Of a DNA stretch of 47,002 bases, positions 1 to 47,002 are shown one piece after another. The position numbers and the translations under genes were made by a program. Below the pieces are notes generated by a model that saw nothing but the letters and a program-made list of their open reading frames with translations, ran no database searches and had not been told where the DNA came from. Where the stretch lies: positions 1 through 47,002 of IMG/VR virus record IMGVR_UViG_3300024520_000121; one strand, written 5' to 3'. The stretch is from a virus. How positions within the stretch are numbered: position 1 is the stretch's first letter; the number at the start of each line of letters is the position of its first letter.

Positions 1-159
1 GCTCAACAGAATGTGGATTATCAGACCCATGCCAACGGGGAGGGAATCGCCGGGGATCGGACCGGTGCGCGGGAACTCGAGGATTGGAAGCGGAACTCCC
101 GGCGATTGTTTGGGCCCAACTCGGTCGGAGGATGGTTCGCTAACTCGGCACCGAAAAAG
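1..159. repeat. Left copy of terminal direct repeat
   Basis: Bases 1-159 recur at 46844-47002 with 156 of 159 identities. The differences are at 128, 129 and 143, all near the right end of the repeat. Direct terminal repeats of this size are typical of T7-like podoviruses, but the same pattern arises when an assembler closes a circular or permuted genome. The mismatches could be strain variation or end-of-contig error. No convincing gene lies in it. Confidence 0.9.
45..107. repeat. Inverted repeat inside the terminal repeat
   Basis: AATCGCCGGG at 45-54 is perfectly complementary to CCCGGCGATT at 98-107, giving 10-bp arms around a 43-nt loop. The same structure is in the right copy (46888-46950). 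Its place inside the terminal redundancy, beside the terminase genes if the ends are joined, would suit a packaging or processing site, but the function is inference. Confidence 0.5.
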
Positions 160-224
160 GGTCTGGCCGGTCAGTCACACCTTGAACTCAGATGATCCGC
201 ACGCGCGCTAGGGCTTCTCTGTCG

Positions 225-253
225 TTGATTTCGGGAGCGCTGTCAAGTCTATT
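225..253 (+). promoter_or_regulatory. Weak sigma70-like promoter candidate for the first rightward unit
   Basis: TTGATT (225-230) and TCTATT (248-253) are 17 bp apart, each matching the consensus at four of six positions. A perfect TTGACA also occurs at 286-291 but has no -10 at a normal distance. The stretch 160-384 holds no convincing gene, and it is the only room for a promoter driving 385-1784. The call is weak. Confidence 0.25.
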
Positions 254-384
254 TTCGGTGTGCCCCGGGGAAGAAATAGTGTGCGTTGACAACTGGGTAC
301 TTTGGAGCTGGACGGCCGTCAGTCCGCCAGGCGACCCAGTGCGCTTAGGTGCCGTAAGGAATAGGCAATGGGAAGGACTGGATT

Positions 385-450
385 ATGCCGATGAGAAGAT
401 TAGGATTCGGCAACAGTAGGGTTCCGGTTTGTCGGGATCCGATGATATGA
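385..450 (+). CDS. 21-residue leader peptide coupled to the next gene
   Basis: A short frame MPMRRLGFGNSRVPVCRDPMI starts at ATG 385, with AAGGA at 373-377 placed 7 nt upstream. Its TGA (448-450) overlaps the ATG at 447 as ATGA, the coupling used throughout this genome. It is basic, with one Cys and no known domain. It could be a real micro-protein or only a translational leader that delivers ribosomes to the next gene. Support is the Shine-Dalgarno site and the overlap alone. Confidence 0.4.
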   Translation: MPMRRLGFGNSRVPVCRDPMI

Positions 451-722
451 AAGACGAGACAATGCGAGAAAGGTCATCAAGGTCTGCAGCGCTGGACGCG
501 GTGTTAGCTTGGTCGGGAACCTACCTCGACGCCCTCCGGGAGGAGAGCGAAGAGTGGTTGACGGAGCAGACGGGGTTCACTTCTAAAGAGGTGCACGCGG
601 TGTTTTCTGAAATGGCCCTTTTGATGGAGGAGTGCGCTACCGAGGAACAGAAGGAAGACAATGCCGATTCCCGACGGGCGGGGATATGTGGCGAGTGCGG
701 TACAGAATTGAAAGGCGTGTGA
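447..722 (+). CDS. Small acidic protein with C-terminal CxxC
   Basis: A 91-residue protein that I do not recognise. It is rich in Glu and Ser, predicted mostly helical, and ends in a CGEC pair that could be half of a metal site. I chose ATG 447 because it overlaps the leader stop as ATGA; a TTG at 429 in the same frame is the alternative. It opens a rightward run of three coupled genes followed by a terminator, so an early accessory role is likely but unproven. Confidence 0.55.
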   Translation: MKDETMRERSSRSAALDAVLAWSGTYLDALREESEEWLTEQTGFTSKEVHAVFSEMALLMEECATEEQKEDNADSRRAGICGECGTELKGV

Positions 723-724
723 TT

Positions 725-1015
725 ATGAGTGGTTCAATGGTCGAGATAGTGCGCAAGAATGTTGTCAAGGATGCCATTGGTCGTGTTCTCGGGTTCTGCC
801 AGCGGGGTTCGTGCGGCAAGTCTATCAAGGATCCGGAACACGGGGTTTTGGTGGAAGTGCCGAGCGGCGCGTTTGTTTGCTGTCGTGATTGTTGGGACGG
901 TGTGTTCTCCCGCGGTATCCGAAGGATGATTGATCAGAACCCCGAGTTGGGTAGCAAGATCGAGGTCTGGGCTGGTACGGGAGCCGAGTTGATTGGGAAG
1001 ACGGTGCCCTCATGA
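725..1015 (+). CDS. Small zinc-finger-like protein
   Basis: A 96-residue protein starting MSGSMVEIV, with AAAGG at 711-715 nine nt before the ATG. Cysteines fall in two groups, CQRGSC near residue 24 and CCRDC near residue 50. This spacing suits a single zinc-binding knuckle. A longer frame opens at 632, but that start would lie inside the upstream gene and lacks a ribosome site. Its stop overlaps the next start as ATGA. The function is unknown; DNA, RNA or protein binding would be typical for such a fold. Confidence 0.6.
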   Translation: MSGSMVEIVRKNVVKDAIGRVLGFCQRGSCGKSIKDPEHGVLVEVPSGAFVCCRDCWDGVFSRGIRRMIDQNPELGSKIEVWAGTGAELIGKTVPS

Positions 1016-1698
1016 GTTGGGACCTATGGTCTCCTCCGGGGTTCAATCCGAAAACCAGCAAGGATACCGATAACTACCTCACTTGGGTGCTTCACTTGTT
1101 TCCGGGTTGGATTTGTTCTCACAAAACAGAAGCTTGCGTCAAGGCGTGCATTGGATTCTCGGGGAGGGCTGCTGTCTTCTCAAGTATCGGTGATGCGCGC
1201 AAGCGGAAGACAAACGAGTACCTCCGGAATCCGACGGCGTTTGTGGCTCGGCTATCTAAGGGTATCACCCGCGCAGAAACAGAGGCTTCCGAGTGGGGCA
1301 AGCTTGCCGCATTTCGACCGAACGCTACGTCTGATGTCCGATGGGAGGAAACCAGCCTGATCTCGGACCACCCGCGCACACAATTCTATGACTACTCGAA
1401 AGTGCCGCACCGGTACCGACGTTTCTTGAAGCGGGACGGGTGGCCAGAGAACTACCACCTAACATTCTCTCGGTCGGAGGATAACCACGACCAAGCGCGA
1501 GCGTTTGTGCGGGCGGGTGGTACGTCGGCTGTCGTGTTCAAGGGTAAGGTGCCCAACTCGTTCCAAGGATTGCCCGTCCACCCCGGCTACAAGCACGATA
1601 GGCGGTTTGAGGATCCTCCCGGGCATTGGATAGGACTCAGGTTCAAGGGTTCGTCAGAGCGGCGACAGCGGGCGATAACGGCGGGGTTTGCGGTATGA
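1012..1698 (+). CDS. Conserved phage protein, GP88/DUF7227-like
   Basis: A 228-residue protein matching a pattern I recall from many phage genomes. There is a Cys-containing region near residues 35-47, then RPNATSDVRWE (about 102-112), FYDYSKV (about 125-131), YHLTFSRSED (about 149-158) and an AVVF strand. The conserved Cys, Asp and aromatic residues suggest a catalytic or metal-binding fold, but no activity is established to my knowledge. It is fused by ATGA overlaps to the genes on both sides. The family name is from memory and should be confirmed by a profile search; that the gene is real is not in doubt. Confidence 0.65.
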   Translation: MSWDLWSPPGFNPKTSKDTDNYLTWVLHLFPGWICSHKTEACVKACIGFSGRAAVFSSIGDARKRKTNEYLRNPTAFVARLSKGITRAETEASEWGKLAAFRPNATSDVRWEETSLISDHPRTQFYDYSKVPHRYRRFLKRDGWPENYHLTFSRSEDNHDQARAFVRAGGTSAVVFKGKVPNSFQGLPVHPGYKHDRRFEDPPGHWIGLRFKGSSERRQRAITAGFAV

Positions 1699-1784
1699 GT
1701 GCCGAGGAACGGGGAGAAGTTTTAGAGATTTGCGGTGGCATGGTTCTGATTGTCATCTTTCTGGCAATTGTGATCGGCTGGTAA
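1695..1784 (+). CDS. 29-residue single-span membrane peptide
   Basis: ATG 1695 overlaps the preceding stop as ATGA. The peptide has an acidic N-terminus (MSAEERGEVLEI), then GGMVLIVIFLAIVIGW, which is long and hydrophobic enough for one membrane span. It ends at TAA just before a terminator. Such peptides can act as holin-like, superinfection-exclusion or membrane-enzyme-modulating factors, but nothing here distinguishes them. Support is the overlap, the uniform hydrophobicity and its position as last gene of the unit. Confidence 0.55.
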   Translation: MSAEERGEVLEICGGMVLIVIFLAIVIGW

Positions 1785-1800
1785 GTAGGCCAAGCCCCAC

Positions 1801-1841
1801 AAGGGCCCTCCGGGCATAGGCTCGGGGGGCCCTTTTTCTTT
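1801..1841 (+). terminator. Rho-independent terminator
   Basis: AAGGGCCCTCCGGG (1801-1814) pairs with the arm ending GGGGGGCCCTT (about 1821-1834) to form a stem of about 14 pairs including two G-U pairs, followed by the T-rich run TTTTTCTTT. It closes the 385-1784 unit. The XRE gene begins 12 bp after the run, so that regulator depends on read-through or its own promoter. Confidence 0.85.
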
Positions 1842-1852
1842 GGAGGTAGCAA

Positions 1853-2116
1853 ATGGTGGATAGGGACAGAATCAATGGTGCGCGGGCGGAATACCGAAGG
1901 GCCCTAGGGTCTCGGCTCAAGTCAGCCCGGCTGTCTCGGGACCTAAGCTTGCGGCAAGTAGCGGACCGAGTTGGGGTGTCTGCCCCGACGGTATTGGATT
2001 GGGAGCGGGGTTCGGCTGTTCCCGTTGACGCGCTGATTTTGTTGCGTGCGGTTTTGCGGTGTGGGCGGCTTCAAGAGCTCATCCGGGCGCGGGAGTTTCT
2101 GAAGGAGGTTCGCTAG
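1853..2116 (+). CDS. XRE-family helix-turn-helix regulator
   Basis: An 87-residue protein dominated by one HTH domain (about residues 18-75). The segment LSLRQVADRVGVSAPTVLDW is a classic XRE helix-turn-helix, followed by the WERG turn. GGAGG at 1842-1846, six nt upstream, fixes the ATG at 1853. No sensor, protease or dimerisation domain is present, so this is a minimal Cro-like or accessory repressor. It sits alone between a strong terminator and a convergent minus-strand unit. Which promoter it controls cannot be read from the sequence. Confidence 0.85.
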   Translation: MVDRDRINGARAEYRRALGSRLKSARLSRDLSLRQVADRVGVSAPTVLDWERGSAVPVDALILLRAVLRCGRLQELIRAREFLKEVR

Positions 2117-2151
2117 CGAGTGGAGCTGGAGTTCTGACGATCGTCGCTACC

Positions 2152-2358
2152 TCAGTTCCCATCGGCTGTCTCCTTGAGTTCCTGGTCTTTGCGTCCTGCG
2201 ATGTACATCTCGGTCATGATGGCGATGAGCTTGTCCATGCACCACTCGATGACGGCTGGATCGCTACCGCGTGTGCCGAGCTTTTGTGCGACGTTGGAGA
2301 GGATGAACTTATGGTTGTTCAGGTGGGTCTTGAGCATCTCCTTGGTTGTCTGGTCCAC
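2152..2358 (-). CDS. 68-residue protein of unknown function
   Basis: The last gene of the leftward unit, starting at GTG 2358 with AGGAGG about nine nt upstream. The sequence is helical and hydrophilic with one conserved-looking stretch, AVIEWCMDKLIAIMTEMY. No domain is recognised. Its first 50 bases overlap the end of the upstream gene in another frame. It ends 35 bp from the convergent XRE gene, with no clear terminator between them. Confidence 0.55.
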   Translation of the reverse strand: MDQTTKEMLKTHLNNHKFILSNVAQKLGTRGSDPAVIEWCMDKLIAIMTEMYIAGRKDQELKETADGN

Positions 2359-2752
2359 GGCCTTTGTCCTCCTGTGCCCACTTGAGTAGCAGGTGCCCCT
2401 GGTCCTCGTGTGAGAGTGGTTTGTTCTTGTGGTATGCCTCCTTGAGGCGGGTGATGACCTCTGGGTCGGGACCTCGACGAGGGATCCTGAATTTAGGAAC
2501 TGAGTCTTCCCTGCCTCGGTGCCCGAACGTCTTGAATTTTGCTAGGCGCGGTGCCATGAGGTCGAGTTTAGAGGCGGTGTGTTGGAGCCATTCCCGTCCG
2601 CAGTAGTAGCAGTAGGCTCGGTCCGCGTGTCTGAGGTAGTCGTAGCCCTTCTCGATCCACTCCTCGCATGCCACGCACTTCTTGACCTTGGTACACATCA
2701 CCCACTTGATTCGTGGCAGCGGGATCTCAGGTAAAGTCCTCGTCTTCGTCAT
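2309..2752 (-). CDS. Zinc-knuckle protein of unknown function
   Basis: A 147-residue protein. CVACEEW and CYYCGREW near its N-terminus form a CxxC-CxxC pair typical of a small zinc ribbon. The remainder is basic then Gln/Asp-rich, ending QGDAQDPPEQP. I take ATG 2752 because GGAG lies nine nt upstream; in-frame starts at 2794, 2767 and 2761 have poorly placed sites. It overlaps both neighbours, consistent with a compact co-translated tail of this operon. No function is assigned. Confidence 0.6.
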   Translation of the reverse strand: MTKTRTLPEIPLPRIKWVMCTKVKKCVACEEWIEKGYDYLRHADRAYCYYCGREWLQHTASKLDLMAPRLAKFKTFGHRGREDSVPKFRIPRRGPDPEVITRLKEAYHKNKPLSHEDQGHLLLKWAQEDKGRGPDNQGDAQDPPEQP

Positions 2753-3098
2753 CGTCGGCATCTCCATTGCCTTGGAATACTTCAGCGATTGCATCGTGCA
2801 TGATGCGGTGTTGGGATTTGGCTATGACGCTGGACCTGGCTGGGCAGCCTTGAGAGGAGTGGGCGAGGATGAGTGCCTTGCGATCCTTGGTGCAACCAAT
2901 GACACCCACTGAGAAGAGCAGAATACTGTTATTTCCCACGTCGTCGTAGTTCGCAAGGTCTTTGGCATGGATGGCAACGAGGACGGCTGCATCTGGCTCA
3001 CAAGTGTCGATTGCCTCGGCGATGTCTTCACCACTCAGCCCTTCTGAGGCCACTCGTTGGGCCCAGTCTGCCGCCAGTTTGTCATCGTTGGGATCCAT
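2727..3098 (-). CDS. 123-residue protein with acidic tail, unknown
   Basis: Starts at ATG 3098, overlapping the previous stop as TGATG. Residues 35-70 alternate hydrophobic strands (AAVLVAIHAKDL, SILLFSVGVIGC), suggesting a small alpha/beta fold. The C-terminus is strongly acidic (DADDDEDEDF). It follows the structural genes of this unit, so it could be a virion or assembly accessory protein, but no family is recognised. Confidence 0.55.
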   Translation of the reverse strand: MDPNDDKLAADWAQRVASEGLSGEDIAEAIDTCEPDAAVLVAIHAKDLANYDDVGNNSILLFSVGVIGCTKDRKALILAHSSQGCPARSSVIAKSQHRIMHDAIAEVFQGNGDADDDEDEDFT

Positions 3099-3448
3099 CA
3101 GATGTTGTCCAGTACAGAGAACTCGATCACTTCAGTGAACCCGTCGAAGCCTGAGGATAGCAACAGGTAGCCCTGAATGCGCCAGACTCCCGGATCGTCG
3201 AGCTCTCCGGTGTTGATGAGTCGTTGGAATACCCCGTCGGTGCCGTCGGTGCCAAAGGTGGCGTTGACCTGGGTCGAGGTGCCATCGGGCTTCTGCAGGG
3301 TGATCTGCTTGTCCGTGGGGTTGGAAGCTGACGAGATATCCACAATGGCACCGCTGGTGTCTCGTGCCTCCAGGGCGAGGAAGATGCCGAAGGTGTTCTT
3401 CTGGATGGTGAAGCTGGCCCCGACGTGGACTTGAGGTGCTGCGGGCAT
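3098..3448 (-). CDS. Ig-like beta-rich phage structural protein
   Basis: A 116-residue, all-beta protein starting at ATG 3448 with AGGAGG five nt upstream. The pattern KQITLQKPDGT, then GVFQRL, then DPGVWRIQGYLLL matches a small domain I know from many phage tail and baseplate proteins, in which two beta strands frame a TDGTDG turn. It lies ten bp after the glycosidase-like gene and probably helps mount or cap that spike, an inference from position and fold. Confidence 0.6.
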   Translation of the reverse strand: MPAAPQVHVGASFTIQKNTFGIFLALEARDTSGAIVDISSASNPTDKQITLQKPDGTSTQVNATFGTDGTDGVFQRLINTGELDDPGVWRIQGYLLLSSGFDGFTEVIEFSVLDNI

Positions 3449-3457
3449 GACTGCCTC

Positions 3458-6400
3458 CTATGGGAATCGCGGGTCTTCCTGGCCGAGGCCGGGGTCCACG
3501 GGGTCATCGGGAACTGGGATCTTGACGAGCACCTTCTCTTGGACATCGAGGCCGGGGAGGCCTGTCCTGACCTGGGGTGCGGTGGCAATGGGGCCCTTCC
3601 TGAGTCGGTTGGGGGTATCCACTGTGATGGGCGCTGGTGAGTCGAGGTAGTTGAGTTGGTCCTCGGGTGCCATGAGGAGTGCGTACCAGTCGTAGGCTGC
3701 GAGGGTGGCGACATCGTCGTAGGTGGCAGCAGCGGTGGAGGTGATGAAGGTGGTGGTGCCGTCCGGGAGTACTCGGAACAGGTGGATGGTTTCGCCGGCG
3801 GGCAGGTTGTAGTGCAGGAAGGTGTGCGTGTACCTGGTGGCTCCGGCCGCGTTGAAGCAGTTGGTGTAGAGGCAGAGGATTGCCTTGGTGTTGAGGTAGT
3901 TGTTCCAGGGTTGTTCTTGGATAACGGGAAAGGCGATGGGGTCGTAGAGGAGTGGGTTCTGAATACGGTTGCCGTTGGTGTCAATGAACACGCCAGGCGC
4001 GAACTCAATCAGGCCGAAGATGCGGTTGCCCTCGGTGACAGCGGTGGCAGAGATGTCGATGAGCAGTGGCACGGGAGCAGACAGCTGGAGCGTTGGCTTG
4101 GGAAGCATCTGTCCGTTGCGGAGGTAGTTGTTAACCCACTTGTGTTCTGCCTGGGCCATGGTGAGACCGTAGTCGCGGATCGAGAGACACTCAGCGTCAG
4201 CGGGGCCCAGCTTGTTGCTTGCGTCTGTTTGGAACGGATCCCATGGGTCATCGACCTCGCGGTCTTGGGTAGAGAAGTGCCAGTACCACATTGGGCAGAA
4301 CCCGTAGATCCAGTCGAGTCCGAAGCAGTAGGCCAGGGTGCGGCGTGACTTCTCGGCACCGGTGGTTCCCTCGACAGTCCAGAAGGTGCCGTTGCGGTAA
4401 GCCTTGCCGAACACCTGGTTGCCCCAGGACAGGGCGAGGTTGCAGCCGTAGGTACGGCCAGCGTAGATGACGGACCACATGGGGGCTGCTCTGATGCCGT
4501 GGCTGGTTTTGTTGTCTCCTGGGAGGGTGGTTCGCCAGAGTCGGGTGATCCCGAAGGAGTGGAAGCAGACCTCGATTTCCTGGTTGAACACGTCGGACAT
4601 GTACTCGGCCCAGATCCTGACATACCCGTCCCTGGTGCGCCGAAGCTCGTCGAGGATGAAGCGGATCCACTGTCTCATGGCTGAGACCCACCAGTCTCCT
4701 CCTCCTGTGGGGTGCCGCGTGTAGCCGGCGTTGATCTCAGCCCAGACCGAGTGGTCCCCGTGGCAGAGTTGTCCGCTGTCTGACCCAAGCAGGCTCTGAG
4801 CTGGCAGCACGTCGAGGTAGAAGCACCCGGAGCCGAGGAGGTCTCGCTGCTGCCCCCAGATGTTGTCGATGTACCACTGTCGCAGGGAGGAGTGCCTCAG
4901 GGCATGCCAGCACCAGTTCGGATCCTGCTCGAAGAAGTACACGATGTCGCCGAAGACGGGGAAGCGCTCGGCTCCTGACGAGTCGTAGAACTTGGCAACG
5001 ATGACCTCTGAGGTGCGATCCGAGGTGGCCACGCTGGTGATCCTGCTCCTGGCGAGCTTTCCTGGTGGTGTCGGAACGTAGTAGCACACCCCTGCGCCAG
5101 TGTAGAGCGACCCAGCTGCCCATTGCCCTACCGTCAGGGGTGACCCTTGGAGGGTGAGCAGGCCGGTGTTGTCGTCGTAGGACTGGACGGAGTAGGGAAC
5201 CTCGACGTAGTAGCTGTTGCTGTTGCCCTTGGTGGCGAGCGTGTCACCGTCGAGGAGTCCCTGCCTTGAGACCCGGATGGCGTTGATGGCGGCCTTGTCG
5301 GCCCACCAGTCCTCGGTGTCGAGGAAGGCTGCTTCGTTGTACGGGGAGGGCAGGATCGAGGAGGGCTTGTGGACTCCAATGTGCGAATTGCGGACCTCGA
5401 GTTCCCTTGAAGTCTGCTTCCATCGGGCCTCATCGATCACGAGCGGGCCTGTGAGTGGGAGGAAGTCTCTGCCTGTCTCGATGTTGGTGAACGCGATACC
5501 GTAGGTGGGAGTGTCCTCGTCGACTCCAATCTGCAGCCTGGCGCGCTCCAGAGCTTCCTTGGTGATGATCTCGGCGTTCTTCGGGTTGGTTTGGGTCGCC
5601 AGACTGACATTGAACCAGAGCGGGTTCTTGCGCATCTCGGGCGTGAGGTCGGTGCGGAGCGGGAGGACATTGGTGTAGAAGAGCCGACTCTCGTCTGAGG
5701 CATACTGCCGGTACCTGTCGGCCACGTCCCACCAACCGTTCGAGGTCAGGGTGAGGAAGGGCCTCAGGTTGAACTGCCCGATGATGGCGAGGGTCTCGGA
5801 CCCGTTGCCGGCGAGGAGGTTGTCGCCCTGGGGGATGTAGTTCTCCAGCACCATGTGCTGGCCGTCAGAGCCGAAGGTGGAGCCGATGACCTCATTGGAG
5901 TTGCTGTACCACGCCATCCACGCTTCCTTCTGGGCGATAGCCAGGGTCTCGGAGTAGTACCCCCAGAGAGGGATCGAGAGTGACCGTCCAGATGGGTACA
6001 CCGCGTAGGGCTTGCCCTTGCCGCCGAAGAACCTGGAGGTGGGTTGGGCCGCGTCCCAGGGAATCCAGCGCATCCGGTGGATGGGGCCGGCGACGATCAC
6101 GCCTTTGGCAGCTCCCAGGCAAGCCACGTCGGTCAAGATGGGCAGGGAGGGCAGGAACGGGTCGATCCGGAGGGGCATGAGGCAGATGGAGTCGACGGCG
6201 TACTGCAGCCCGGTGGTCCAGGTACAGGCGATGTTCTGCTCCAGGCGGTCGTCGGTCAGGGTGAGGGTCACGGTGATTTGGAGGGTGTCTCCCTCGATGT
6301 CCTGGTCCCAGATGGCAACGAGGCTGGTGGCGGTCGAGACGACCGAGGTGAGGTACTCCTCCAGGGGCTCCACGTACAGAACTCGCAGAGAGCTCGCGGA

Positions 6401-6652
6401 GTTGGAGTCGAAGACGAGGAGTCTCCAGAGGGGCCATTCCCGGTTCTCCCAGGTCCGCCCGCCAGTGCGCTCGAAATTGGAGAACCTGAGCCCCGTACGG
6501 TCGTCCTCCGTGAACACGAACTGACAGGTGGAGTTCACCAGGGTGTGGACTGTCGAGTCGCTACGGGGCCCCCAGAGGCCTTCAGGGAGGAATCCGTCCA
6601 CGCCCTCGATGGCTCCGAGAATTGTGAAGCCTGGCCCCCCCAGAGAGATCAC
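3458..6652 (-). CDS. Large glycosidase-like tail spike (DUF6259-type)
   Basis: A 1064-residue protein starting at GTG 6652, overlapping the upstream stop as GTGA. The first 300 residues are beta-rich. From about 300 to 900 the pattern resembles TIM-barrel glycoside hydrolases of the DUF6259 group. FYLDVLP (about 611-617), CHGDHS (630-635), GGGDWW (650-655) and IWAEYMSD (680-687) supply Asp, His and Glu candidates for a sugar-cleaving site, with Asp614 and Glu683 most suggestive. The C-terminal 150 residues are Pro-rich and beta-like. It has no signal peptide and is flanked by two small beta-rich proteins, so a virion-borne depolymerase is the best inference. Substrate and catalytic pair are unknown. 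Confidence 0.6.
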   Translation of the reverse strand: MISLGGPGFTILGAIEGVDGFLPEGLWGPRSDSTVHTLVNSTCQFVFTEDDRTGLRFSNFERTGGRTWENREWPLWRLLVFDSNSASSLRVLYVEPLEEYLTSVVSTATSLVAIWDQDIEGDTLQITVTLTLTDDRLEQNIACTWTTGLQYAVDSICLMPLRIDPFLPSLPILTDVACLGAAKGVIVAGPIHRMRWIPWDAAQPTSRFFGGKGKPYAVYPSGRSLSIPLWGYYSETLAIAQKEAWMAWYSNSNEVIGSTFGSDGQHMVLENYIPQGDNLLAGNGSETLAIIGQFNLRPFLTLTSNGWWDVADRYRQYASDESRLFYTNVLPLRTDLTPEMRKNPLWFNVSLATQTNPKNAEIITKEALERARLQIGVDEDTPTYGIAFTNIETGRDFLPLTGPLVIDEARWKQTSRELEVRNSHIGVHKPSSILPSPYNEAAFLDTEDWWADKAAINAIRVSRQGLLDGDTLATKGNSNSYYVEVPYSVQSYDDNTGLLTLQGSPLTVGQWAAGSLYTGAGVCYYVPTPPGKLARSRITSVATSDRTSEVIVAKFYDSSGAERFPVFGDIVYFFEQDPNWCWHALRHSSLRQWYIDNIWGQQRDLLGSGCFYLDVLPAQSLLGSDSGQLCHGDHSVWAEINAGYTRHPTGGGDWWVSAMRQWIRFILDELRRTRDGYVRIWAEYMSDVFNQEIEVCFHSFGITRLWRTTLPGDNKTSHGIRAAPMWSVIYAGRTYGCNLALSWGNQVFGKAYRNGTFWTVEGTTGAEKSRRTLAYCFGLDWIYGFCPMWYWHFSTQDREVDDPWDPFQTDASNKLGPADAECLSIRDYGLTMAQAEHKWVNNYLRNGQMLPKPTLQLSAPVPLLIDISATAVTEGNRIFGLIEFAPGVFIDTNGNRIQNPLLYDPIAFPVIQEQPWNNYLNTKAILCLYTNCFNAAGATRYTHTFLHYNLPAGETIHLFRVLPDGTTTFITSTAAATYDDVATLAAYDWYALLMAPEDQLNYLDSPAPITVDTPNRLRKGPIATAPQVRTGLPGLDVQEKVLVKIPVPDDPVDPGLGQEDPRFP

Positions 6653-7005
6653 GCGCTGAACCTCGCAGGGAGATACTCGACGTGATTCCAGGTGACGGCG
6701 TCGTAGGTGGCAACGACAGAGATCGAGATCACGTCCGAGCCGGCAATGGTGGTGATGTCCTTGCTGTCCTCCATGGTGTAGGGCGCATTGGCCCCAACGT
6801 CGTTGAAGTCAGCCAGGACGAATGAGGCGATGCCGGTGTTGACGGAGTTGGAGATCTCGACGTCGAACTGGGTCAGGAGGATGTCGGCCTGGGGCCCGGA
6901 GACTGGTTCGCCTGAGTCGAGGATGCTCGCGGAGACGCGGATCTGGTCAGGACCACCGGAGATAGGGGCGTAGACAACCCCGAGCTTGATACCGTCGAGT
7001 GGCAC
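6649..7005 (-). CDS. Small beta-rich structural protein (spike partner)
   Basis: A 118-residue protein starting at GTG 7005 with GGGAAGG six nt upstream; its stop overlaps the spike gene. Regular alternating strands (SASILDSGEP, DILLTQFDVEI, ISISVVATYDAVTW) indicate an Ig-like or jelly-roll fold. It opens the structural part of this leftward unit and is preceded by the GAGTCACCGG motif also found before the portal and scaffold genes. A role as adaptor between tail and the 1064-residue spike is inferred from position. Confidence 0.6.
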   Translation of the reverse strand: MPLDGIKLGVVYAPISGGPDQIRVSASILDSGEPVSGPQADILLTQFDVEISNSVNTGIASFVLADFNDVGANAPYTMEDSKDITTIAGSDVISISVVATYDAVTWNHVEYLPARFSA

Positions 7006-7016
7006 GTCGTGCCTTC

Positions 7017-7026
7017 CCGGTGACTC
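7017..7026 (-). promoter_or_regulatory. GAGTCACCGG leader motif, copy 1
   Basis: On the coding strand GAGTCACCGG ends 11 nt before the GTG of the 118-residue structural gene. Identical copies precede scaffold and portal. The surrounding gap 7006-7114 holds no gene and no convincing terminator, and could contain a late promoter. Confidence 0.45.
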
Positions 7027-7114
7027 GGGAGTGGTTCCCCTCTTTGATTCCCTGGTCAGCCGGCAGGAAAACCAGAGCTATGATCGCAGGAGAGGACAGA
7101 CTGCGACTCGTTAT

Positions 7115-7390
7115 TCACTTTCTCAGCTTGACGACGTAGTCCCGGACGACCTCCAGTTCGCGGATGACCTGCTCGTAGCAGTTCTTGGCCACCACATCCC
7201 CCATCAGCCGACCGTCGTGCGCTTGCTCGGTACAGGTGAATCGGTTGTCGATGAAGACCAGGATGTCCCGGAGTGCGTCATTCACCAGAGTAGCTCCGTC
7301 TCCGACACTTGGTGCCCGTGGCTCTTCAGCCACCCCTGTACCTGCGCCAGTGTCCGGTGCCTTGGTCGCTTGCTTCTTAGTGCCCGCCAT
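7115..7390 (-). CDS. 91-residue protein of unknown function
   Basis: Starts at ATG 7390 with GGGGAGAG seven nt upstream. Residues 1-30 are a Gly/Ala/Thr linker (MAGTKKQATKAPDTGAGTG); residues 31-91 are predicted helical (DALRDILVFIDNRF, YEQVIRELEVVRDYVVKLRK). The linker overlaps the end of the HTH gene by 109 bp in another frame, so two proteins are read from the same DNA. No family is recognised. It is the last gene before the structural block of this unit. Confidence 0.55.
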   Translation of the reverse strand: MAGTKKQATKAPDTGAGTGVAEEPRAPSVGDGATLVNDALRDILVFIDNRFTCTEQAHDGRLMGDVVAKNCYEQVIRELEVVRDYVVKLRK

Positions 7391-7491
7391 AGTGTGTCTC
7401 TCCCCATACCCATTTCGTCTGCGATGCTGCTGAGGCTCTGGCCCTTGCCGACCTCCCGTACCCACCGTTCTCTGTGGGTCATCCACCGCAA
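7282..7491 (-). CDS. Small helix-turn-helix protein
   Basis: A 69-residue basic protein. GQSLSSIADEMGMGRDTLWR (about 17-36) has the helix-turn-helix spacing of homeodomain-like and XRE-like domains, and is followed by a basic stretch RSKRPRHR. TTG 7491 has GGGAG nine nt upstream; ATG 7482 is the alternative. It could regulate phage genes or recognise packaging or replication sites. Its 3' third overlaps the following gene by 109 bp. HTH call moderate, function unknown. Confidence 0.55.
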   Translation of the reverse strand: MRWMTHRERWVREVGKGQSLSSIADEMGMGRDTLWRALRSKRPRHRTLAQVQGWLKSHGHQVSETELLW

Positions 7492-7494
7492 GGT

Positions 7495-8112
7495 CTATTG
7501 CTCCCACCGAAACTTCCTGCTGAGGGCGGCCAGCCGATCAACTGCCTCCAGAATTCCCGGGCGGATATCGTCGTTGAATCGGGGATGGTCCTCCGGATTC
7601 TGGCCGCGCGGTACGTCAACCCACAGGCTGGTGAATGGCGTCCTGCAACGGCGACCGACAAGCACCACGGCTGGTAGATCGTCAGCCTCTTTCCACTCGC
7701 GCTTGAACGACCAGTACTCTTCACACCGTTGGCCCTCCCACTTGCCAGACTTCTGGTAGCCGCCGTAGGGAAACTTGTACCGCACCGGGTGTCCGTCCTT
7801 CCCCAGCATAGGGCTTCTGAACTCGAATTCAGCATTCAACACGTAGCAGGCCGAGGGGAGGGTCTTCCCGGTCCGGTCCGCCGGCTTGACCTTCCCCCCA
7901 GAGCGATCCCAGCCACGGGACATCCAGCCGTCGAGGAATTTGTACCGGCCACCAGGAGTCTTGGACCCCTTCCTCTCCTCGTGCTGGTAGGCCTGCTGCA
8001 GACAGAGATCCACATGCTCCCGGTTGTACATCTCCACCCAAATGTCGTAGTTGGCCTGCCACTTGTCCACAAACGCGAGTTGCTGTTTGACCGCCTTCTC
8101 CCCGACGACCAT
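7495..8112 (-). CDS. 205-residue protein of unknown function
   Basis: Starts at ATG 8112, with GAGGGAG five nt upstream and 11 bp after the spike stop; an upstream in-frame start at 8217 would overlap the spike gene by 95 bp. The N-terminus is helical (MVVGEKAVKQQLAFVDKW). The middle is aromatic and Gly/Lys-rich with many Trp and Tyr (WMSRGWDRSGGK, FPYGGYQKSG). The C-terminus ends in a helix VDRLAALSRKFRWEQ. No family is recognised. Position after the beta-helix gene suggests a tail-fibre accessory or host-interaction role. Confidence 0.55.
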   Translation of the reverse strand: MVVGEKAVKQQLAFVDKWQANYDIWVEMYNREHVDLCLQQAYQHEERKGSKTPGGRYKFLDGWMSRGWDRSGGKVKPADRTGKTLPSACYVLNAEFEFRSPMLGKDGHPVRYKFPYGGYQKSGKWEGQRCEEYWSFKREWKEADDLPAVVLVGRRCRTPFTSLWVDVPRGQNPEDHPRFNDDIRPGILEAVDRLAALSRKFRWEQ

Positions 8113-8122
8113 GGGAACTCCC

Positions 8123-9532
8123 TCAGTCCTCCACCACCTTGGGCGTAACTCCAGCGATGGCGGGATCGGCAACGTCTCCGTTGAGGTCCTGGTCGACGTC
8201 TCCTTCTCGGTGTCCATAGTCTCCTACCTTGCATTTGGGGTGATTGTTTGCGGCGATGAGAAATGCGGACCAGGTGTGGTACTTGACGCCATCGAGCCAG
8301 CACGTCCCACGCACCTTCATTTGGGGGCCACTGTCGAAGTGCCAGAGCTTGGTGACGTGGTCCCTGGTGTCGATGTCGAGTGCTGGTGCGGAGCCGTCGT
8401 CCGTCATGATCCGGGTGCGGTTGAGCTTTCCAAACTCCACGTAGGAGAACTTGGCGCAAGGCCTGCGAGCAGAACCCTTACCGACCCCCATGCGGAGCTT
8501 GGACTCTGTGATCACCACCTTGCGAGTGCCGGTCCAGTGGGCCTGGGCTCCTGGCTCGTCGTCTGTCCACTTGTGCCCGTCCTCGTCGTATTTGTTCGGC
8601 TCCACGACCACGCACCCGGTGATGTTGTCGACGACGTCGGGGTGCAGCAACTCGGGGTTGGCTCCCTGGAGGATGTCGCACTGAGAGATGTGTACCAGCC
8701 CGGTGCGGTTGCCTTTGATGGTGATTGACGACCCGCCTCCACCCATCTCCAAACAGGTGTTCTCCGCGCGGACCCGGTGCAAGATGATCTTGCCTGATGC
8801 AGCTGGTCCCTCGTGAGGTCTGGCGGTGTCTTGCAGGAAGGTTCTGCCGGCCCCGTAGAAGCGAGCACCAGACATCAGCACATTGCCAACGCTGTTGTGA
8901 AGGTAGAAGAAGTGCTCCTTCTTGATGCCGTGTCCGCCACCCCCGAACCAGGTGAGACCGCCCTCGATGCCGTAGGTGAGACAGCCCCACTTGGACGCCT
9001 CGCCAGTCATCCGCTGAAAGTCCCACTCTCCGTCCATGTAGCAGTTGATGAACGATAGTTCGGCAAATCCTGGATGGTCTCCGTGCCAACGTCTGCTGTA
9101 GGGATTTTCCGTTCCCAGGGCTCTTTGGTCATCTCCCTCGAACACGATGCCACTGAAGCGGATGGGCACGTTTGACCACTCGACGTACAGCGTCTGGCTA
9201 CCGCCAACTGGGTTTTCTCGAAGCCTCACGGTACCAGGGTGTTTGGCTTCGTAGTTGATACACCTACTAATGTCTTGGAGTTCAGTCTCGAAGAAGTGCT
9301 TGCTGACCCTGAAGTGGGGATAGTCTCCTGGCCGCATGAACACCGTGTCCCCTGGTTCAACCAATCCTGGCAGCGTGCCCGCGTGCGACCTGTTCATCCC
9401 ATGGAGCGTCCACAAGGGATTGTTGCGCTTCGGGTCCGTTGACGGCGGCAAATGCAGGTTCTCCTCCGTGTCCAGGTTCGTGATCACGTACCCACCACCG
9501 CGCTTGATCGGTCCTACCTCCCACGTCGTCAT
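8123..9532 (-). CDS. Pectate-lyase-like beta-helix protein, probable tail spike
   Basis: A 469-residue protein starting at ATG 9532, which overlaps the previous stop as ATGA and has AGGA six nt upstream. GLVEPGDTVFMRPGDY (about 56-71) is the typical entry to a right-handed parallel beta-helix. Short repeated strands with Asn, Gly and Val follow (IRFSGIVFEGDD, ILHRVRAENTCLEMGGGGSS, LVHISQCDILQG). Such folds are common in phage tail spikes that bind or cleave surface polysaccharide. It lies among replication-type genes rather than in the late operon, so a non-virion carbohydrate-active role is possible. No catalytic residues can be named. Confidence 0.6.
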   Translation of the reverse strand: MTTWEVGPIKRGGGYVITNLDTEENLHLPPSTDPKRNNPLWTLHGMNRSHAGTLPGLVEPGDTVFMRPGDYPHFRVSKHFFETELQDISRCINYEAKHPGTVRLRENPVGGSQTLYVEWSNVPIRFSGIVFEGDDQRALGTENPYSRRWHGDHPGFAELSFINCYMDGEWDFQRMTGEASKWGCLTYGIEGGLTWFGGGGHGIKKEHFFYLHNSVGNVLMSGARFYGAGRTFLQDTARPHEGPAASGKIILHRVRAENTCLEMGGGGSSITIKGNRTGLVHISQCDILQGANPELLHPDVVDNITGCVVVEPNKYDEDGHKWTDDEPGAQAHWTGTRKVVITESKLRMGVGKGSARRPCAKFSYVEFGKLNRTRIMTDDGSAPALDIDTRDHVTKLWHFDSGPQMKVRGTCWLDGVKYHTWSAFLIAANNHPKCKVGDYGHREGDVDQDLNGDVADPAIAGVTPKVVED

Positions 9533-9762
9533 CGGCTTTCCTTTCGTAGATTCTGAGGCGACACCAACCACTTGCCATCCCGGCACTTCTTCTGTTTCAC
9601 CCGAACCAACATTTGCTGTCCATGGTGCCAGATAGAGCCGACAACGACGACCCGCCGGCCATCGCCCTCTCTCTTATGCGACCTATGATTTGTTGGCTTC
9701 CAACCTGTGTTGACCTTGATAATCGCAGACTCTCCCTCGTACCAAATTCTAGAACGGTCCAT
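9529..9762 (-). CDS. 77-residue basic protein, unknown
   Basis: ATG 9762 has AGGAGG five nt upstream; an in-frame Met at 9777 is poorer. The sequence has short beta strands (SAIIKVNTGW, RRVVVVGSIWHH, QQMLVRVKQ) in a small barrel-like pattern and is strongly basic, which would suit nucleic-acid binding. The stop overlaps the spike start as ATGA, and the 5' end overlaps the nuclease-like gene by 14 bp. No family is recognised. Confidence 0.55.
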   Translation of the reverse strand: MDRSRIWYEGESAIIKVNTGWKPTNHRSHKREGDGRRVVVVGSIWHHGQQMLVRVKQKKCRDGKWLVSPQNLRKESR

Positions 9763-10165
9763 CGTTTCCTCCTGCAAACTGAGCTTCCTCCCACTGGTCG
9801 AGAGTGATCGCCTCCCGCCTCACCGCCCATTTTTTCTTCTCCCCCCTCGGACCCTTCTGGCTCCAACTCCAGATCTCGAATACATTGCCGATGCCAGCTA
9901 AGTAGATACGCAATCTTGGCTCTGCGAGCGCCTTCTTCCGATGTGCTGCATGCCCCGACCCGGAACACGCCTGCACCCCGAGAAGCGGCTGGCCTGACTT
10001 GATTGCCGCAATGTCCACAACGCCGAACAGGTCCACTCGAACCCCTCCCGTTCTGGCCTTGCCCGTTTTGTCCGTACCCCTGAACTGAATCCATTTCTCC
10101 GCCTTTTCCGGGTGCCACCCCTCACTTCTCAACAACTCCAGGCACCTCTCGATATTGCTCGGCAC
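9749..10165 (-). CDS. Small PD-(D/E)XK-like nuclease candidate
   Basis: A 138-residue protein starting at GTG 10165 with GGAGAG five nt upstream, overlapping the methyltransferase gene by 44 bp. The core VRVDLFGVVDIAAI, then LLGVQACSGSGHAAHRKK, then IEIW-like strands and WAVRREAITLDQWEEA matches a recurrent small phage protein. Its Asp...Q/E-x-K arrangement resembles restriction-endonuclease or resolvase folds. The Glu of a canonical E-x-K is replaced by Gln here. If active it could be a Holliday resolvase or a nicking enzyme acting with the recombination genes. The nuclease call is an inference from pattern. Confidence 0.45.
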   Translation of the reverse strand: MPSNIERCLELLRSEGWHPEKAEKWIQFRGTDKTGKARTGGVRVDLFGVVDIAAIKSGQPLLGVQACSGSGHAAHRKKALAEPRLRIYLAGIGNVFEIWSWSQKGPRGEKKKWAVRREAITLDQWEEAQFAGGNDGPF

Positions 10166-11066
10166 TGAATCTCTCCATGAGGGTCAGAAATGCGTTTGCA
10201 GCCACTCTTGGTACAACAGCGTTTCCGAGGCAGTGCAGTCTGTCCAGCCTAGAGGGTACCCCATCAGCCACTCGACCCACCTCGGGTTCAGTTGCCCACC
10301 ATCCTGCTCCTTGATCACTTCCGGCAACTGGGCCGACCTCTTGACCTTGTCCTGGCCTATCATCTTCCCCTTCGTCGCCGCCCCTGTTCCCCTGTTGTGT
10401 CCGTCCCTCGCCGTTGGTGTTGGGTACATCCTCACCGCGTCCGTCAGGCTCACGCCATCGTGGCAGCCCTTGCTCTCTGTTCTCCCACCGCTTGACTTCG
10501 AATCCCCCGCGGTAGGTGTTGGCCATGAATGGGTGGCGGGAGGTGGTGCCTGCGACTCGACGTCCGACGAGAAATACCCTTCTCCTGATATGTGGAGCTC
10601 CGCCGGCCTGTGCAGAAAACACGTCCCACTCCGCATCGAACCCGAGTTCGGCCAGGTCGCGGAGTACGTCACCAAATCCTCGAACAAGGAGCCCTGGGAC
10701 GTTTTCCAAGACCACGACAGACGGCTCCACCTCGCGAAGCACTCGCGCGACATCCGGCCAGAGCCAGCGATCGTCGTTTTGCCCGGCTTGAGACCCAGCG
10801 CACGAGACAGGTTGGCACGGAAACCCAGCAGTGACGATATCCACCGATGCACTCCATGGTCCGCCTCTGAAGGTTTCAAGTAGATCCCAGATAGGAGCCG
10901 GATCCAGGGCCTTGCTTTCCATCCTGTCCACCAAGGTGGCCGCGGCGTAGGCATCCCGTTCGACGTAACAAAGAGTCTGGTATCTGGGTCCAATGGCGAG
11001 CCTGAGTCCGAGTTCGAGTCCACCAATTCCGGAACATAGAGATAGCCCATAGATTTTGATCCTCAT
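10122..11066 (-). CDS. C5-cytosine DNA methyltransferase
   Basis: A 314-residue protein with the motif order of Dcm-type enzymes: SAM-binding LSLCSGIGGLELGL (8-21), catalytic GFPCQPVS with Cys84, ENVPGL (121-126), QAGGAPHIRRRVFLVG (153-168), a variable recognition region (about 170-270) and GNAVVP (281-286). It transfers a methyl group from S-adenosylmethionine to C5 of cytosine in a specific DNA sequence. ATG 11066 overlaps the upstream stop as ATGA; a start at 11087 is less likely. No full-size restriction endonuclease is adjacent, so protection from host restriction or regulatory marking is the likely role. The target site cannot be read. Confidence 0.92.
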   Translation of the reverse strand: MRIKIYGLSLCSGIGGLELGLRLAIGPRYQTLCYVERDAYAAATLVDRMESKALDPAPIWDLLETFRGGPWSASVDIVTAGFPCQPVSCAGSQAGQNDDRWLWPDVARVLREVEPSVVVLENVPGLLVRGFGDVLRDLAELGFDAEWDVFSAQAGGAPHIRRRVFLVGRRVAGTTSRHPFMANTYRGGFEVKRWENREQGLPRWREPDGRGEDVPNTNGEGRTQQGNRGGDEGEDDRPGQGQEVGPVAGSDQGAGWWATEPEVGRVADGVPSRLDRLHCLGNAVVPRVAANAFLTLMERFSAEQYREVPGVVEK

Positions 11067-11917
11067 AGTCCACACATCCCTTCGCACTCCTGGTTCCAGA
11101 GCATCTGCTGACCGTGGTCGATGTCGGTCGAGAGGTCAATCTCCTCCAGTGGGATCAGCTTCTGGTGCAGGTACATCTCCCCGCGCATCCCGCCAGAGTG
11201 TCTGATGGCCCGGTCGAATTCGAGTGCATCCTCCCACTCCTCCGAGTTCTCCCTGGTGTTGCGCCACTCGTTGTCGCTCTTGAACGGACACCCGATGCAG
11301 GCCGAGCGCGGGAACTCACGATCAGGGTAGTGCTTGGAGAGCCATCGAAGGATGCCAGCTCGCGAGTACGTCTTGTCGAGCATCATCTGCGGCAGCCCCA
11401 GAAACGGGTACACGAACTCCTGCCAGAGGGTTTTGGCCAACCGTGCCCTGCGCGCCTCATCGCTGGAGATTCCCATCCACTGCTGAACCACGACCTCTTT
11501 GGGCATGCGCTGGCGCGGCTTGATACCGAGGAGTTCTTTGGTCTTCTTCTCGATGGGGCCGATCTTGTACTCCAGCGTGCATTGCCTTCGAATCTGGCCC
11601 TTCTTGCCGTCCTGCTGCTTGGTGAACAGCGGCATACTCATGCTTCGCACACAGGAGCGACGGCCTTCCCCAGAGATCCCCCTCACCTGCGACTGCATGG
11701 CGTCATCCCGGAGGTTGCCCTTCCTGACAACATACATGGGGATCCCCGCCAACTCCGACTGAACCGTCAGCCACTCAAGCGTCTCGTAGACTCCCTTTGG
11801 CTCCCACCCAGTGTCCGCGAAGATCGCCGCATCCAGCTTGGGTAGGTCCCCGCGACAGGACATGAGAAGAAGGGCAGAGGACTGCACACCAGCCCCCAGA
11901 CTGAGTATCTGCAACAT
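11063..11917 (-). CDS. PAPS-reductase-like ATP pyrophosphatase family protein
   Basis: A 284-residue protein starting at ATG 11917 (TGATG with the previous stop). ILSLGAGVQSSALLLMS (4-20) is a P-loop-like motif of the adenine-nucleotide alpha-hydrolase superfamily, followed by AAIFADTGWEP. QCTLEYKIGPIEK, WMGISSDEARR and SACIGCPFKSDNEW are also characteristic of the phage PAPS-reductase-like group. Members activate a substrate with ATP, and some act in nucleic-acid sulfuration or modification. The phage versions are not well characterised, and this one lies directly before a DNA methyltransferase. Sulfate reduction itself is unlikely. A role in base or backbone modification, or in counter-defence, is inference. 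Confidence 0.75.
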   Translation of the reverse strand: MLQILSLGAGVQSSALLLMSCRGDLPKLDAAIFADTGWEPKGVYETLEWLTVQSELAGIPMYVVRKGNLRDDAMQSQVRGISGEGRRSCVRSMSMPLFTKQQDGKKGQIRRQCTLEYKIGPIEKKTKELLGIKPRQRMPKEVVVQQWMGISSDEARRARLAKTLWQEFVYPFLGLPQMMLDKTYSRAGILRWLSKHYPDREFPRSACIGCPFKSDNEWRNTRENSEEWEDALEFDRAIRHSGGMRGEMYLHQKLIPLEEIDLSTDIDHGQQMLWNQECEGMCGL

Positions 11918-12132
11918 CAGGCACCCCACTCGGCCAACTCGACCGCGAATAAGAGGCACTCGTTCCTCAGCAACTTGGCACAATTCACGGCATCCTTGGC
12001 CATCCTCACCTGGTCCTCCTTGCTAAGGTTGCAGCCAAAGTTCTCCTCGACCATGATCTTCATGAACGGCTCCGCCCTCGCGTACCATTCGTCTGCGATC
12101 TCCATCACTCGCATCGTCTCTACATCGTCCAC
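11917..12132 (-). CDS. 71-residue helical protein, unknown
   Basis: GTG 12132 has GGAGG seven nt upstream; a GTG at 12147 is in frame but overlaps the preceding micro-gene. The protein is acidic and helical (MEIADEWYARAEPFMKIMVEE, QVRMAKDAVNCAKLLRNECLL) without a recognised domain. Its stop overlaps the PAPS-reductase-like start, so the two are co-translated and may act together. Confidence 0.55.
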   Translation of the reverse strand: MDDVETMRVMEIADEWYARAEPFMKIMVEENFGCNLSKEDQVRMAKDAVNCAKLLRNECLLFAVELAEWGA

Positions 12133-12136
12133 CCGT

Positions 12137-12217
12137 TCACCTCCCACAAAGAAACAGCACCAGGGTCGCGAGCGCGACCCCGATGCCGAGACAAATCAGT
12201 GCTTCTCGAAACCTCAC
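12137..12217 (-). CDS. 26-residue membrane peptide
   Basis: GTG 12217 overlaps the preceding TGA as GTGA. The peptide MRFREALICLGIGVALATLV (first 20 of 26) continues into LFLCGR, with a basic end on each side of one hydrophobic span, and stops just before the next ribosome site. It closely parallels the 29-residue membrane peptide at 1695. Function unknown. Confidence 0.5.
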   Translation of the reverse strand: MRFREALICLGIGVALATLVLFLCGR

Positions 12218-13305
12218 TCTGCGCCCATCTCTGCTTCAAGCAGCTTTCTCCAGACAAGGTACAAGCTAGACACCGAGGCCCTCCCTACCGCGGACGGATC
12301 AACCCCCTCTGCGCCGCAGTAAAGGTCGAAGTCCCGGTGATCCCGGAACGCCTTCACCTTCTCGGTCAGAGCGGATCGCCTCTTTTTGAGATTTGTCGGT
12401 AGCCCCTCGGTGTCCAACTCGCCCCCACTACCCTCCATGAAATCGCCGGTGCCCCCGGCTTTGGAGGTACTCGATGTGCCCTTGATCTCCTGGTTGACGG
12501 TGTCTGCAACAGACCTGTGCTCAGGTCCGGTCACGAACGTCTCATCCACCGTACTGTTGCCGTCACTGATGGACTGATGGGCTGCTCGCAAGGACGCGAG
12601 TTCACCCGGCTGCAACACGTCGAGTCCGTGACCAAGGTAGTTCTCGATCATCTGGACGTTGACGCCAAGCCCACTGAATGCCTTTACCAACCTGGTAATG
12701 GTTCCTGTCCGGTCCTGGGAAAGCTCCCCGCTGCTGGCCTTCTGCTTCGTCTGCTCGACTTGCTCCAGGCTCTCCTCGACCAACCACTTCGGCAGGATCT
12801 TGAGGATGGCGTTGCGCTCCAGGATGGCCCCTCGACGGTTGAGCAACTCTCGGAGGTCACGCTCGTCAGGGGTCACCCACGAGGTCTCTCCGGTCTTCTT
12901 GTTCCTGCGCTGGATCTTCTTGGCGAACTTGTCCTCGCCCTCCGAGTAGGTGTTGGTCTCCAGGTCGAACGCGAACCCCTTGATGTGGAGCCTCTCGTCG
13001 TCCTCGTCCACCACCCGGATCCCGCTTCTCATGTTGCCCCAGGCAGCCGCCAACTCCCGAGCGAACTCCACGGAAGGGCCCTTGATTTGGGTGCCACCCC
13101 TGGGGAACTCGTACTGGGCCAGGTTGGCGAACGAGGGGCGAACACACGACCGGTTGATGCGCTCAATGGCCACCATCTCGTTCCGCGGGAATCTCCGCGC
13201 CATGATCACCTGAGCCTCGATCTCCCCCCTCTCCCTGTGTTCTGCTACTACCTCGGTAGTTGATGGTTTTGCCACCTCGGCATTTTCTAGCGCTTTCACT
13301 TCCAT
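12214..13305 (-). CDS. Candidate single-strand annealing / recombination protein
   Basis: A 363-residue protein starting at ATG 13305 with GGAG seven nt upstream. The core (about 60-250) carries QIKGPSVEFARELAAAWGNM, a beta region ending LHIKGFAFDLET, RDLRELLNRRGAILERN and a C-terminal helical element with LGHGLDVLQPGELASLR. I recall this pattern from phage genes next to RecE/YqaJ-type exonucleases and SSB, exactly as here. By context it would load on ssDNA produced by the exonuclease and anneal complementary strands, as RecT or Beta do. I cannot show homology to RecT, Erf or Rad52 by eye, so the function is inferred from the cassette. Confidence 0.5.
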   Translation of the reverse strand: MEVKALENAEVAKPSTTEVVAEHRERGEIEAQVIMARRFPRNEMVAIERINRSCVRPSFANLAQYEFPRGGTQIKGPSVEFARELAAAWGNMRSGIRVVDEDDERLHIKGFAFDLETNTYSEGEDKFAKKIQRRNKKTGETSWVTPDERDLRELLNRRGAILERNAILKILPKWLVEESLEQVEQTKQKASSGELSQDRTGTITRLVKAFSGLGVNVQMIENYLGHGLDVLQPGELASLRAAHQSISDGNSTVDETFVTGPEHRSVADTVNQEIKGTSSTSKAGGTGDFMEGSGGELDTEGLPTNLKKRRSALTEKVKAFRDHRDFDLYCGAEGVDPSAVGRASVSSLYLVWRKLLEAEMGAE

Positions 13306-14168
13306 GATTCTTCTCCGTCGAGTTGCCGGCGCACCCACGAGGGCAGGCCAATGACTTGCACACCTTCCACCCGGTCAGGCCAGTGGTTGGTCTCCATGCA
13401 CAGTTTCCACTCCGCTAGCAGGGCCTTGTACTGACGACGACCTCGGTCCAAGTCTTCTGGGTCTAGTTCGAACACGGCTACCTCATAAGGCGGCTCGCGC
13501 TGGATGACGATGAAGATGAACGAGGAGTACTCGTAGTTGTTCCAGCGCAGCCCGTCGATGTACATGGCCGCCGAGATGTGGTGCTGGAAGTCTGCCAGGG
13601 TCCGCTGGAATGACTCGCGAGTTGCGGACTTGCTGGTCTTGATGTCGACAACGGTCTCCCACTCAGGGACGAGTGCGTCAGGCCGACCGCGACAGAGAAC
13701 ATCGGACCCGGGATCGTTCCAGATAACCGTCACCTCCCTGTCCTCCACCTTCTCCATGATGTGCTTGGCGGCAGAGTTCTTGTCGAGGGCCCCGAGCATG
13801 CATGTCTGGTGGACCAGGTCGCGAGCACGGATGAGTAGCTTGCCTCTGTCGGCCGCGTCCGCGATGTTTGCTTGCGTCATCCTGGCCCCGTTGAAGACCT
13901 CGTAATCCTTCTCGTAACGCTCGTGTTCCAACAGGCGGCAGTGAAACGCAGACCCGAACTCCATCACTGCTGTTGAGCCGAGACCCGGGTTGTCCAGTGT
14001 CCACTTGCAGGCTTTGGGTGATACCTTTAAGCGCTTGAGCGTACTGGAAGACGGGATCCACATCCCGCTAGGGTGACGCATTGAATGATACTCACGCTCA
14101 GGGATGGCACTGAACAACCCGGTTTGAATTTCATCTTTGAGGATGTCGGTGTCAGAAGGGGATGTCAT
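13296..14168 (-). CDS. RecE-like (DUF3799/PD-(D/E)XK) exonuclease
   Basis: A 290-residue protein. EREYHSM (25-30), GSAFHCRLLEHERY (72-85), CRGRPDAL (159-166) and VVDIKTSK (173-180) reproduce the order of the RecE C-terminal nuclease. His76, Glu81, Asp164, Asp175 and Lys177 are the likely metal-binding and catalytic residues. It then carries the usual FIFIVIQREPPYEVAVFELD strand and a C-terminal LPSWVRR. The enzyme resects dsDNA to leave ssDNA. ATG 14168 has GGAGG at six nt; ATG 14171 also exists. It overlaps the SSB and annealing-protein genes, forming a compact recombination cassette. Confidence 0.88.
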   Translation of the reverse strand: MTSPSDTDILKDEIQTGLFSAIPEREYHSMRHPSGMWIPSSSTLKRLKVSPKACKWTLDNPGLGSTAVMEFGSAFHCRLLEHERYEKDYEVFNGARMTQANIADAADRGKLLIRARDLVHQTCMLGALDKNSAAKHIMEKVEDREVTVIWNDPGSDVLCRGRPDALVPEWETVVDIKTSKSATRESFQRTLADFQHHISAAMYIDGLRWNNYEYSSFIFIVIQREPPYEVAVFELDPEDLDRGRRQYKALLAEWKLCMETNHWPDRVEGVQVIGLPSWVRRQLDGEESWK

Positions 14169-14517
14169 CATCGTCCTCCACGGGAACCGGCTGCGACTTC
14201 GGGGTGTTGCCTGTCACATGGACACTCTCGACCTGCATGGTGATCTTCCACTCATCCTCTCGCTTGCGTGACGACACCGAGCCCGTGAACACCACCTCAT
14301 CTCCTTCCGATAATCCTGCGATGAGCTGGGCGCGTGGCCCGAATGCGATACAGTCCTGGTAGTGCTTGTACTCACTCCACGTCCCGTTCTTGCGCTGGAA
14401 CTTCTGGAGGTTGAGCAACGTGCATGTTCCCATGTCCACACCTGAGTCTAGCTGGTGGCTTTTGACCTTGCTCACCGTCCCGCTCAGTACCAGTAGATTG
14501 ACACCTGTTTTCGACAT
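14152..14517 (-). CDS. ssb: Single-stranded DNA-binding protein
   Basis: A 121-residue OB-fold protein. Strands LLVLSGTVSKV, GTCTLLNLQKF, YQDCIAFGPRAQLIAGL and GDEVVFTGSVSSRK follow the bacterial SSB order, and the protein ends in an acidic tail DDDDIPF (115-121), the signature that recruits SSB partners. It coats ssDNA during replication and recombination. ATG 14517 has GGGAGG seven nt upstream. As first gene of the leftward unit it reads from the divergent promoter region, followed by the exonuclease and the annealing protein. Confidence 0.9.
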   Translation of the reverse strand: MSKTGVNLLVLSGTVSKVKSHQLDSGVDMGTCTLLNLQKFQRKNGTWSEYKHYQDCIAFGPRAQLIAGLSEGDEVVFTGSVSSRKREDEWKITMQVESVHVTGNTPKSQPVPVEDDDDIPF

Positions 14518-14546
14518 TCGCTAATCCTCCCTCAAGAAGTGTGGCC

Positions 14547-14575
14547 TTGACGCACGAGTATATACCGAGTATGGT
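14547..14575 (+). promoter_or_regulatory. Sigma70-like promoter with overlapping direct repeats
   Basis: TTGACG (14547-14552) and TATGGT (14570-14575) are 17 bp apart, matching five and four of six consensus positions. Two identical CGAGTAT repeats (14555-14561 and 14566-14572), 11 bp apart, and a GTATATAC palindrome (14558-14565) overlap it. It would drive the rightward small-protein operon. On the opposite strand TATACT (14562-14557) could be a -10 for the SSB unit, though it lacks a good -35. Confidence 0.6.
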
Positions 14576-14634
14576 AACGGTTTTCTAGCTGGAAAGCAAC
14601 GCCTGGCGCGGGTCACGGAACTTGAGGGAGCCAA

Positions 14635-14805
14635 ATGCAACAGGTCAAGTTTGAGAGGACGACGATCACGGTGAGCGCGAAGTTGCTGACCAAGGTCAGG
14701 CGGCTGCGCAAGCGATTCCGGAGGCTGAACGTCTCCGCGGTCTGCGAGGAGGCACTTTGGGAATATGTCAGGAAGTTAGAGGAAGAGGGAAAGGCGAAGA
14801 CATGA
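14635..14805 (+). CDS. Ribbon-helix-helix DNA-binding protein
   Basis: A 56-residue protein with the CopG/Arc architecture. A beta strand RTTITVS (8-14) is followed by helix AKLLTKVRRLRKRF (15-28), a turn, then helix LNVSAVCEEALWEYVRKLEE. Such proteins dimerise through the strand and bind DNA cooperatively. GAGGGAG four nt before ATG 14635 supports the start. It is the first gene after the promoter at 14547-14575, whose two 11-bp-spaced CGAGTAT repeats are a natural operator for two stacked dimers. Autoregulation, and perhaps control of the divergent SSB unit, is the likely role. Confidence 0.75.
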   Translation: MQQVKFERTTITVSAKLLTKVRRLRKRFRRLNVSAVCEEALWEYVRKLEEEGKAKT

Positions 14806-15062
14806 AGAAGGCGGTAGTTGATAAGGCGCTGGAGGAGATAAAGGCGAACGGCTGGGTCGAAGAGGTCCCCCCTGGAAGCGACCAGTGGAGGCAAACACCC
14901 TTGGGGGCGGTGGTTTCTGAAATCCAATCCTTTGCTGAGTCACTGGAAGAGCGCGGGATCACAGGAGTCATCGTGGAGGTGCGGTGTGACCAGACAAAGC
15001 CGGTGAGGATCTTCCGAGAGGACAGTCGGCCCGACGATGATGACGGGTGGGGGGAAGTATGA
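14802..15062 (+). CDS. 86-residue protein, unknown
   Basis: ATG 14802 overlaps the regulator stop as ATGA. The sequence begins with helix AVVDKALEEIKANGWVEEV, followed by Gln/Ser-rich helices and beta strand GVIVEVRCDQTKPVRIF, and ends in an acidic tail DDDDGWGEV. No family is recognised. A small alpha/beta protein expressed first in the early operon, together with the ribbon-helix-helix protein, suggests a regulatory or host-directed role. Confidence 0.55.
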   Translation: MKKAVVDKALEEIKANGWVEEVPPGSDQWRQTPLGAVVSEIQSFAESLEERGITGVIVEVRCDQTKPVRIFREDSRPDDDDGWGEV

Positions 15063-15523
15063 GACCTGACATAGAGAAGGCCCAGGGAGCTTGCACTCAA
15101 CCCGGGCCATCGTCTACTCTTGCTCGTGCGATCGAACAGATGGGTGTGAAGGTAGCACAACTCCGCCTGTCTTTCCAGTCGCGCCGGTTCTCGTCGCAGA
15201 GCTTTCCCGGGATATCAAGAGAAGCCGCGAGCCAGTTCCTGCCTGGGAGGTGCGGTCCCGGGGGGCAGGGTCACCAAGATTCCTCGGGAGGGGCTTCCTT
15301 CAGCAAACCTGAGTGCCGTGCTCAGACCCTTGGTCTCCAAGGGGGAGGGGGGTTTGATCCAGGGGCCGAGCCCGAGCGTCCGTCAAAGTGCCCGTCCAAC
15401 CATCCATGTGGAAACCCCGCGAGCCAGGAGGAGCACGAGTGTCCCTACTCGGAGATCTGCGAGGAAAATGGCCCGTGCTGGTGTTGCGAGGACTGCGAAG
15501 GTCAGTGTAGAGATGACATCTAA
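15059..15523 (+). CDS. 154-residue protein with Cys-rich C-terminus
   Basis: Starts at ATG 15059, overlapping the previous stop as ATGA. Residues 1-100 are Gly/Ser/Pro-rich and look disordered. The last 45 residues hold ten cysteines in CPSNHPCG, HECPYSEIC and CWCCEDCEGQC, a spacing suited to one or two zinc sites. A different frame is open across part of this gene, but it has no ribosome site here and its real gene begins at 15786. The long weak N-terminus makes the exact start less certain than the C-terminus. Confidence 0.5.
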   Translation: MRPDIEKAQGACTQPGPSSTLARAIEQMGVKVAQLRLSFQSRRFSSQSFPGISREAASQFLPGRCGPGGQGHQDSSGGASFSKPECRAQTLGLQGGGGFDPGAEPERPSKCPSNHPCGNPASQEEHECPYSEICEENGPCWCCEDCEGQCRDDI

Positions 15524-15537
15524 CCAAGGAGTGAACG

Positions 15538-15786
15538 ATGCCACTGGTACCAAGGGAACGAGAACTGTTTTGCGACGAGCCACTCTGTGCGTGGTGTGGG
15601 GCACCGCGGAAGTCGGACAGCGAGACCTGTTCCAAAGAGTGTGCGCAGGAGTGGGACGAGTGGACGGAGGACTCCGAGCAGGACCGGCGGGACGAGGAGG
15701 ACGACAAGCACGACCGGGAGCAATACGCTCGGGAGTTGGGCATGGGGCTGGGGGTCGAGGCCTACAACGACGCGATGGGGTTCTGA
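15538..15786 (+). CDS. Small zinc-ribbon protein with charged tail
   Basis: An 82-residue protein; AAGGAG six nt before ATG 15538 supports the start. CDEPLCAWCG and CSKEC (residues 12-33) form a four-Cys knuckle that resembles the FCS/CxxCG zinc finger of many phage early proteins. The remainder is a highly charged helix rich in Asp, Glu and Arg (EQDRRDEEDDKHDREQYARE). Such tails can mimic nucleic acid or mediate protein binding. The stop overlaps the next start as TGATG. Confidence 0.65.
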   Translation: MPLVPRERELFCDEPLCAWCGAPRKSDSETCSKECAQEWDEWTEDSEQDRRDEEDDKHDREQYARELGMGLGVEAYNDAMGF

Positions 15787-15944
15787 TGGACTACATCTTA
15801 GCTGCAGTTGGGGTGACGTTGGCAGTGAGTACGGTGTGGGCCGTGTGGCACATGGGGTACGCCTGCGGCATGAGCGAGGGAGAGGCCCGGGTGCTGAGGA
15901 TGGTCGGGCTACGGAAGAGAGACAAGGAGGTGAAAGATGGATGA
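15786..15944 (+). CDS. 52-residue single-span membrane protein
   Basis: ATG 15786 is coupled to the preceding stop (TGATG). Residues 2-30 are hydrophobic (MDYILAAVGVTLAVSTVWAV, then WHMGYACGMS), giving one membrane helix. The basic C-terminus RVLRMVGLRKRDKEVK should lie in the cytoplasm. A longer frame extends upstream to 15318 but overlaps two better genes. Function unknown; holin-like or superinfection-exclusion roles are possible. Confidence 0.55.
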   Translation: MDYILAAVGVTLAVSTVWAVWHMGYACGMSEGEARVLRMVGLRKRDKEVKDG

Positions 15945-16314
15945 CAGCAACAGGCACAACAGGATCAAGGAGTTGGCGGTCATGCTGATGAGGGAGCGTC
16001 TGCATTGGGTTATCCCGATGGGGTTCCCGGACAGCGAGAGGGTCATCGACAAGGTGAGAGACTTGAGTGTCACCGGGACCGCCTTCACCGTCCTGACCTG
16101 GACAGAAGAGATCGCGAACAACCAACTGGTGGGCATGATCTTCTTCCCCAAGCTTCTGTACCCAGAGCGGAGCGTGCGAGAGGCCCTGAAGGATCTGTGC
16201 TTGTTTGAGGATCTGCCGTCTGACCAGCGGGACCTCATCATCAGCCGGGACGTGGGCGAGCGAATGAAGGAGGTCATGGTGGAGATGTTGCAGGGTCGAC
16301 CGGGGGATAACTGA
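15937..16314 (+). CDS. 125-residue protein, unknown
   Basis: GGAGG six nt before ATG 15937 fixes the start. The fold appears alpha/beta, with helix RIKELAVMLMRERLHWVI, strands AFTVLTWTEE and GMIFFPKLLY, and a C-terminal helix VGERMKEVMVEMLQG. There are no cysteine clusters, unlike most of its neighbours. I recognise no family. It begins inside the end of the membrane-protein gene and ends one base into the zinc-ribbon gene, so it is translated as part of the cassette. Confidence 0.6.
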   Translation: MDDSNRHNRIKELAVMLMRERLHWVIPMGFPDSERVIDKVRDLSVTGTAFTVLTWTEEIANNQLVGMIFFPKLLYPERSVREALKDLCLFEDLPSDQRDLIISRDVGERMKEVMVEMLQGRPGDN

Positions 16315-16838
16315 TGACTGACGACGTGCTGCACCTCCAGTGCGGGCATACATGGCGCAACCGCGAGCAGGCCGTAGCTATGGATGCAGACTATGGGGAC
16401 GGCATATGGCACTGTCCGTACTGCAACAAAAAGGTCGAGGAGGGTGCGCCGAGGAGCGACGTGCTGCTGGAGCTGGAGTGCGGACACACCTTCAAGAAAA
16501 CGCCCATGGACATCAGCGACGATGGTCGGTGGACGTGTCAGCGGTGCAATTACGCAAGAAGACTTGTCGTCGCCCGATGGGAGAAGCGCGTGCCTGTGGA
16601 GCAGGAGTACAAGAGGCCGGTGGAGGTAGTGGAAAGACTTCGCGGTGAGCATCTTGTGCGTGCCGGGACCTCTGTTACGGTAGATGCGAACGAACTCCAG
16701 CTAGTTCTCGATTACTACGAGCGCCTGGAGGACGTGGCGAAGGCTACAGCATTCCTGGAGAAGGCGGACATCCGTGGGGAGTACAAGTTCTCCTTCGACG
16801 AGATACGCAAGGCGCGCAAGCGAGCGGGGTGGAAGTGA
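16314..16838 (+). CDS. Double zinc-ribbon protein with helical C-terminus
   Basis: A 174-residue protein whose start overlaps the previous stop as TGATG. Two similar zinc modules follow each other. LQCGHTWRN...WHCPYCNKK (about 8-40) and LECGHTFKK...WTCQRCNYA (about 54-81) each use a C-G-H plus C-x-x-C set, pointing to internal duplication. Residues 115-174 form a helical region (DANELQLVLDYYERLEDVAK). It could bridge nucleic acid or a host protein. It is the clearest zinc protein of this cassette, but the target is unknown. Confidence 0.65.
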   Translation: MTDDVLHLQCGHTWRNREQAVAMDADYGDGIWHCPYCNKKVEEGAPRSDVLLELECGHTFKKTPMDISDDGRWTCQRCNYARRLVVARWEKRVPVEQEYKRPVEVVERLRGEHLVRAGTSVTVDANELQLVLDYYERLEDVAKATAFLEKADIRGEYKFSFDEIRKARKRAGWK

Positions 16839-16882
16839 TGGAGGACATACCCGGAACAGTAGATAAGCCTGGCTACCTATGA
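16838..16882 (+). CDS. Possible 14-residue micro-ORF
   Basis: ATG 16838 overlaps the previous stop as TGATG and reads MEDIPGTVDKPGYL before TGA. Only the coupling supports it; the length is too short for coding evidence. It may keep ribosomes moving toward the next gene, whose own GGAGG lies just before 16913. Confidence 0.25.
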   Translation: MEDIPGTVDKPGYL

Positions 16883-16912
16883 ATTCGTTGACGCCGTGAG
16901 AGAGGAGGGGGA

Positions 16913-17131
16913 ATGAAGCGCTGCAACGCCTGCAAGAAGGTCCTGTGGTGGTGGCAGTTCACCTTGCCCCATATCCACTGGGACTGCCGCGACCTCTACC
17001 GGGAGCAACTCATTGCGGAGTTGAAGCTGGAAAACCCACACTGGCCCAACCAGCCCAACATCAGAATCTGGGAGGCGTGGCAACGGGGACGGTCAGCGGC
17101 AATGGAGAAGCTCACGCGAGGGTGGAAGTGA
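16913..17131 (+). CDS. Trp-rich zinc-finger protein, paralog A
   Basis: A 72-residue protein; GGAGGGGG directly before ATG 16913 supports the start. MKRCNACKKVLWWWQFTLPH is followed by IHWDC, giving a C-x-x-C...H-x-x-C zinc site with an unusual Trp cluster. The N-terminus is clearly related to that of the gene at 18145 (MKRC..C.K...W.WQ....H..C). The C-terminal half is helical. Target unknown. Confidence 0.65.
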   Translation: MKRCNACKKVLWWWQFTLPHIHWDCRDLYREQLIAELKLENPHWPNQPNIRIWEAWQRGRSAAMEKLTRGWK

Positions 17132-17367
17132 TGGTCTACATGGAAGCAATGGACAAAATCAATGACCTGAAGCAGGAGCTTGACGCCCTCAAGGCCAGGT
17201 CGTGCGCGACGTGTGTTCACCTGGGATGGCGGTACGCAATAGGTACTCGGGAGACGAAGTACGACTACTGTGAGAGGCCTGGTGGGGACTTCCAGGGGTG
17301 GATGTTCCAGGACCCTCCATTCGACATAACCAAGGACGGCTGCTTCAGGTGGGAGGGGAAGGAATGA
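17131..17367 (+). CDS. 78-residue coiled-coil and Cys protein
   Basis: ATG 17131 overlaps the previous stop (TGATG). Residues 1-22 form a heptad-like helix (MEAMDKINDLKQELDALKA). Then CATCVHLGWRY, YDYCERPGG and KDGCFRW place four cysteines in an arrangement I have seen in small phage proteins that bind one zinc. The stop overlaps the next gene as ATGA. No function is assigned. Confidence 0.6.
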   Translation: MVYMEAMDKINDLKQELDALKARSCATCVHLGWRYAIGTRETKYDYCERPGGDFQGWMFQDPPFDITKDGCFRWEGKE

Positions 17368-17717
17368 CGAGCGTGTTCGCCTACGGGTTGATCGTGGTGG
17401 AGGACAAGCAGTCCTGCCGAGGGGCCCTGAAGATTGACACCCCAGAGGAGGGCGCGGCGTACCTGAACCGTGACGACGTGATCGTGCTGCGCGACTACCT
17501 GACGAAGAAGCTGGAGGAGTGGGCGACGGTCAGGGAGGGAGACCTGTTGATTGACACAACGAAGGACTTCACGGTGGTTGACGCACGGAAGCTGCAGGAG
17601 TGTCCGATGTGCGGAGAGACGGTGCCCATGCTGTTCCAGCACAAGCCAGAGAAGTGGATCTGCTCGCACTGCTGCGACAAGGAGGACGGGGATGAACCTG
17701 GAGTGCCCGAAGTGTGA
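17364..17717 (+). CDS. 117-residue protein with C-terminal zinc ribbon
   Basis: ATG 17364 overlaps the previous stop as ATGA. Residues 1-75 are alpha/beta (FAYGLIVVEDK, DDVIVLRDYLTKKLEEWATV, LIDTTKDFTVVDARKL). CPMCGETVPM and WICSHCCDK (about 80-107) form a rubredoxin-like C-x-x-C pair of knuckles. It is one of several consecutive genes pairing a small helical domain with a zinc ribbon. Partner unknown. Confidence 0.6.
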   Translation: MTSVFAYGLIVVEDKQSCRGALKIDTPEEGAAYLNRDDVIVLRDYLTKKLEEWATVREGDLLIDTTKDFTVVDARKLQECPMCGETVPMLFQHKPEKWICSHCCDKEDGDEPGVPEV

Positions 17718-17871
17718 CGCCGACCTGGGCGTGGAGTTCTCCTGGGACGACATCCAGTGTCCAGGCTGCAAGGTCATGCTCGGGTTCACCTTCGAGTACC
17801 TGGGCTGGGGCAACCTGATTAGTGAGCCGTTCGTGAGGGAGGAGGATGAAGATGAACAAAGTAGAGGCTGA
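17692..17871 (+). CDS. 59-residue zinc-ribbon protein
   Basis: ATG 17692 lies inside the end of the previous gene (26-bp overlap), with GAGGACGGGG upstream. LECPKCDADLGV and IQCPGCKVML make a compact C-P-x-C / C-P-x-C ribbon, and the C-terminus is acidic (REEDEDEQSRG). Its small size and fold resemble transcription-elongation-type or RNA-polymerase-binding ribbons, but this is analogy only. Confidence 0.6.
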   Translation: MNLECPKCDADLGVEFSWDDIQCPGCKVMLGFTFEYLGWGNLISEPFVREEDEDEQSRG

Positions 17872-18148
17872 GATTCTTAGAGACCTGTGCAACGTCGTCA
17901 TATTGAAGGGTGTCATGGAGATGCGCTGGTACAAGGCTCCGAACGATGTCCTCTGGTGTACCCCGGGAGCCCTCTGGGAATTGAAGGTGTTCTGTGATGG
18001 CGGGGACTATGACTACATCGACAGCTACCGGGAGCATTCTGGCAGCGAGTGGGTGGACGCACCCTCACTATTTGTTCAGTACCCTTTGCCGGAGCACCTC
18101 AAGGATGACTGGGAGAACCTTGTCAAAGAAGAGTGGCACCGACCATGA
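17852..18148 (+). CDS. 98-residue protein, unknown
   Basis: GGAGG six nt before ATG 17852 favours this start over ATG 17846. The protein opens with a helix (NKVEAEILRDLCNVVILKGV) and continues as an aromatic alpha/beta region (MRWYKAPNDVLW, LWELKVFCDGGDYDYI, DAPSLFVQYPLPEHLKDDWE). No zinc pattern. It overlaps the 59-residue gene and is coupled as ATGA to the next. Function unknown. Confidence 0.55.
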   Translation: MNKVEAEILRDLCNVVILKGVMEMRWYKAPNDVLWCTPGALWELKVFCDGGDYDYIDSYREHSGSEWVDAPSLFVQYPLPEHLKDDWENLVKEEWHRP

Positions 18149-18429
18149 AGCGCTGTAGCAACTGCAACAAGATCATTTGGCCGTGGCAGTGGTCTAGGGC
18201 CAGGGTTCACGACAAGTGCTATCAGCCCATGCCGCTGGGGGAGTTCCGAGAACACATCGTCACCTTCATCCGGAAGCACGACGGCGAGCAGGAGTGGGGT
18301 GGCCTTGCGTCTCAGGAGAAAATGTCCGGCAAGGAGATGGACGCCTGTATCCGAGAGCACTATGACCTGACACTGAGGTGCCGCCTTGGGGAGATCATCC
18401 CGTACCGAGGTCCAGGTGAGACGTCGTAG
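18145..18429 (+). CDS. Trp-rich zinc-finger protein, paralog B
   Basis: A 94-residue protein whose ATG 18145 overlaps the previous stop as ATGA. MKRCSNCNKIIWPWQWSRAR then VHDKC gives the same C-x-x-C...H-x-x-C plus Trp pattern as the gene at 16913, and the two N-termini align without gaps over 25 residues. The rest is diverged and helical (MSGKEMDACIREHYDLTLRC). The two genes are a duplicated pair separated by four others. Confidence 0.6.
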   Translation: MKRCSNCNKIIWPWQWSRARVHDKCYQPMPLGEFREHIVTFIRKHDGEQEWGGLASQEKMSGKEMDACIREHYDLTLRCRLGEIIPYRGPGETS

Positions 18430-18721
18430 CTTCCTCCGAGGGCTCCTGGGCGCAGCGGTCGTCGCGGTCACCTCGGAACTAGACCTCCTGCCGAGCTTCA
18501 GGCCTAGCCCGTGGCCTAGCGTAGAGCCGGTGAAGCCGATTACCTACGAGTGTTTCCAGGCCGCCATGGATTCCGTGTGGGAGCAGAAGGCCATAGAGAT
18601 AGACGAGTTCTGGTCTGCCCCATCGGTCCGGGAGTGGTACGCCAGGAACCTGTCTATTTCTTCTTCTTCGCAGCCGCCATCCGCTTCCGGTACCGAGCGT
18701 AGAACCCCCCGCCCTCCCTGA
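18416..18721 (+). CDS. Protein with twin-arginine (Tat) signal
   Basis: A 101-residue protein starting at GTG 18416 with GAGG five nt upstream. The N-terminus RRRSFLRGLLGAAVVAVTS has the S/T-R-R-x-F-L-K-like Tat motif followed by a hydrophobic core. A domain with ITYECFQAAMDSVWEQKAIE follows, which I recall from other phage Tat-motif proteins of unknown function. The last 23 residues (SISSSSQPPSASGTERRTP and on) run 68 bp into the convergent lipoprotein gene. If exported folded, it would act in the periplasm or cell envelope; the phage purpose is unknown. Confidence 0.55.
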   Translation: MRRRSFLRGLLGAAVVAVTSELDLLPSFRPSPWPSVEPVKPITYECFQAAMDSVWEQKAIEIDEFWSAPSVREWYARNLSISSSSQPPSASGTERRTPRPP

Positions 18722-18887
18722 GAGCCCAGGCAGCAAGGACGATGGGTGTCCCCTGGCCCAGGCCTCCAGCAAGGTCCGCTGTCGTGTCCGCCAAGCTCAC
18801 CCCTGTCACCGGGTCCGGTCTTGTGAAGGCGTCCAGGGCTGCGCACCCCGAGAGAGTCAGGACTACCAGGATCAGTGCGTTCCTCAT
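18654..18887 (-). CDS. Small lipoprotein, spanin-like
   Basis: A 77-residue protein; ATG 18887 overlaps the previous stop as ATGA. MRNALILVVLTLSGC is a signal peptide with lipobox LSGC (Cys15), so it should be lipidated and held in a membrane. A hydrophobic stretch PIVLAAWALREGGGFYARY follows, and the C-terminus ends in KRMAAAKKKK. It is the last gene of the late unit. With the next two genes it forms a set resembling Rz/Rz1 spanins, which fuse inner and outer membranes at lysis. The assignment rests on topology, not homology. Confidence 0.5.
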   Translation of the reverse strand: MRNALILVVLTLSGCAALDAFTRPDPVTGVSLADTTADLAGGLGQGTPIVLAAWALREGGGFYARYRKRMAAAKKKK

Positions 18888-19297
18888 GCTGAGGTACCTC
18901 CATTCTTGCGGCGGTTGATGATGTACCAGGTCGCTGCCATGAGGGCTCCACCACTACCAGTGGCAATGCCCGTCTCTTTGGAAACCCAGTTGCCACCGTC
19001 ACCGTGGTCGTGCTCAGGGTCAGGGACGATAGCTATCCGAGCTGGCGGCATCTGAGGCAGGAACTCCCGGATGTCATCGATCTCAGCCTTGCGGTCTGTG
19101 AGCACCCACCCGACGTTCACCCCGTAGTTGTAGCCATCGAGGTCTGAGTTCACGTCGGTGAGCCAGCTGGAGTGCTCGAAGGAGGCGTCTCCCCTATTCT
19201 CTCCGTACAGGAGGTTCACGGTGTCCGGGTACAGGTCGCCAGGGACGTTGCCAGAGATACACCCGGAGAGCAGGAGGAGTGGCAGGAGGCGCTTCAT
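18884..19297 (-). CDS. Lipoprotein with C-terminal membrane span
   Basis: A 137-residue protein with MKRLLPLLLLSGC (lipobox Cys13) and a C-terminal hydrophobic segment TGSGGALMAATWYIINRR. The middle is acidic and beta-like (NYGVNVGWVLTDRKAEIDD). It would be anchored at both ends, one lipid and one helix. It overlaps its neighbours as ATGA, so its dose is linked to the coiled-coil protein upstream and the second lipoprotein downstream. A spanin or outer-membrane accessory role is inferred. Confidence 0.5.
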   Translation of the reverse strand: MKRLLPLLLLSGCISGNVPGDLYPDTVNLLYGENRGDASFEHSSWLTDVNSDLDGYNYGVNVGWVLTDRKAEIDDIREFLPQMPPARIAIVPDPEHDHGDGGNWVSKETGIATGSGGALMAATWYIINRRKNGGTSA

Positions 19298-19524
19298 CTC
19301 GGGGGCAGTCTCTGGAGGATCTCCTTGACGTCGAGGCTGAGGACTTCGAGTCGCTGGTTGACCTCAGTCCTATCCCTGTTGCACTCGTCGCGGAAATGCT
19401 CCATGTCCTTCTCGTGGGTGCCCTTCAACTCCTCGTGCAGAAACACCGAGACCGCCACGGCTACCACTACCGCGCCACCGCTCCAGAGAAGGGACTTCAC
19501 ACTGTTGCCGTTTGTCGTAGCCAT
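19294..19524 (-). CDS. Membrane-anchored coiled-coil protein (i-spanin or holin-like)
   Basis: A 76-residue protein. One membrane helix (SLLWSGGAVVVAVAVSVFL, about 11-29) is followed by a charged heptad region (ELKGTHEKDMEHFRDECNRD, then EVNQRLEVLSLDVKEILQRL). This matches the topology of an inner-membrane spanin or of small haemolysin-XhlA-type proteins. The start codon directly abuts the glycosidase stop. No endolysin gene is evident nearby. Confidence 0.5.
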   Translation of the reverse strand: MATTNGNSVKSLLWSGGAVVVAVAVSVFLHEELKGTHEKDMEHFRDECNRDRTEVNQRLEVLSLDVKEILQRLPPR

Positions 19525-21588
19525 CTATTGCTTGTCCAGGAAGAGCACCCAGCAGTCTGTTTCATCGTCACCGGGCAGGGTGCTGGGTGGAGTGGGTAGA
19601 GTGGCGGGGCTGGCCCAGGCAACCGTGGTCTTTCGAGTTCCGGCACCGGGCAGCGTTCCGTCGTTGTCTTCTTCGGCGTTGAACCAGTAGCAGTCCCAGG
19701 TATCTAAGGTGAAGCCCTCGAAGTCCAGGGTGGCAGTCTCGCCGCCAACAGTAAAGTCCACCCCTTCCTCGAAGACACACATGTAGTACTCGCCGTCCGC
19801 GGTGCCCGAGGTGGAGTAAGAGGCCATGAGGTGGAACTCAACATCGGGTAGCCCACCAACTCCGGTACGGAGATCCTCTCGGTATTCCATGGTCTGGAAG
19901 GGCACGTTTTTGTTCATCATGTCCAGGCAGAGCCAGGTCCGCTCCCACCACAGGTCCCAGTCCTCGAAGTCGTCCAGGTTCACATCGTCACAGTCAACGT
20001 TGACCGGGATAGGGGAGTTGAACGCCACACACCCAAGGTAGCTCATGTGTCCACGGCCACCCGCGCACGCGGCAACCCAGAGGTCTTGCTTGAGGTGGTC
20101 TATCTGATGACCCGTGTCTCCCGGTGACCCCTCCCCGTCCCTTTGGATTCCCAGCCTAGTGGGCCCGGCCTCCTCAAGGGTGCGTGTCCAAGGAACCTCT
20201 CGCGGCCGCTTCTGAATTCCTCCGTGGTCGTACTGATCGTCGTACCAATCCTCCGCCAAGCGGTGCGCGTTGTTCCGGATGCCCCCGGTGGTGTTGAAGT
20301 AGTTGGTGACCTGTACCCCTACCCCAGAGAAATTCTCCCTGGTGACCTGGTGCGAGATGGTGAGGATGGCGTTGCTTGCTCCAGCGAGAAGGTGAACGAT
20401 CACCGAGTGGCCGTAGGGATCCAGGGGCCGGTTCAGTCCATTGCCGTGCTCTCCCCAGACCGACCACACGTCGGAGATCCTCTGTTCGCTGACGCCCGTA
20501 CTGTGAGGCCACTCCTCGGTGATGCACCAGGTGATGGCGTTGAGGTACCCGAATCGGGCAAACATCTCTCGGTAGAAGATCAGCCGGCGGTCCTCAAGGT
20601 TGAGCCCTGTCCTCATGTGCCCCAGGAGGTTGATGTTTTCGGTTTCCCCCATGTAGAACGTGAGGTGCAGGCCCATCTCGTTGGCGTAGTCGAAGACGAT
20701 TTGCCACTGGTCGAGCTTACTGCAGTCGTAGGCGGTCTGTTCGCTGCTGGTGTTGTTGATGATGGCGGTGTTGGTGGTCGCCTCCCAGGGCCACACATCC
20801 TGTCCATCCCCAGCGACGTTCATGAGCATCACGTAGATACTGTTCACCCCCCGACGAGGCGTGTCGATGATGGGAGGGGAGCCCTCGTTGTAGCCGACCA
20901 GGTAGTTGATCGAACCGATGATCCCCTTGCCCTTGGTGCTCTGCCACGTTGGGTCCGCCGATCTCCAGCTCGCGACGTGGGTAGACCACGAGTGCCGGTA
21001 GGTGCCATTGCCAAGCGGGGCCGGAACCATGGGCGTGTTGTCAAAGTCACCGGTGGCCAGCCAGTTCTCCGGACTCCCCGCGCCCACCTTGAAGAAGAAC
21101 GTGCTGTCCCCCATGAACTTCAGGGCCCCGGTGGTGGCGTCCATCTGCAACAGGCCCCTATTGCGGAAGTCGGGGAGACTCTTGGTGGTGGCGTTGATGG
21201 TGATGGCCCCGGTGTATCCGTCGAAGTCGACAGGGGTTCCGGCAACGAATGGGTCCGCGGCCACCCGGGCTCCAGCCACAAACTCCGCAACCCAGTTCCA
21301 GATACCTGTCTCCTCCGGGGCCCAGTGAACTCGCCACGTCTTTCCCGTTGTTGCACTGGTCTCGGCAGCGTCCCCGTCAGCGGCAAAGTAACCAGGGATC
21401 TTGCGCACCGTACCGCTGACCGAGTGAGTGAAGGTGACGTTGAGCCTGCGGTTCTCGAAGATCCCAGAGGTCTCGTTGGAATTGATGTCCTGTTCGAACT
21501 CCAGGGTGACCTTGTCCCAGAGCTCCTTGATGAGAGCCTTCGGTGGAAGTGTCTGCGGAGCGAGGGCGAGGACGAGTGCTGCAAGCAT
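19525..21588 (-). CDS. Secreted DUF5060-type glycoside hydrolase
   Basis: A 687-residue protein. MLAALVLALAPQTLPP looks like a signal peptide. Residues 25-115 match the DUF5060 beta-sandwich (VTFTHSVSG, VHWAPEETGIWNWVAEF). A TIM-barrel-like region follows with WQIVFDYANEMGLHLTFYMG (295-314), GETEN and YREMFARFGYLNAITWCITE (339-358), the order seen in DUF5060/GH140-like enzymes of environmental bacteria. Glu358 or Glu359 is a catalytic candidate. AAAGGA seven nt before ATG 21588 supports the start. It lies between the internal virion genes and the spanin-like set, so it could attack host or biofilm polysaccharide at exit, or be a host-derived auxiliary enzyme. Substrate unknown. Confidence 0.7.
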   Translation of the reverse strand: MLAALVLALAPQTLPPKALIKELWDKVTLEFEQDINSNETSGIFENRRLNVTFTHSVSGTVRKIPGYFAADGDAAETSATTGKTWRVHWAPEETGIWNWVAEFVAGARVAADPFVAGTPVDFDGYTGAITINATTKSLPDFRNRGLLQMDATTGALKFMGDSTFFFKVGAGSPENWLATGDFDNTPMVPAPLGNGTYRHSWSTHVASWRSADPTWQSTKGKGIIGSINYLVGYNEGSPPIIDTPRRGVNSIYVMLMNVAGDGQDVWPWEATTNTAIINNTSSEQTAYDCSKLDQWQIVFDYANEMGLHLTFYMGETENINLLGHMRTGLNLEDRRLIFYREMFARFGYLNAITWCITEEWPHSTGVSEQRISDVWSVWGEHGNGLNRPLDPYGHSVIVHLLAGASNAILTISHQVTRENFSGVGVQVTNYFNTTGGIRNNAHRLAEDWYDDQYDHGGIQKRPREVPWTRTLEEAGPTRLGIQRDGEGSPGDTGHQIDHLKQDLWVAACAGGRGHMSYLGCVAFNSPIPVNVDCDDVNLDDFEDWDLWWERTWLCLDMMNKNVPFQTMEYREDLRTGVGGLPDVEFHLMASYSTSGTADGEYYMCVFEEGVDFTVGGETATLDFEGFTLDTWDCYWFNAEEDNDGTLPGAGTRKTTVAWASPATLPTPPSTLPGDDETDCWVLFLDKQ

Positions 21589-21701
21589 GACGGGTTCCTT
21601 TGGATATGAAGAGAGGCCTCGCCGTCCTTACCGAATCTGGTGGGTTTCAGTAGGAGGAAGGGAGACCTCAAGTACGAAGGAGGAAAAGCTACTCCGGTGG
21701 A

Positions 21702-21842
21702 TCAGCCGGAGCTTGAGTACGTGTTGTGGATCCAGCCGTTGGCGTAGGGAGGCTTGTGGGTGCCGTAGCACTTCGATGCCTCCTGGAAGCTCGCGGCCTG
21801 GTGATCCTTGGGACCGTAGTGACCCTTGTACATGGACTTCAT
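21702..21842 (-). CDS. 46-residue small protein
   Basis: ATG 21842 has AAGGAG six nt upstream, in the gap between the 1982-residue gene and the glycosidase. It reads MKSMYKGHYGPKDHQAASFQ, continues EASKCYGTHKPPYANGW, and is rich in Tyr, His, Lys and Gly with one Cys. No membrane span or known domain. A longer 80-codon frame in the same region has no comparable ribosome site. The remaining gap 21589-21701 shows no gene or clear terminator. Confidence 0.5.
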   Translation of the reverse strand: MKSMYKGHYGPKDHQAASFQEASKCYGTHKPPYANGWIHNTYSSSG

Positions 21843-21872
21843 GAGAAACTCCTTTCGTTCGAACGAACACTG

Positions 21873-24800
21873 CTACTTGCGCACCCTCATCTTACGATTC
21901 ATCTCGATCCATGCGTTGAGGTGATTCAGGTACATTCTCGCCATAGGGTCGGCATCGTCCACGGGGACCACCAGGACCGGCTGGATCTCCTTGGCCTTCC
22001 CCTCGCGGATCAGCTGCCGGCGGAGTTCATAAGGGATATCCTCTACGTGCGCCTTCCGGAGCTTCAGGCCCATGAGCTTGAGGATGTCCTCTCCGATGGT
22101 GCGGCGCGTCCCGGTGATCTGTCTGTACCCGTAGCGGAGGGCCTCTTCTGCTGTCCCGGGGATGAGTTGCTTCACACCGACGTTCCAGATGGCCGAGGCA
22201 TCCCCCTTCTTGTCCCCGAAGTAGTTCACCCCTCGCACCATGTCCCGGCTGGCACTGAGAGCGATCGACTGATCGAGGAGCCAGTTGGCAAGCTTGGTGG
22301 CAACCCCCGCGTCCTGGTCTCTCTCTGTCTCTGCCTTGGTGACCATGTGACTGTAGGTGTCGAGGCCCAAGGTTTGGAAGAAGTAAGGCTCGTCCTTGGA
22401 CAGGCCGGGTACTGGGTAGGTGAAGTACTTGTCGGGGCCACCCCCCTGGGTGATGGTGTTCTCGTACTTCTCGTAGTCTTCGTCACTCATCCCGGACCAC
22501 TGCTTGAAGGCGTAGAGCGCGGCGAGCTTTCCCCAGTGTTGCTTGAGCATCTTGAGGGAGAGAACCATCGCCGAGGTTGTGCCTGCACTGAGCGCCTGTG
22601 CCCGAGGACCCTTGAACCCGAGAGTGCTTGCCCTGGGAGCCAGGAGAATCTGCGGGTTGATCTTACGGCCACCAGGGAGGGTGATCTCCTTGGGGAGTGC
22701 CGACGCCACGATGCCCGGGAGCAGGGGTGCTGGTTCATAGAGGGCCGTGTGGAATTTGGAGGTCATGGCCTTCCACTTGAACTTCGTGAACGAGAACAGT
22801 CGCCGGCCCCACTTAGAGCGGAGGAACAGCGGGGTGCGCGTGTAGTTGTACCACATGTCAATCGGACGGAACGCCTGCTCGACCTCCAGGGGTTTGCCGA
22901 TGCTCGAACCAATATTCCCACGCCTGGCGACGTAAAGCGAGAGCGCGAACGCGGTGTCCGTGGCGTAGTAGAAGTCCATCATGTGCTTGGTGCCAGGAGC
23001 CTTGGAGTAGAACTGGTCCATGTACGTCATGACACCGCGCCCGAAGTGAGCCGAGGCCTCTCCCCACCGACCATCTGACCTGGCAAGCTTGGCTGCGTCG
23101 AACGCTTCTGACACCTCTCCCGAGATCCTAGCCAGGTCGATGTTCGGGGCGGTCTGCCCCATGATTCCTGTCTCGACGAACTCGTCGGCGAATGCCTGCT
23201 GCGCAGGGTCACGCATCTTCAGCTTCCCGGTCTTCTGCCAGTTGAACATGGCCTGGAAGGCATCCCAGTGCAGCTGGACGGTCTTGGGGTGAGACTGGTA
23301 CTGGCCGGCGGTGCCGTTGTAGCGGACGTTGCCCAGGAAGTTCCCGGTGCCAGTGGCGGTCCGCCAGACGGTCGCGAGCTTCTTCCTGAGGAGATGGGCG
23401 GAGTCATAGAGCCGGCCGACGGCGTGAGTCTCCGAGGCCATGTGTTCGATCTCGTTCCAGATGTCCGTGGGGATCCAGTTGCCCTCGACCTCCGCGACCC
23501 GGACCGGCTTGCCATCCTTGAGGACCACCTCCTCCTTCCCCGTCTTCTTGTCGAGTTTGGTCTTGTCCTTCCAGGTTGTCTTGACGAGCGCGCCGAACTC
23601 CATCTTGGCCGGGACCTTCATCCACCGACGGTTGTACTGCTCCATCTCGAAGATCTCGTTTTTGATGTACGCACGCTTCTCATTCATGGCCTTGACGAGT
23701 GCGTCATCCGGTGCTCGAGTTGGTTGCGGCATGTCTTTCAAAAGCGCCTGTTGAGTGTGAGCTCGGCGCGGCAAGTGCAGAGTCTTCCAGTAACTGTTCT
23801 CCATCGCCTCCAGGTCGGCCTGGTACTTCTCGACGCGCGCGACATCTCGTTTGGACCTGGCCCATGGAGCTGGACCCGAGGTTGGGATGCCGTACTTCAC
23901 CATCCTGGCGCGGTGCAGATCGAGCTTCCTTCGCGCGGCCACCCGAGACTTCCGGAGGACAACCTGCTCTGGCAGACCGAACTCCATCGGCCACTTCTTC
24001 TGAGCCATGAAATCGTCCATCCGACGGAGGCTCTCGACCAGACGTTCCTGCCTCTTGGCGTAGGCCACCTCTTCGGCGGGCGGACCCTCGCGCACGAGCC
24101 CTCCATCCCGGACCCTCTCGTAGAGGTCGAGCTTCGACGCTGCGACAATCTGGTGGTAGGCGGCCTCACTCTGACTCTGGTAGTCAACAATCAGCCCCCG
24201 CCTCTTGGCCTCGGCGTAGTCTGTCTGGGTCCTCTTCTTGAGGTAGCTGCCGAGAGCGTTGGTGATGGACACGGGGTCGAGGATCGACCTGGCTCCGACG
24301 TGGTGCATGAAGGACTGGGCGAGGACCGAGGTCATATTGACCCCCTTGACCCTGTTGCCGCTCTTGTCTGTCGTCCAGTGGAGGTAGTTCTCGTTCTTGG
24401 CGAAGGCCTCGACGGTCTCCTTGGGAATGAGGTTGCCCTCCAGGAAGCGAGCAGCTGTCCACGCGAAGATCCTTCGGCGGGCGTTGATCAGGTCGTAGGC
24501 CTCCTTGACGACAGCGTCCCCGAACTCCGAGGCCTCCAGCCTGATCCCGTGCTGGTGCGCGTCGAAGATGGCCTCTGACAGGCTGTGCCCTCCGTCCGGC
24601 TGGTCCTTGAGAAGCTCGTGGAGTCGGTGGACGATCTCCCGCTCGTCGCCATGCTTGGTCTGCTTCATCAACTCCCAGGCCTTGCGGATCGTTTCGAACT
24701 GCTCGCGAGCAGCCCCACCCATCGCCTTCCGACCGAACTTGTCCATGGCCGAGGTCAGGCTGTTGGGGTCCTTGGGGTTGATCCCCCTGGCAGTGTCGTG

Positions 24801-27800
24801 GAGCTTTCCGATCGCCCGGAACGGGGACACCAGCTTGGGGCCAGCCTTCATGAGCCAGTGGTAGAGGATGTCGGCCGCGTTGTTGTCGTAGACCTGGTAC
24901 TCGGTTTCACCCCACTTGCGCCGCCCCGTGAGATCCTTGGCCAACTCCGCAAACCGGCCCTCGGCATCGGGGTGCCAGAGCTTCATCTTGCGGCCATCCT
25001 TGAGGGTCACCTCCATCCACTCCCAGGTGGGCATCTTGAGAGACTTGACCAGGGAGGTGCCCGCCTTGAGAGACTTCAGCAGGCTGTTGACCTCGGGGAG
25101 CTTCATCTCCGTGCCGTCCATGAGCCGGTAGACCGTGCCCCCGGTGGCCTTGGAGGAATATTTGAGCAGCTGATGCGCATACCGCTCCCGGCGGCCCCGT
25201 ATATTACTGACCGCTTTGCGCATAGCTTGGTAGCCCGCGACCACGACGTCCTTCAGGTATCGAGCGACCGCCCTGAGATCGATGGGCACGTAGGCTCGGC
25301 CGGCCTGTCCCTTGGGAGGCTGGTGATCCTGGACCTCCTTGAGAGCCTGCTGGGCCTTGCGGACAACCTTCTGGGTGCTGCGGAGGATCTCCTCTGGGGT
25401 CTTGGCGTTCCTGATCCGACCCAACTCCCGGGCAGCGTCCTGGGTTTCCTTGAGTGCTCGGGAGAGAGTCCCCTGTTCAGCCTTGTCCTTGGCCAGGAAG
25501 GTCGCCTTCGACAGCCGCCGGGTAGCCTTCCCCAGTTGCCGCTTGACGACATTCAGAGCTCCCTGGACTTCCTGGGCCGTCTCCCTGATCTCCGGGTGCT
25601 TGGGAACTTCCACGGTCGCCTGGCGGTCGAGAATCGTCTCAGCGTGTCGCTCGGCTGCCCTGGCCTTCTTGAGAGCGGCTGCAAGCTGCTGGGGAGTCCT
25701 CGCGGTCCTGACCAGATTCAACGCCTCAGACACCACTCTCTGGGCCCCCTGCGCTGCCTGCTGAGAAGCTGACCGTCTGGGTGCCTTGGGATCGAACACT
25801 CCCCCTGGCTGCAGAGCGCGAAGCTCCTGGCTGATCTCAGTGAGAGCCTGTTCGCCTTGCGCCACTGCCCTCTGCTGGGGTTCGGGAAGTTTCCTGCGTT
25901 CGGTGGGAAGAGTGGGAAGTTCGGCCTTGGGGGTGACGATAGGCTTCGCCATGCGCGGCTTTTGTGGGGCAGTTGCCGGCTCAGACTTCACAGACTTCAC
26001 AGGTTTGCCTATGGGAACTTCGACTTTGCCTCCCACTTGGGTTACAGGGGTGTCCGGTTTCCTAACGTCGGACAGTGACCGACCTGCAACCGGTGGTGGC
26101 ACCGGGATTGCTTGAAACTGCTCCCTGGGCATCCCGCGGTTCTCACCCTTGGCGTCCTTGAAGGTCACGCGGCGCTCGGAGACCGACATCACCTCCACGT
26201 CCTGGACCCTCCCGTCGAGTTTGATCGCGGTCTTGGGCTTGCCACCCTTGCCTAGCGTCTCCTCGATGCGCGCCATCTCCTCCTTGGCAAAAGCCTCTGT
26301 GCGCGGAGTTCGCTCCTCGAGTGGCTCGATCTTGTCCTTCCCCTTGGCGAGCTTCTCGACCTCTTTCCGCAACGCCCGGGCCCGACCCTTGGTGCGCTCC
26401 ACTGCCCGACTGCGGAGGAATTTTCCCATCAGGGCACCGCCGAACGCGATCGTGGCCCACTTGGCTACCTTCTGAGACAGGGCCTCCGGGTCCTCTTCCC
26501 CAGTGATGCTCCTCTCCAGTTCAGCAATGGCCTCCTCACCGACAGCGAACGACCCCAGTTCCACGGCACCCGCAAACCGCTCGATGACCTTGGGTGAGAA
26601 CTTCTTTCCCTTGAGGATCCTGGTCACCACGTCGCCGGCCTTCGCACCAGCAGCTCCCAGGAGGAAGCTCTTCGGGATGGTCGAGGCGTCGAACTCCTCC
26701 TGGCGTCCAGTGGCTACGTCCCTCGCCCCGAGCATGGCCCCGGTCGCAGCGAACTCTGTCCCGGCCCGCATGGCGCTTCTACCTGGGGGAGCCTTCGGTG
26801 GGGGGCGCGGCGCGTGCCACTTACGGAGGGGGCCTACCTTGGAGAGGTCTGGCATCTGCAGGCCCTTGCCAAGCTTCGTGCCCTTGAGTGCCTGCCCCGC
26901 CTTCGAGAGAGCCCCCATCCCCATCTTGCTGAGAGCCATGCCACCCATGAACGCGGGAAGCTCCGACCCAGCCTGGATCACCGTGCTGACGATGGGGAAT
27001 CGTTCCTGGAACTCCTCGACGCTCTGGGCCCCGCCAGACTCCAGGAACTGCTCGAACTCCTTGGCGATCTGCGCGTCAGTGTAGGGCGGACTGTGGATGC
27101 CGGGGGCTCTACGCTGCGCGAGGATCTCGTCGATCATGGCATTGTTGCGGAGGGCGTCCTTGTCTTCCGGGCCCTTCACATGCTGGTACTGGTGCTCGCC
27201 GGTGACCTCTCCCATGAGTTGGTCCATGGCCTTGGCGTAGTCGTCCTCGGTGGCACCCTCTGGGTACCTGGCCTCGTGGACCATGTGGGACATCTCTTTG
27301 GCCGCCTTGAACCACTTGGCCTGTTCCTCTGCCTGGGGGAATTTCCCCACCAACTCGTCGATGTTCTGGGCTTCGATCCCTCCGAGGAGGTCTGTGATGC
27401 CGTAGCTGCCGGGAGACTTGAGGAAGGTCTTGATGCGCTCTGCGGGGATACCCGTAAGACCCTCGGCCGCCATGGCTCCACCAGTGGTCCCGCCAGGGAG
27501 GACAGGAGCCCCCACCAGCGAACCCATCTCCAGCGCCGTGTTCAGCCAGGAGTCCATCTCGGGCGGTGCCGGTGGCTCGCGCAGGGTCTCTGCCAGTTGG
27601 GCGAACCGGGCCTGTTTCTCCTCCTCCGCCTGGACTGCCTGCTGCTGCGCCTCTGCCTGCTGCTTGCGAAGCCGGATCTTCTCGATCTGATCCATCGCCC
27701 CGGTACCGGTCACCCGCTGCTTCGCCTCACGGGCCATGCGCACGCGCTCCAGCAGGGGAAGCCCCTTACCAGGAAGCGTCTCGTCGGGTGGCCTGGTGAA

Positions 27801-27821
27801 GTACCCGGTTTCCTGCGGCAT
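21873..27821 (-). CDS. Giant internal virion / DNA-ejection protein
   Basis: A 1982-residue protein. ATG 27821 overlaps the preceding stop as TGATG; the frame stays open 64 codons further upstream, but that part overlaps the previous gene. It has a Gln/Ala/Glu coiled coil near residues 43-90. A Gly/Ala-rich membrane-prone region lies near 300-420, followed by an Ala/Lys/Pro linker and long helical segments. The final third is basic and aromatic, with GNFLGNVRYNGTAG and FYYATDTAFALSLYVARRGN, like the large polyvalent proteins of phages. Size, position after two smaller helical proteins, and composition match T7 gp16-like ejectosome proteins. I see no clear transglycosylase, protease or polymerase motif. 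Confidence 0.6.
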   Translation of the reverse strand: MPQETGYFTRPPDETLPGKGLPLLERVRMAREAKQRVTGTGAMDQIEKIRLRKQQAEAQQQAVQAEEEKQARFAQLAETLREPPAPPEMDSWLNTALEMGSLVGAPVLPGGTTGGAMAAEGLTGIPAERIKTFLKSPGSYGITDLLGGIEAQNIDELVGKFPQAEEQAKWFKAAKEMSHMVHEARYPEGATEDDYAKAMDQLMGEVTGEHQYQHVKGPEDKDALRNNAMIDEILAQRRAPGIHSPPYTDAQIAKEFEQFLESGGAQSVEEFQERFPIVSTVIQAGSELPAFMGGMALSKMGMGALSKAGQALKGTKLGKGLQMPDLSKVGPLRKWHAPRPPPKAPPGRSAMRAGTEFAATGAMLGARDVATGRQEEFDASTIPKSFLLGAAGAKAGDVVTRILKGKKFSPKVIERFAGAVELGSFAVGEEAIAELERSITGEEDPEALSQKVAKWATIAFGGALMGKFLRSRAVERTKGRARALRKEVEKLAKGKDKIEPLEERTPRTEAFAKEEMARIEETLGKGGKPKTAIKLDGRVQDVEVMSVSERRVTFKDAKGENRGMPREQFQAIPVPPPVAGRSLSDVRKPDTPVTQVGGKVEVPIGKPVKSVKSEPATAPQKPRMAKPIVTPKAELPTLPTERRKLPEPQQRAVAQGEQALTEISQELRALQPGGVFDPKAPRRSASQQAAQGAQRVVSEALNLVRTARTPQQLAAALKKARAAERHAETILDRQATVEVPKHPEIRETAQEVQGALNVVKRQLGKATRRLSKATFLAKDKAEQGTLSRALKETQDAARELGRIRNAKTPEEILRSTQKVVRKAQQALKEVQDHQPPKGQAGRAYVPIDLRAVARYLKDVVVAGYQAMRKAVSNIRGRRERYAHQLLKYSSKATGGTVYRLMDGTEMKLPEVNSLLKSLKAGTSLVKSLKMPTWEWMEVTLKDGRKMKLWHPDAEGRFAELAKDLTGRRKWGETEYQVYDNNAADILYHWLMKAGPKLVSPFRAIGKLHDTARGINPKDPNSLTSAMDKFGRKAMGGAAREQFETIRKAWELMKQTKHGDEREIVHRLHELLKDQPDGGHSLSEAIFDAHQHGIRLEASEFGDAVVKEAYDLINARRRIFAWTAARFLEGNLIPKETVEAFAKNENYLHWTTDKSGNRVKGVNMTSVLAQSFMHHVGARSILDPVSITNALGSYLKKRTQTDYAEAKRRGLIVDYQSQSEAAYHQIVAASKLDLYERVRDGGLVREGPPAEEVAYAKRQERLVESLRRMDDFMAQKKWPMEFGLPEQVVLRKSRVAARRKLDLHRARMVKYGIPTSGPAPWARSKRDVARVEKYQADLEAMENSYWKTLHLPRRAHTQQALLKDMPQPTRAPDDALVKAMNEKRAYIKNEIFEMEQYNRRWMKVPAKMEFGALVKTTWKDKTKLDKKTGKEEVVLKDGKPVRVAEVEGNWIPTDIWNEIEHMASETHAVGRLYDSAHLLRKKLATVWRTATGTGNFLGNVRYNGTAGQYQSHPKTVQLHWDAFQAMFNWQKTGKLKMRDPAQQAFADEFVETGIMGQTAPNIDLARISGEVSEAFDAAKLARSDGRWGEASAHFGRGVMTYMDQFYSKAPGTKHMMDFYYATDTAFALSLYVARRGNIGSSIGKPLEVEQAFRPIDMWYNYTRTPLFLRSKWGRRLFSFTKFKWKAMTSKFHTALYEPAPLLPGIVASALPKEITLPGGRKINPQILLAPRASTLGFKGPRAQALSAGTTSAMVLSLKMLKQHWGKLAALYAFKQWSGMSDEDYEKYENTITQGGGPDKYFTYPVPGLSKDEPYFFQTLGLDTYSHMVTKAETERDQDAGVATKLANWLLDQSIALSASRDMVRGVNYFGDKKGDASAIWNVGVKQLIPGTAEEALRYGYRQITGTRRTIGEDILKLMGLKLRKAHVEDIPYELRRQLIREGKAKEIQPVLVVPVDDADPMARMYLNHLNAWIEMNRKMRVRK

Positions 27822-29110
27822 CAGGGGCTCTCCAGCACCATCAGCAACTCGGTCAGGATCTGCTCCTCGGCTTCCGCCAGCTTGCTGTCGCCCATCATCG
27901 CACCCCGGGAGGGGGTGGTCTTCTCGGAGATGAGGGCCTCGACGTCGAACAGGAACTCCATGGGGAAGGCGCTGGCGGGCATCTTGTTCAAGAGCTCGCG
28001 GATGTGACGCCAATCAGGAGAGGCTCCCTCGATCAGGTTGGTGAGCAGTTCCCGGTGCAGCTGGGCCTCCGGCTTGGACAGGGATCGACCCTGGCGACCA
28101 GCGCGCATTCTCTCCTTGGCGTAGCGGTAGGCGTTGGCCTTGTAGTGCGTGACCGCCTGCTCCTTGGCACGAAGCTTCGACTCCATGGCACCGGGCCCCG
28201 ACATCTGCTGCAGCAAGGTACCGACCGCGCTCTGGGTCTTCTCGTCGTCACTCCGGAACTTCATGTTGCCCAGCATGGTGATCTTGAGCACGTCGTTGAT
28301 GTCACCCGGCTCCAGGCGCATGAGACTGCGGAGGTCGTCGAGGACACCGTCGTAGTTGCCGGCAGCGGTTTCCTTCTGCTTGACGTAGTCGTCTTCCTTG
28401 GCGTTTTGCCTCTTGGTGTCTGCTGCCGTGAGCTTGTTGGCTTCGCCGACGTTGAACTGACGGGTGCTCTCCGCCGACTTGGCCAGGGAGTCCCCGCGAG
28501 TGACCCGACGATGAGCCTCGTCCTTGACGTCCTCCTGCCTCTGATACTCCCTCTCCTCTGCGTACCGCTTGGCCTCCAGGTCAACCTCGGCCTGCTTCAT
28601 CCCCGGCGCGTCTCGCAGTTGGCCAAGTTGCTCCTGCTTGTAGTTGTAGTCCAGGTCGGCCTTGTCCTGCTTCTGGTAGTACTCCTGGATCGCACGCGGG
28701 TTTGTGGGGAGAGTGGTCGGAGACCCCCCGAGAAACTGGTCGGTCCCCCGCTGAGTCTGAAGTCCGAGCAGCTGCTCCTTCTGGATGCCCTGGGAGAGGT
28801 TGGCCGCCTGGAGGTTCTCAAGCGCGGTCATGATGCTCTGCGTCGTGCGCGGATTGAACTGTTGAGGAGACTCCGCCATCTGCTGAAAGCCCTGCTGAGG
28901 ATTACCCTCCCCGGCCAAGAGCGGCAGCATGAACTGCTGGGTATCCCGCATGGACTGATCGGAGGCCTGTTTCTCGCGTAGGGCACCCCCTCCAGCAAAG
29001 AGAAGCTTGAGCCCCTCGGTGAGGTTCTGGATGTCCGCGCCCTTCTTACCACGCTTCCGATCTCGGTGCTGTCGGTGCTCGTCATACGCCGCGGTTCCTG
29101 GTGCAGCCAT
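27821..29110 (-). CDS. Internal virion protein (gp15-like position)
   Basis: A 429-residue, almost entirely helical and hydrophilic protein starting at ATG 29110 with GGGAGG five nt upstream. It is Gln/Ala/Lys-rich (QKEQLLGLQTQRG, KQAEVDLEAKRYAEEREYQR), with predicted coiled coils between 130 and 260 and a C-terminal helix ending LTELLMVLESP. In podoviruses a protein of this composition sits second in a trio of internal core proteins that form a DNA-ejection channel. Position and composition are the only evidence. Confidence 0.55.
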   Translation of the reverse strand: MAAPGTAAYDEHRQHRDRKRGKKGADIQNLTEGLKLLFAGGGALREKQASDQSMRDTQQFMLPLLAGEGNPQQGFQQMAESPQQFNPRTTQSIMTALENLQAANLSQGIQKEQLLGLQTQRGTDQFLGGSPTTLPTNPRAIQEYYQKQDKADLDYNYKQEQLGQLRDAPGMKQAEVDLEAKRYAEEREYQRQEDVKDEAHRRVTRGDSLAKSAESTRQFNVGEANKLTAADTKRQNAKEDDYVKQKETAAGNYDGVLDDLRSLMRLEPGDINDVLKITMLGNMKFRSDDEKTQSAVGTLLQQMSGPGAMESKLRAKEQAVTHYKANAYRYAKERMRAGRQGRSLSKPEAQLHRELLTNLIEGASPDWRHIRELLNKMPASAFPMEFLFDVEALISEKTTPSRGAMMGDSKLAEAEEQILTELLMVLESP

Positions 29111-29111
29111 A

Positions 29112-29798
29112 TCAGCCTCCCTGACCCATCATGTTCATGAACCCACCTAGAGCGCCAAGCCCCGGCCCCAAGAGACTCGGACCCACAGAGCCCAGCGGAG
29201 CATTCGAAGCGCGAGCTGCCTGAATCTGAGCCGGGACCAACATCGCCTGCATGATCGAGGACAAGGTGTTCTGCTCATCCCGAGCTGCCTGCGCCTGGAA
29301 CGCTTCTGCTTGAAGGACCGCCTGGCGAGCCGCCGTGCCGAACGCACCGCTCCTTGCCTGGGCCTCCTGCTGCAGAGCCATACTCGCCAGAGGTGACACC
29401 GCACTGCCGCCAGACATACCGGCCCTGGTGAGACCCTGCGTCTGCTGCCTCTTGGCTTCCCCGAACTGAGTGTCAATGGCTTCGGCGCTCGTCCCGAAGA
29501 GTTCTGCTCCGATGTTCTTTTGACGCTGTTGACCGAAGAAGTCCGCGATCGGCTGCATCTTGTTGTAGAACTCCCCCGCCGGAGCAAAGGAGTACCTGGC
29601 CGCAGCGTCCCATCCCTCGAACACACCAGGGAGGCCACCGAGACCAGAGCCGGCGACCTTCTTGGGGTTGGTCTCTCCTGAGCGATCGAACGGGTTGCCG
29701 CTGTATTGTCCGTACGCACTGGCCGGTGCTCCCCCGAAGAACTGCTGGGGATTGAAGCTTGAGAACGCTCCGCTGCCGCCGTATCCGCCTTCTGCCAT
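29112..29798 (-). CDS. Internal virion protein (gp14-like)
   Basis: A 228-residue protein starting at ATG 29798 with AAGGAG seven nt upstream. The N-terminus is Gly/Ser/Phe-rich (MAEGGYGGSGAFSSFNPQQF). The middle is helical with GAELFGTSAEAIDTQFGEAK and RAGMSGGSAVSPLASMALQQ, a pattern typical of small phage core proteins in which an Ala/Gln helix follows a SGGS loop. The C-terminus is Gly/Leu/Met-rich (GPGLGALGGFMNMMGQGG), membrane-prone. It begins the trio of likely ejection proteins. Confidence 0.6.
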   Translation of the reverse strand: MAEGGYGGSGAFSSFNPQQFFGGAPASAYGQYSGNPFDRSGETNPKKVAGSGLGGLPGVFEGWDAAARYSFAPAGEFYNKMQPIADFFGQQRQKNIGAELFGTSAEAIDTQFGEAKRQQTQGLTRAGMSGGSAVSPLASMALQQEAQARSGAFGTAARQAVLQAEAFQAQAARDEQNTLSSIMQAMLVPAQIQAARASNAPLGSVGPSLLGPGLGALGGFMNMMGQGG

Positions 29799-29809
29799 CG
29801 TTGTTCTCC

Positions 29810-30358
29810 TTACGGGGGAGTGTAGAGACCCAGTGGTGGTGCCTCGGTGTAACTCTCTCCCGTGCTGCCAAATCTACTCTCCGCCCCCGCCTCGCCAGGG
29901 TTCCTGGGAACGAAGCTACTCCTGAACGGAACTACCACAAATACCCTGCGGGAACTCATGTTTTGCGCATGGACGTCAAACTGGAAGGTGATTTTGGTCG
30001 CGTCGGACTCCACGAACCTCAGGTCCCCGAAGCTGTTGGCTGCCGGTCTCGCCGTTCCCACAATGGTGTTGGCCTGCAGTATCATGACAAAGGAGTTGGG
30101 CGTGTACCCGAGTTCGTGCTCGACGATCACATGTCCATTGCCATCCGCGTCATCCGACGTGAGCGCAAAGGAGTTCTCCCAGTCCGGGCCCTGCCTCTGG
30201 TGACGGATGAGAAGACGGACCGCGTCCTCCAGTCTGTGAATCCTCCTCGACAACTCGTCGTTGACCTGCTCGGACGGAGCGTTCTTGGCGAGGCCTCCTG
30301 ACTTGCCCTTGCGGTCCAGCTGGTCGAGTTGGTCTTCCCAGTTGTCTACGTCAACCAT
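29810..30358 (-). CDS. 182-residue virion protein, beta-rich C-terminus
   Basis: GGGGAGG five nt before ATG 30358 supports this start over 30442. It overlaps the nozzle gene's 3' end by 13 bp. Residues 1-60 form a charged helix (DNWEDQLDQLDRKGKSGG, then EQVNDELSRRIHRLEDAVRL). The rest has strands HVIVEHELGYTPNSFVMILQ and KITFQFDVHAQNMSSRRVFV that suggest a small jelly-roll. Coil followed by beta domain is common in phage fibres and tail accessory proteins. Specific role unknown. Confidence 0.55.
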   Translation of the reverse strand: MVDVDNWEDQLDQLDRKGKSGGLAKNAPSEQVNDELSRRIHRLEDAVRLLIRHQRQGPDWENSFALTSDDADGNGHVIVEHELGYTPNSFVMILQANTIVGTARPAANSFGDLRFVESDATKITFQFDVHAQNMSSRRVFVVVPFRSSFVPRNPGEAGAESRFGSTGESYTEAPPLGLYTPP

Positions 30359-33300
30359 GACGACCTCCCCTTCGGGTGCCACGCCGTCTCGATATCCGTC
30401 ACCGCCCAGGGGTTGTCCGGGGCATCGTCCTTGATTCTCCACTGCAGCCTGGTACCTCGACCGAGAGGGTTGACCCGCTTGTACTGGGCACCAGCATCAA
30501 CGCCCGTTTTGACCGTGGCCGGCTTGTTGTCGAAGTTCACCTCCAGGTCGACGGCACTCCCTGTATTTTCCTCGAAGTTGAACTGAGAGAAGGTGGCCTT
30601 CTTCCGGAACGTCTCCGACCCCATGTCGTTCTTGCCGGACTTCCAGTCGGACGGGATTGAGCCCAGCTTCCAAGCAGCCCCGGTCACCACCGCAGAGAAA
30701 GCCGTTTCCACCACCACGTTCGTGCCTGTGTTCGAGATGATTCGACGCCGCTCGGTGCCGATCGTGAGCGCTACACCCCTCAAGCCATCGGCCGTCGTGG
30801 GCAGGGTACTCGGAGTAAACAATCTGACATTCGTGGTGGTGGAACCGGCTACGACAGTCCCCGTGAGAGTGGTAAACCCAGAGCGCGAAGCTCCGTCGTT
30901 GTGTACCGGGGAATCCTCAGAGTCCCACTCCCACATCTGTCCGAGATAGTCTGAAAAGTGGAGCCTGTTCTGGCCTGTGGTCTCGTCCTCGATGACCTGC
31001 ATGTACCGGACTTCCCAACCATCAAACACCGAGAAGGCGTTTCGGGCGTAGTCCCAGACGAGGACGGTGTCGTTCCTTCCAGCGCCAGTGGCCCTGCGGC
31101 ACGCGAGGACGTACTGATCATTCTTGCGCCAGTTCACCGCGATCCACTGACGGTACGTGGACTTGTTCAGGCTCTGCCAGGTGGGCTCGATGTCGTGGCT
31201 CGCGTACTTGAAATTGAATCCGTCGGTGACATAGATGCCCCGCTCTCCAGCGAAGATGCCGCCCAGGTCGTCGACGGTGACAATCGTGTTGTGCTCGACA
31301 CACCCCACCGAGTCCTTGATCTTCTCGACCGACACAGGAGCCACAACCAGGGAGCCGGTACCAACGTCCCCACCGTTGTCGCTGATCGAGAATGCTGTGT
31401 CCTGGAGGAACACAATCCCCCGGTCGTGCATGGACAAGAGACCCGTCACCCTGGCGGAGCGACCCTCGGCAACCGTGATGGCATAGCCAGGAGGAACCGC
31501 CTCGGGGAAACCAACGAGGCTCGGGAAAACGGTCGCACCAAGACTGTCCACGCCAGAGTAAACAACGCGGCCCCCGAGACGGATTGCGAAGCGGACGCCC
31601 TGCGGAGGAGGGAAGTTGGCGAACGTGTTCAGCGGGAATCCAAGCTGGGTGTCCTTCTTGGTGTCCGTGTACGTGTTCTGGCTGATCGGGATTTCGTCCA
31701 GGAAGAGGAGCTCTCCGCTGTTCGTGCGCGATCGATAGAGACGGATGACGGTGGCGTTGAGGTGGTGGCTCCTCGGGAACCTGTCCAGGATCATCTCCTG
31801 GTATTCGTCGTCCATCGTCCAGTACATGATCCTGCTCGGGGCAGACTCCACACCGGCCTCGGGATCGTAGAACGTCATCGCGTAGCGGAAGGTTTTGTCG
31901 ACGTTGAAAACGTCGGCCGTTCCCAGGTCGATGGACCCCTCGCGGATCTGGAAGGTTCCATCCCGGTCGTGTTCGAGCCACCCGAGGTTGTCGTGCTGAA
32001 GGCCTTCGCCAAACACCGGAGAGAGACCCGCGTAGGAAACCTTCCCACGAGAGAGGCGGAGCGGAGGACCAACCCCAGTGCAGACGTAGAGAAAGTCAGA
32101 GAACTGGAACGAGGAGGGAGTCGGCATGGACTCAGCCTGGATCCGGTTGGCAATCGGGCGGAAGAACTTGTCACCGCTACCGTCCTCGTCCAACCTCAAG
32201 ACCGAACCACTGGAGAGCGCGTAGACATCCCTGCCTCCAACACCCTCCCGAGGAGTGCGCGTGCGGATCTCCCAGAACCCGTCGATGACCCCCTTCTGGA
32301 GACGGTGGATCGGGCCTGAGACCGACTTGGCCTCCGGGTACGGGTTCATCCTCAGGTGGTTGCCGAACTGGCCCTTGTCCCACAGAATGTTGCCCATCCC
32401 CTCTTCCATGTCCCAGTGCGACTTGACCTTGTCTCCGTAGGCTGCGATCTCCTCAGGGAACGGGCCGCGGTCCACGAACCGGTCGATCTCTGGCTGAGAC
32501 AGAACCTTGTGCCAGATGGTGACCGACCCGATGATTCCGCGGAAGGCCTTCCACCCCCGATGGTGAATACCAGAGTTAGGGAACGCCGGCGTGTCGTCGC
32601 CATAGAAGGCCCACTCCCGCTCGCCGTTATCGTTCCCAATCTCGACAGGCCCACCGAAAAAGCTGCCATAGAGTGGTGCTGCATCGCGCCGGTGGCTGTA
32701 GCCAATGGACATGGGGTACACCTTGCGGCGCTGGTCATCCTTGTTGGTGTTGTTCCCTGTGTTGGGGGCCGTCGAGTGCTCGGAGTCGTTGGAGTTAGTG
32801 TCGTTGCTGAGGGCCGCGGGCCTGCCACCTCCACCGGTTGCCGAGCCATCCAGAGTGCCATCGATGTACTGATGAATGTCCAGAGTGTTCTTGCTCGCCC
32901 CCTGCCAGGAGAATGTAACAACTGCGGTGTACTCGGTGTCCAGGGTAAGCGCCGCCGAAGAAGCTCCAGCAGCAAGGCCGCCCTCGGCGAACGAGTGAAG
33001 AACCCAATTGCCACCGGAGTGAACGACCTCGATGGCCATAAACTCCGCGACGATAGTGACTCCGACGGAACCAGTGACCTTGGCGATGCTGACCAGAGAC
33101 ATGACTTCCAGGTTGGAGCCGTCCGTGGGGAGCTTAAACGTGACACGGAAGGACATCTCATCGGGAACCCGATACTGCCCAGCCGGCAACAGACCAGTGA
33201 GTCGCTCCAGGTAATTGACTCCGCCTGGCACTCTAATCCCACCACCAGTGGTGTGCAGCCAACCCCGGTCGTCGTTGATGCCAATGATGTCTCGGAACTG

Positions 33301-34539
33301 GTCCGCGATCCCATACTCGGGAACTATCTGTAGTCCATGCGCTCCGAGTTTAGAGGACCCAGCGACCCAGGTTGCGTCCGCCCCAGTAAGCCAAGCTTTG
33401 CCATTCGCGGCCGTACCCGAAGAATAGCGAGGGTCAATGCGGGAGATGTTGGTGTCGCGGTAGTGATCTGCGAAGGAGTAGTAGAGTTCAAGGTCGTTGT
33501 CTCCAGAGACAGTGCCGCCAGAGTCATCTAGTTCGGAGTCAGGGATCTCTGTCTCTGTGTACGCCCACGAGGTCCAGGTGGGATGGGTTGCACCCCATTT
33601 CCGGAATTCCCCGAGGACGCCGTTGAACCCCTGCTCGGCCAGACCGTGAGTTGCGCCCGCGTTGTGCTTCAGCAGGATGGCCCGCTTGCCGATCATGATG
33701 GGGAGGTCTTGGTCGCCAGCAGCCTTCCTGGTTCCATTGGTCCTGAGACCCCCGGCAATGGCAATGGCCGCAGAGGTGACGATCGCGCCGCCTTCGAGTT
33801 TGTAGTACGGGGTGATTGTCCCGCCGGCAGCCGTGTCGAAGAAGAACCCGAACCACATCCGCTTCCCGATCACGAACCAACTCTTGTTCCCGCCGAGGTC
33901 GTCGAAGAAGAAGTCCTGTGCCTGGGTGTGGGCCGGGGCCCCCGTGAAGGTGTGAACCGCCGCCTCGTAGAGAGTGAGTACTACCCGGAACTTGGGAGCA
34001 ATCGTGATGTCAGCCCCGTCCATGATGATGCGGATCGCCCAGTTGGTGTTGGCCCCGTCACCCTTCGCAGCCACAATCGTCGGCCGCCAGTAGGAGCCCA
34101 CCGCGGTTCGGTCATAGATGCTTGGCTGAAAGTCGTCCGACCAGAGAGTGAAGTCGAGTGACCAGTTGGGGTCCGCGGCCTGCACGTCCAGCTGGAGCTC
34201 TGCGTGGTCACCCTCGGGAATGACGATGAGCCCATCTCGGTGCGCGTAGTTGAACGGACGGTAGATGCCCTCGGTGAACGTAGACCGCTCAACGTCTGCA
34301 ATCAGGTGGGGCCGGTGCCCGATGACGTAAGTGGAAGAGCCCGGGGGACCGCCTTTGAGAACAGTGTCCTGATCCCCGAGGAGGACTGGAGAATACCCCG
34401 GGCGCTTCTCGTTGATGTAGTTCCTGTAGTGGACGTTGTCCGAGACGATGGCCTTGCCTGGTGGCACCTTGTCTTCCGGGAGACGGGTGTTGAGCCCGAG
34501 TCCTTGGTCCTTGTCCTGGAAGAGTGCGTATTCCGGCAT
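30346..34539 (-). CDS. Tail nozzle-like protein with two LamG-like insertions
   Basis: A 1397-residue protein. The first 50 residues (GLGLNTRLPEDKVPPGKAIV ... KRPGY) and the last 600 (FLYVCTGVGPPLRLSRGK; GRVVYSGVDSLGATVFPSLV; AGERGIYVTDGFNFKYASHD) match the beta-propeller tail tubular B / stabilisation family. Between them, about 100-350 and 420-740, are two concanavalin-like segments, each ending in a LamG-style strand (GVLGEFRKWG...ELYYSF and GIIGSVTIWHKVLSQPEIDR...WDMEEG). T7-type nozzles have about 800 residues, so the extra 600 are insertions that may bind surface sugars. The start has only weak GGA before ATG. Confidence 0.65.
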   Translation of the reverse strand: MPEYALFQDKDQGLGLNTRLPEDKVPPGKAIVSDNVHYRNYINEKRPGYSPVLLGDQDTVLKGGPPGSSTYVIGHRPHLIADVERSTFTEGIYRPFNYAHRDGLIVIPEGDHAELQLDVQAADPNWSLDFTLWSDDFQPSIYDRTAVGSYWRPTIVAAKGDGANTNWAIRIIMDGADITIAPKFRVVLTLYEAAVHTFTGAPAHTQAQDFFFDDLGGNKSWFVIGKRMWFGFFFDTAAGGTITPYYKLEGGAIVTSAAIAIAGGLRTNGTRKAAGDQDLPIMIGKRAILLKHNAGATHGLAEQGFNGVLGEFRKWGATHPTWTSWAYTETEIPDSELDDSGGTVSGDNDLELYYSFADHYRDTNISRIDPRYSSGTAANGKAWLTGADATWVAGSSKLGAHGLQIVPEYGIADQFRDIIGINDDRGWLHTTGGGIRVPGGVNYLERLTGLLPAGQYRVPDEMSFRVTFKLPTDGSNLEVMSLVSIAKVTGSVGVTIVAEFMAIEVVHSGGNWVLHSFAEGGLAAGASSAALTLDTEYTAVVTFSWQGASKNTLDIHQYIDGTLDGSATGGGGRPAALSNDTNSNDSEHSTAPNTGNNTNKDDQRRKVYPMSIGYSHRRDAAPLYGSFFGGPVEIGNDNGEREWAFYGDDTPAFPNSGIHHRGWKAFRGIIGSVTIWHKVLSQPEIDRFVDRGPFPEEIAAYGDKVKSHWDMEEGMGNILWDKGQFGNHLRMNPYPEAKSVSGPIHRLQKGVIDGFWEIRTRTPREGVGGRDVYALSSGSVLRLDEDGSGDKFFRPIANRIQAESMPTPSSFQFSDFLYVCTGVGPPLRLSRGKVSYAGLSPVFGEGLQHDNLGWLEHDRDGTFQIREGSIDLGTADVFNVDKTFRYAMTFYDPEAGVESAPSRIMYWTMDDEYQEMILDRFPRSHHLNATVIRLYRSRTNSGELLFLDEIPISQNTYTDTKKDTQLGFPLNTFANFPPPQGVRFAIRLGGRVVYSGVDSLGATVFPSLVGFPEAVPPGYAITVAEGRSARVTGLLSMHDRGIVFLQDTAFSISDNGGDVGTGSLVVAPVSVEKIKDSVGCVEHNTIVTVDDLGGIFAGERGIYVTDGFNFKYASHDIEPTWQSLNKSTYRQWIAVNWRKNDQYVLACRRATGAGRNDTVLVWDYARNAFSVFDGWEVRYMQVIEDETTGQNRLHFSDYLGQMWEWDSEDSPVHNDGASRSGFTTLTGTVVAGSTTTNVRLFTPSTLPTTADGLRGVALTIGTERRRIISNTGTNVVVETAFSAVVTGAAWKLGSIPSDWKSGKNDMGSETFRKKATFSQFNFEENTGSAVDLEVNFDNKPATVKTGVDAGAQYKRVNPLGRGTRLQWRIKDDAPDNPWAVTDIETAWHPKGRSSWLT

Positions 34540-34543
34540 TCCA

Positions 34544-34822
34544 TTAGCTCAACTTGGTAAGACTGAACTTAACCGTGCTCCCGAAGTTGTTCAGTACGTT
34601 CATGGTTGTCTGGCCAGCCTGCGCGAAAAACACCAGAGGCTCGTTCTGAGGACTCCAGCGCACGATGTTCGTCGCACCCACTGGAATCTTGATTGAGGCG
34701 TTGTTGCCACCATTGCCAGAGGTCAGCATGTACCGACTCCCCGCCACCATGGTGAACGAGTGATTGCCGGTGGAGATGATGTCTGCAGTTTCTACGTCGG
34801 CTTCATTGAAGATGGCTCTCAT
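34544..34822 (-). CDS. Tandem paralog 5, small beta virion protein
   Basis: A 92-residue protein; ATG 34822 overlaps the previous stop as ATGA and has GGAG eight nt upstream. It shares with its four upstream neighbours a beta layout: an N-terminal helix-turn (FNEADVETADII), GSRYMLTSG, SIKIPVGATNIVRW with the P-x-x-A-T-N motif at 47-52, and VFFAQAGQTTMNVLNNFGST. It is the last and shortest member and lies four bp before the nozzle-like gene. Likely a decoration, tail-ring or fibre-base protein. Confidence 0.6.
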   Translation of the reverse strand: MRAIFNEADVETADIISTGNHSFTMVAGSRYMLTSGNGGNNASIKIPVGATNIVRWSPQNEPLVFFAQAGQTTMNVLNNFGSTVKFSLTKLS

Positions 34823-35121
34823 GAGTCTAGCTCCACAAGTGTCACGATTCTGTTGGACCCCTCGTTGTTGTCAATCTTCACGTCAGTAGCAGAGCCAGAA
34901 TCAAACTCGAACACCGGCCTGGTCAGACCGTGAATGCGGATGGCGTTGGTGGCGGCCGCTGGCAAGAACACCTCAAGGTCGAGGGCCTCAAAACTGAAAA
35001 CCGCATAACTCCTATTGGCGACGATGGTAAACGTGTGAGACCCCGACAACGCGATGCTCTGCTCCTGGATGTTGGCTTCCAAGAACTTGAAGAACCTCGG
35101 GCGGCGTAATTGTCCTGCCAT
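34819..35121 (-). CDS. Tandem paralog 4, small beta virion protein
   Basis: A 100-residue protein; ATG 35121 overlaps the upstream stop as TGATG (an in-frame TTG at 35124 is less likely). FLEANIQEQSIALSGSHTFT, RSYAVFSF, LEVFLPAAATNAIRIHGL (P-x-x-A-T-N at 54-59), then VFEFDSGSATDVKIDNNEGS and a final strand VTLVELDS, follow the family layout. Sequence identity to neighbours is low outside these anchors, so the duplications are old. Confidence 0.6.
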   Translation of the reverse strand: MAGQLRRPRFFKFLEANIQEQSIALSGSHTFTIVANRSYAVFSFEALDLEVFLPAAATNAIRIHGLTRPVFEFDSGSATDVKIDNNEGSNRIVTLVELDS

Positions 35122-35432
35122 CAACTCAACTCGATCAGGGTCACGTCCCTGGCTGCGGTCGCGTGGTGATTGTCAACCTTCAACAGAACCTGGCCAGTAG
35201 AGGCCTCGAACAGGAAGTTGCCCCAAGCGAAGTTCCAGCGGACGCCGTTGGTTGCGGAGGCCGGCAGGAAGATCTCCATGTCAGTGGCACCCACATACGA
35301 AGACAGGCAGTACAGCCGACCAGGAACGATCGTCATCACCCAAGTGGCACTACCACCCGCGGCAGCAACTGAGTTCGTCTCTACGTCCCCGTCAACCCAG
35401 GAAAGACAGTGGCCAGAAGCTAGAACGCTCAT
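35121..35432 (-). CDS. Tandem paralog 3, small beta virion protein
   Basis: A 103-residue protein starting at ATG 35432 (ATGA overlap; AGGTGA upstream). The layout is WVDGDVETNSVAAAGGSATW, RLYCLSSY, MEIFLPASATNGVRWNF (P-x-x-A-T-N at 57-62), FEASTGQVLLKVDNHHAT and VTLIELS. It is the clearest match to paralogs 4 and 5. It has two cysteines absent from the others. Confidence 0.6.
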   Translation of the reverse strand: MSVLASGHCLSWVDGDVETNSVAAAGGSATWVMTIVPGRLYCLSSYVGATDMEIFLPASATNGVRWNFAWGNFLFEASTGQVLLKVDNHHATAARDVTLIELS

Positions 35433-35755
35433 GATGGTGTCACCTTGATCACCGCGATGTTGTCCACCGAGGTCCGTGGGGTCACCCGCAAGAAGAACTG
35501 GCCCCCCATGGCGGTGAATCGAAACGGTGTTATGCCGGTATTGATCGCAATAGGGTTCGCTGTTGCCAGGCCGCCAGACGTTTCTGCGATGTAAATGTCC
35601 ATGTGCTGGAGGTTCTGCCCTGACGTCACAACGTAACTCTCTCCAGGGACGATGTTGGCGTCATTGCTCGAACCGATGGCCGCGAGTTGGAAGTCCTGGA
35701 CCTCGGCATCTTGGTACCGGAAGTACTCAACGCTTCTCAGGAGATCAGTGCTCAT
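35429..35755 (-). CDS. Tandem paralog 2, most diverged member
   Basis: A 108-residue protein starting at ATG 35755 (TGATG; AAGGAG nine nt upstream). It keeps the beginning YFRYQDAEVQDFQLAAIGSS, the GESYVVTSG strand and the FRFTAMGGQFFLRVTP strand of the family. The P-x-x-A-T-N element is lost and replaced by a longer loop (IAETSGGLATANPIAINTGI). It shares YFRYQDAEV / YPRYQNAEI with paralog 1, so those two may be a later duplication. Confidence 0.55.
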   Translation of the reverse strand: MSTDLLRSVEYFRYQDAEVQDFQLAAIGSSNDANIVPGESYVVTSGQNLQHMDIYIAETSGGLATANPIAINTGITPFRFTAMGGQFFLRVTPRTSVDNIAVIKVTPS

Positions 35756-36066
35756 CAGTAAACTCTCCTTAGAGTGATGTTCGCTGCTGGAATTACACCA
35801 CCCAACCCAATGGAGACCTGTCCGGAGGTGGCAATAAAACGGAAGACTGCGTTGCCGGCGATGTTCCAGGGGATGGGGTTGGTTGCACCGGCGGGAATGG
35901 AGATCAGTGTTGGTGTCGACGGGGCTGCCCCTTGACCGAACGACAACTCGTAAGAGGCTCCTTCCTCCAGAGTCACTCCCAGGTTTGCAAGGCCTCCAGC
36001 ACCAAGAGATTGGTTTGACACGAGGATCTCGGCGTTTTGGTATCTCGGATAACCGACGAAGCTCAT
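35755..36066 (-). CDS. Tandem paralog 1, small beta virion protein
   Basis: A 103-residue protein; AGGGGGTGA just before ATG 36066. YPRYQNAEILVSNQSLGAGG, ASYELSFGQG, LISIPAGATNPIPWNIAG (P-x-x-A-T-N at 58-63), FRFIATSGQVSIGLGG and a final strand ITLRRVY. It opens the five-gene array and follows the tail adaptor gene by eight bp, so these proteins are probably made together with the neck and tail proteins. Confidence 0.6.
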   Translation of the reverse strand: MSFVGYPRYQNAEILVSNQSLGAGGLANLGVTLEEGASYELSFGQGAAPSTPTLISIPAGATNPIPWNIAGNAVFRFIATSGQVSIGLGGVIPAANITLRRVY

Positions 36067-36074
36067 CTCACCCC

Positions 36075-36815
36075 CTAGTACTCGAAGAAGTCCATGTCGT
36101 CCGCAGCGTTCACGTACCGCGGCTCTTGCTCGTTCATTCTGTCCAGGTACTTCTTCATGTCATCCAGGCGCTCCTGGTACATCCTGTTCACCAACTGCAT
36201 CTGCGTGGAGTCACCCTCCTTCGAGATGGCATACATCAGCGCCCACTTCCAAATCAGGTCGTGGTACTCCTCCAGAATCGCCAGCGTCCCAGACCCAGCT
36301 CCAGCAGCCTGCAAGAACGGGACGTGAGTGTCCTGTGCCATGGTGGCTGGTCGGTACACGTAGTGAAGCTTCAGGGAGTCGGCCGTAGTGGCACTGGGTG
36401 CAGGAACCATCTCGATGCGGGCCTGGCCGTGCTGGATGTAGCCGACGTTGGAGTTGCGCGCTCCCCAGAACACGTCAAGGCCACCACGCGCACGGTCGAT
36501 CTCGAAGTACGAGTCTGTCAGCCGCGGGATGGTGTACGGAGTCCTGAGAGTGGTCGGTAAGTGGTTGCCCTTCAGTCGCTCAAGACGAGAAATGCGGAGG
36601 AGGTCGTTTGGGAGCGCGATGAAGGAGACATCAACCACTTCACTGAGAGTAGTGTCGGTCCGGAAGAACCCCTCGAATTGCTCGGCGGCAATAGCATGAA
36701 CCTTGTGCATTCCCTCGTTGCAGTATCGATCGATCTCCGAGGGCGATATGTGGTTGTTCGTCGCGTCCTCTTGGAGGAAGTCATAGACAGCGTCTCGCAT
36801 CTGCCCCAGGTTCAT
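36075..36815 (-). CDS. Head-tail / tail adaptor protein
   Basis: A 246-residue protein resembling the adaptor (tail tubular A-like) family. The N-terminal helix MRDAVYDFLQEDATNNHISP and IDRYCNEGMHKVHAIAAEQF resembles the portal-docking bundle. Central strands follow (FIALPNDLLRISRLERLKG; LHYVYRPATM), then a helical end (DLIWKWALMYAISKEGDSTQ ... LDDMKKYLDRMNEQE). It would sit under the portal and receive the nozzle. It overlaps the upstream gene as ATGA and has GGAGG before its start. Confidence 0.75.
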   Translation of the reverse strand: MNLGQMRDAVYDFLQEDATNNHISPSEIDRYCNEGMHKVHAIAAEQFEGFFRTDTTLSEVVDVSFIALPNDLLRISRLERLKGNHLPTTLRTPYTIPRLTDSYFEIDRARGGLDVFWGARNSNVGYIQHGQARIEMVPAPSATTADSLKLHYVYRPATMAQDTHVPFLQAAGAGSGTLAILEEYHDLIWKWALMYAISKEGDSTQMQLVNRMYQERLDDMKKYLDRMNEQEPRYVNAADDMDFFEY

Positions 36816-37402
36816 GGTGTCGCCTCCGCCTTAGGAATGTCCTTGGGCACGGTCACCATCGGCTTCCAGCAAGGAGTGCTGGCGTTCTGGTCCACCCGAG
36901 AGGCCATGTCCTGCATGTGACCGGTGACCATGTCTCGATGGCGCTTCTCACCACGCTCCCACGCGGCCTCACCAATTTCCTCCATTCTCCTTGCCACCCA
37001 CGCGGAGTTGTCCCAGTCGAGGGCTCCCGGCTCAAACTTGGTCATGCGGCCGATGTGGTCGAGGGTGGCCTGGTCCGGAACGCGGTAGTGAAAGACGGAC
37101 TTGGAGCCGTTCCGGCGTGTTTCCTCGGTGACCCAGCAGATGTCGTGAACCACCGCGGGCATGATGTGTCGATACGTCAGCGGAAATCCAAAGCGCTTCT
37201 CGGTATCCAGGGTCCTCAAGATGTACCGGTCCCTCAGGATCACCCAGCGACAGATTGCTCGATCGAATGCCAGATAGAGCTCGCTGTCAATTCCACGCAA
37301 AGAATCCTGGAACCACTGGTGCGCCCGGGTGCGATACATCTGCTCGCTTTTGTCCACGGGTACGGTGGCTGCAGGAATTTCCGCTGGTCCAACTCTGAAC
37401 AT
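36812..37402 (-). CDS. 196-residue virion-operon protein, unknown
   Basis: GGAGG four nt before ATG 37402 supports this start over 37435. The protein is alpha/beta, with many Arg, Trp and His (AFDRAICRWVILRDRYILRT; VVHDICWVTEETRRN; VARRMEEIGEAAWERGEKRH). It sits between the capsid gene and the tail adaptor and starts 16 bp after a hairpin. Neck or completion protein is the positional guess; no family is recognised. Confidence 0.6.
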   Translation of the reverse strand: MFRVGPAEIPAATVPVDKSEQMYRTRAHQWFQDSLRGIDSELYLAFDRAICRWVILRDRYILRTLDTEKRFGFPLTYRHIMPAVVHDICWVTEETRRNGSKSVFHYRVPDQATLDHIGRMTKFEPGALDWDNSAWVARRMEEIGEAAWERGEKRHRDMVTGHMQDMASRVDQNASTPCWKPMVTVPKDIPKAEATP

Positions 37403-37417
37403 AAAACCTCCACAGGT

Positions 37418-37460
37418 GGGGAGAGAGCCTGGCATCCGAACAAAAACAAGCCCTCTCCCC
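37418..37460 (-). other. Hairpin downstream of the major capsid gene
   Basis: On the transcript, GGGGAGAGGGC and GCTCTCTCCCC form an 11-bp stem with one G-U pair (arms 37450-37460 and 37418-37428) around a 21-nt loop. No T-run follows, so it is not a normal terminator. It could slow or process transcripts to set the capsid-to-tail ratio, or shield the capsid message from 3' decay. Confidence 0.6.
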
Positions 37461-37477
37461 GGAGTGAGGAAACCTGA

Positions 37478-38860
37478 TCACACAGTGGCAATCTCAACGT
37501 CGTCGATGTTCATGAGGCGGGCGTGAGCGTTTCGCTCTTCCACGCCGTACTCCAGGAACGCGAACATCTCGGCCTGGTACTCGGTCTTGCTGGCGGGTGA
37601 GCGGCGGAGGATGTTGCCATCGTCCCACCACTGCGGCTTCGCCCAGAACTTGAGCATCTGCCGGTCCCAACTCATCGCGTACACCACGTTCTCTCGACAG
37701 AAGCGGTTGGGGATGATGCGCTGGTTGGCGTACTGCACGTAGCGCTGATCCTTGATGTCTTCCGTGAAACCACCGGTGGTCTGTCCAGCGATTGCCGCGG
37801 TGTTCACGTTGCGACGGATGTTCAGCTGGGAGACGGCGTAGTCGAGGCGCACGCCGTAAGGGCATACATACGTGTCCACCTGACCGTTGCCACCAATCTC
37901 GACCGCGTCCATGGCCTGCTGAAGCAAGCGAGGGGTGATCGGCCGGTTGGTACCCACCGTGGCTGCGCCGGACTCCAGCTTGTCGCCGGTACCCACTGCG
38001 CCGTTACGGAAGGTCGGAGACGACCAGGTCGGGTTCGGGCTTGAGGCCGCGGTACCGTCCCAGTCGAGGGAGGACTTGATTGCCTGGAAGCCGGTACCCG
38101 TGAAGGCGGTGTTGACCGTTTCCATGGGGGAAGAGCCGTCGTAGACAGCGCCGTCGATCCCCTGCATGGTCTGGCGACCGGTGAGAGTTCTGGAGAGCCG
38201 TTGGGTGATCACGTCGAAGTCCGCCACGGTGTTGGCCGCGAAGTTTGCGGACAGGGTGATGGTCTTCGTGCTCGGGTTGATTGCCGAGATGATAGGGATG
38301 CCACCGGTGGTCACCCGAAGAGCGGTCACCGTCGGCTCACGCACGGCCCAGATTTCCAACTCCTGGCCAACCACCAACCGACGAACGTCGGACTGATATT
38401 TGAGAACCAGGTCGGCCTGGGCATTGGCAGGAGCTTCGTTGGAAGTGGCAAGCGTGCCGGAGCCATCCCCCATGATGCGGACCTCGAAGAACTTGCGCAC
38501 GTCACGCGAGAAGCCGTAGACCTCCGCATCGAAACCACGCATGAACGCGCCTGGCTGGGTCTTCGACAGAGAGATGAGCTTCTGAGTGAGAGACAGGGTT
38601 CCCCACCACTCCATGGGAGTGATGACCGAGTTCTTCCAGGTTTGAGAGCTTGGAGTTGGAAGGGTGTCTGTCTCGGCCTGGAACCCCATGGACGGAGAAC
38701 CAGCGGTCCGGTGGATCTTGTAGAACTCTTGACCATCCGAGGAGTAGTCCTTGGGCATCAGCCCCATGACGTCGTCCCGCGAGTTGATCATGTCGTTGAT
38801 TGTGTCGTCGTACACCCTTTTCAGCAGCGCACCACCGACAGTTACTACCGATGCAACCAT
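37478..38860 (-). CDS. Major capsid protein (HK97-fold type)
   Basis: A 460-residue protein in the expected place directly after the scaffold gene. The N-arm DVMGLMPKDYSSDGQEFYKI, MEWWGTLSLTQKLISLSKTQ, a long helix-like segment FDAEVYGFSRDVRKFFEVRI and C-terminal strands (YVQYANQRIIPNRFCRENVV, FWAKPQWWDDGNILRRSPAS) fit podovirus capsid proteins. Residues 160-260 may be an inserted beta domain. ATG 38860 has GGGGGA six nt upstream. It forms the head shell. The gene is flanked on both sides by RNA hairpins. Confidence 0.75.
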   Translation of the reverse strand: MVASVVTVGGALLKRVYDDTINDMINSRDDVMGLMPKDYSSDGQEFYKIHRTAGSPSMGFQAETDTLPTPSSQTWKNSVITPMEWWGTLSLTQKLISLSKTQPGAFMRGFDAEVYGFSRDVRKFFEVRIMGDGSGTLATSNEAPANAQADLVLKYQSDVRRLVVGQELEIWAVREPTVTALRVTTGGIPIISAINPSTKTITLSANFAANTVADFDVITQRLSRTLTGRQTMQGIDGAVYDGSSPMETVNTAFTGTGFQAIKSSLDWDGTAASSPNPTWSSPTFRNGAVGTGDKLESGAATVGTNRPITPRLLQQAMDAVEIGGNGQVDTYVCPYGVRLDYAVSQLNIRRNVNTAAIAGQTTGGFTEDIKDQRYVQYANQRIIPNRFCRENVVYAMSWDRQMLKFWAKPQWWDDGNILRRSPASKTEYQAEMFAFLEYGVEERNAHARLMNIDDVEIATV

Positions 38861-38886
38861 CTGTTGTCCCCCTTAAGGAGTTGTGG

Positions 38887-38902
38887 GTAGGCAACCGCCT
38901 AC
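38887..38902 (-). other. Short hairpin between scaffold and capsid genes
   Basis: GTAGGC-GGTT-GCCTAC on the transcript gives a 6-bp stem and 4-nt loop. It begins at the scaffold stop codon (38899-38901) and ends about 26 nt before the capsid start. No T-run. Together with the hairpin at 37418-37460 it brackets the capsid gene, as an RNA-stabilising or processing element might. Confidence 0.5.
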
Positions 38903-39825
38903 TCTTGGCCCAACATTTCTTTGATCATCGCTTCGCCCATCGCCATTGCCTGCTGACGACCTTCCCTGGTCGCCGTATTAGGCTTTGAGTCCTGGGGTTT
39001 TGGCGTTGCGCGAACGATCCCTCTTGCACCAGAACTCGGGGGGACTCCAGTCGTGGTGGCTTTCTTCTTCTTGGCAAGTCGTTGCAACTCGTCGGGCATC
39101 AATGCCTGCGTGAGTTGTTGAATCTGCTTGGTCTCGTCGTTCATCCAGCCGGAAATCTTGCTGCCCATATTCATGAGCGTGGTGCCACCGGTGGGATCGA
39201 ACGCCTTCTGACGAACGGACTCCTTGATGCGGTCCGCGAGCCAGGGAACCCTCTTCACGCGCTCCCACTCGGGGCCGCTCATGCGAGCCTCGACCTCTCG
39301 GTCAACGTGGAACCCGGCCATCTGGGCCATCTGAGCGTTCTGGTTCTGCATGAACTGGTCGAACTTCTGTTCGAGGCGCTGGTAGGCGTTGTCGGGCTGT
39401 TGCTGCTGCTGAGGCTCTCCGTACTCGTCGTACTCCGGCTGCTGCGCGGGCGGGGCCTGAGGAGTGGGAGCTTCCTGGACGCCGAAGTAGTTGGCGAAGA
39501 ACTTGGACGCGCCCTCGGGGCCCTGAGTCGCCACCAGGTTGCGGACGGTCTCAACGAAGCCATCCTTCTCCTGCTGGACAGAGTCCGCCCTCTCGCGGTG
39601 ACCCTCCATCTCCTGGACCTGGTCGGGGGTGTACTTCTCCTGAATCGCACCCCAGGGGTCCACCTCTGCAACCTCTTCCTGTTCTGGCTCGGCTGCTGGT
39701 GACGGAGGGTTAGAGTCCCAGGTCGGTCGTTCTCCCTCCATGGGATTGTCTGGCTCACGCTGATCTGCGTAGGCCTCCTGGATTACTTCTTGGCCCTTGG
39801 CGAGCCGCTCTGCTTGAGAGTCCAT
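38899..39825 (-). CDS. Scaffolding-like protein
   Basis: A 308-residue protein, acidic at the start (MDSQAERLAKGQEVIQEAYA), Pro/Gln-rich in the middle (QQPEYDEYGEPQQQQQPDN) and basic helical at the end (LQRLAKKKKATTTGV; EGRQQAMAMGEAMIKEMLGQ). Such charge layout and the place immediately before the capsid gene are typical of scaffolds that guide head assembly and leave before packaging. ATG 39825 is preferred over GTG 39834 because the GAGTCACCGG motif then lies 12 nt upstream, as at the portal. Confidence 0.65.
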   Translation of the reverse strand: MDSQAERLAKGQEVIQEAYADQREPDNPMEGERPTWDSNPPSPAAEPEQEEVAEVDPWGAIQEKYTPDQVQEMEGHRERADSVQQEKDGFVETVRNLVATQGPEGASKFFANYFGVQEAPTPQAPPAQQPEYDEYGEPQQQQQPDNAYQRLEQKFDQFMQNQNAQMAQMAGFHVDREVEARMSGPEWERVKRVPWLADRIKESVRQKAFDPTGGTTLMNMGSKISGWMNDETKQIQQLTQALMPDELQRLAKKKKATTTGVPPSSGARGIVRATPKPQDSKPNTATREGRQQAMAMGEAMIKEMLGQE

Positions 39826-39837
39826 CTGTTCCACTTA

Positions 39838-39847
39838 CCGGTGACTC
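39838..39847 (-). promoter_or_regulatory. GAGTCACCGG leader motif, copy 2
   Basis: On the coding strand GAGTCACCGG ends 12 nt before the ATG of the scaffold gene, in the gap between 128-residue gene and scaffold. Identical to copies before the 118-residue and portal genes. Confidence 0.45.
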
Positions 39848-39867
39848 GGTGGTGGGAAGGGTTTGTG

Positions 39868-40254
39868 TTACGACGACGGGGCCGAGGTGATCATGAGATC
39901 GAACTCCCAGTTGTCGTCTACGCCGACCTGCACTCCGAGAATAGTCGGAGGAACGGTAGCATCCTCCCCTTGTTCGTAAAACGCCATTGACCCCGCAAAG
40001 GGGAAGAACGTCAAACTCAACGGGAAGACAGAGATTGTGTTGTTGTACCGGTTACCGATCAGCTGTACCGAGGTGATGTTCCGGAAGCCGAGTTGGTCCC
40101 TGGCGAGTTGCGCGATTGGGATTCCTGATGCTGCGTAGTTGTCTCCAGCCCCGCCAGTCCCGTCAAACGTGAATGTCACGAAGGCTCGCTGTCGGTCGGC
40201 AATGGGCTGAGGACGTCCCCAGTCATCGTGCATGGGCGTTAGTTTGTGAGTCAT
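39868..40254 (-). CDS. 128-residue virion-operon protein, unknown
   Basis: ATG 40254 overlaps the previous stop as ATGA, with GAGG upstream. The protein is beta-rich (RAFVTFTFDGTGGAGD; VQLIGNRYNNTISVFPLSLT) and ends WEFDLMITSAPSS. Its position between portal and scaffold, paired with the 121-residue gene, suggests a decoration or head-vertex protein. No homology is recognised. Confidence 0.55.
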   Translation of the reverse strand: MTHKLTPMHDDWGRPQPIADRQRAFVTFTFDGTGGAGDNYAASGIPIAQLARDQLGFRNITSVQLIGNRYNNTISVFPLSLTFFPFAGSMAFYEQGEDATVPPTILGVQVGVDDNWEFDLMITSAPSS

Positions 40255-40616
40255 GCCTCGTACACCTCCAGGTCAAGCTCAAGGTTCGAACCCAACTCCA
40301 GTGCGCCCAACTCGTTGGGCAACGCCCCCGCAGCCCCGGTGACATGGACCAGGAGTAACTGGGTCGGGAAATCCCACTGCACAGAGAGCCCTGTGGCTCC
40401 GAGCACGCTGGAGTGGCGTAGGGCGAGTGCGTGGACGTGGATGGCCTTGACGAAACCGAGAGTGTTCTCGATGTCGATCGCAAAGCCACCCGCGACATAA
40501 GCCTGCACCGCAGTGAATGTGACGTTGAGCATCCCGACTCGGCGATTGCCCTCGGTGCGCGGGCGGCCGAACTCGTTACCCACACCGTCGTAAAGTCTCG
40601 TGGTAGTGATTGTCAT
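40251..40616 (-). CDS. 121-residue beta-rich virion-operon protein
   Basis: ATG 40616 overlaps the portal stop as TGATG. Strands MTITTTRLYDG, VGMLNVTFTAVQAYVAGGFA, LSVQWDFPTQLLLVHVTG and LELGSNLELDLEVYEA indicate a compact sandwich. The frame stays open far upstream inside the portal gene, but that part is a shadow. With the 128-residue gene it may form an exterior head protein pair; the function is inferred from place only. Confidence 0.55.
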   Translation of the reverse strand: MTITTTRLYDGVGNEFGRPRTEGNRRVGMLNVTFTAVQAYVAGGFAIDIENTLGFVKAIHVHALALRHSSVLGATGLSVQWDFPTQLLLVHVTGAAGALPNELGALELGSNLELDLEVYEA

Positions 40617-42634
40617 CAGTACTGTCCTCCTTGCGGTGCGGGACCGCCGGCTCCTGAAATTTGATCTGCCATGGCCGGTGGAAGGGTCGCTCCAGGCTGA
40701 GGCATGGACATCTGCAAGTGCTGCTGGTAGTGCTCGATGAGAATTGCCTGACCCTCGGGCGGCAGTGCTTTGAACTCGTCCGAGTTGAGTAGCGAGCGGT
40801 GCTCTTCCTCGTGGATGTCCTGGTTTTCCCAAGACTGAGGAGGAGGCACTCTCTGCCCCAGGAGCATGAGCTTGTTCTCGTTCTGAGCTCCTCGGCGGTC
40901 GCGTTCCTTGTCGTAGGTGATTGCGTCCGCGTTGTCTTCCATCTCCAACATCTTGAAACCCTTGGATCGGTCCTCCGGGTTCATCATGTTGAGAAGGCCA
41001 ATCTGGCCCATTACCTGAAGATCTTGGATTCCCATGGTACGGGACTTCGGACGCATGGAGTCGATCTCGACGTACACGTCTGTGTTGCCTCGAATGTCTG
41101 CACCTTTGAAGGAATGAATGTCGAACTGATTGTCTTTCCCTTGGACTTTGATGATCCGCTCTTCGTCCGCATTGTCTTGAAAGTTCTCCAGAGTCAACTC
41201 GGCCCACCTCGACAGCGCTGCGGCCATTCTACGGAGTAACGGCTCCTTGGCCTTGAACCCTTGTTCGACCAACAGATTCAGTGCAGTTCCTGACAACTTC
41301 CCCTGGTATTGCCCCTTTTCGGCCCCGTAGGTACTCGTGATCGCATCAAAGTCGCTCCTGAACCGGGCCATCTCCTGTTCGGACTCCGGAGGGAGGGGAG
41401 GAGGAGACAGATAACTCGGAGGAGCAACACCGTTGTATTTGATGACCTCGCCAATCTGGCTGACGAACGCGGACTGTGGAATCCCGGCTGTCTGAGGAAA
41501 CAGCACCTTGGCGTTGACGCCGAAGAGGAAGGTGTGCTCCAGTCTCTTGGAGACAATGCGGTTGTAGTTCTTCTGCGGGACGATGAGGTCGTCGACCTCG
41601 GACTGGCCCCAGAACGACCCGGGGATGAGAAGCTTGCGGATCGGGATGTACGGGATCGCGTGTTTTGGCGTCGGGTTGTCTCCCATCCGGAGAATGACGT
41701 TGTTGGCCCCGATGATCAGTCGACCCTTCGGATACTTGGGTGTGGGCCTCTCGTAGTACTCCTTGACCGTCACCCACTCCTCCGCGGTCTCGTGGTCCGA
41801 CACGGTGCCAAACAGACCGGTTCCCGCCACGGCATACGCCGCCCTCTGTCTTCGAAGCGGGTCCTCGCCTCCATGATCGTTGACAACGTAGCGCGCCTTC
41901 TCGGGGAAGAACCGATCCACCCACGCGAGAGGCCTTCGAGTAACCTCCATGATCCACTCAAGATCGCCGTCCTGCGTGACAAGTGGGTCCGTGTGAATCG
42001 TGAAAGGGCTCGGAACCGAGACCTCGAGATCCCCTTGCGTGTACGTTTCTTCGTAGGGATTCCCTTCCTCGTCGAACATCAACTCGGCCGTCATCGGGTC
42101 AACCGCGGGTGCAACCTCTTGATCGCCGGCGTGGGGGTTCCAGTGAACCTTGAGGAAACCAGTTCCAGCAATCGCAGCCCACATGCACGCCTCGGGCCAC
42201 TTGTCGATCATCTTCTGGGCGTTCCACTGGTGCTCCAGGATGTGGTTCGACACCCGCGTGGCCTGAATGTCCTCGATGTCGGTGGAGTTGGGCCGTGAGA
42301 CAAACTTCGGGTTGAAGCTCGTCATGCTCGCAATCGCGCGCTCGACAAACGGACGGATGTAGTTCCTGACTTCCCGAACACGCCATCTCGAAGAGCTCGG
42401 GCGCGACATCATCCCCCAGGAGGTGGTATCCCAGGTGTGCCACTGGTAGCCGACCGTGAACGCGATGTTGTAATGCCACCTACGCTCAAGCTGCGCGCGC
42501 GCCGAGTCATGGGGGTTGAAACGACTATTGATGGTGGTGAAGGCGGCGTCTTCGTCAGGGGTCCGTTTGTACTTCTCGGGAACGGCGTCCCTGACCTCCT
42601 TTACCCTGGAGATGTCGTAATGATGTATTGGCAC
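40616..42634 (-). CDS. Portal (head-tail connector) protein
   Basis: A 672-residue protein of podovirus portal type. ARAQLERRWHYNIAFTVGYQ near the start, IRPFVERAIASMTSFNPKFV, a wing region, RKLLIPGSFWGQSEVDDLIV (about 345-364), a helical crown-like section (GTALNLLVEQGFKAKEPLLR) and a Pro/Gln-rich end. It forms the dodecamer through which DNA enters and leaves the head. The only sensible start is GTG 42634, which has no Shine-Dalgarno site but does have GAGTCACCGG 12 nt upstream. An unusual start for an abundant product. Confidence 0.8.
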   Translation of the reverse strand: MPIHHYDISRVKEVRDAVPEKYKRTPDEDAAFTTINSRFNPHDSARAQLERRWHYNIAFTVGYQWHTWDTTSWGMMSRPSSSRWRVREVRNYIRPFVERAIASMTSFNPKFVSRPNSTDIEDIQATRVSNHILEHQWNAQKMIDKWPEACMWAAIAGTGFLKVHWNPHAGDQEVAPAVDPMTAELMFDEEGNPYEETYTQGDLEVSVPSPFTIHTDPLVTQDGDLEWIMEVTRRPLAWVDRFFPEKARYVVNDHGGEDPLRRQRAAYAVAGTGLFGTVSDHETAEEWVTVKEYYERPTPKYPKGRLIIGANNVILRMGDNPTPKHAIPYIPIRKLLIPGSFWGQSEVDDLIVPQKNYNRIVSKRLEHTFLFGVNAKVLFPQTAGIPQSAFVSQIGEVIKYNGVAPPSYLSPPPLPPESEQEMARFRSDFDAITSTYGAEKGQYQGKLSGTALNLLVEQGFKAKEPLLRRMAAALSRWAELTLENFQDNADEERIIKVQGKDNQFDIHSFKGADIRGNTDVYVEIDSMRPKSRTMGIQDLQVMGQIGLLNMMNPEDRSKGFKMLEMEDNADAITYDKERDRRGAQNENKLMLLGQRVPPPQSWENQDIHEEEHRSLLNSDEFKALPPEGQAILIEHYQQHLQMSMPQPGATLPPAMADQISGAGGPAPQGGQY

Positions 42635-42646
42635 CCAAACGTCTGA

Positions 42647-42656
42647 CCGGTGACTC
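42647..42656 (-). promoter_or_regulatory. GAGTCACCGG leader motif, copy 3
   Basis: On the coding strand GAGTCACCGG ends 12 nt before the GTG start of the portal gene, which lacks a Shine-Dalgarno site. The local sequence GACTGAGTCACCGGTCAG is partly self-complementary, so it could form a small hairpin or a protein site. Confidence 0.45.
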
Positions 42657-42684
42657 AGTCAAACCACAACCGCGGAGATCTTAC

Positions 42685-43677
42685 TCAGAACACCTTCTTG
42701 ATTCTCTTCTTGATACTTTTTCCCGCCTTGGAAGCGACTTTCCGGACGCCCTTGGCACCCCCGGAAACAACGTCCTTTGCCGCGCCTCCAACCAACCCTG
42801 GAAGAACTCCCAGAGGTCCGAGCGCCAGACCCGCCAGAGTCCCAGCAACGGTCAAGTTGCCAGCAGAGCGACCAATGCCCCGGGCAAGATCGGCGGTTCC
42901 CACCTGTTCCTGAGTTGCCATCCCCGGGAGACCTCCTCCCACGATCGCTCCGAGAATCGCGCCAACTCCCATCCCAATCGGTCCCGCAGGAGCCCCGAGA
43001 ACCATCCCGGCAGCCCCACCTTGACCAGCACCCATCGTCGTCTGATTGGCCCCTTGCTGACCGAGTTCCCCGCGGAGTTCTCTCGCCTCTGCCCTCGCCC
43101 GCGGGCCCCGGGCCTGGTCGAGCCTGTCCCCTGCTTTCCCAATCGACTTCGCCTGACGGCTGCCCTGGAGAGCAACTCCCCCGAGAGCAGCCGGTCCCGC
43201 CAGCTGACCAAGGAACGAGGTGGTCGCCGAGGCCGGAAGCAACTTCGAACCCTGACTCAAGGCAGAAAGGGACGACAGCGCGGCACCAGGACGGTCCCCT
43301 TCCCGGAAGCTCTGGACTGCGCCAGCTCCCGACGCCGCAGCACCGAGTGCCGCCCCTCCCTTCTGCCATAGATTCATGCCCGGAGCCGGTGGCACCGGAG
43401 GTTGTCCAGCCCTGTCGAGCCCAATATCGGGACCAGGACGCACCAAGCTCGGAGGGGCCGCTCTGTCCGCCATCATCTTGTTCGCAGCACCCGGGACCTG
43501 ACTTATGCCCCCCGCCATCTGACCCAGCTGGCCGATGTTCCCCATCTTCATCTGGTCAAACAGCTGCTGCATTCCCATGTTCATCGCCTGGCGCTCGGCT
43601 TGCTCACGGTTGAAGAACCGCAGCACTTCCGGCGGAAGGTTGGGCCTGGGCTGGAAAGGGCTTTGAGGAAGGGCCAT
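42685..43677 (-). CDS. Gly/Ala-rich membrane-active virion protein, unknown
   Basis: A 330-residue protein whose start overlaps the 34-residue gene as TGATG. It has a hydrophilic N-terminus (RFFNREQAERQAMNMGMQQ), followed by several Gly/Ala/Leu segments (WQKGGAALGAAASGAGA; GPIGMGVGAILGAIVGGGL; LAGLALGPLGVLPGLVGGAA) and a basic tail KAGKSIKKRIKKVF. The composition resembles phage proteins that pass or fuse with membranes at entry. Position beside the terminase and portal genes is unusual for an ejection protein. Confidence 0.55.
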   Translation of the reverse strand: MALPQSPFQPRPNLPPEVLRFFNREQAERQAMNMGMQQLFDQMKMGNIGQLGQMAGGISQVPGAANKMMADRAAPPSLVRPGPDIGLDRAGQPPVPPAPGMNLWQKGGAALGAAASGAGAVQSFREGDRPGAALSSLSALSQGSKLLPASATTSFLGQLAGPAALGGVALQGSRQAKSIGKAGDRLDQARGPRARAEARELRGELGQQGANQTTMGAGQGGAAGMVLGAPAGPIGMGVGAILGAIVGGGLPGMATQEQVGTADLARGIGRSAGNLTVAGTLAGLALGPLGVLPGLVGGAAKDVVSGGAKGVRKVASKAGKSIKKRIKKVF

Positions 43678-43781
43678 CAGTCGTCACTCACAGGAACGGG
43701 ACCAGGTCGCCATGGAGGGTTGCTCGCGTGGTGCCGCATCCAGTTCTGCTCGCGCCGGCATCGATAGTCTCTGTTTCTCAT
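43677..43781 (-). CDS. 34-residue Arg/Trp-rich peptide
   Basis: ATG 43781 has GGAG five nt upstream, inside the end of the previous gene, and its stop overlaps the next start (TGATG). The sequence MRNRDYRCRREQNWMRHHAS, then NPPWRPGPVPVSDD, is strongly basic and aromatic with no membrane helix. A nucleic-acid or packaging-motor partner would fit, but this is speculation. Support is the ribosome site and double coupling. Confidence 0.5.
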   Translation of the reverse strand: MRNRDYRCRREQNWMRHHASNPPWRPGPVPVSDD

Positions 43782-43783
43782 CT

Positions 43784-44218
43784 CTACTCCAATGAATCCC
43801 GCATCGGGTCAGACACTGCGAAAGAAGCCTCGGCCTGTTTCTGGGCCATCTTCTCCTGGAGATGCGAGTACACCTTCATGGCCTGCTCCGCATCCTGAGG
43901 AATCATCTTGCCGTTCGGGAACACGGGAGGGCTTGTCGCATGGTCCGGGACCGGCTCCTCCGTGTACTCCGCCAAATTGCCCGCCATCTGCCGGTAGGTC
44001 ACGTAACCCTGCGCGTTGCACATGGTCATGAACATATTCTCCAGCTTCTGCTTCTGACGAGCCTCCGCCTTCACCTTCTCGTCCGACTGAGCCACAATTC
44101 GACAGAATTGCTCGCCCTGACGACGTCCAAACCAGGCAACTGCCCAGCACGCGGCCGCCATAGAAAACACCGCGCAAGCACAAACCACCACCAACACCAC
44201 TGCTAGATTGCTATCCAT
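43784..44218 (-). CDS. Membrane-anchored coiled-coil protein
   Basis: A 144-residue protein starting at ATG 44218 (GGAGG nine nt upstream), eight bp inside the terminase gene's end. One membrane helix (VVLVVVCACAVFSMAAACWA, about 8-27) is followed by RRQGEQ and a charged helix (SDEKVKAEARQKQKLENMFM). The C-terminus is helical and hydrophilic. The topology is that of an i-spanin, holin partner or injection factor; position next to terminase resembles lysis genes of some podoviruses. The spanin-like set at 18654-19524 is an alternative lysis location. Confidence 0.5.
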   Translation of the reverse strand: MDSNLAVVLVVVCACAVFSMAAACWAVAWFGRRQGEQFCRIVAQSDEKVKAEARQKQKLENMFMTMCNAQGYVTYRQMAGNLAEYTEEPVPDHATSPPVFPNGKMIPQDAEQAMKVYSHLQEKMAQKQAEASFAVSDPMRDSLE

Positions 44219-45833
44219 CCCAGAAGTCCTCCGCTCCCCATCGCTCAGACTTAGAAAATGCGACATCCCGGGCCTGCCGAGACATCGTTTTGACCTTGAT
44301 CGACTCCAAGGGATCCGTGATCCCGTGAATATTCAAATAGTCCAACGGGACGTTGCACACGATGTGTTTCAGCGCGTCAATCCCGTGATCGTCCTTCTTG
44401 AGCGGCAATTCCTTGTCATTCTGCGTCCGGCTCTGCTGCTCACTCAACTCCAGGTATCGGTAGTTCTCCAACTCGTGAATCAACGGCTGGTTCGCCGGAG
44501 TGTCCAGGATCTTGAGAAACGGTTCCCCGTTGTCCTGGATCGCCAGAAGTGCCGCGATGATCTGGATGGCTGACTCCGTCCCGATGTAACTCGGGTCCGT
44601 GTAAACCCCCTCCTCCGCAAACTGGTCCGCAATCGTCTTCCCGCTCGCAGCCTGGGTCTTCGCGAACGCATCGTGCCCAATCTTCGTGAATTCAATCCGG
44701 TGACGGCCAGTTCTGGCCTTGATCGCCCCCGCTACCTCTCTCACGGTCCTACCACGCTCGTAATACCCGTCCTCGACGTAGAAACAGCCGTCCCCGTCAA
44801 GCGCGACCCACTCCACCGCACAAGGGTTGTTCCAACCCGGGTCAATCCCGCGAAAACGAGCCCACTGCGCCGGTAACTCAGACCAGGGAATGACATGCGT
44901 GGTGCGGCTGAACTCAGGGAAGACCTTCCTGCCTGCCTTGGCACCGGGGTCGATCTCCATCTCGGCCTGCCAGTCCTTGCCCTCCATGCCACCGCGGTAC
45001 TTCTTACTCGCCTCCGCCGCCCACTTCTCGTCCTTCTCCGGGTCCGCGGAGTAGTGAATCTGGAGAACCTCCCAGTCCATCACGGTCCGCCACCGCACCA
45101 TCCCCTCTTTCTTGCTCCAGCTGGGAATCAGAGTAACGGTTGTCTCAGGCACCACTTCAGCATCGCAAAGATCGAAAAACTCTCCCGCCTTCGCTGAACT
45201 AGCCGCCGTGAAACGCCCTCCACCCTCAACCGCCGGCTGGGCAGCCGAAAACGCACTCCCAAACTCCGGCTGAAACGCCGCCTCGTCGTCAAAAATCGCG
45301 CTCGCCGTGTTGCTCCGGATCTGGTCCTCGCCCTGAGGAATCCCCTGAATCAAACAGTCCTGGCCAGTGAACTTCAGGTTGCAGTACGAATAGGTCGCCG
45401 GACAACGCTCCTGCATCCAAAGCGGCAGCCTCCGCCACACCCCAAATGCCCGCTTCACCAGCTTGTCCGCGTCCTCCTCCTTCTTCGACTGGAAAAACAC
45501 GAGCTGCCCAGAACGGAACATCGCCCACCACAGATGACAAAGCACCATCCCCCAAGAAACCATCACCTGACGGCTCTTCGGAATCAACAACCGCGGGTTC
45601 GCGTACCACTCCTCCACCAGGTACCGGAAGTAATCCTTGTCCGGCGGCAACTTGTACGGCTGCTCGTGGTCGTGCTCGTCCAAGGTCAGACAATGTGTCC
45701 CAATGAAATACCACGGGTCCTTCCGACACTCAGACCACTCCAAACCATACGCATGGCGAGCAACCTCCGCCCTGTCAGCCGGGCTCATCGCCAGGTAGTT
45801 CGCCTCACGCAATTGATCCAGAGGGTTCGTCAC
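44211..45833 (-). CDS. terL: Terminase large subunit
   Basis: A 540-residue protein with both terminase domains. The ATPase has a variant Walker A PKSRQVMVSWGM (85-96) and Walker B SAIFDDEAAF (178-187). The nuclease has RGIDPGWNN (Asp331), IGHDAF (Asp388) and KKDDHGIDALKH (Asp481, Asp482, Asp486) as metal-binding acids. It cuts concatemeric DNA and pumps it into the head through the portal. GTG 45833 overlaps the previous stop as GTGA. The usual GKT/S of Walker A is absent, a common variation in these enzymes. Neighbours are the probable small subunit and portal. Confidence 0.9.
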   Translation of the reverse strand: MTNPLDQLREANYLAMSPADRAEVARHAYGLEWSECRKDPWYFIGTHCLTLDEHDHEQPYKLPPDKDYFRYLVEEWYANPRLLIPKSRQVMVSWGMVLCHLWWAMFRSGQLVFFQSKKEEDADKLVKRAFGVWRRLPLWMQERCPATYSYCNLKFTGQDCLIQGIPQGEDQIRSNTASAIFDDEAAFQPEFGSAFSAAQPAVEGGGRFTAASSAKAGEFFDLCDAEVVPETTVTLIPSWSKKEGMVRWRTVMDWEVLQIHYSADPEKDEKWAAEASKKYRGGMEGKDWQAEMEIDPGAKAGRKVFPEFSRTTHVIPWSELPAQWARFRGIDPGWNNPCAVEWVALDGDGCFYVEDGYYERGRTVREVAGAIKARTGRHRIEFTKIGHDAFAKTQAASGKTIADQFAEEGVYTDPSYIGTESAIQIIAALLAIQDNGEPFLKILDTPANQPLIHELENYRYLELSEQQSRTQNDKELPLKKDDHGIDALKHIVCNVPLDYLNIHGITDPLESIKVKTMSRQARDVAFSKSERWGAEDFWDG

Positions 45834-45994
45834 CCCTCGAAACCAATGTGCCGGCAGAATGCGTCAACCTCCATCTGAGTCCGGTAACCGCTCTCCACCT
45901 CCCGCTGGAAATCTCCCGCCAAGTCCTTATCCGACACCCTCTTCTTGACCACCGGTGCCGACTCCGCCTCGCCCGACTTCCTCTTCTTTGCCAT
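45830..45994 (-). CDS. 54-residue basic protein before terminase
   Basis: ATG 45994 has AGGAGAG three nt upstream, and the stop overlaps the terminase GTG. MAKKRKSGEAESAPVVKKRV opens with a Lys/Arg-rich stretch, and REVESGYRTQMEVDAFCRHI is helical. It overlaps the 195-residue gene by 68 bp in another frame. A small DNA-binding packaging helper would fit its charge and site, but no family is known to me. Confidence 0.55.
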   Translation of the reverse strand: MAKKRKSGEAESAPVVKKRVSDKDLAGDFQREVESGYRTQMEVDAFCRHIGFEG

Positions 45995-46514
45995 GCTCTC
46001 TCCTGTCCTTCCGCTGACGACCCTTCAGACGAATCAACAAACCACGGATCTCCTCAGACCTCGTGTTGTCGTCCACACGCTTCACCGTCGTCTTCGTCTC
46101 CTGATGACCAAAAATCCCCTTCAACTCCTTCAAAGCCATGTTCACCTGAGAGATCGTCGTCGCGTGCCGAATCGTCGCCAAAAACACCGCCGCCATCGTG
46201 TCACGGTTCTCCAAACTCGGGTCACTCCGAATCTGATCAGCATAATGGTCCAACGTCGGACCAATCTCCTCCAACAACGCCGCTACCGCCTCCATGCTCC
46301 GCTCCAAAATGTCCGGCCTGTACTTCCAGTTGTGCCAAGGGACATAAGTCCCATCACGCATCCTCCGCAACTCAATCGGCCAAAAGTGACTCTCCTCAAC
46401 CTCCGAGACCTCCACACCGTCCTGGATCTTACGACGAATTCGACTCCTCAACTGAGTCCCCCTGTAACCAGGGTCTCGCCTGCGCCAACAACGCTCCGTC
46501 ACCGTCTTCGCCAT
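45927..46514 (-). CDS. Candidate terminase small subunit
   Basis: A 195-residue protein, first substantial gene of the late unit and directly before terL. It starts MAKTVTERCWRRRDPGYRGT with a basic N-terminus, continues with a mixed region (WPIELRRMRDGTYVPWHNWK) and long helices (ERSMEAVAALLEEIGPTLDH; ATTISQVNMALKELKGIFG), and ends in a very basic/Gly-rich tail. Small terminases have an N-terminal DNA-binding domain and a helical oligomerisation core. The position is right and the composition fits, but I do not see a clear HTH. Last 68 bp overlap the 54-residue gene. Confidence 0.5.
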   Translation of the reverse strand: MAKTVTERCWRRRDPGYRGTQLRSRIRRKIQDGVEVSEVEESHFWPIELRRMRDGTYVPWHNWKYRPDILERSMEAVAALLEEIGPTLDHYADQIRSDPSLENRDTMAAVFLATIRHATTISQVNMALKELKGIFGHQETKTTVKRVDDNTRSEEIRGLLIRLKGRQRKDRREHGKEEEVGRGGVGTGGQEEGVG

Positions 46515-46580
46515 CTATCCACCATCAATCACCCCAGACAAGGCCTGCAACCAGTTCCAACGCCGAGTCACCTGTTCCAT
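46515..46580 (-). CDS. Possible 21-residue leader ORF of the late unit
   Basis: ATG 46580 reads MEQVTRRWNWLQALSGVIDG and ends at TAG directly abutting the next ATG at 46514. There is no good Shine-Dalgarno site, so support is only the abutting stop/start. It would be the mirror image of the 21-codon leader at 385 on the opposite unit. Confidence 0.25.
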   Translation of the reverse strand: MEQVTRRWNWLQALSGVIDGG

Positions 46581-46629
46581 CAAAACCAGAAACAGACCCC
46601 GCCTAGAGATCGAAAAGCACACCTTGCAC

Positions 46630-46668
46630 GCCCTGACCCCACCCTGGACCCCGGGCTGGACCCCACGG
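46630..46668. repeat. Degenerate tandem repeats of CTGGACCCC
   Basis: CCTGACCCCA (46632-46641), CCTGGACCCCGG (46643-46654) and GCTGGACCCCACGG (46655-46668) lie in a row in the gene-free stretch between the late unit and the right terminal repeat. They could be binding sites for the terminase or a replication or regulatory protein. The stretch 46581-46843 otherwise shows no gene. Confidence 0.45.
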
Positions 46669-46745
46669 ACACCAAATCGGCGGCCTACCTGTCCACCTGG
46701 ACACTTACTAAGCGCTGACTCCGCACTACCCCGTTTTCGGCCAAG

Positions 46746-46775
46746 AATTTATCGGAGAGGAAGGTACTTCAACAA
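46746..46775 (-). promoter_or_regulatory. Weak promoter candidate for the late leftward unit
   Basis: Reading the minus strand, TTGTTG (46775-46770) and TAAATT (46751-46746) are 18 bp apart, matching the sigma70 consensus at three and four of six positions. It is upstream of the late operon in the only available gap. Low confidence; a phage-encoded factor may be needed. Confidence 0.25.
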
Positions 46776-46843
46776 TCCTGCAACCTTGGGTTCCCGGTTC
46801 ATTGGGGGGGGGCTCGGGATGCGGTGGATCGGCAAGGGCGCGA

Positions 46844-47002
46844 GCTCAACAGAATGTGGATTATCAGACCCATGCCAACGGGGAGGGAATCGCCGGGGAT
46901 CGGACCGGTGCGCGGGAACTCGAGGATTGGAAGCGGAACTCCCGGCGATTGTTTGGGCCCAACTCGGTCGAGGGATGGTTCGCTAGCTCGGCACCGAAAA
47001 AG
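46844..47002. repeat. Right copy of terminal direct repeat
   Basis: Matches bases 1-159 except at 46971, 46972 and 46986 (G/A, A/G and A/G relative to the left copy). It follows a nine-G run at 46804-46812 and ends the contig. Together with the left copy it indicates terminal redundancy or circular closure. Confidence 0.9.

Follow-up and report, generated by a model that had tools for sequence, protein, structure and literature searches.

Five tandem paralogous small genes between the tail adaptor and nozzle-like genes of a virus with podovirus-type relatives

Precedents exist for additional genes between the adaptor and nozzle genes of podoviruses. The Kuravirus SU10 resembles the virus described here in having a PF24175-family adaptor and additional tail components encoded in the adaptor–nozzle interval: by gene number, its fibre genes lie between the adaptor gp11 and the nozzle gp17 (PMC9509320). 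By contrast with the present locus, the SU10 interval encodes fibre proteins and not small single-domain paralogs (PMC9509320). Phage tf carries tf_60 and tf_61, tandem paralogs of ~90 aa with a 4-bp overlap, flanked, as is the array described below, by a PF24175 adaptor (2.3e-33) and a nozzle-like gene (phrog_3287). Their annotations note the similarity of these two genes, which are paralogs by phmmer (~33 bits) and fall into the PHROG family phrog_33692, a family that occurs in one or two copies (one each in BroderSalsa and SCYZ1, two in Pseudomonas phage tf). The main text of the tf genome paper (PMC3517423) contains nothing that settles whether their products are present in the virion. The tf pair differs from our array in comprising only two copies and in being interspersed with fibre genes and putative lysis genes.

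A five-gene array at the adaptor–nozzle junction

The window analysed here, an entire virus record of 47,002 bases with 60% G+C, contains five consecutive small genes on the minus strand, read from position 36066 down to 34544: copy A (35755–36066, 103 codons), copy B (35429–35755, 108), copy C (35121–35432, 103), copy D (34819–35121, 100) and copy E (34544–34822, 92), the last with the shortest N-terminal extension of the set. Successive copies overlap by 1, 4, 1 and 4 bp, matching the 92–108 codons and 1–4 bp overlaps of the original prediction, and the array is separated from the adaptor gene by 8 bp and from the nozzle-like gene by 4 bp. The open reading frame listing offers a TTG at 35124 as an alternative start for copy D, for which the ATG at 35121, overlapping the TGA of copy C, is the most likely start. 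Direct reading of the five protein sequences revealed no obvious hydrophobic leader. The motifs that the original prediction had attributed to the set hold for most copies and not for all: PxxATN is present in A, C, D and E, whereas copy B has a five-residue insertion in the same loop, and both GxxY and GQ are found in A, B, C and E, with NRSY in place of the former, and the latter absent, in copy D.

The predicted setting between a tail adaptor and a nozzle-like gene is borne out by profile matches on both sides. Upstream lies a 246-aa tail adaptor (36075–36815, minus strand; Pfam PF24175 SU10_adaptor, 2.2e-16) and downstream a 1397-aa nozzle-like tail protein (30346–34539, minus strand), which matches phrog_511 at residues 875–1128 (6.4e-17) and, in a one-protein search, the nozzle profile of the relatives introduced below at residues 1021–1112 (E 4.2e-6). 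Pfam contains no match to the latter protein, nor does the PDB contain a sequence match to its residues 1–760. Some 870 N-terminal residues (31918–34539, minus strand) precede its phrog_511 region, and the entire nozzle-like proteins of the relatives span 514–744 aa, versus 1397 aa in this virus. Far from the adaptor, a 687-aa protein (19525–21588, minus strand) with a DUF5060 match (1.9e-13) is possibly a carbohydrate-active spike.

The five genes are established at the sequence level as genuine paralogs, far above chance, because leave-one-out profiles, non-member frames and shuffled sequences all point the same way. Hidden Markov models built from four copies and run against all frames of the window recovered the omitted fifth in every case, at E 1.5e-8 (A), 7.5e-12 (B), 3.4e-19 (C), 4.7e-12 (D) and 4.5e-17 (E), and no frame of the window outside the array fell below E 1. 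Smith–Waterman scores exceeded those of shuffled sequences at z 4.9–20.6 for nine of the ten pairs; A–D is weak (z 2.7), and these two copies, weak as a pair, are both recovered by the profiles. Pairwise identity ranges from 17 to 36%, with the highest values for A–B (36%), C–E (33%), A–C (32%) and C–D (31%), a pattern compatible with stepwise tandem duplication. The predicted old, strongly diverged yet retained duplications are thus supported. No sixth copy was found anywhere in the 47,002-base record, and hhalign comparisons of the array with the nozzle-like gene and the genes at 39868 and 29810 revealed no relation.

A second small set, apparently also duplicated in tandem, occurs in the structural region of this genome, flanked by the portal gene and the gene preceding the capsid protein. 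Its two members (39868–40254 and 40251–40613, minus strand; 128 and 120 aa, 4-bp overlap) look paralogous by local alignment (score 66, with shuffled sequences averaging 27; z 8.4, reached by 0 of 1,000 shuffles), a likeness missed by plain BLASTP, and neither matches a family.

No sequence relatives of the five copies were found in Pfam, PHROGs, NCBIfam or the PDB, nor did phage records, IMG/VR or, among the matches listed, GTDB contigs yield anything below E 0.01 outside the window, in collections that may omit records very near it. Phages were searched by tblastn with A, B, C, E and a made-up consensus as queries, and IMG/VR and GTDB contigs by profile or pattern scans, with fetched loci re-scored against the array model. 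Matches to phrog_25220, phrog_11307, phrog_2183 and DUF7850 (E 0.06–0.3) were too weak, and one to phrog_358 (E 0.0064) was obtained with the artificial consensus; all were set aside as unreliable.

Podovirus-type relatives of the virus are indicated by its portal and capsid proteins, at 22–26% identity, and include Microbacterium phage Shocker, Cellulosimicrobium phage DS1, Arthrobacter phage Jasmine and two Manatee Spring genomes; scans with the adaptor, the terminase or the capsid protein as sole query brought up no relatives. A portal-based scan yielded 34 further IMG/VR loci, with a PF24175 match in 11 of the records. In all five named relatives the nozzle-like gene starts within a few bases of the end of the PF24175 adaptor gene or overlaps it, and in eight of the 11 IMG/VR records a nozzle homolog directly follows the adaptor. 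The remaining three (L194, L195 and L197) carry larger or unmatched genes after the adaptor, and the array is absent. Because the adaptor and nozzle genes adjoin in 13 of the 16 relatives examined and the array occurs in none of the 16, the array is, as judged from relatives that are all distant, an insertion in this lineage. The array profile also matched nothing in the whole records of the five named and 34 IMG/VR relatives, most of the latter being fragments. The claim in the original prediction that genes of this kind are normally lacking here in podoviruses agrees with the direct relatives and is too strong in view of the SU10 fibre genes and the small gene pair of phage tf. In the reverse complement of L195 (634–4862), the adaptor is followed by a 73-aa frame resembling a nozzle start, a 755-aa frame and then a nozzle match, an order that looks like a nozzle gene split, or moved aside, by a fibre-like gene.

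Predicted fold and loop conservation

AlphaFold2 models of copies C and A, both computed from one five-row alignment of the copies, comprise eight strands each (C: pLDDT 71.8, pTM 0.63; A, a beta-sandwich: pLDDT 69.8, pTM 0.59) in identical order; since they rest on the same five sequences, the two models are not independent. The N-terminal extensions are of low confidence in both. Each copy is apparently a single compact beta-sandwich domain, as predicted at moderate confidence for these two, and the sandwich may well be a jelly roll, judging by its structural matches. The models thus lend qualified support to the beta-sandwich-like layout originally proposed, and the suggested monomer predictions, run on C and A, gave no differing folds. 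Structural matches of both models are jelly rolls, cupins and CBM-like sandwiches at Z 6.6–8.5, the best scores (8.5 for C, 8.3 for A) lying at a level where, as the search tool warns, a common arrangement may explain the match. For copy C they include a designed double-stranded beta-helix (6e5c; Z 8.5 over 77 residues, 2.3 A) and the endospore-appendage subunit Ena2A (Z 8.1 over 88 residues, 3.3 A). These proteins, the cupins and CBM6/35 have a similar beta-sandwich, at Z values typical of a common arrangement, and no sequence or demonstrated function in common with the array. No structural match names a family and none stands out in the five fold-search tables, and Foldseek returned nothing below 1e-3 in the PDB for copy C or in BFVD for copies C and A.

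A jelly roll carries loops CD, EF and GH on one end of its barrel and loops BC, DE, FG and HI on the other. The motifs common to the copies fall into the first group (V.G in CD, PxxATN in EF and GQ in GH), and the most variable loops are DE, FG and HI. Among the 35 possible loop partitions, the division into a more conserved CD/EF/GH and a less conserved BC/DE/FG/HI end ranks second with the strands of C and fifth with those of A (column-level p 0.016 and 0.049), a weak contrast that was sought after the alignment had been seen and that depends on strand boundaries. Against a simple two-ended picture, loop BC is conserved and copy B has its insertion in EF.

Possible roles of the five proteins

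In our preferred reading, to which we give a probability of roughly 45%, the products of the array are single-domain accessory proteins of the virion's tail stub, multiplied to five by tandem duplication. This reading is suggested by the position of the genes on one strand of a structural operon, with overlaps of 1–4 bp and bracketed by the adaptor and nozzle-like genes; by their strong paralogy; by the common eight-strand order and jelly-roll-type matches of the C and A models; by the loop contrast; by the comparable pair of small genes near a tail-fibre gene in phage tf; and by the lack of an obvious leader. Against it stand the want of any sequence relative of known role and the generic nature of the predicted jelly-roll match, and the fold is too common among proteins to carry information on a ligand. 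The five proteins would be produced from the same late operon as the adaptor and nozzle, with translation probably coupled. Each copy would bind the adaptor–nozzle assembly by one end of the barrel, through loops CD, EF and GH, leaving loops DE, FG and HI exposed at the opposite end, where they would contact an adjacent copy, a spike or the surface of the cell; divergence of the exposed end could then be the reason for keeping several copies. Such docking at one end and diversification at the other is perhaps what the loop contrast, weak as it is, reflects, and the virion location, ligand and stoichiometry of the five proteins are what we infer.

The same gene order could be taken to indicate a hetero-oligomeric ring or fibre-docking collar between adaptor and nozzle, in which each of the five distinct, retained copies holds a fixed place. 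We regard this as quite unlikely, because the relatives encode an adaptor and a nozzle with no such proteins between them and the joint therefore needs no ring; moreover, five subunits have no obvious fit to the 12- and 6-fold symmetry of SU10 (PMC9509320). Gene position does not prove location, and small single-domain beta proteins often serve as capsid decoration, so that the products might instead be head decoration or head-fibre proteins that are expressed from the late operon and bind the capsid. Yet the array lies in the tail block, and the capsid region, where the tandem pair at 39868–40613 resides, would be a more natural place, which leaves this option unlikely as well. That the five act in the infected cell and are merely carried on the late transcript seems very unlikely. 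In its favour, no relative of known virion role was found, and tf_59 and tf_62, in the same interval of phage tf, may be lysis genes on our reading of their sequences, but here five paralogs with overlapping reading frames are wedged between two structural genes, and they are predicted beta-sandwiches rather than membrane-type sequences. Finally, the array might represent a split fibre: its products would be segments, each translated on its own, of a single heteropolymeric tail appendage, and subunits of one jelly roll each, joined by their N-terminal extensions as in Ena endospore pili, would replace one long fibre polypeptide. The Ena-type matches (Z 8.1 and 6.9) constitute a likeness of structure only, and we consider this arrangement highly improbable.

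Under the tail-stub reading, tandem duplication and retention within a compact structural operon would be a record of tail parts multiplying and specialising. If the five are virion parts, they provide a natural series on the reuse of one small fold with differing exposed faces, for which the empty junction of the relatives is a ready-made comparison.

Comparison with known small-gene intervals

The literature searched on tandem small tail paralogs held nothing directly on point. The tf pair is a parallel in arrangement and not a shown homology, because no sequence relation was detected: the array alignment scored a probability of 0.8% against tf_61 in hhalign, and none of the five copies matched phrog_33692 at E<=10 in PHROGs, a search in which the filters of HMMER discard the majority of very weak matches. 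In BFVD, copy C weakly matched I2FLT0 (E 0.017, TM 0.47/0.54), an 87-aa tf protein that, by its length, we take to be tf_61. Small extra genes in the adaptor–nozzle interval of podoviruses are thus already known, and the array is real and somewhat unusual, its five copies exceeding the parallels found.
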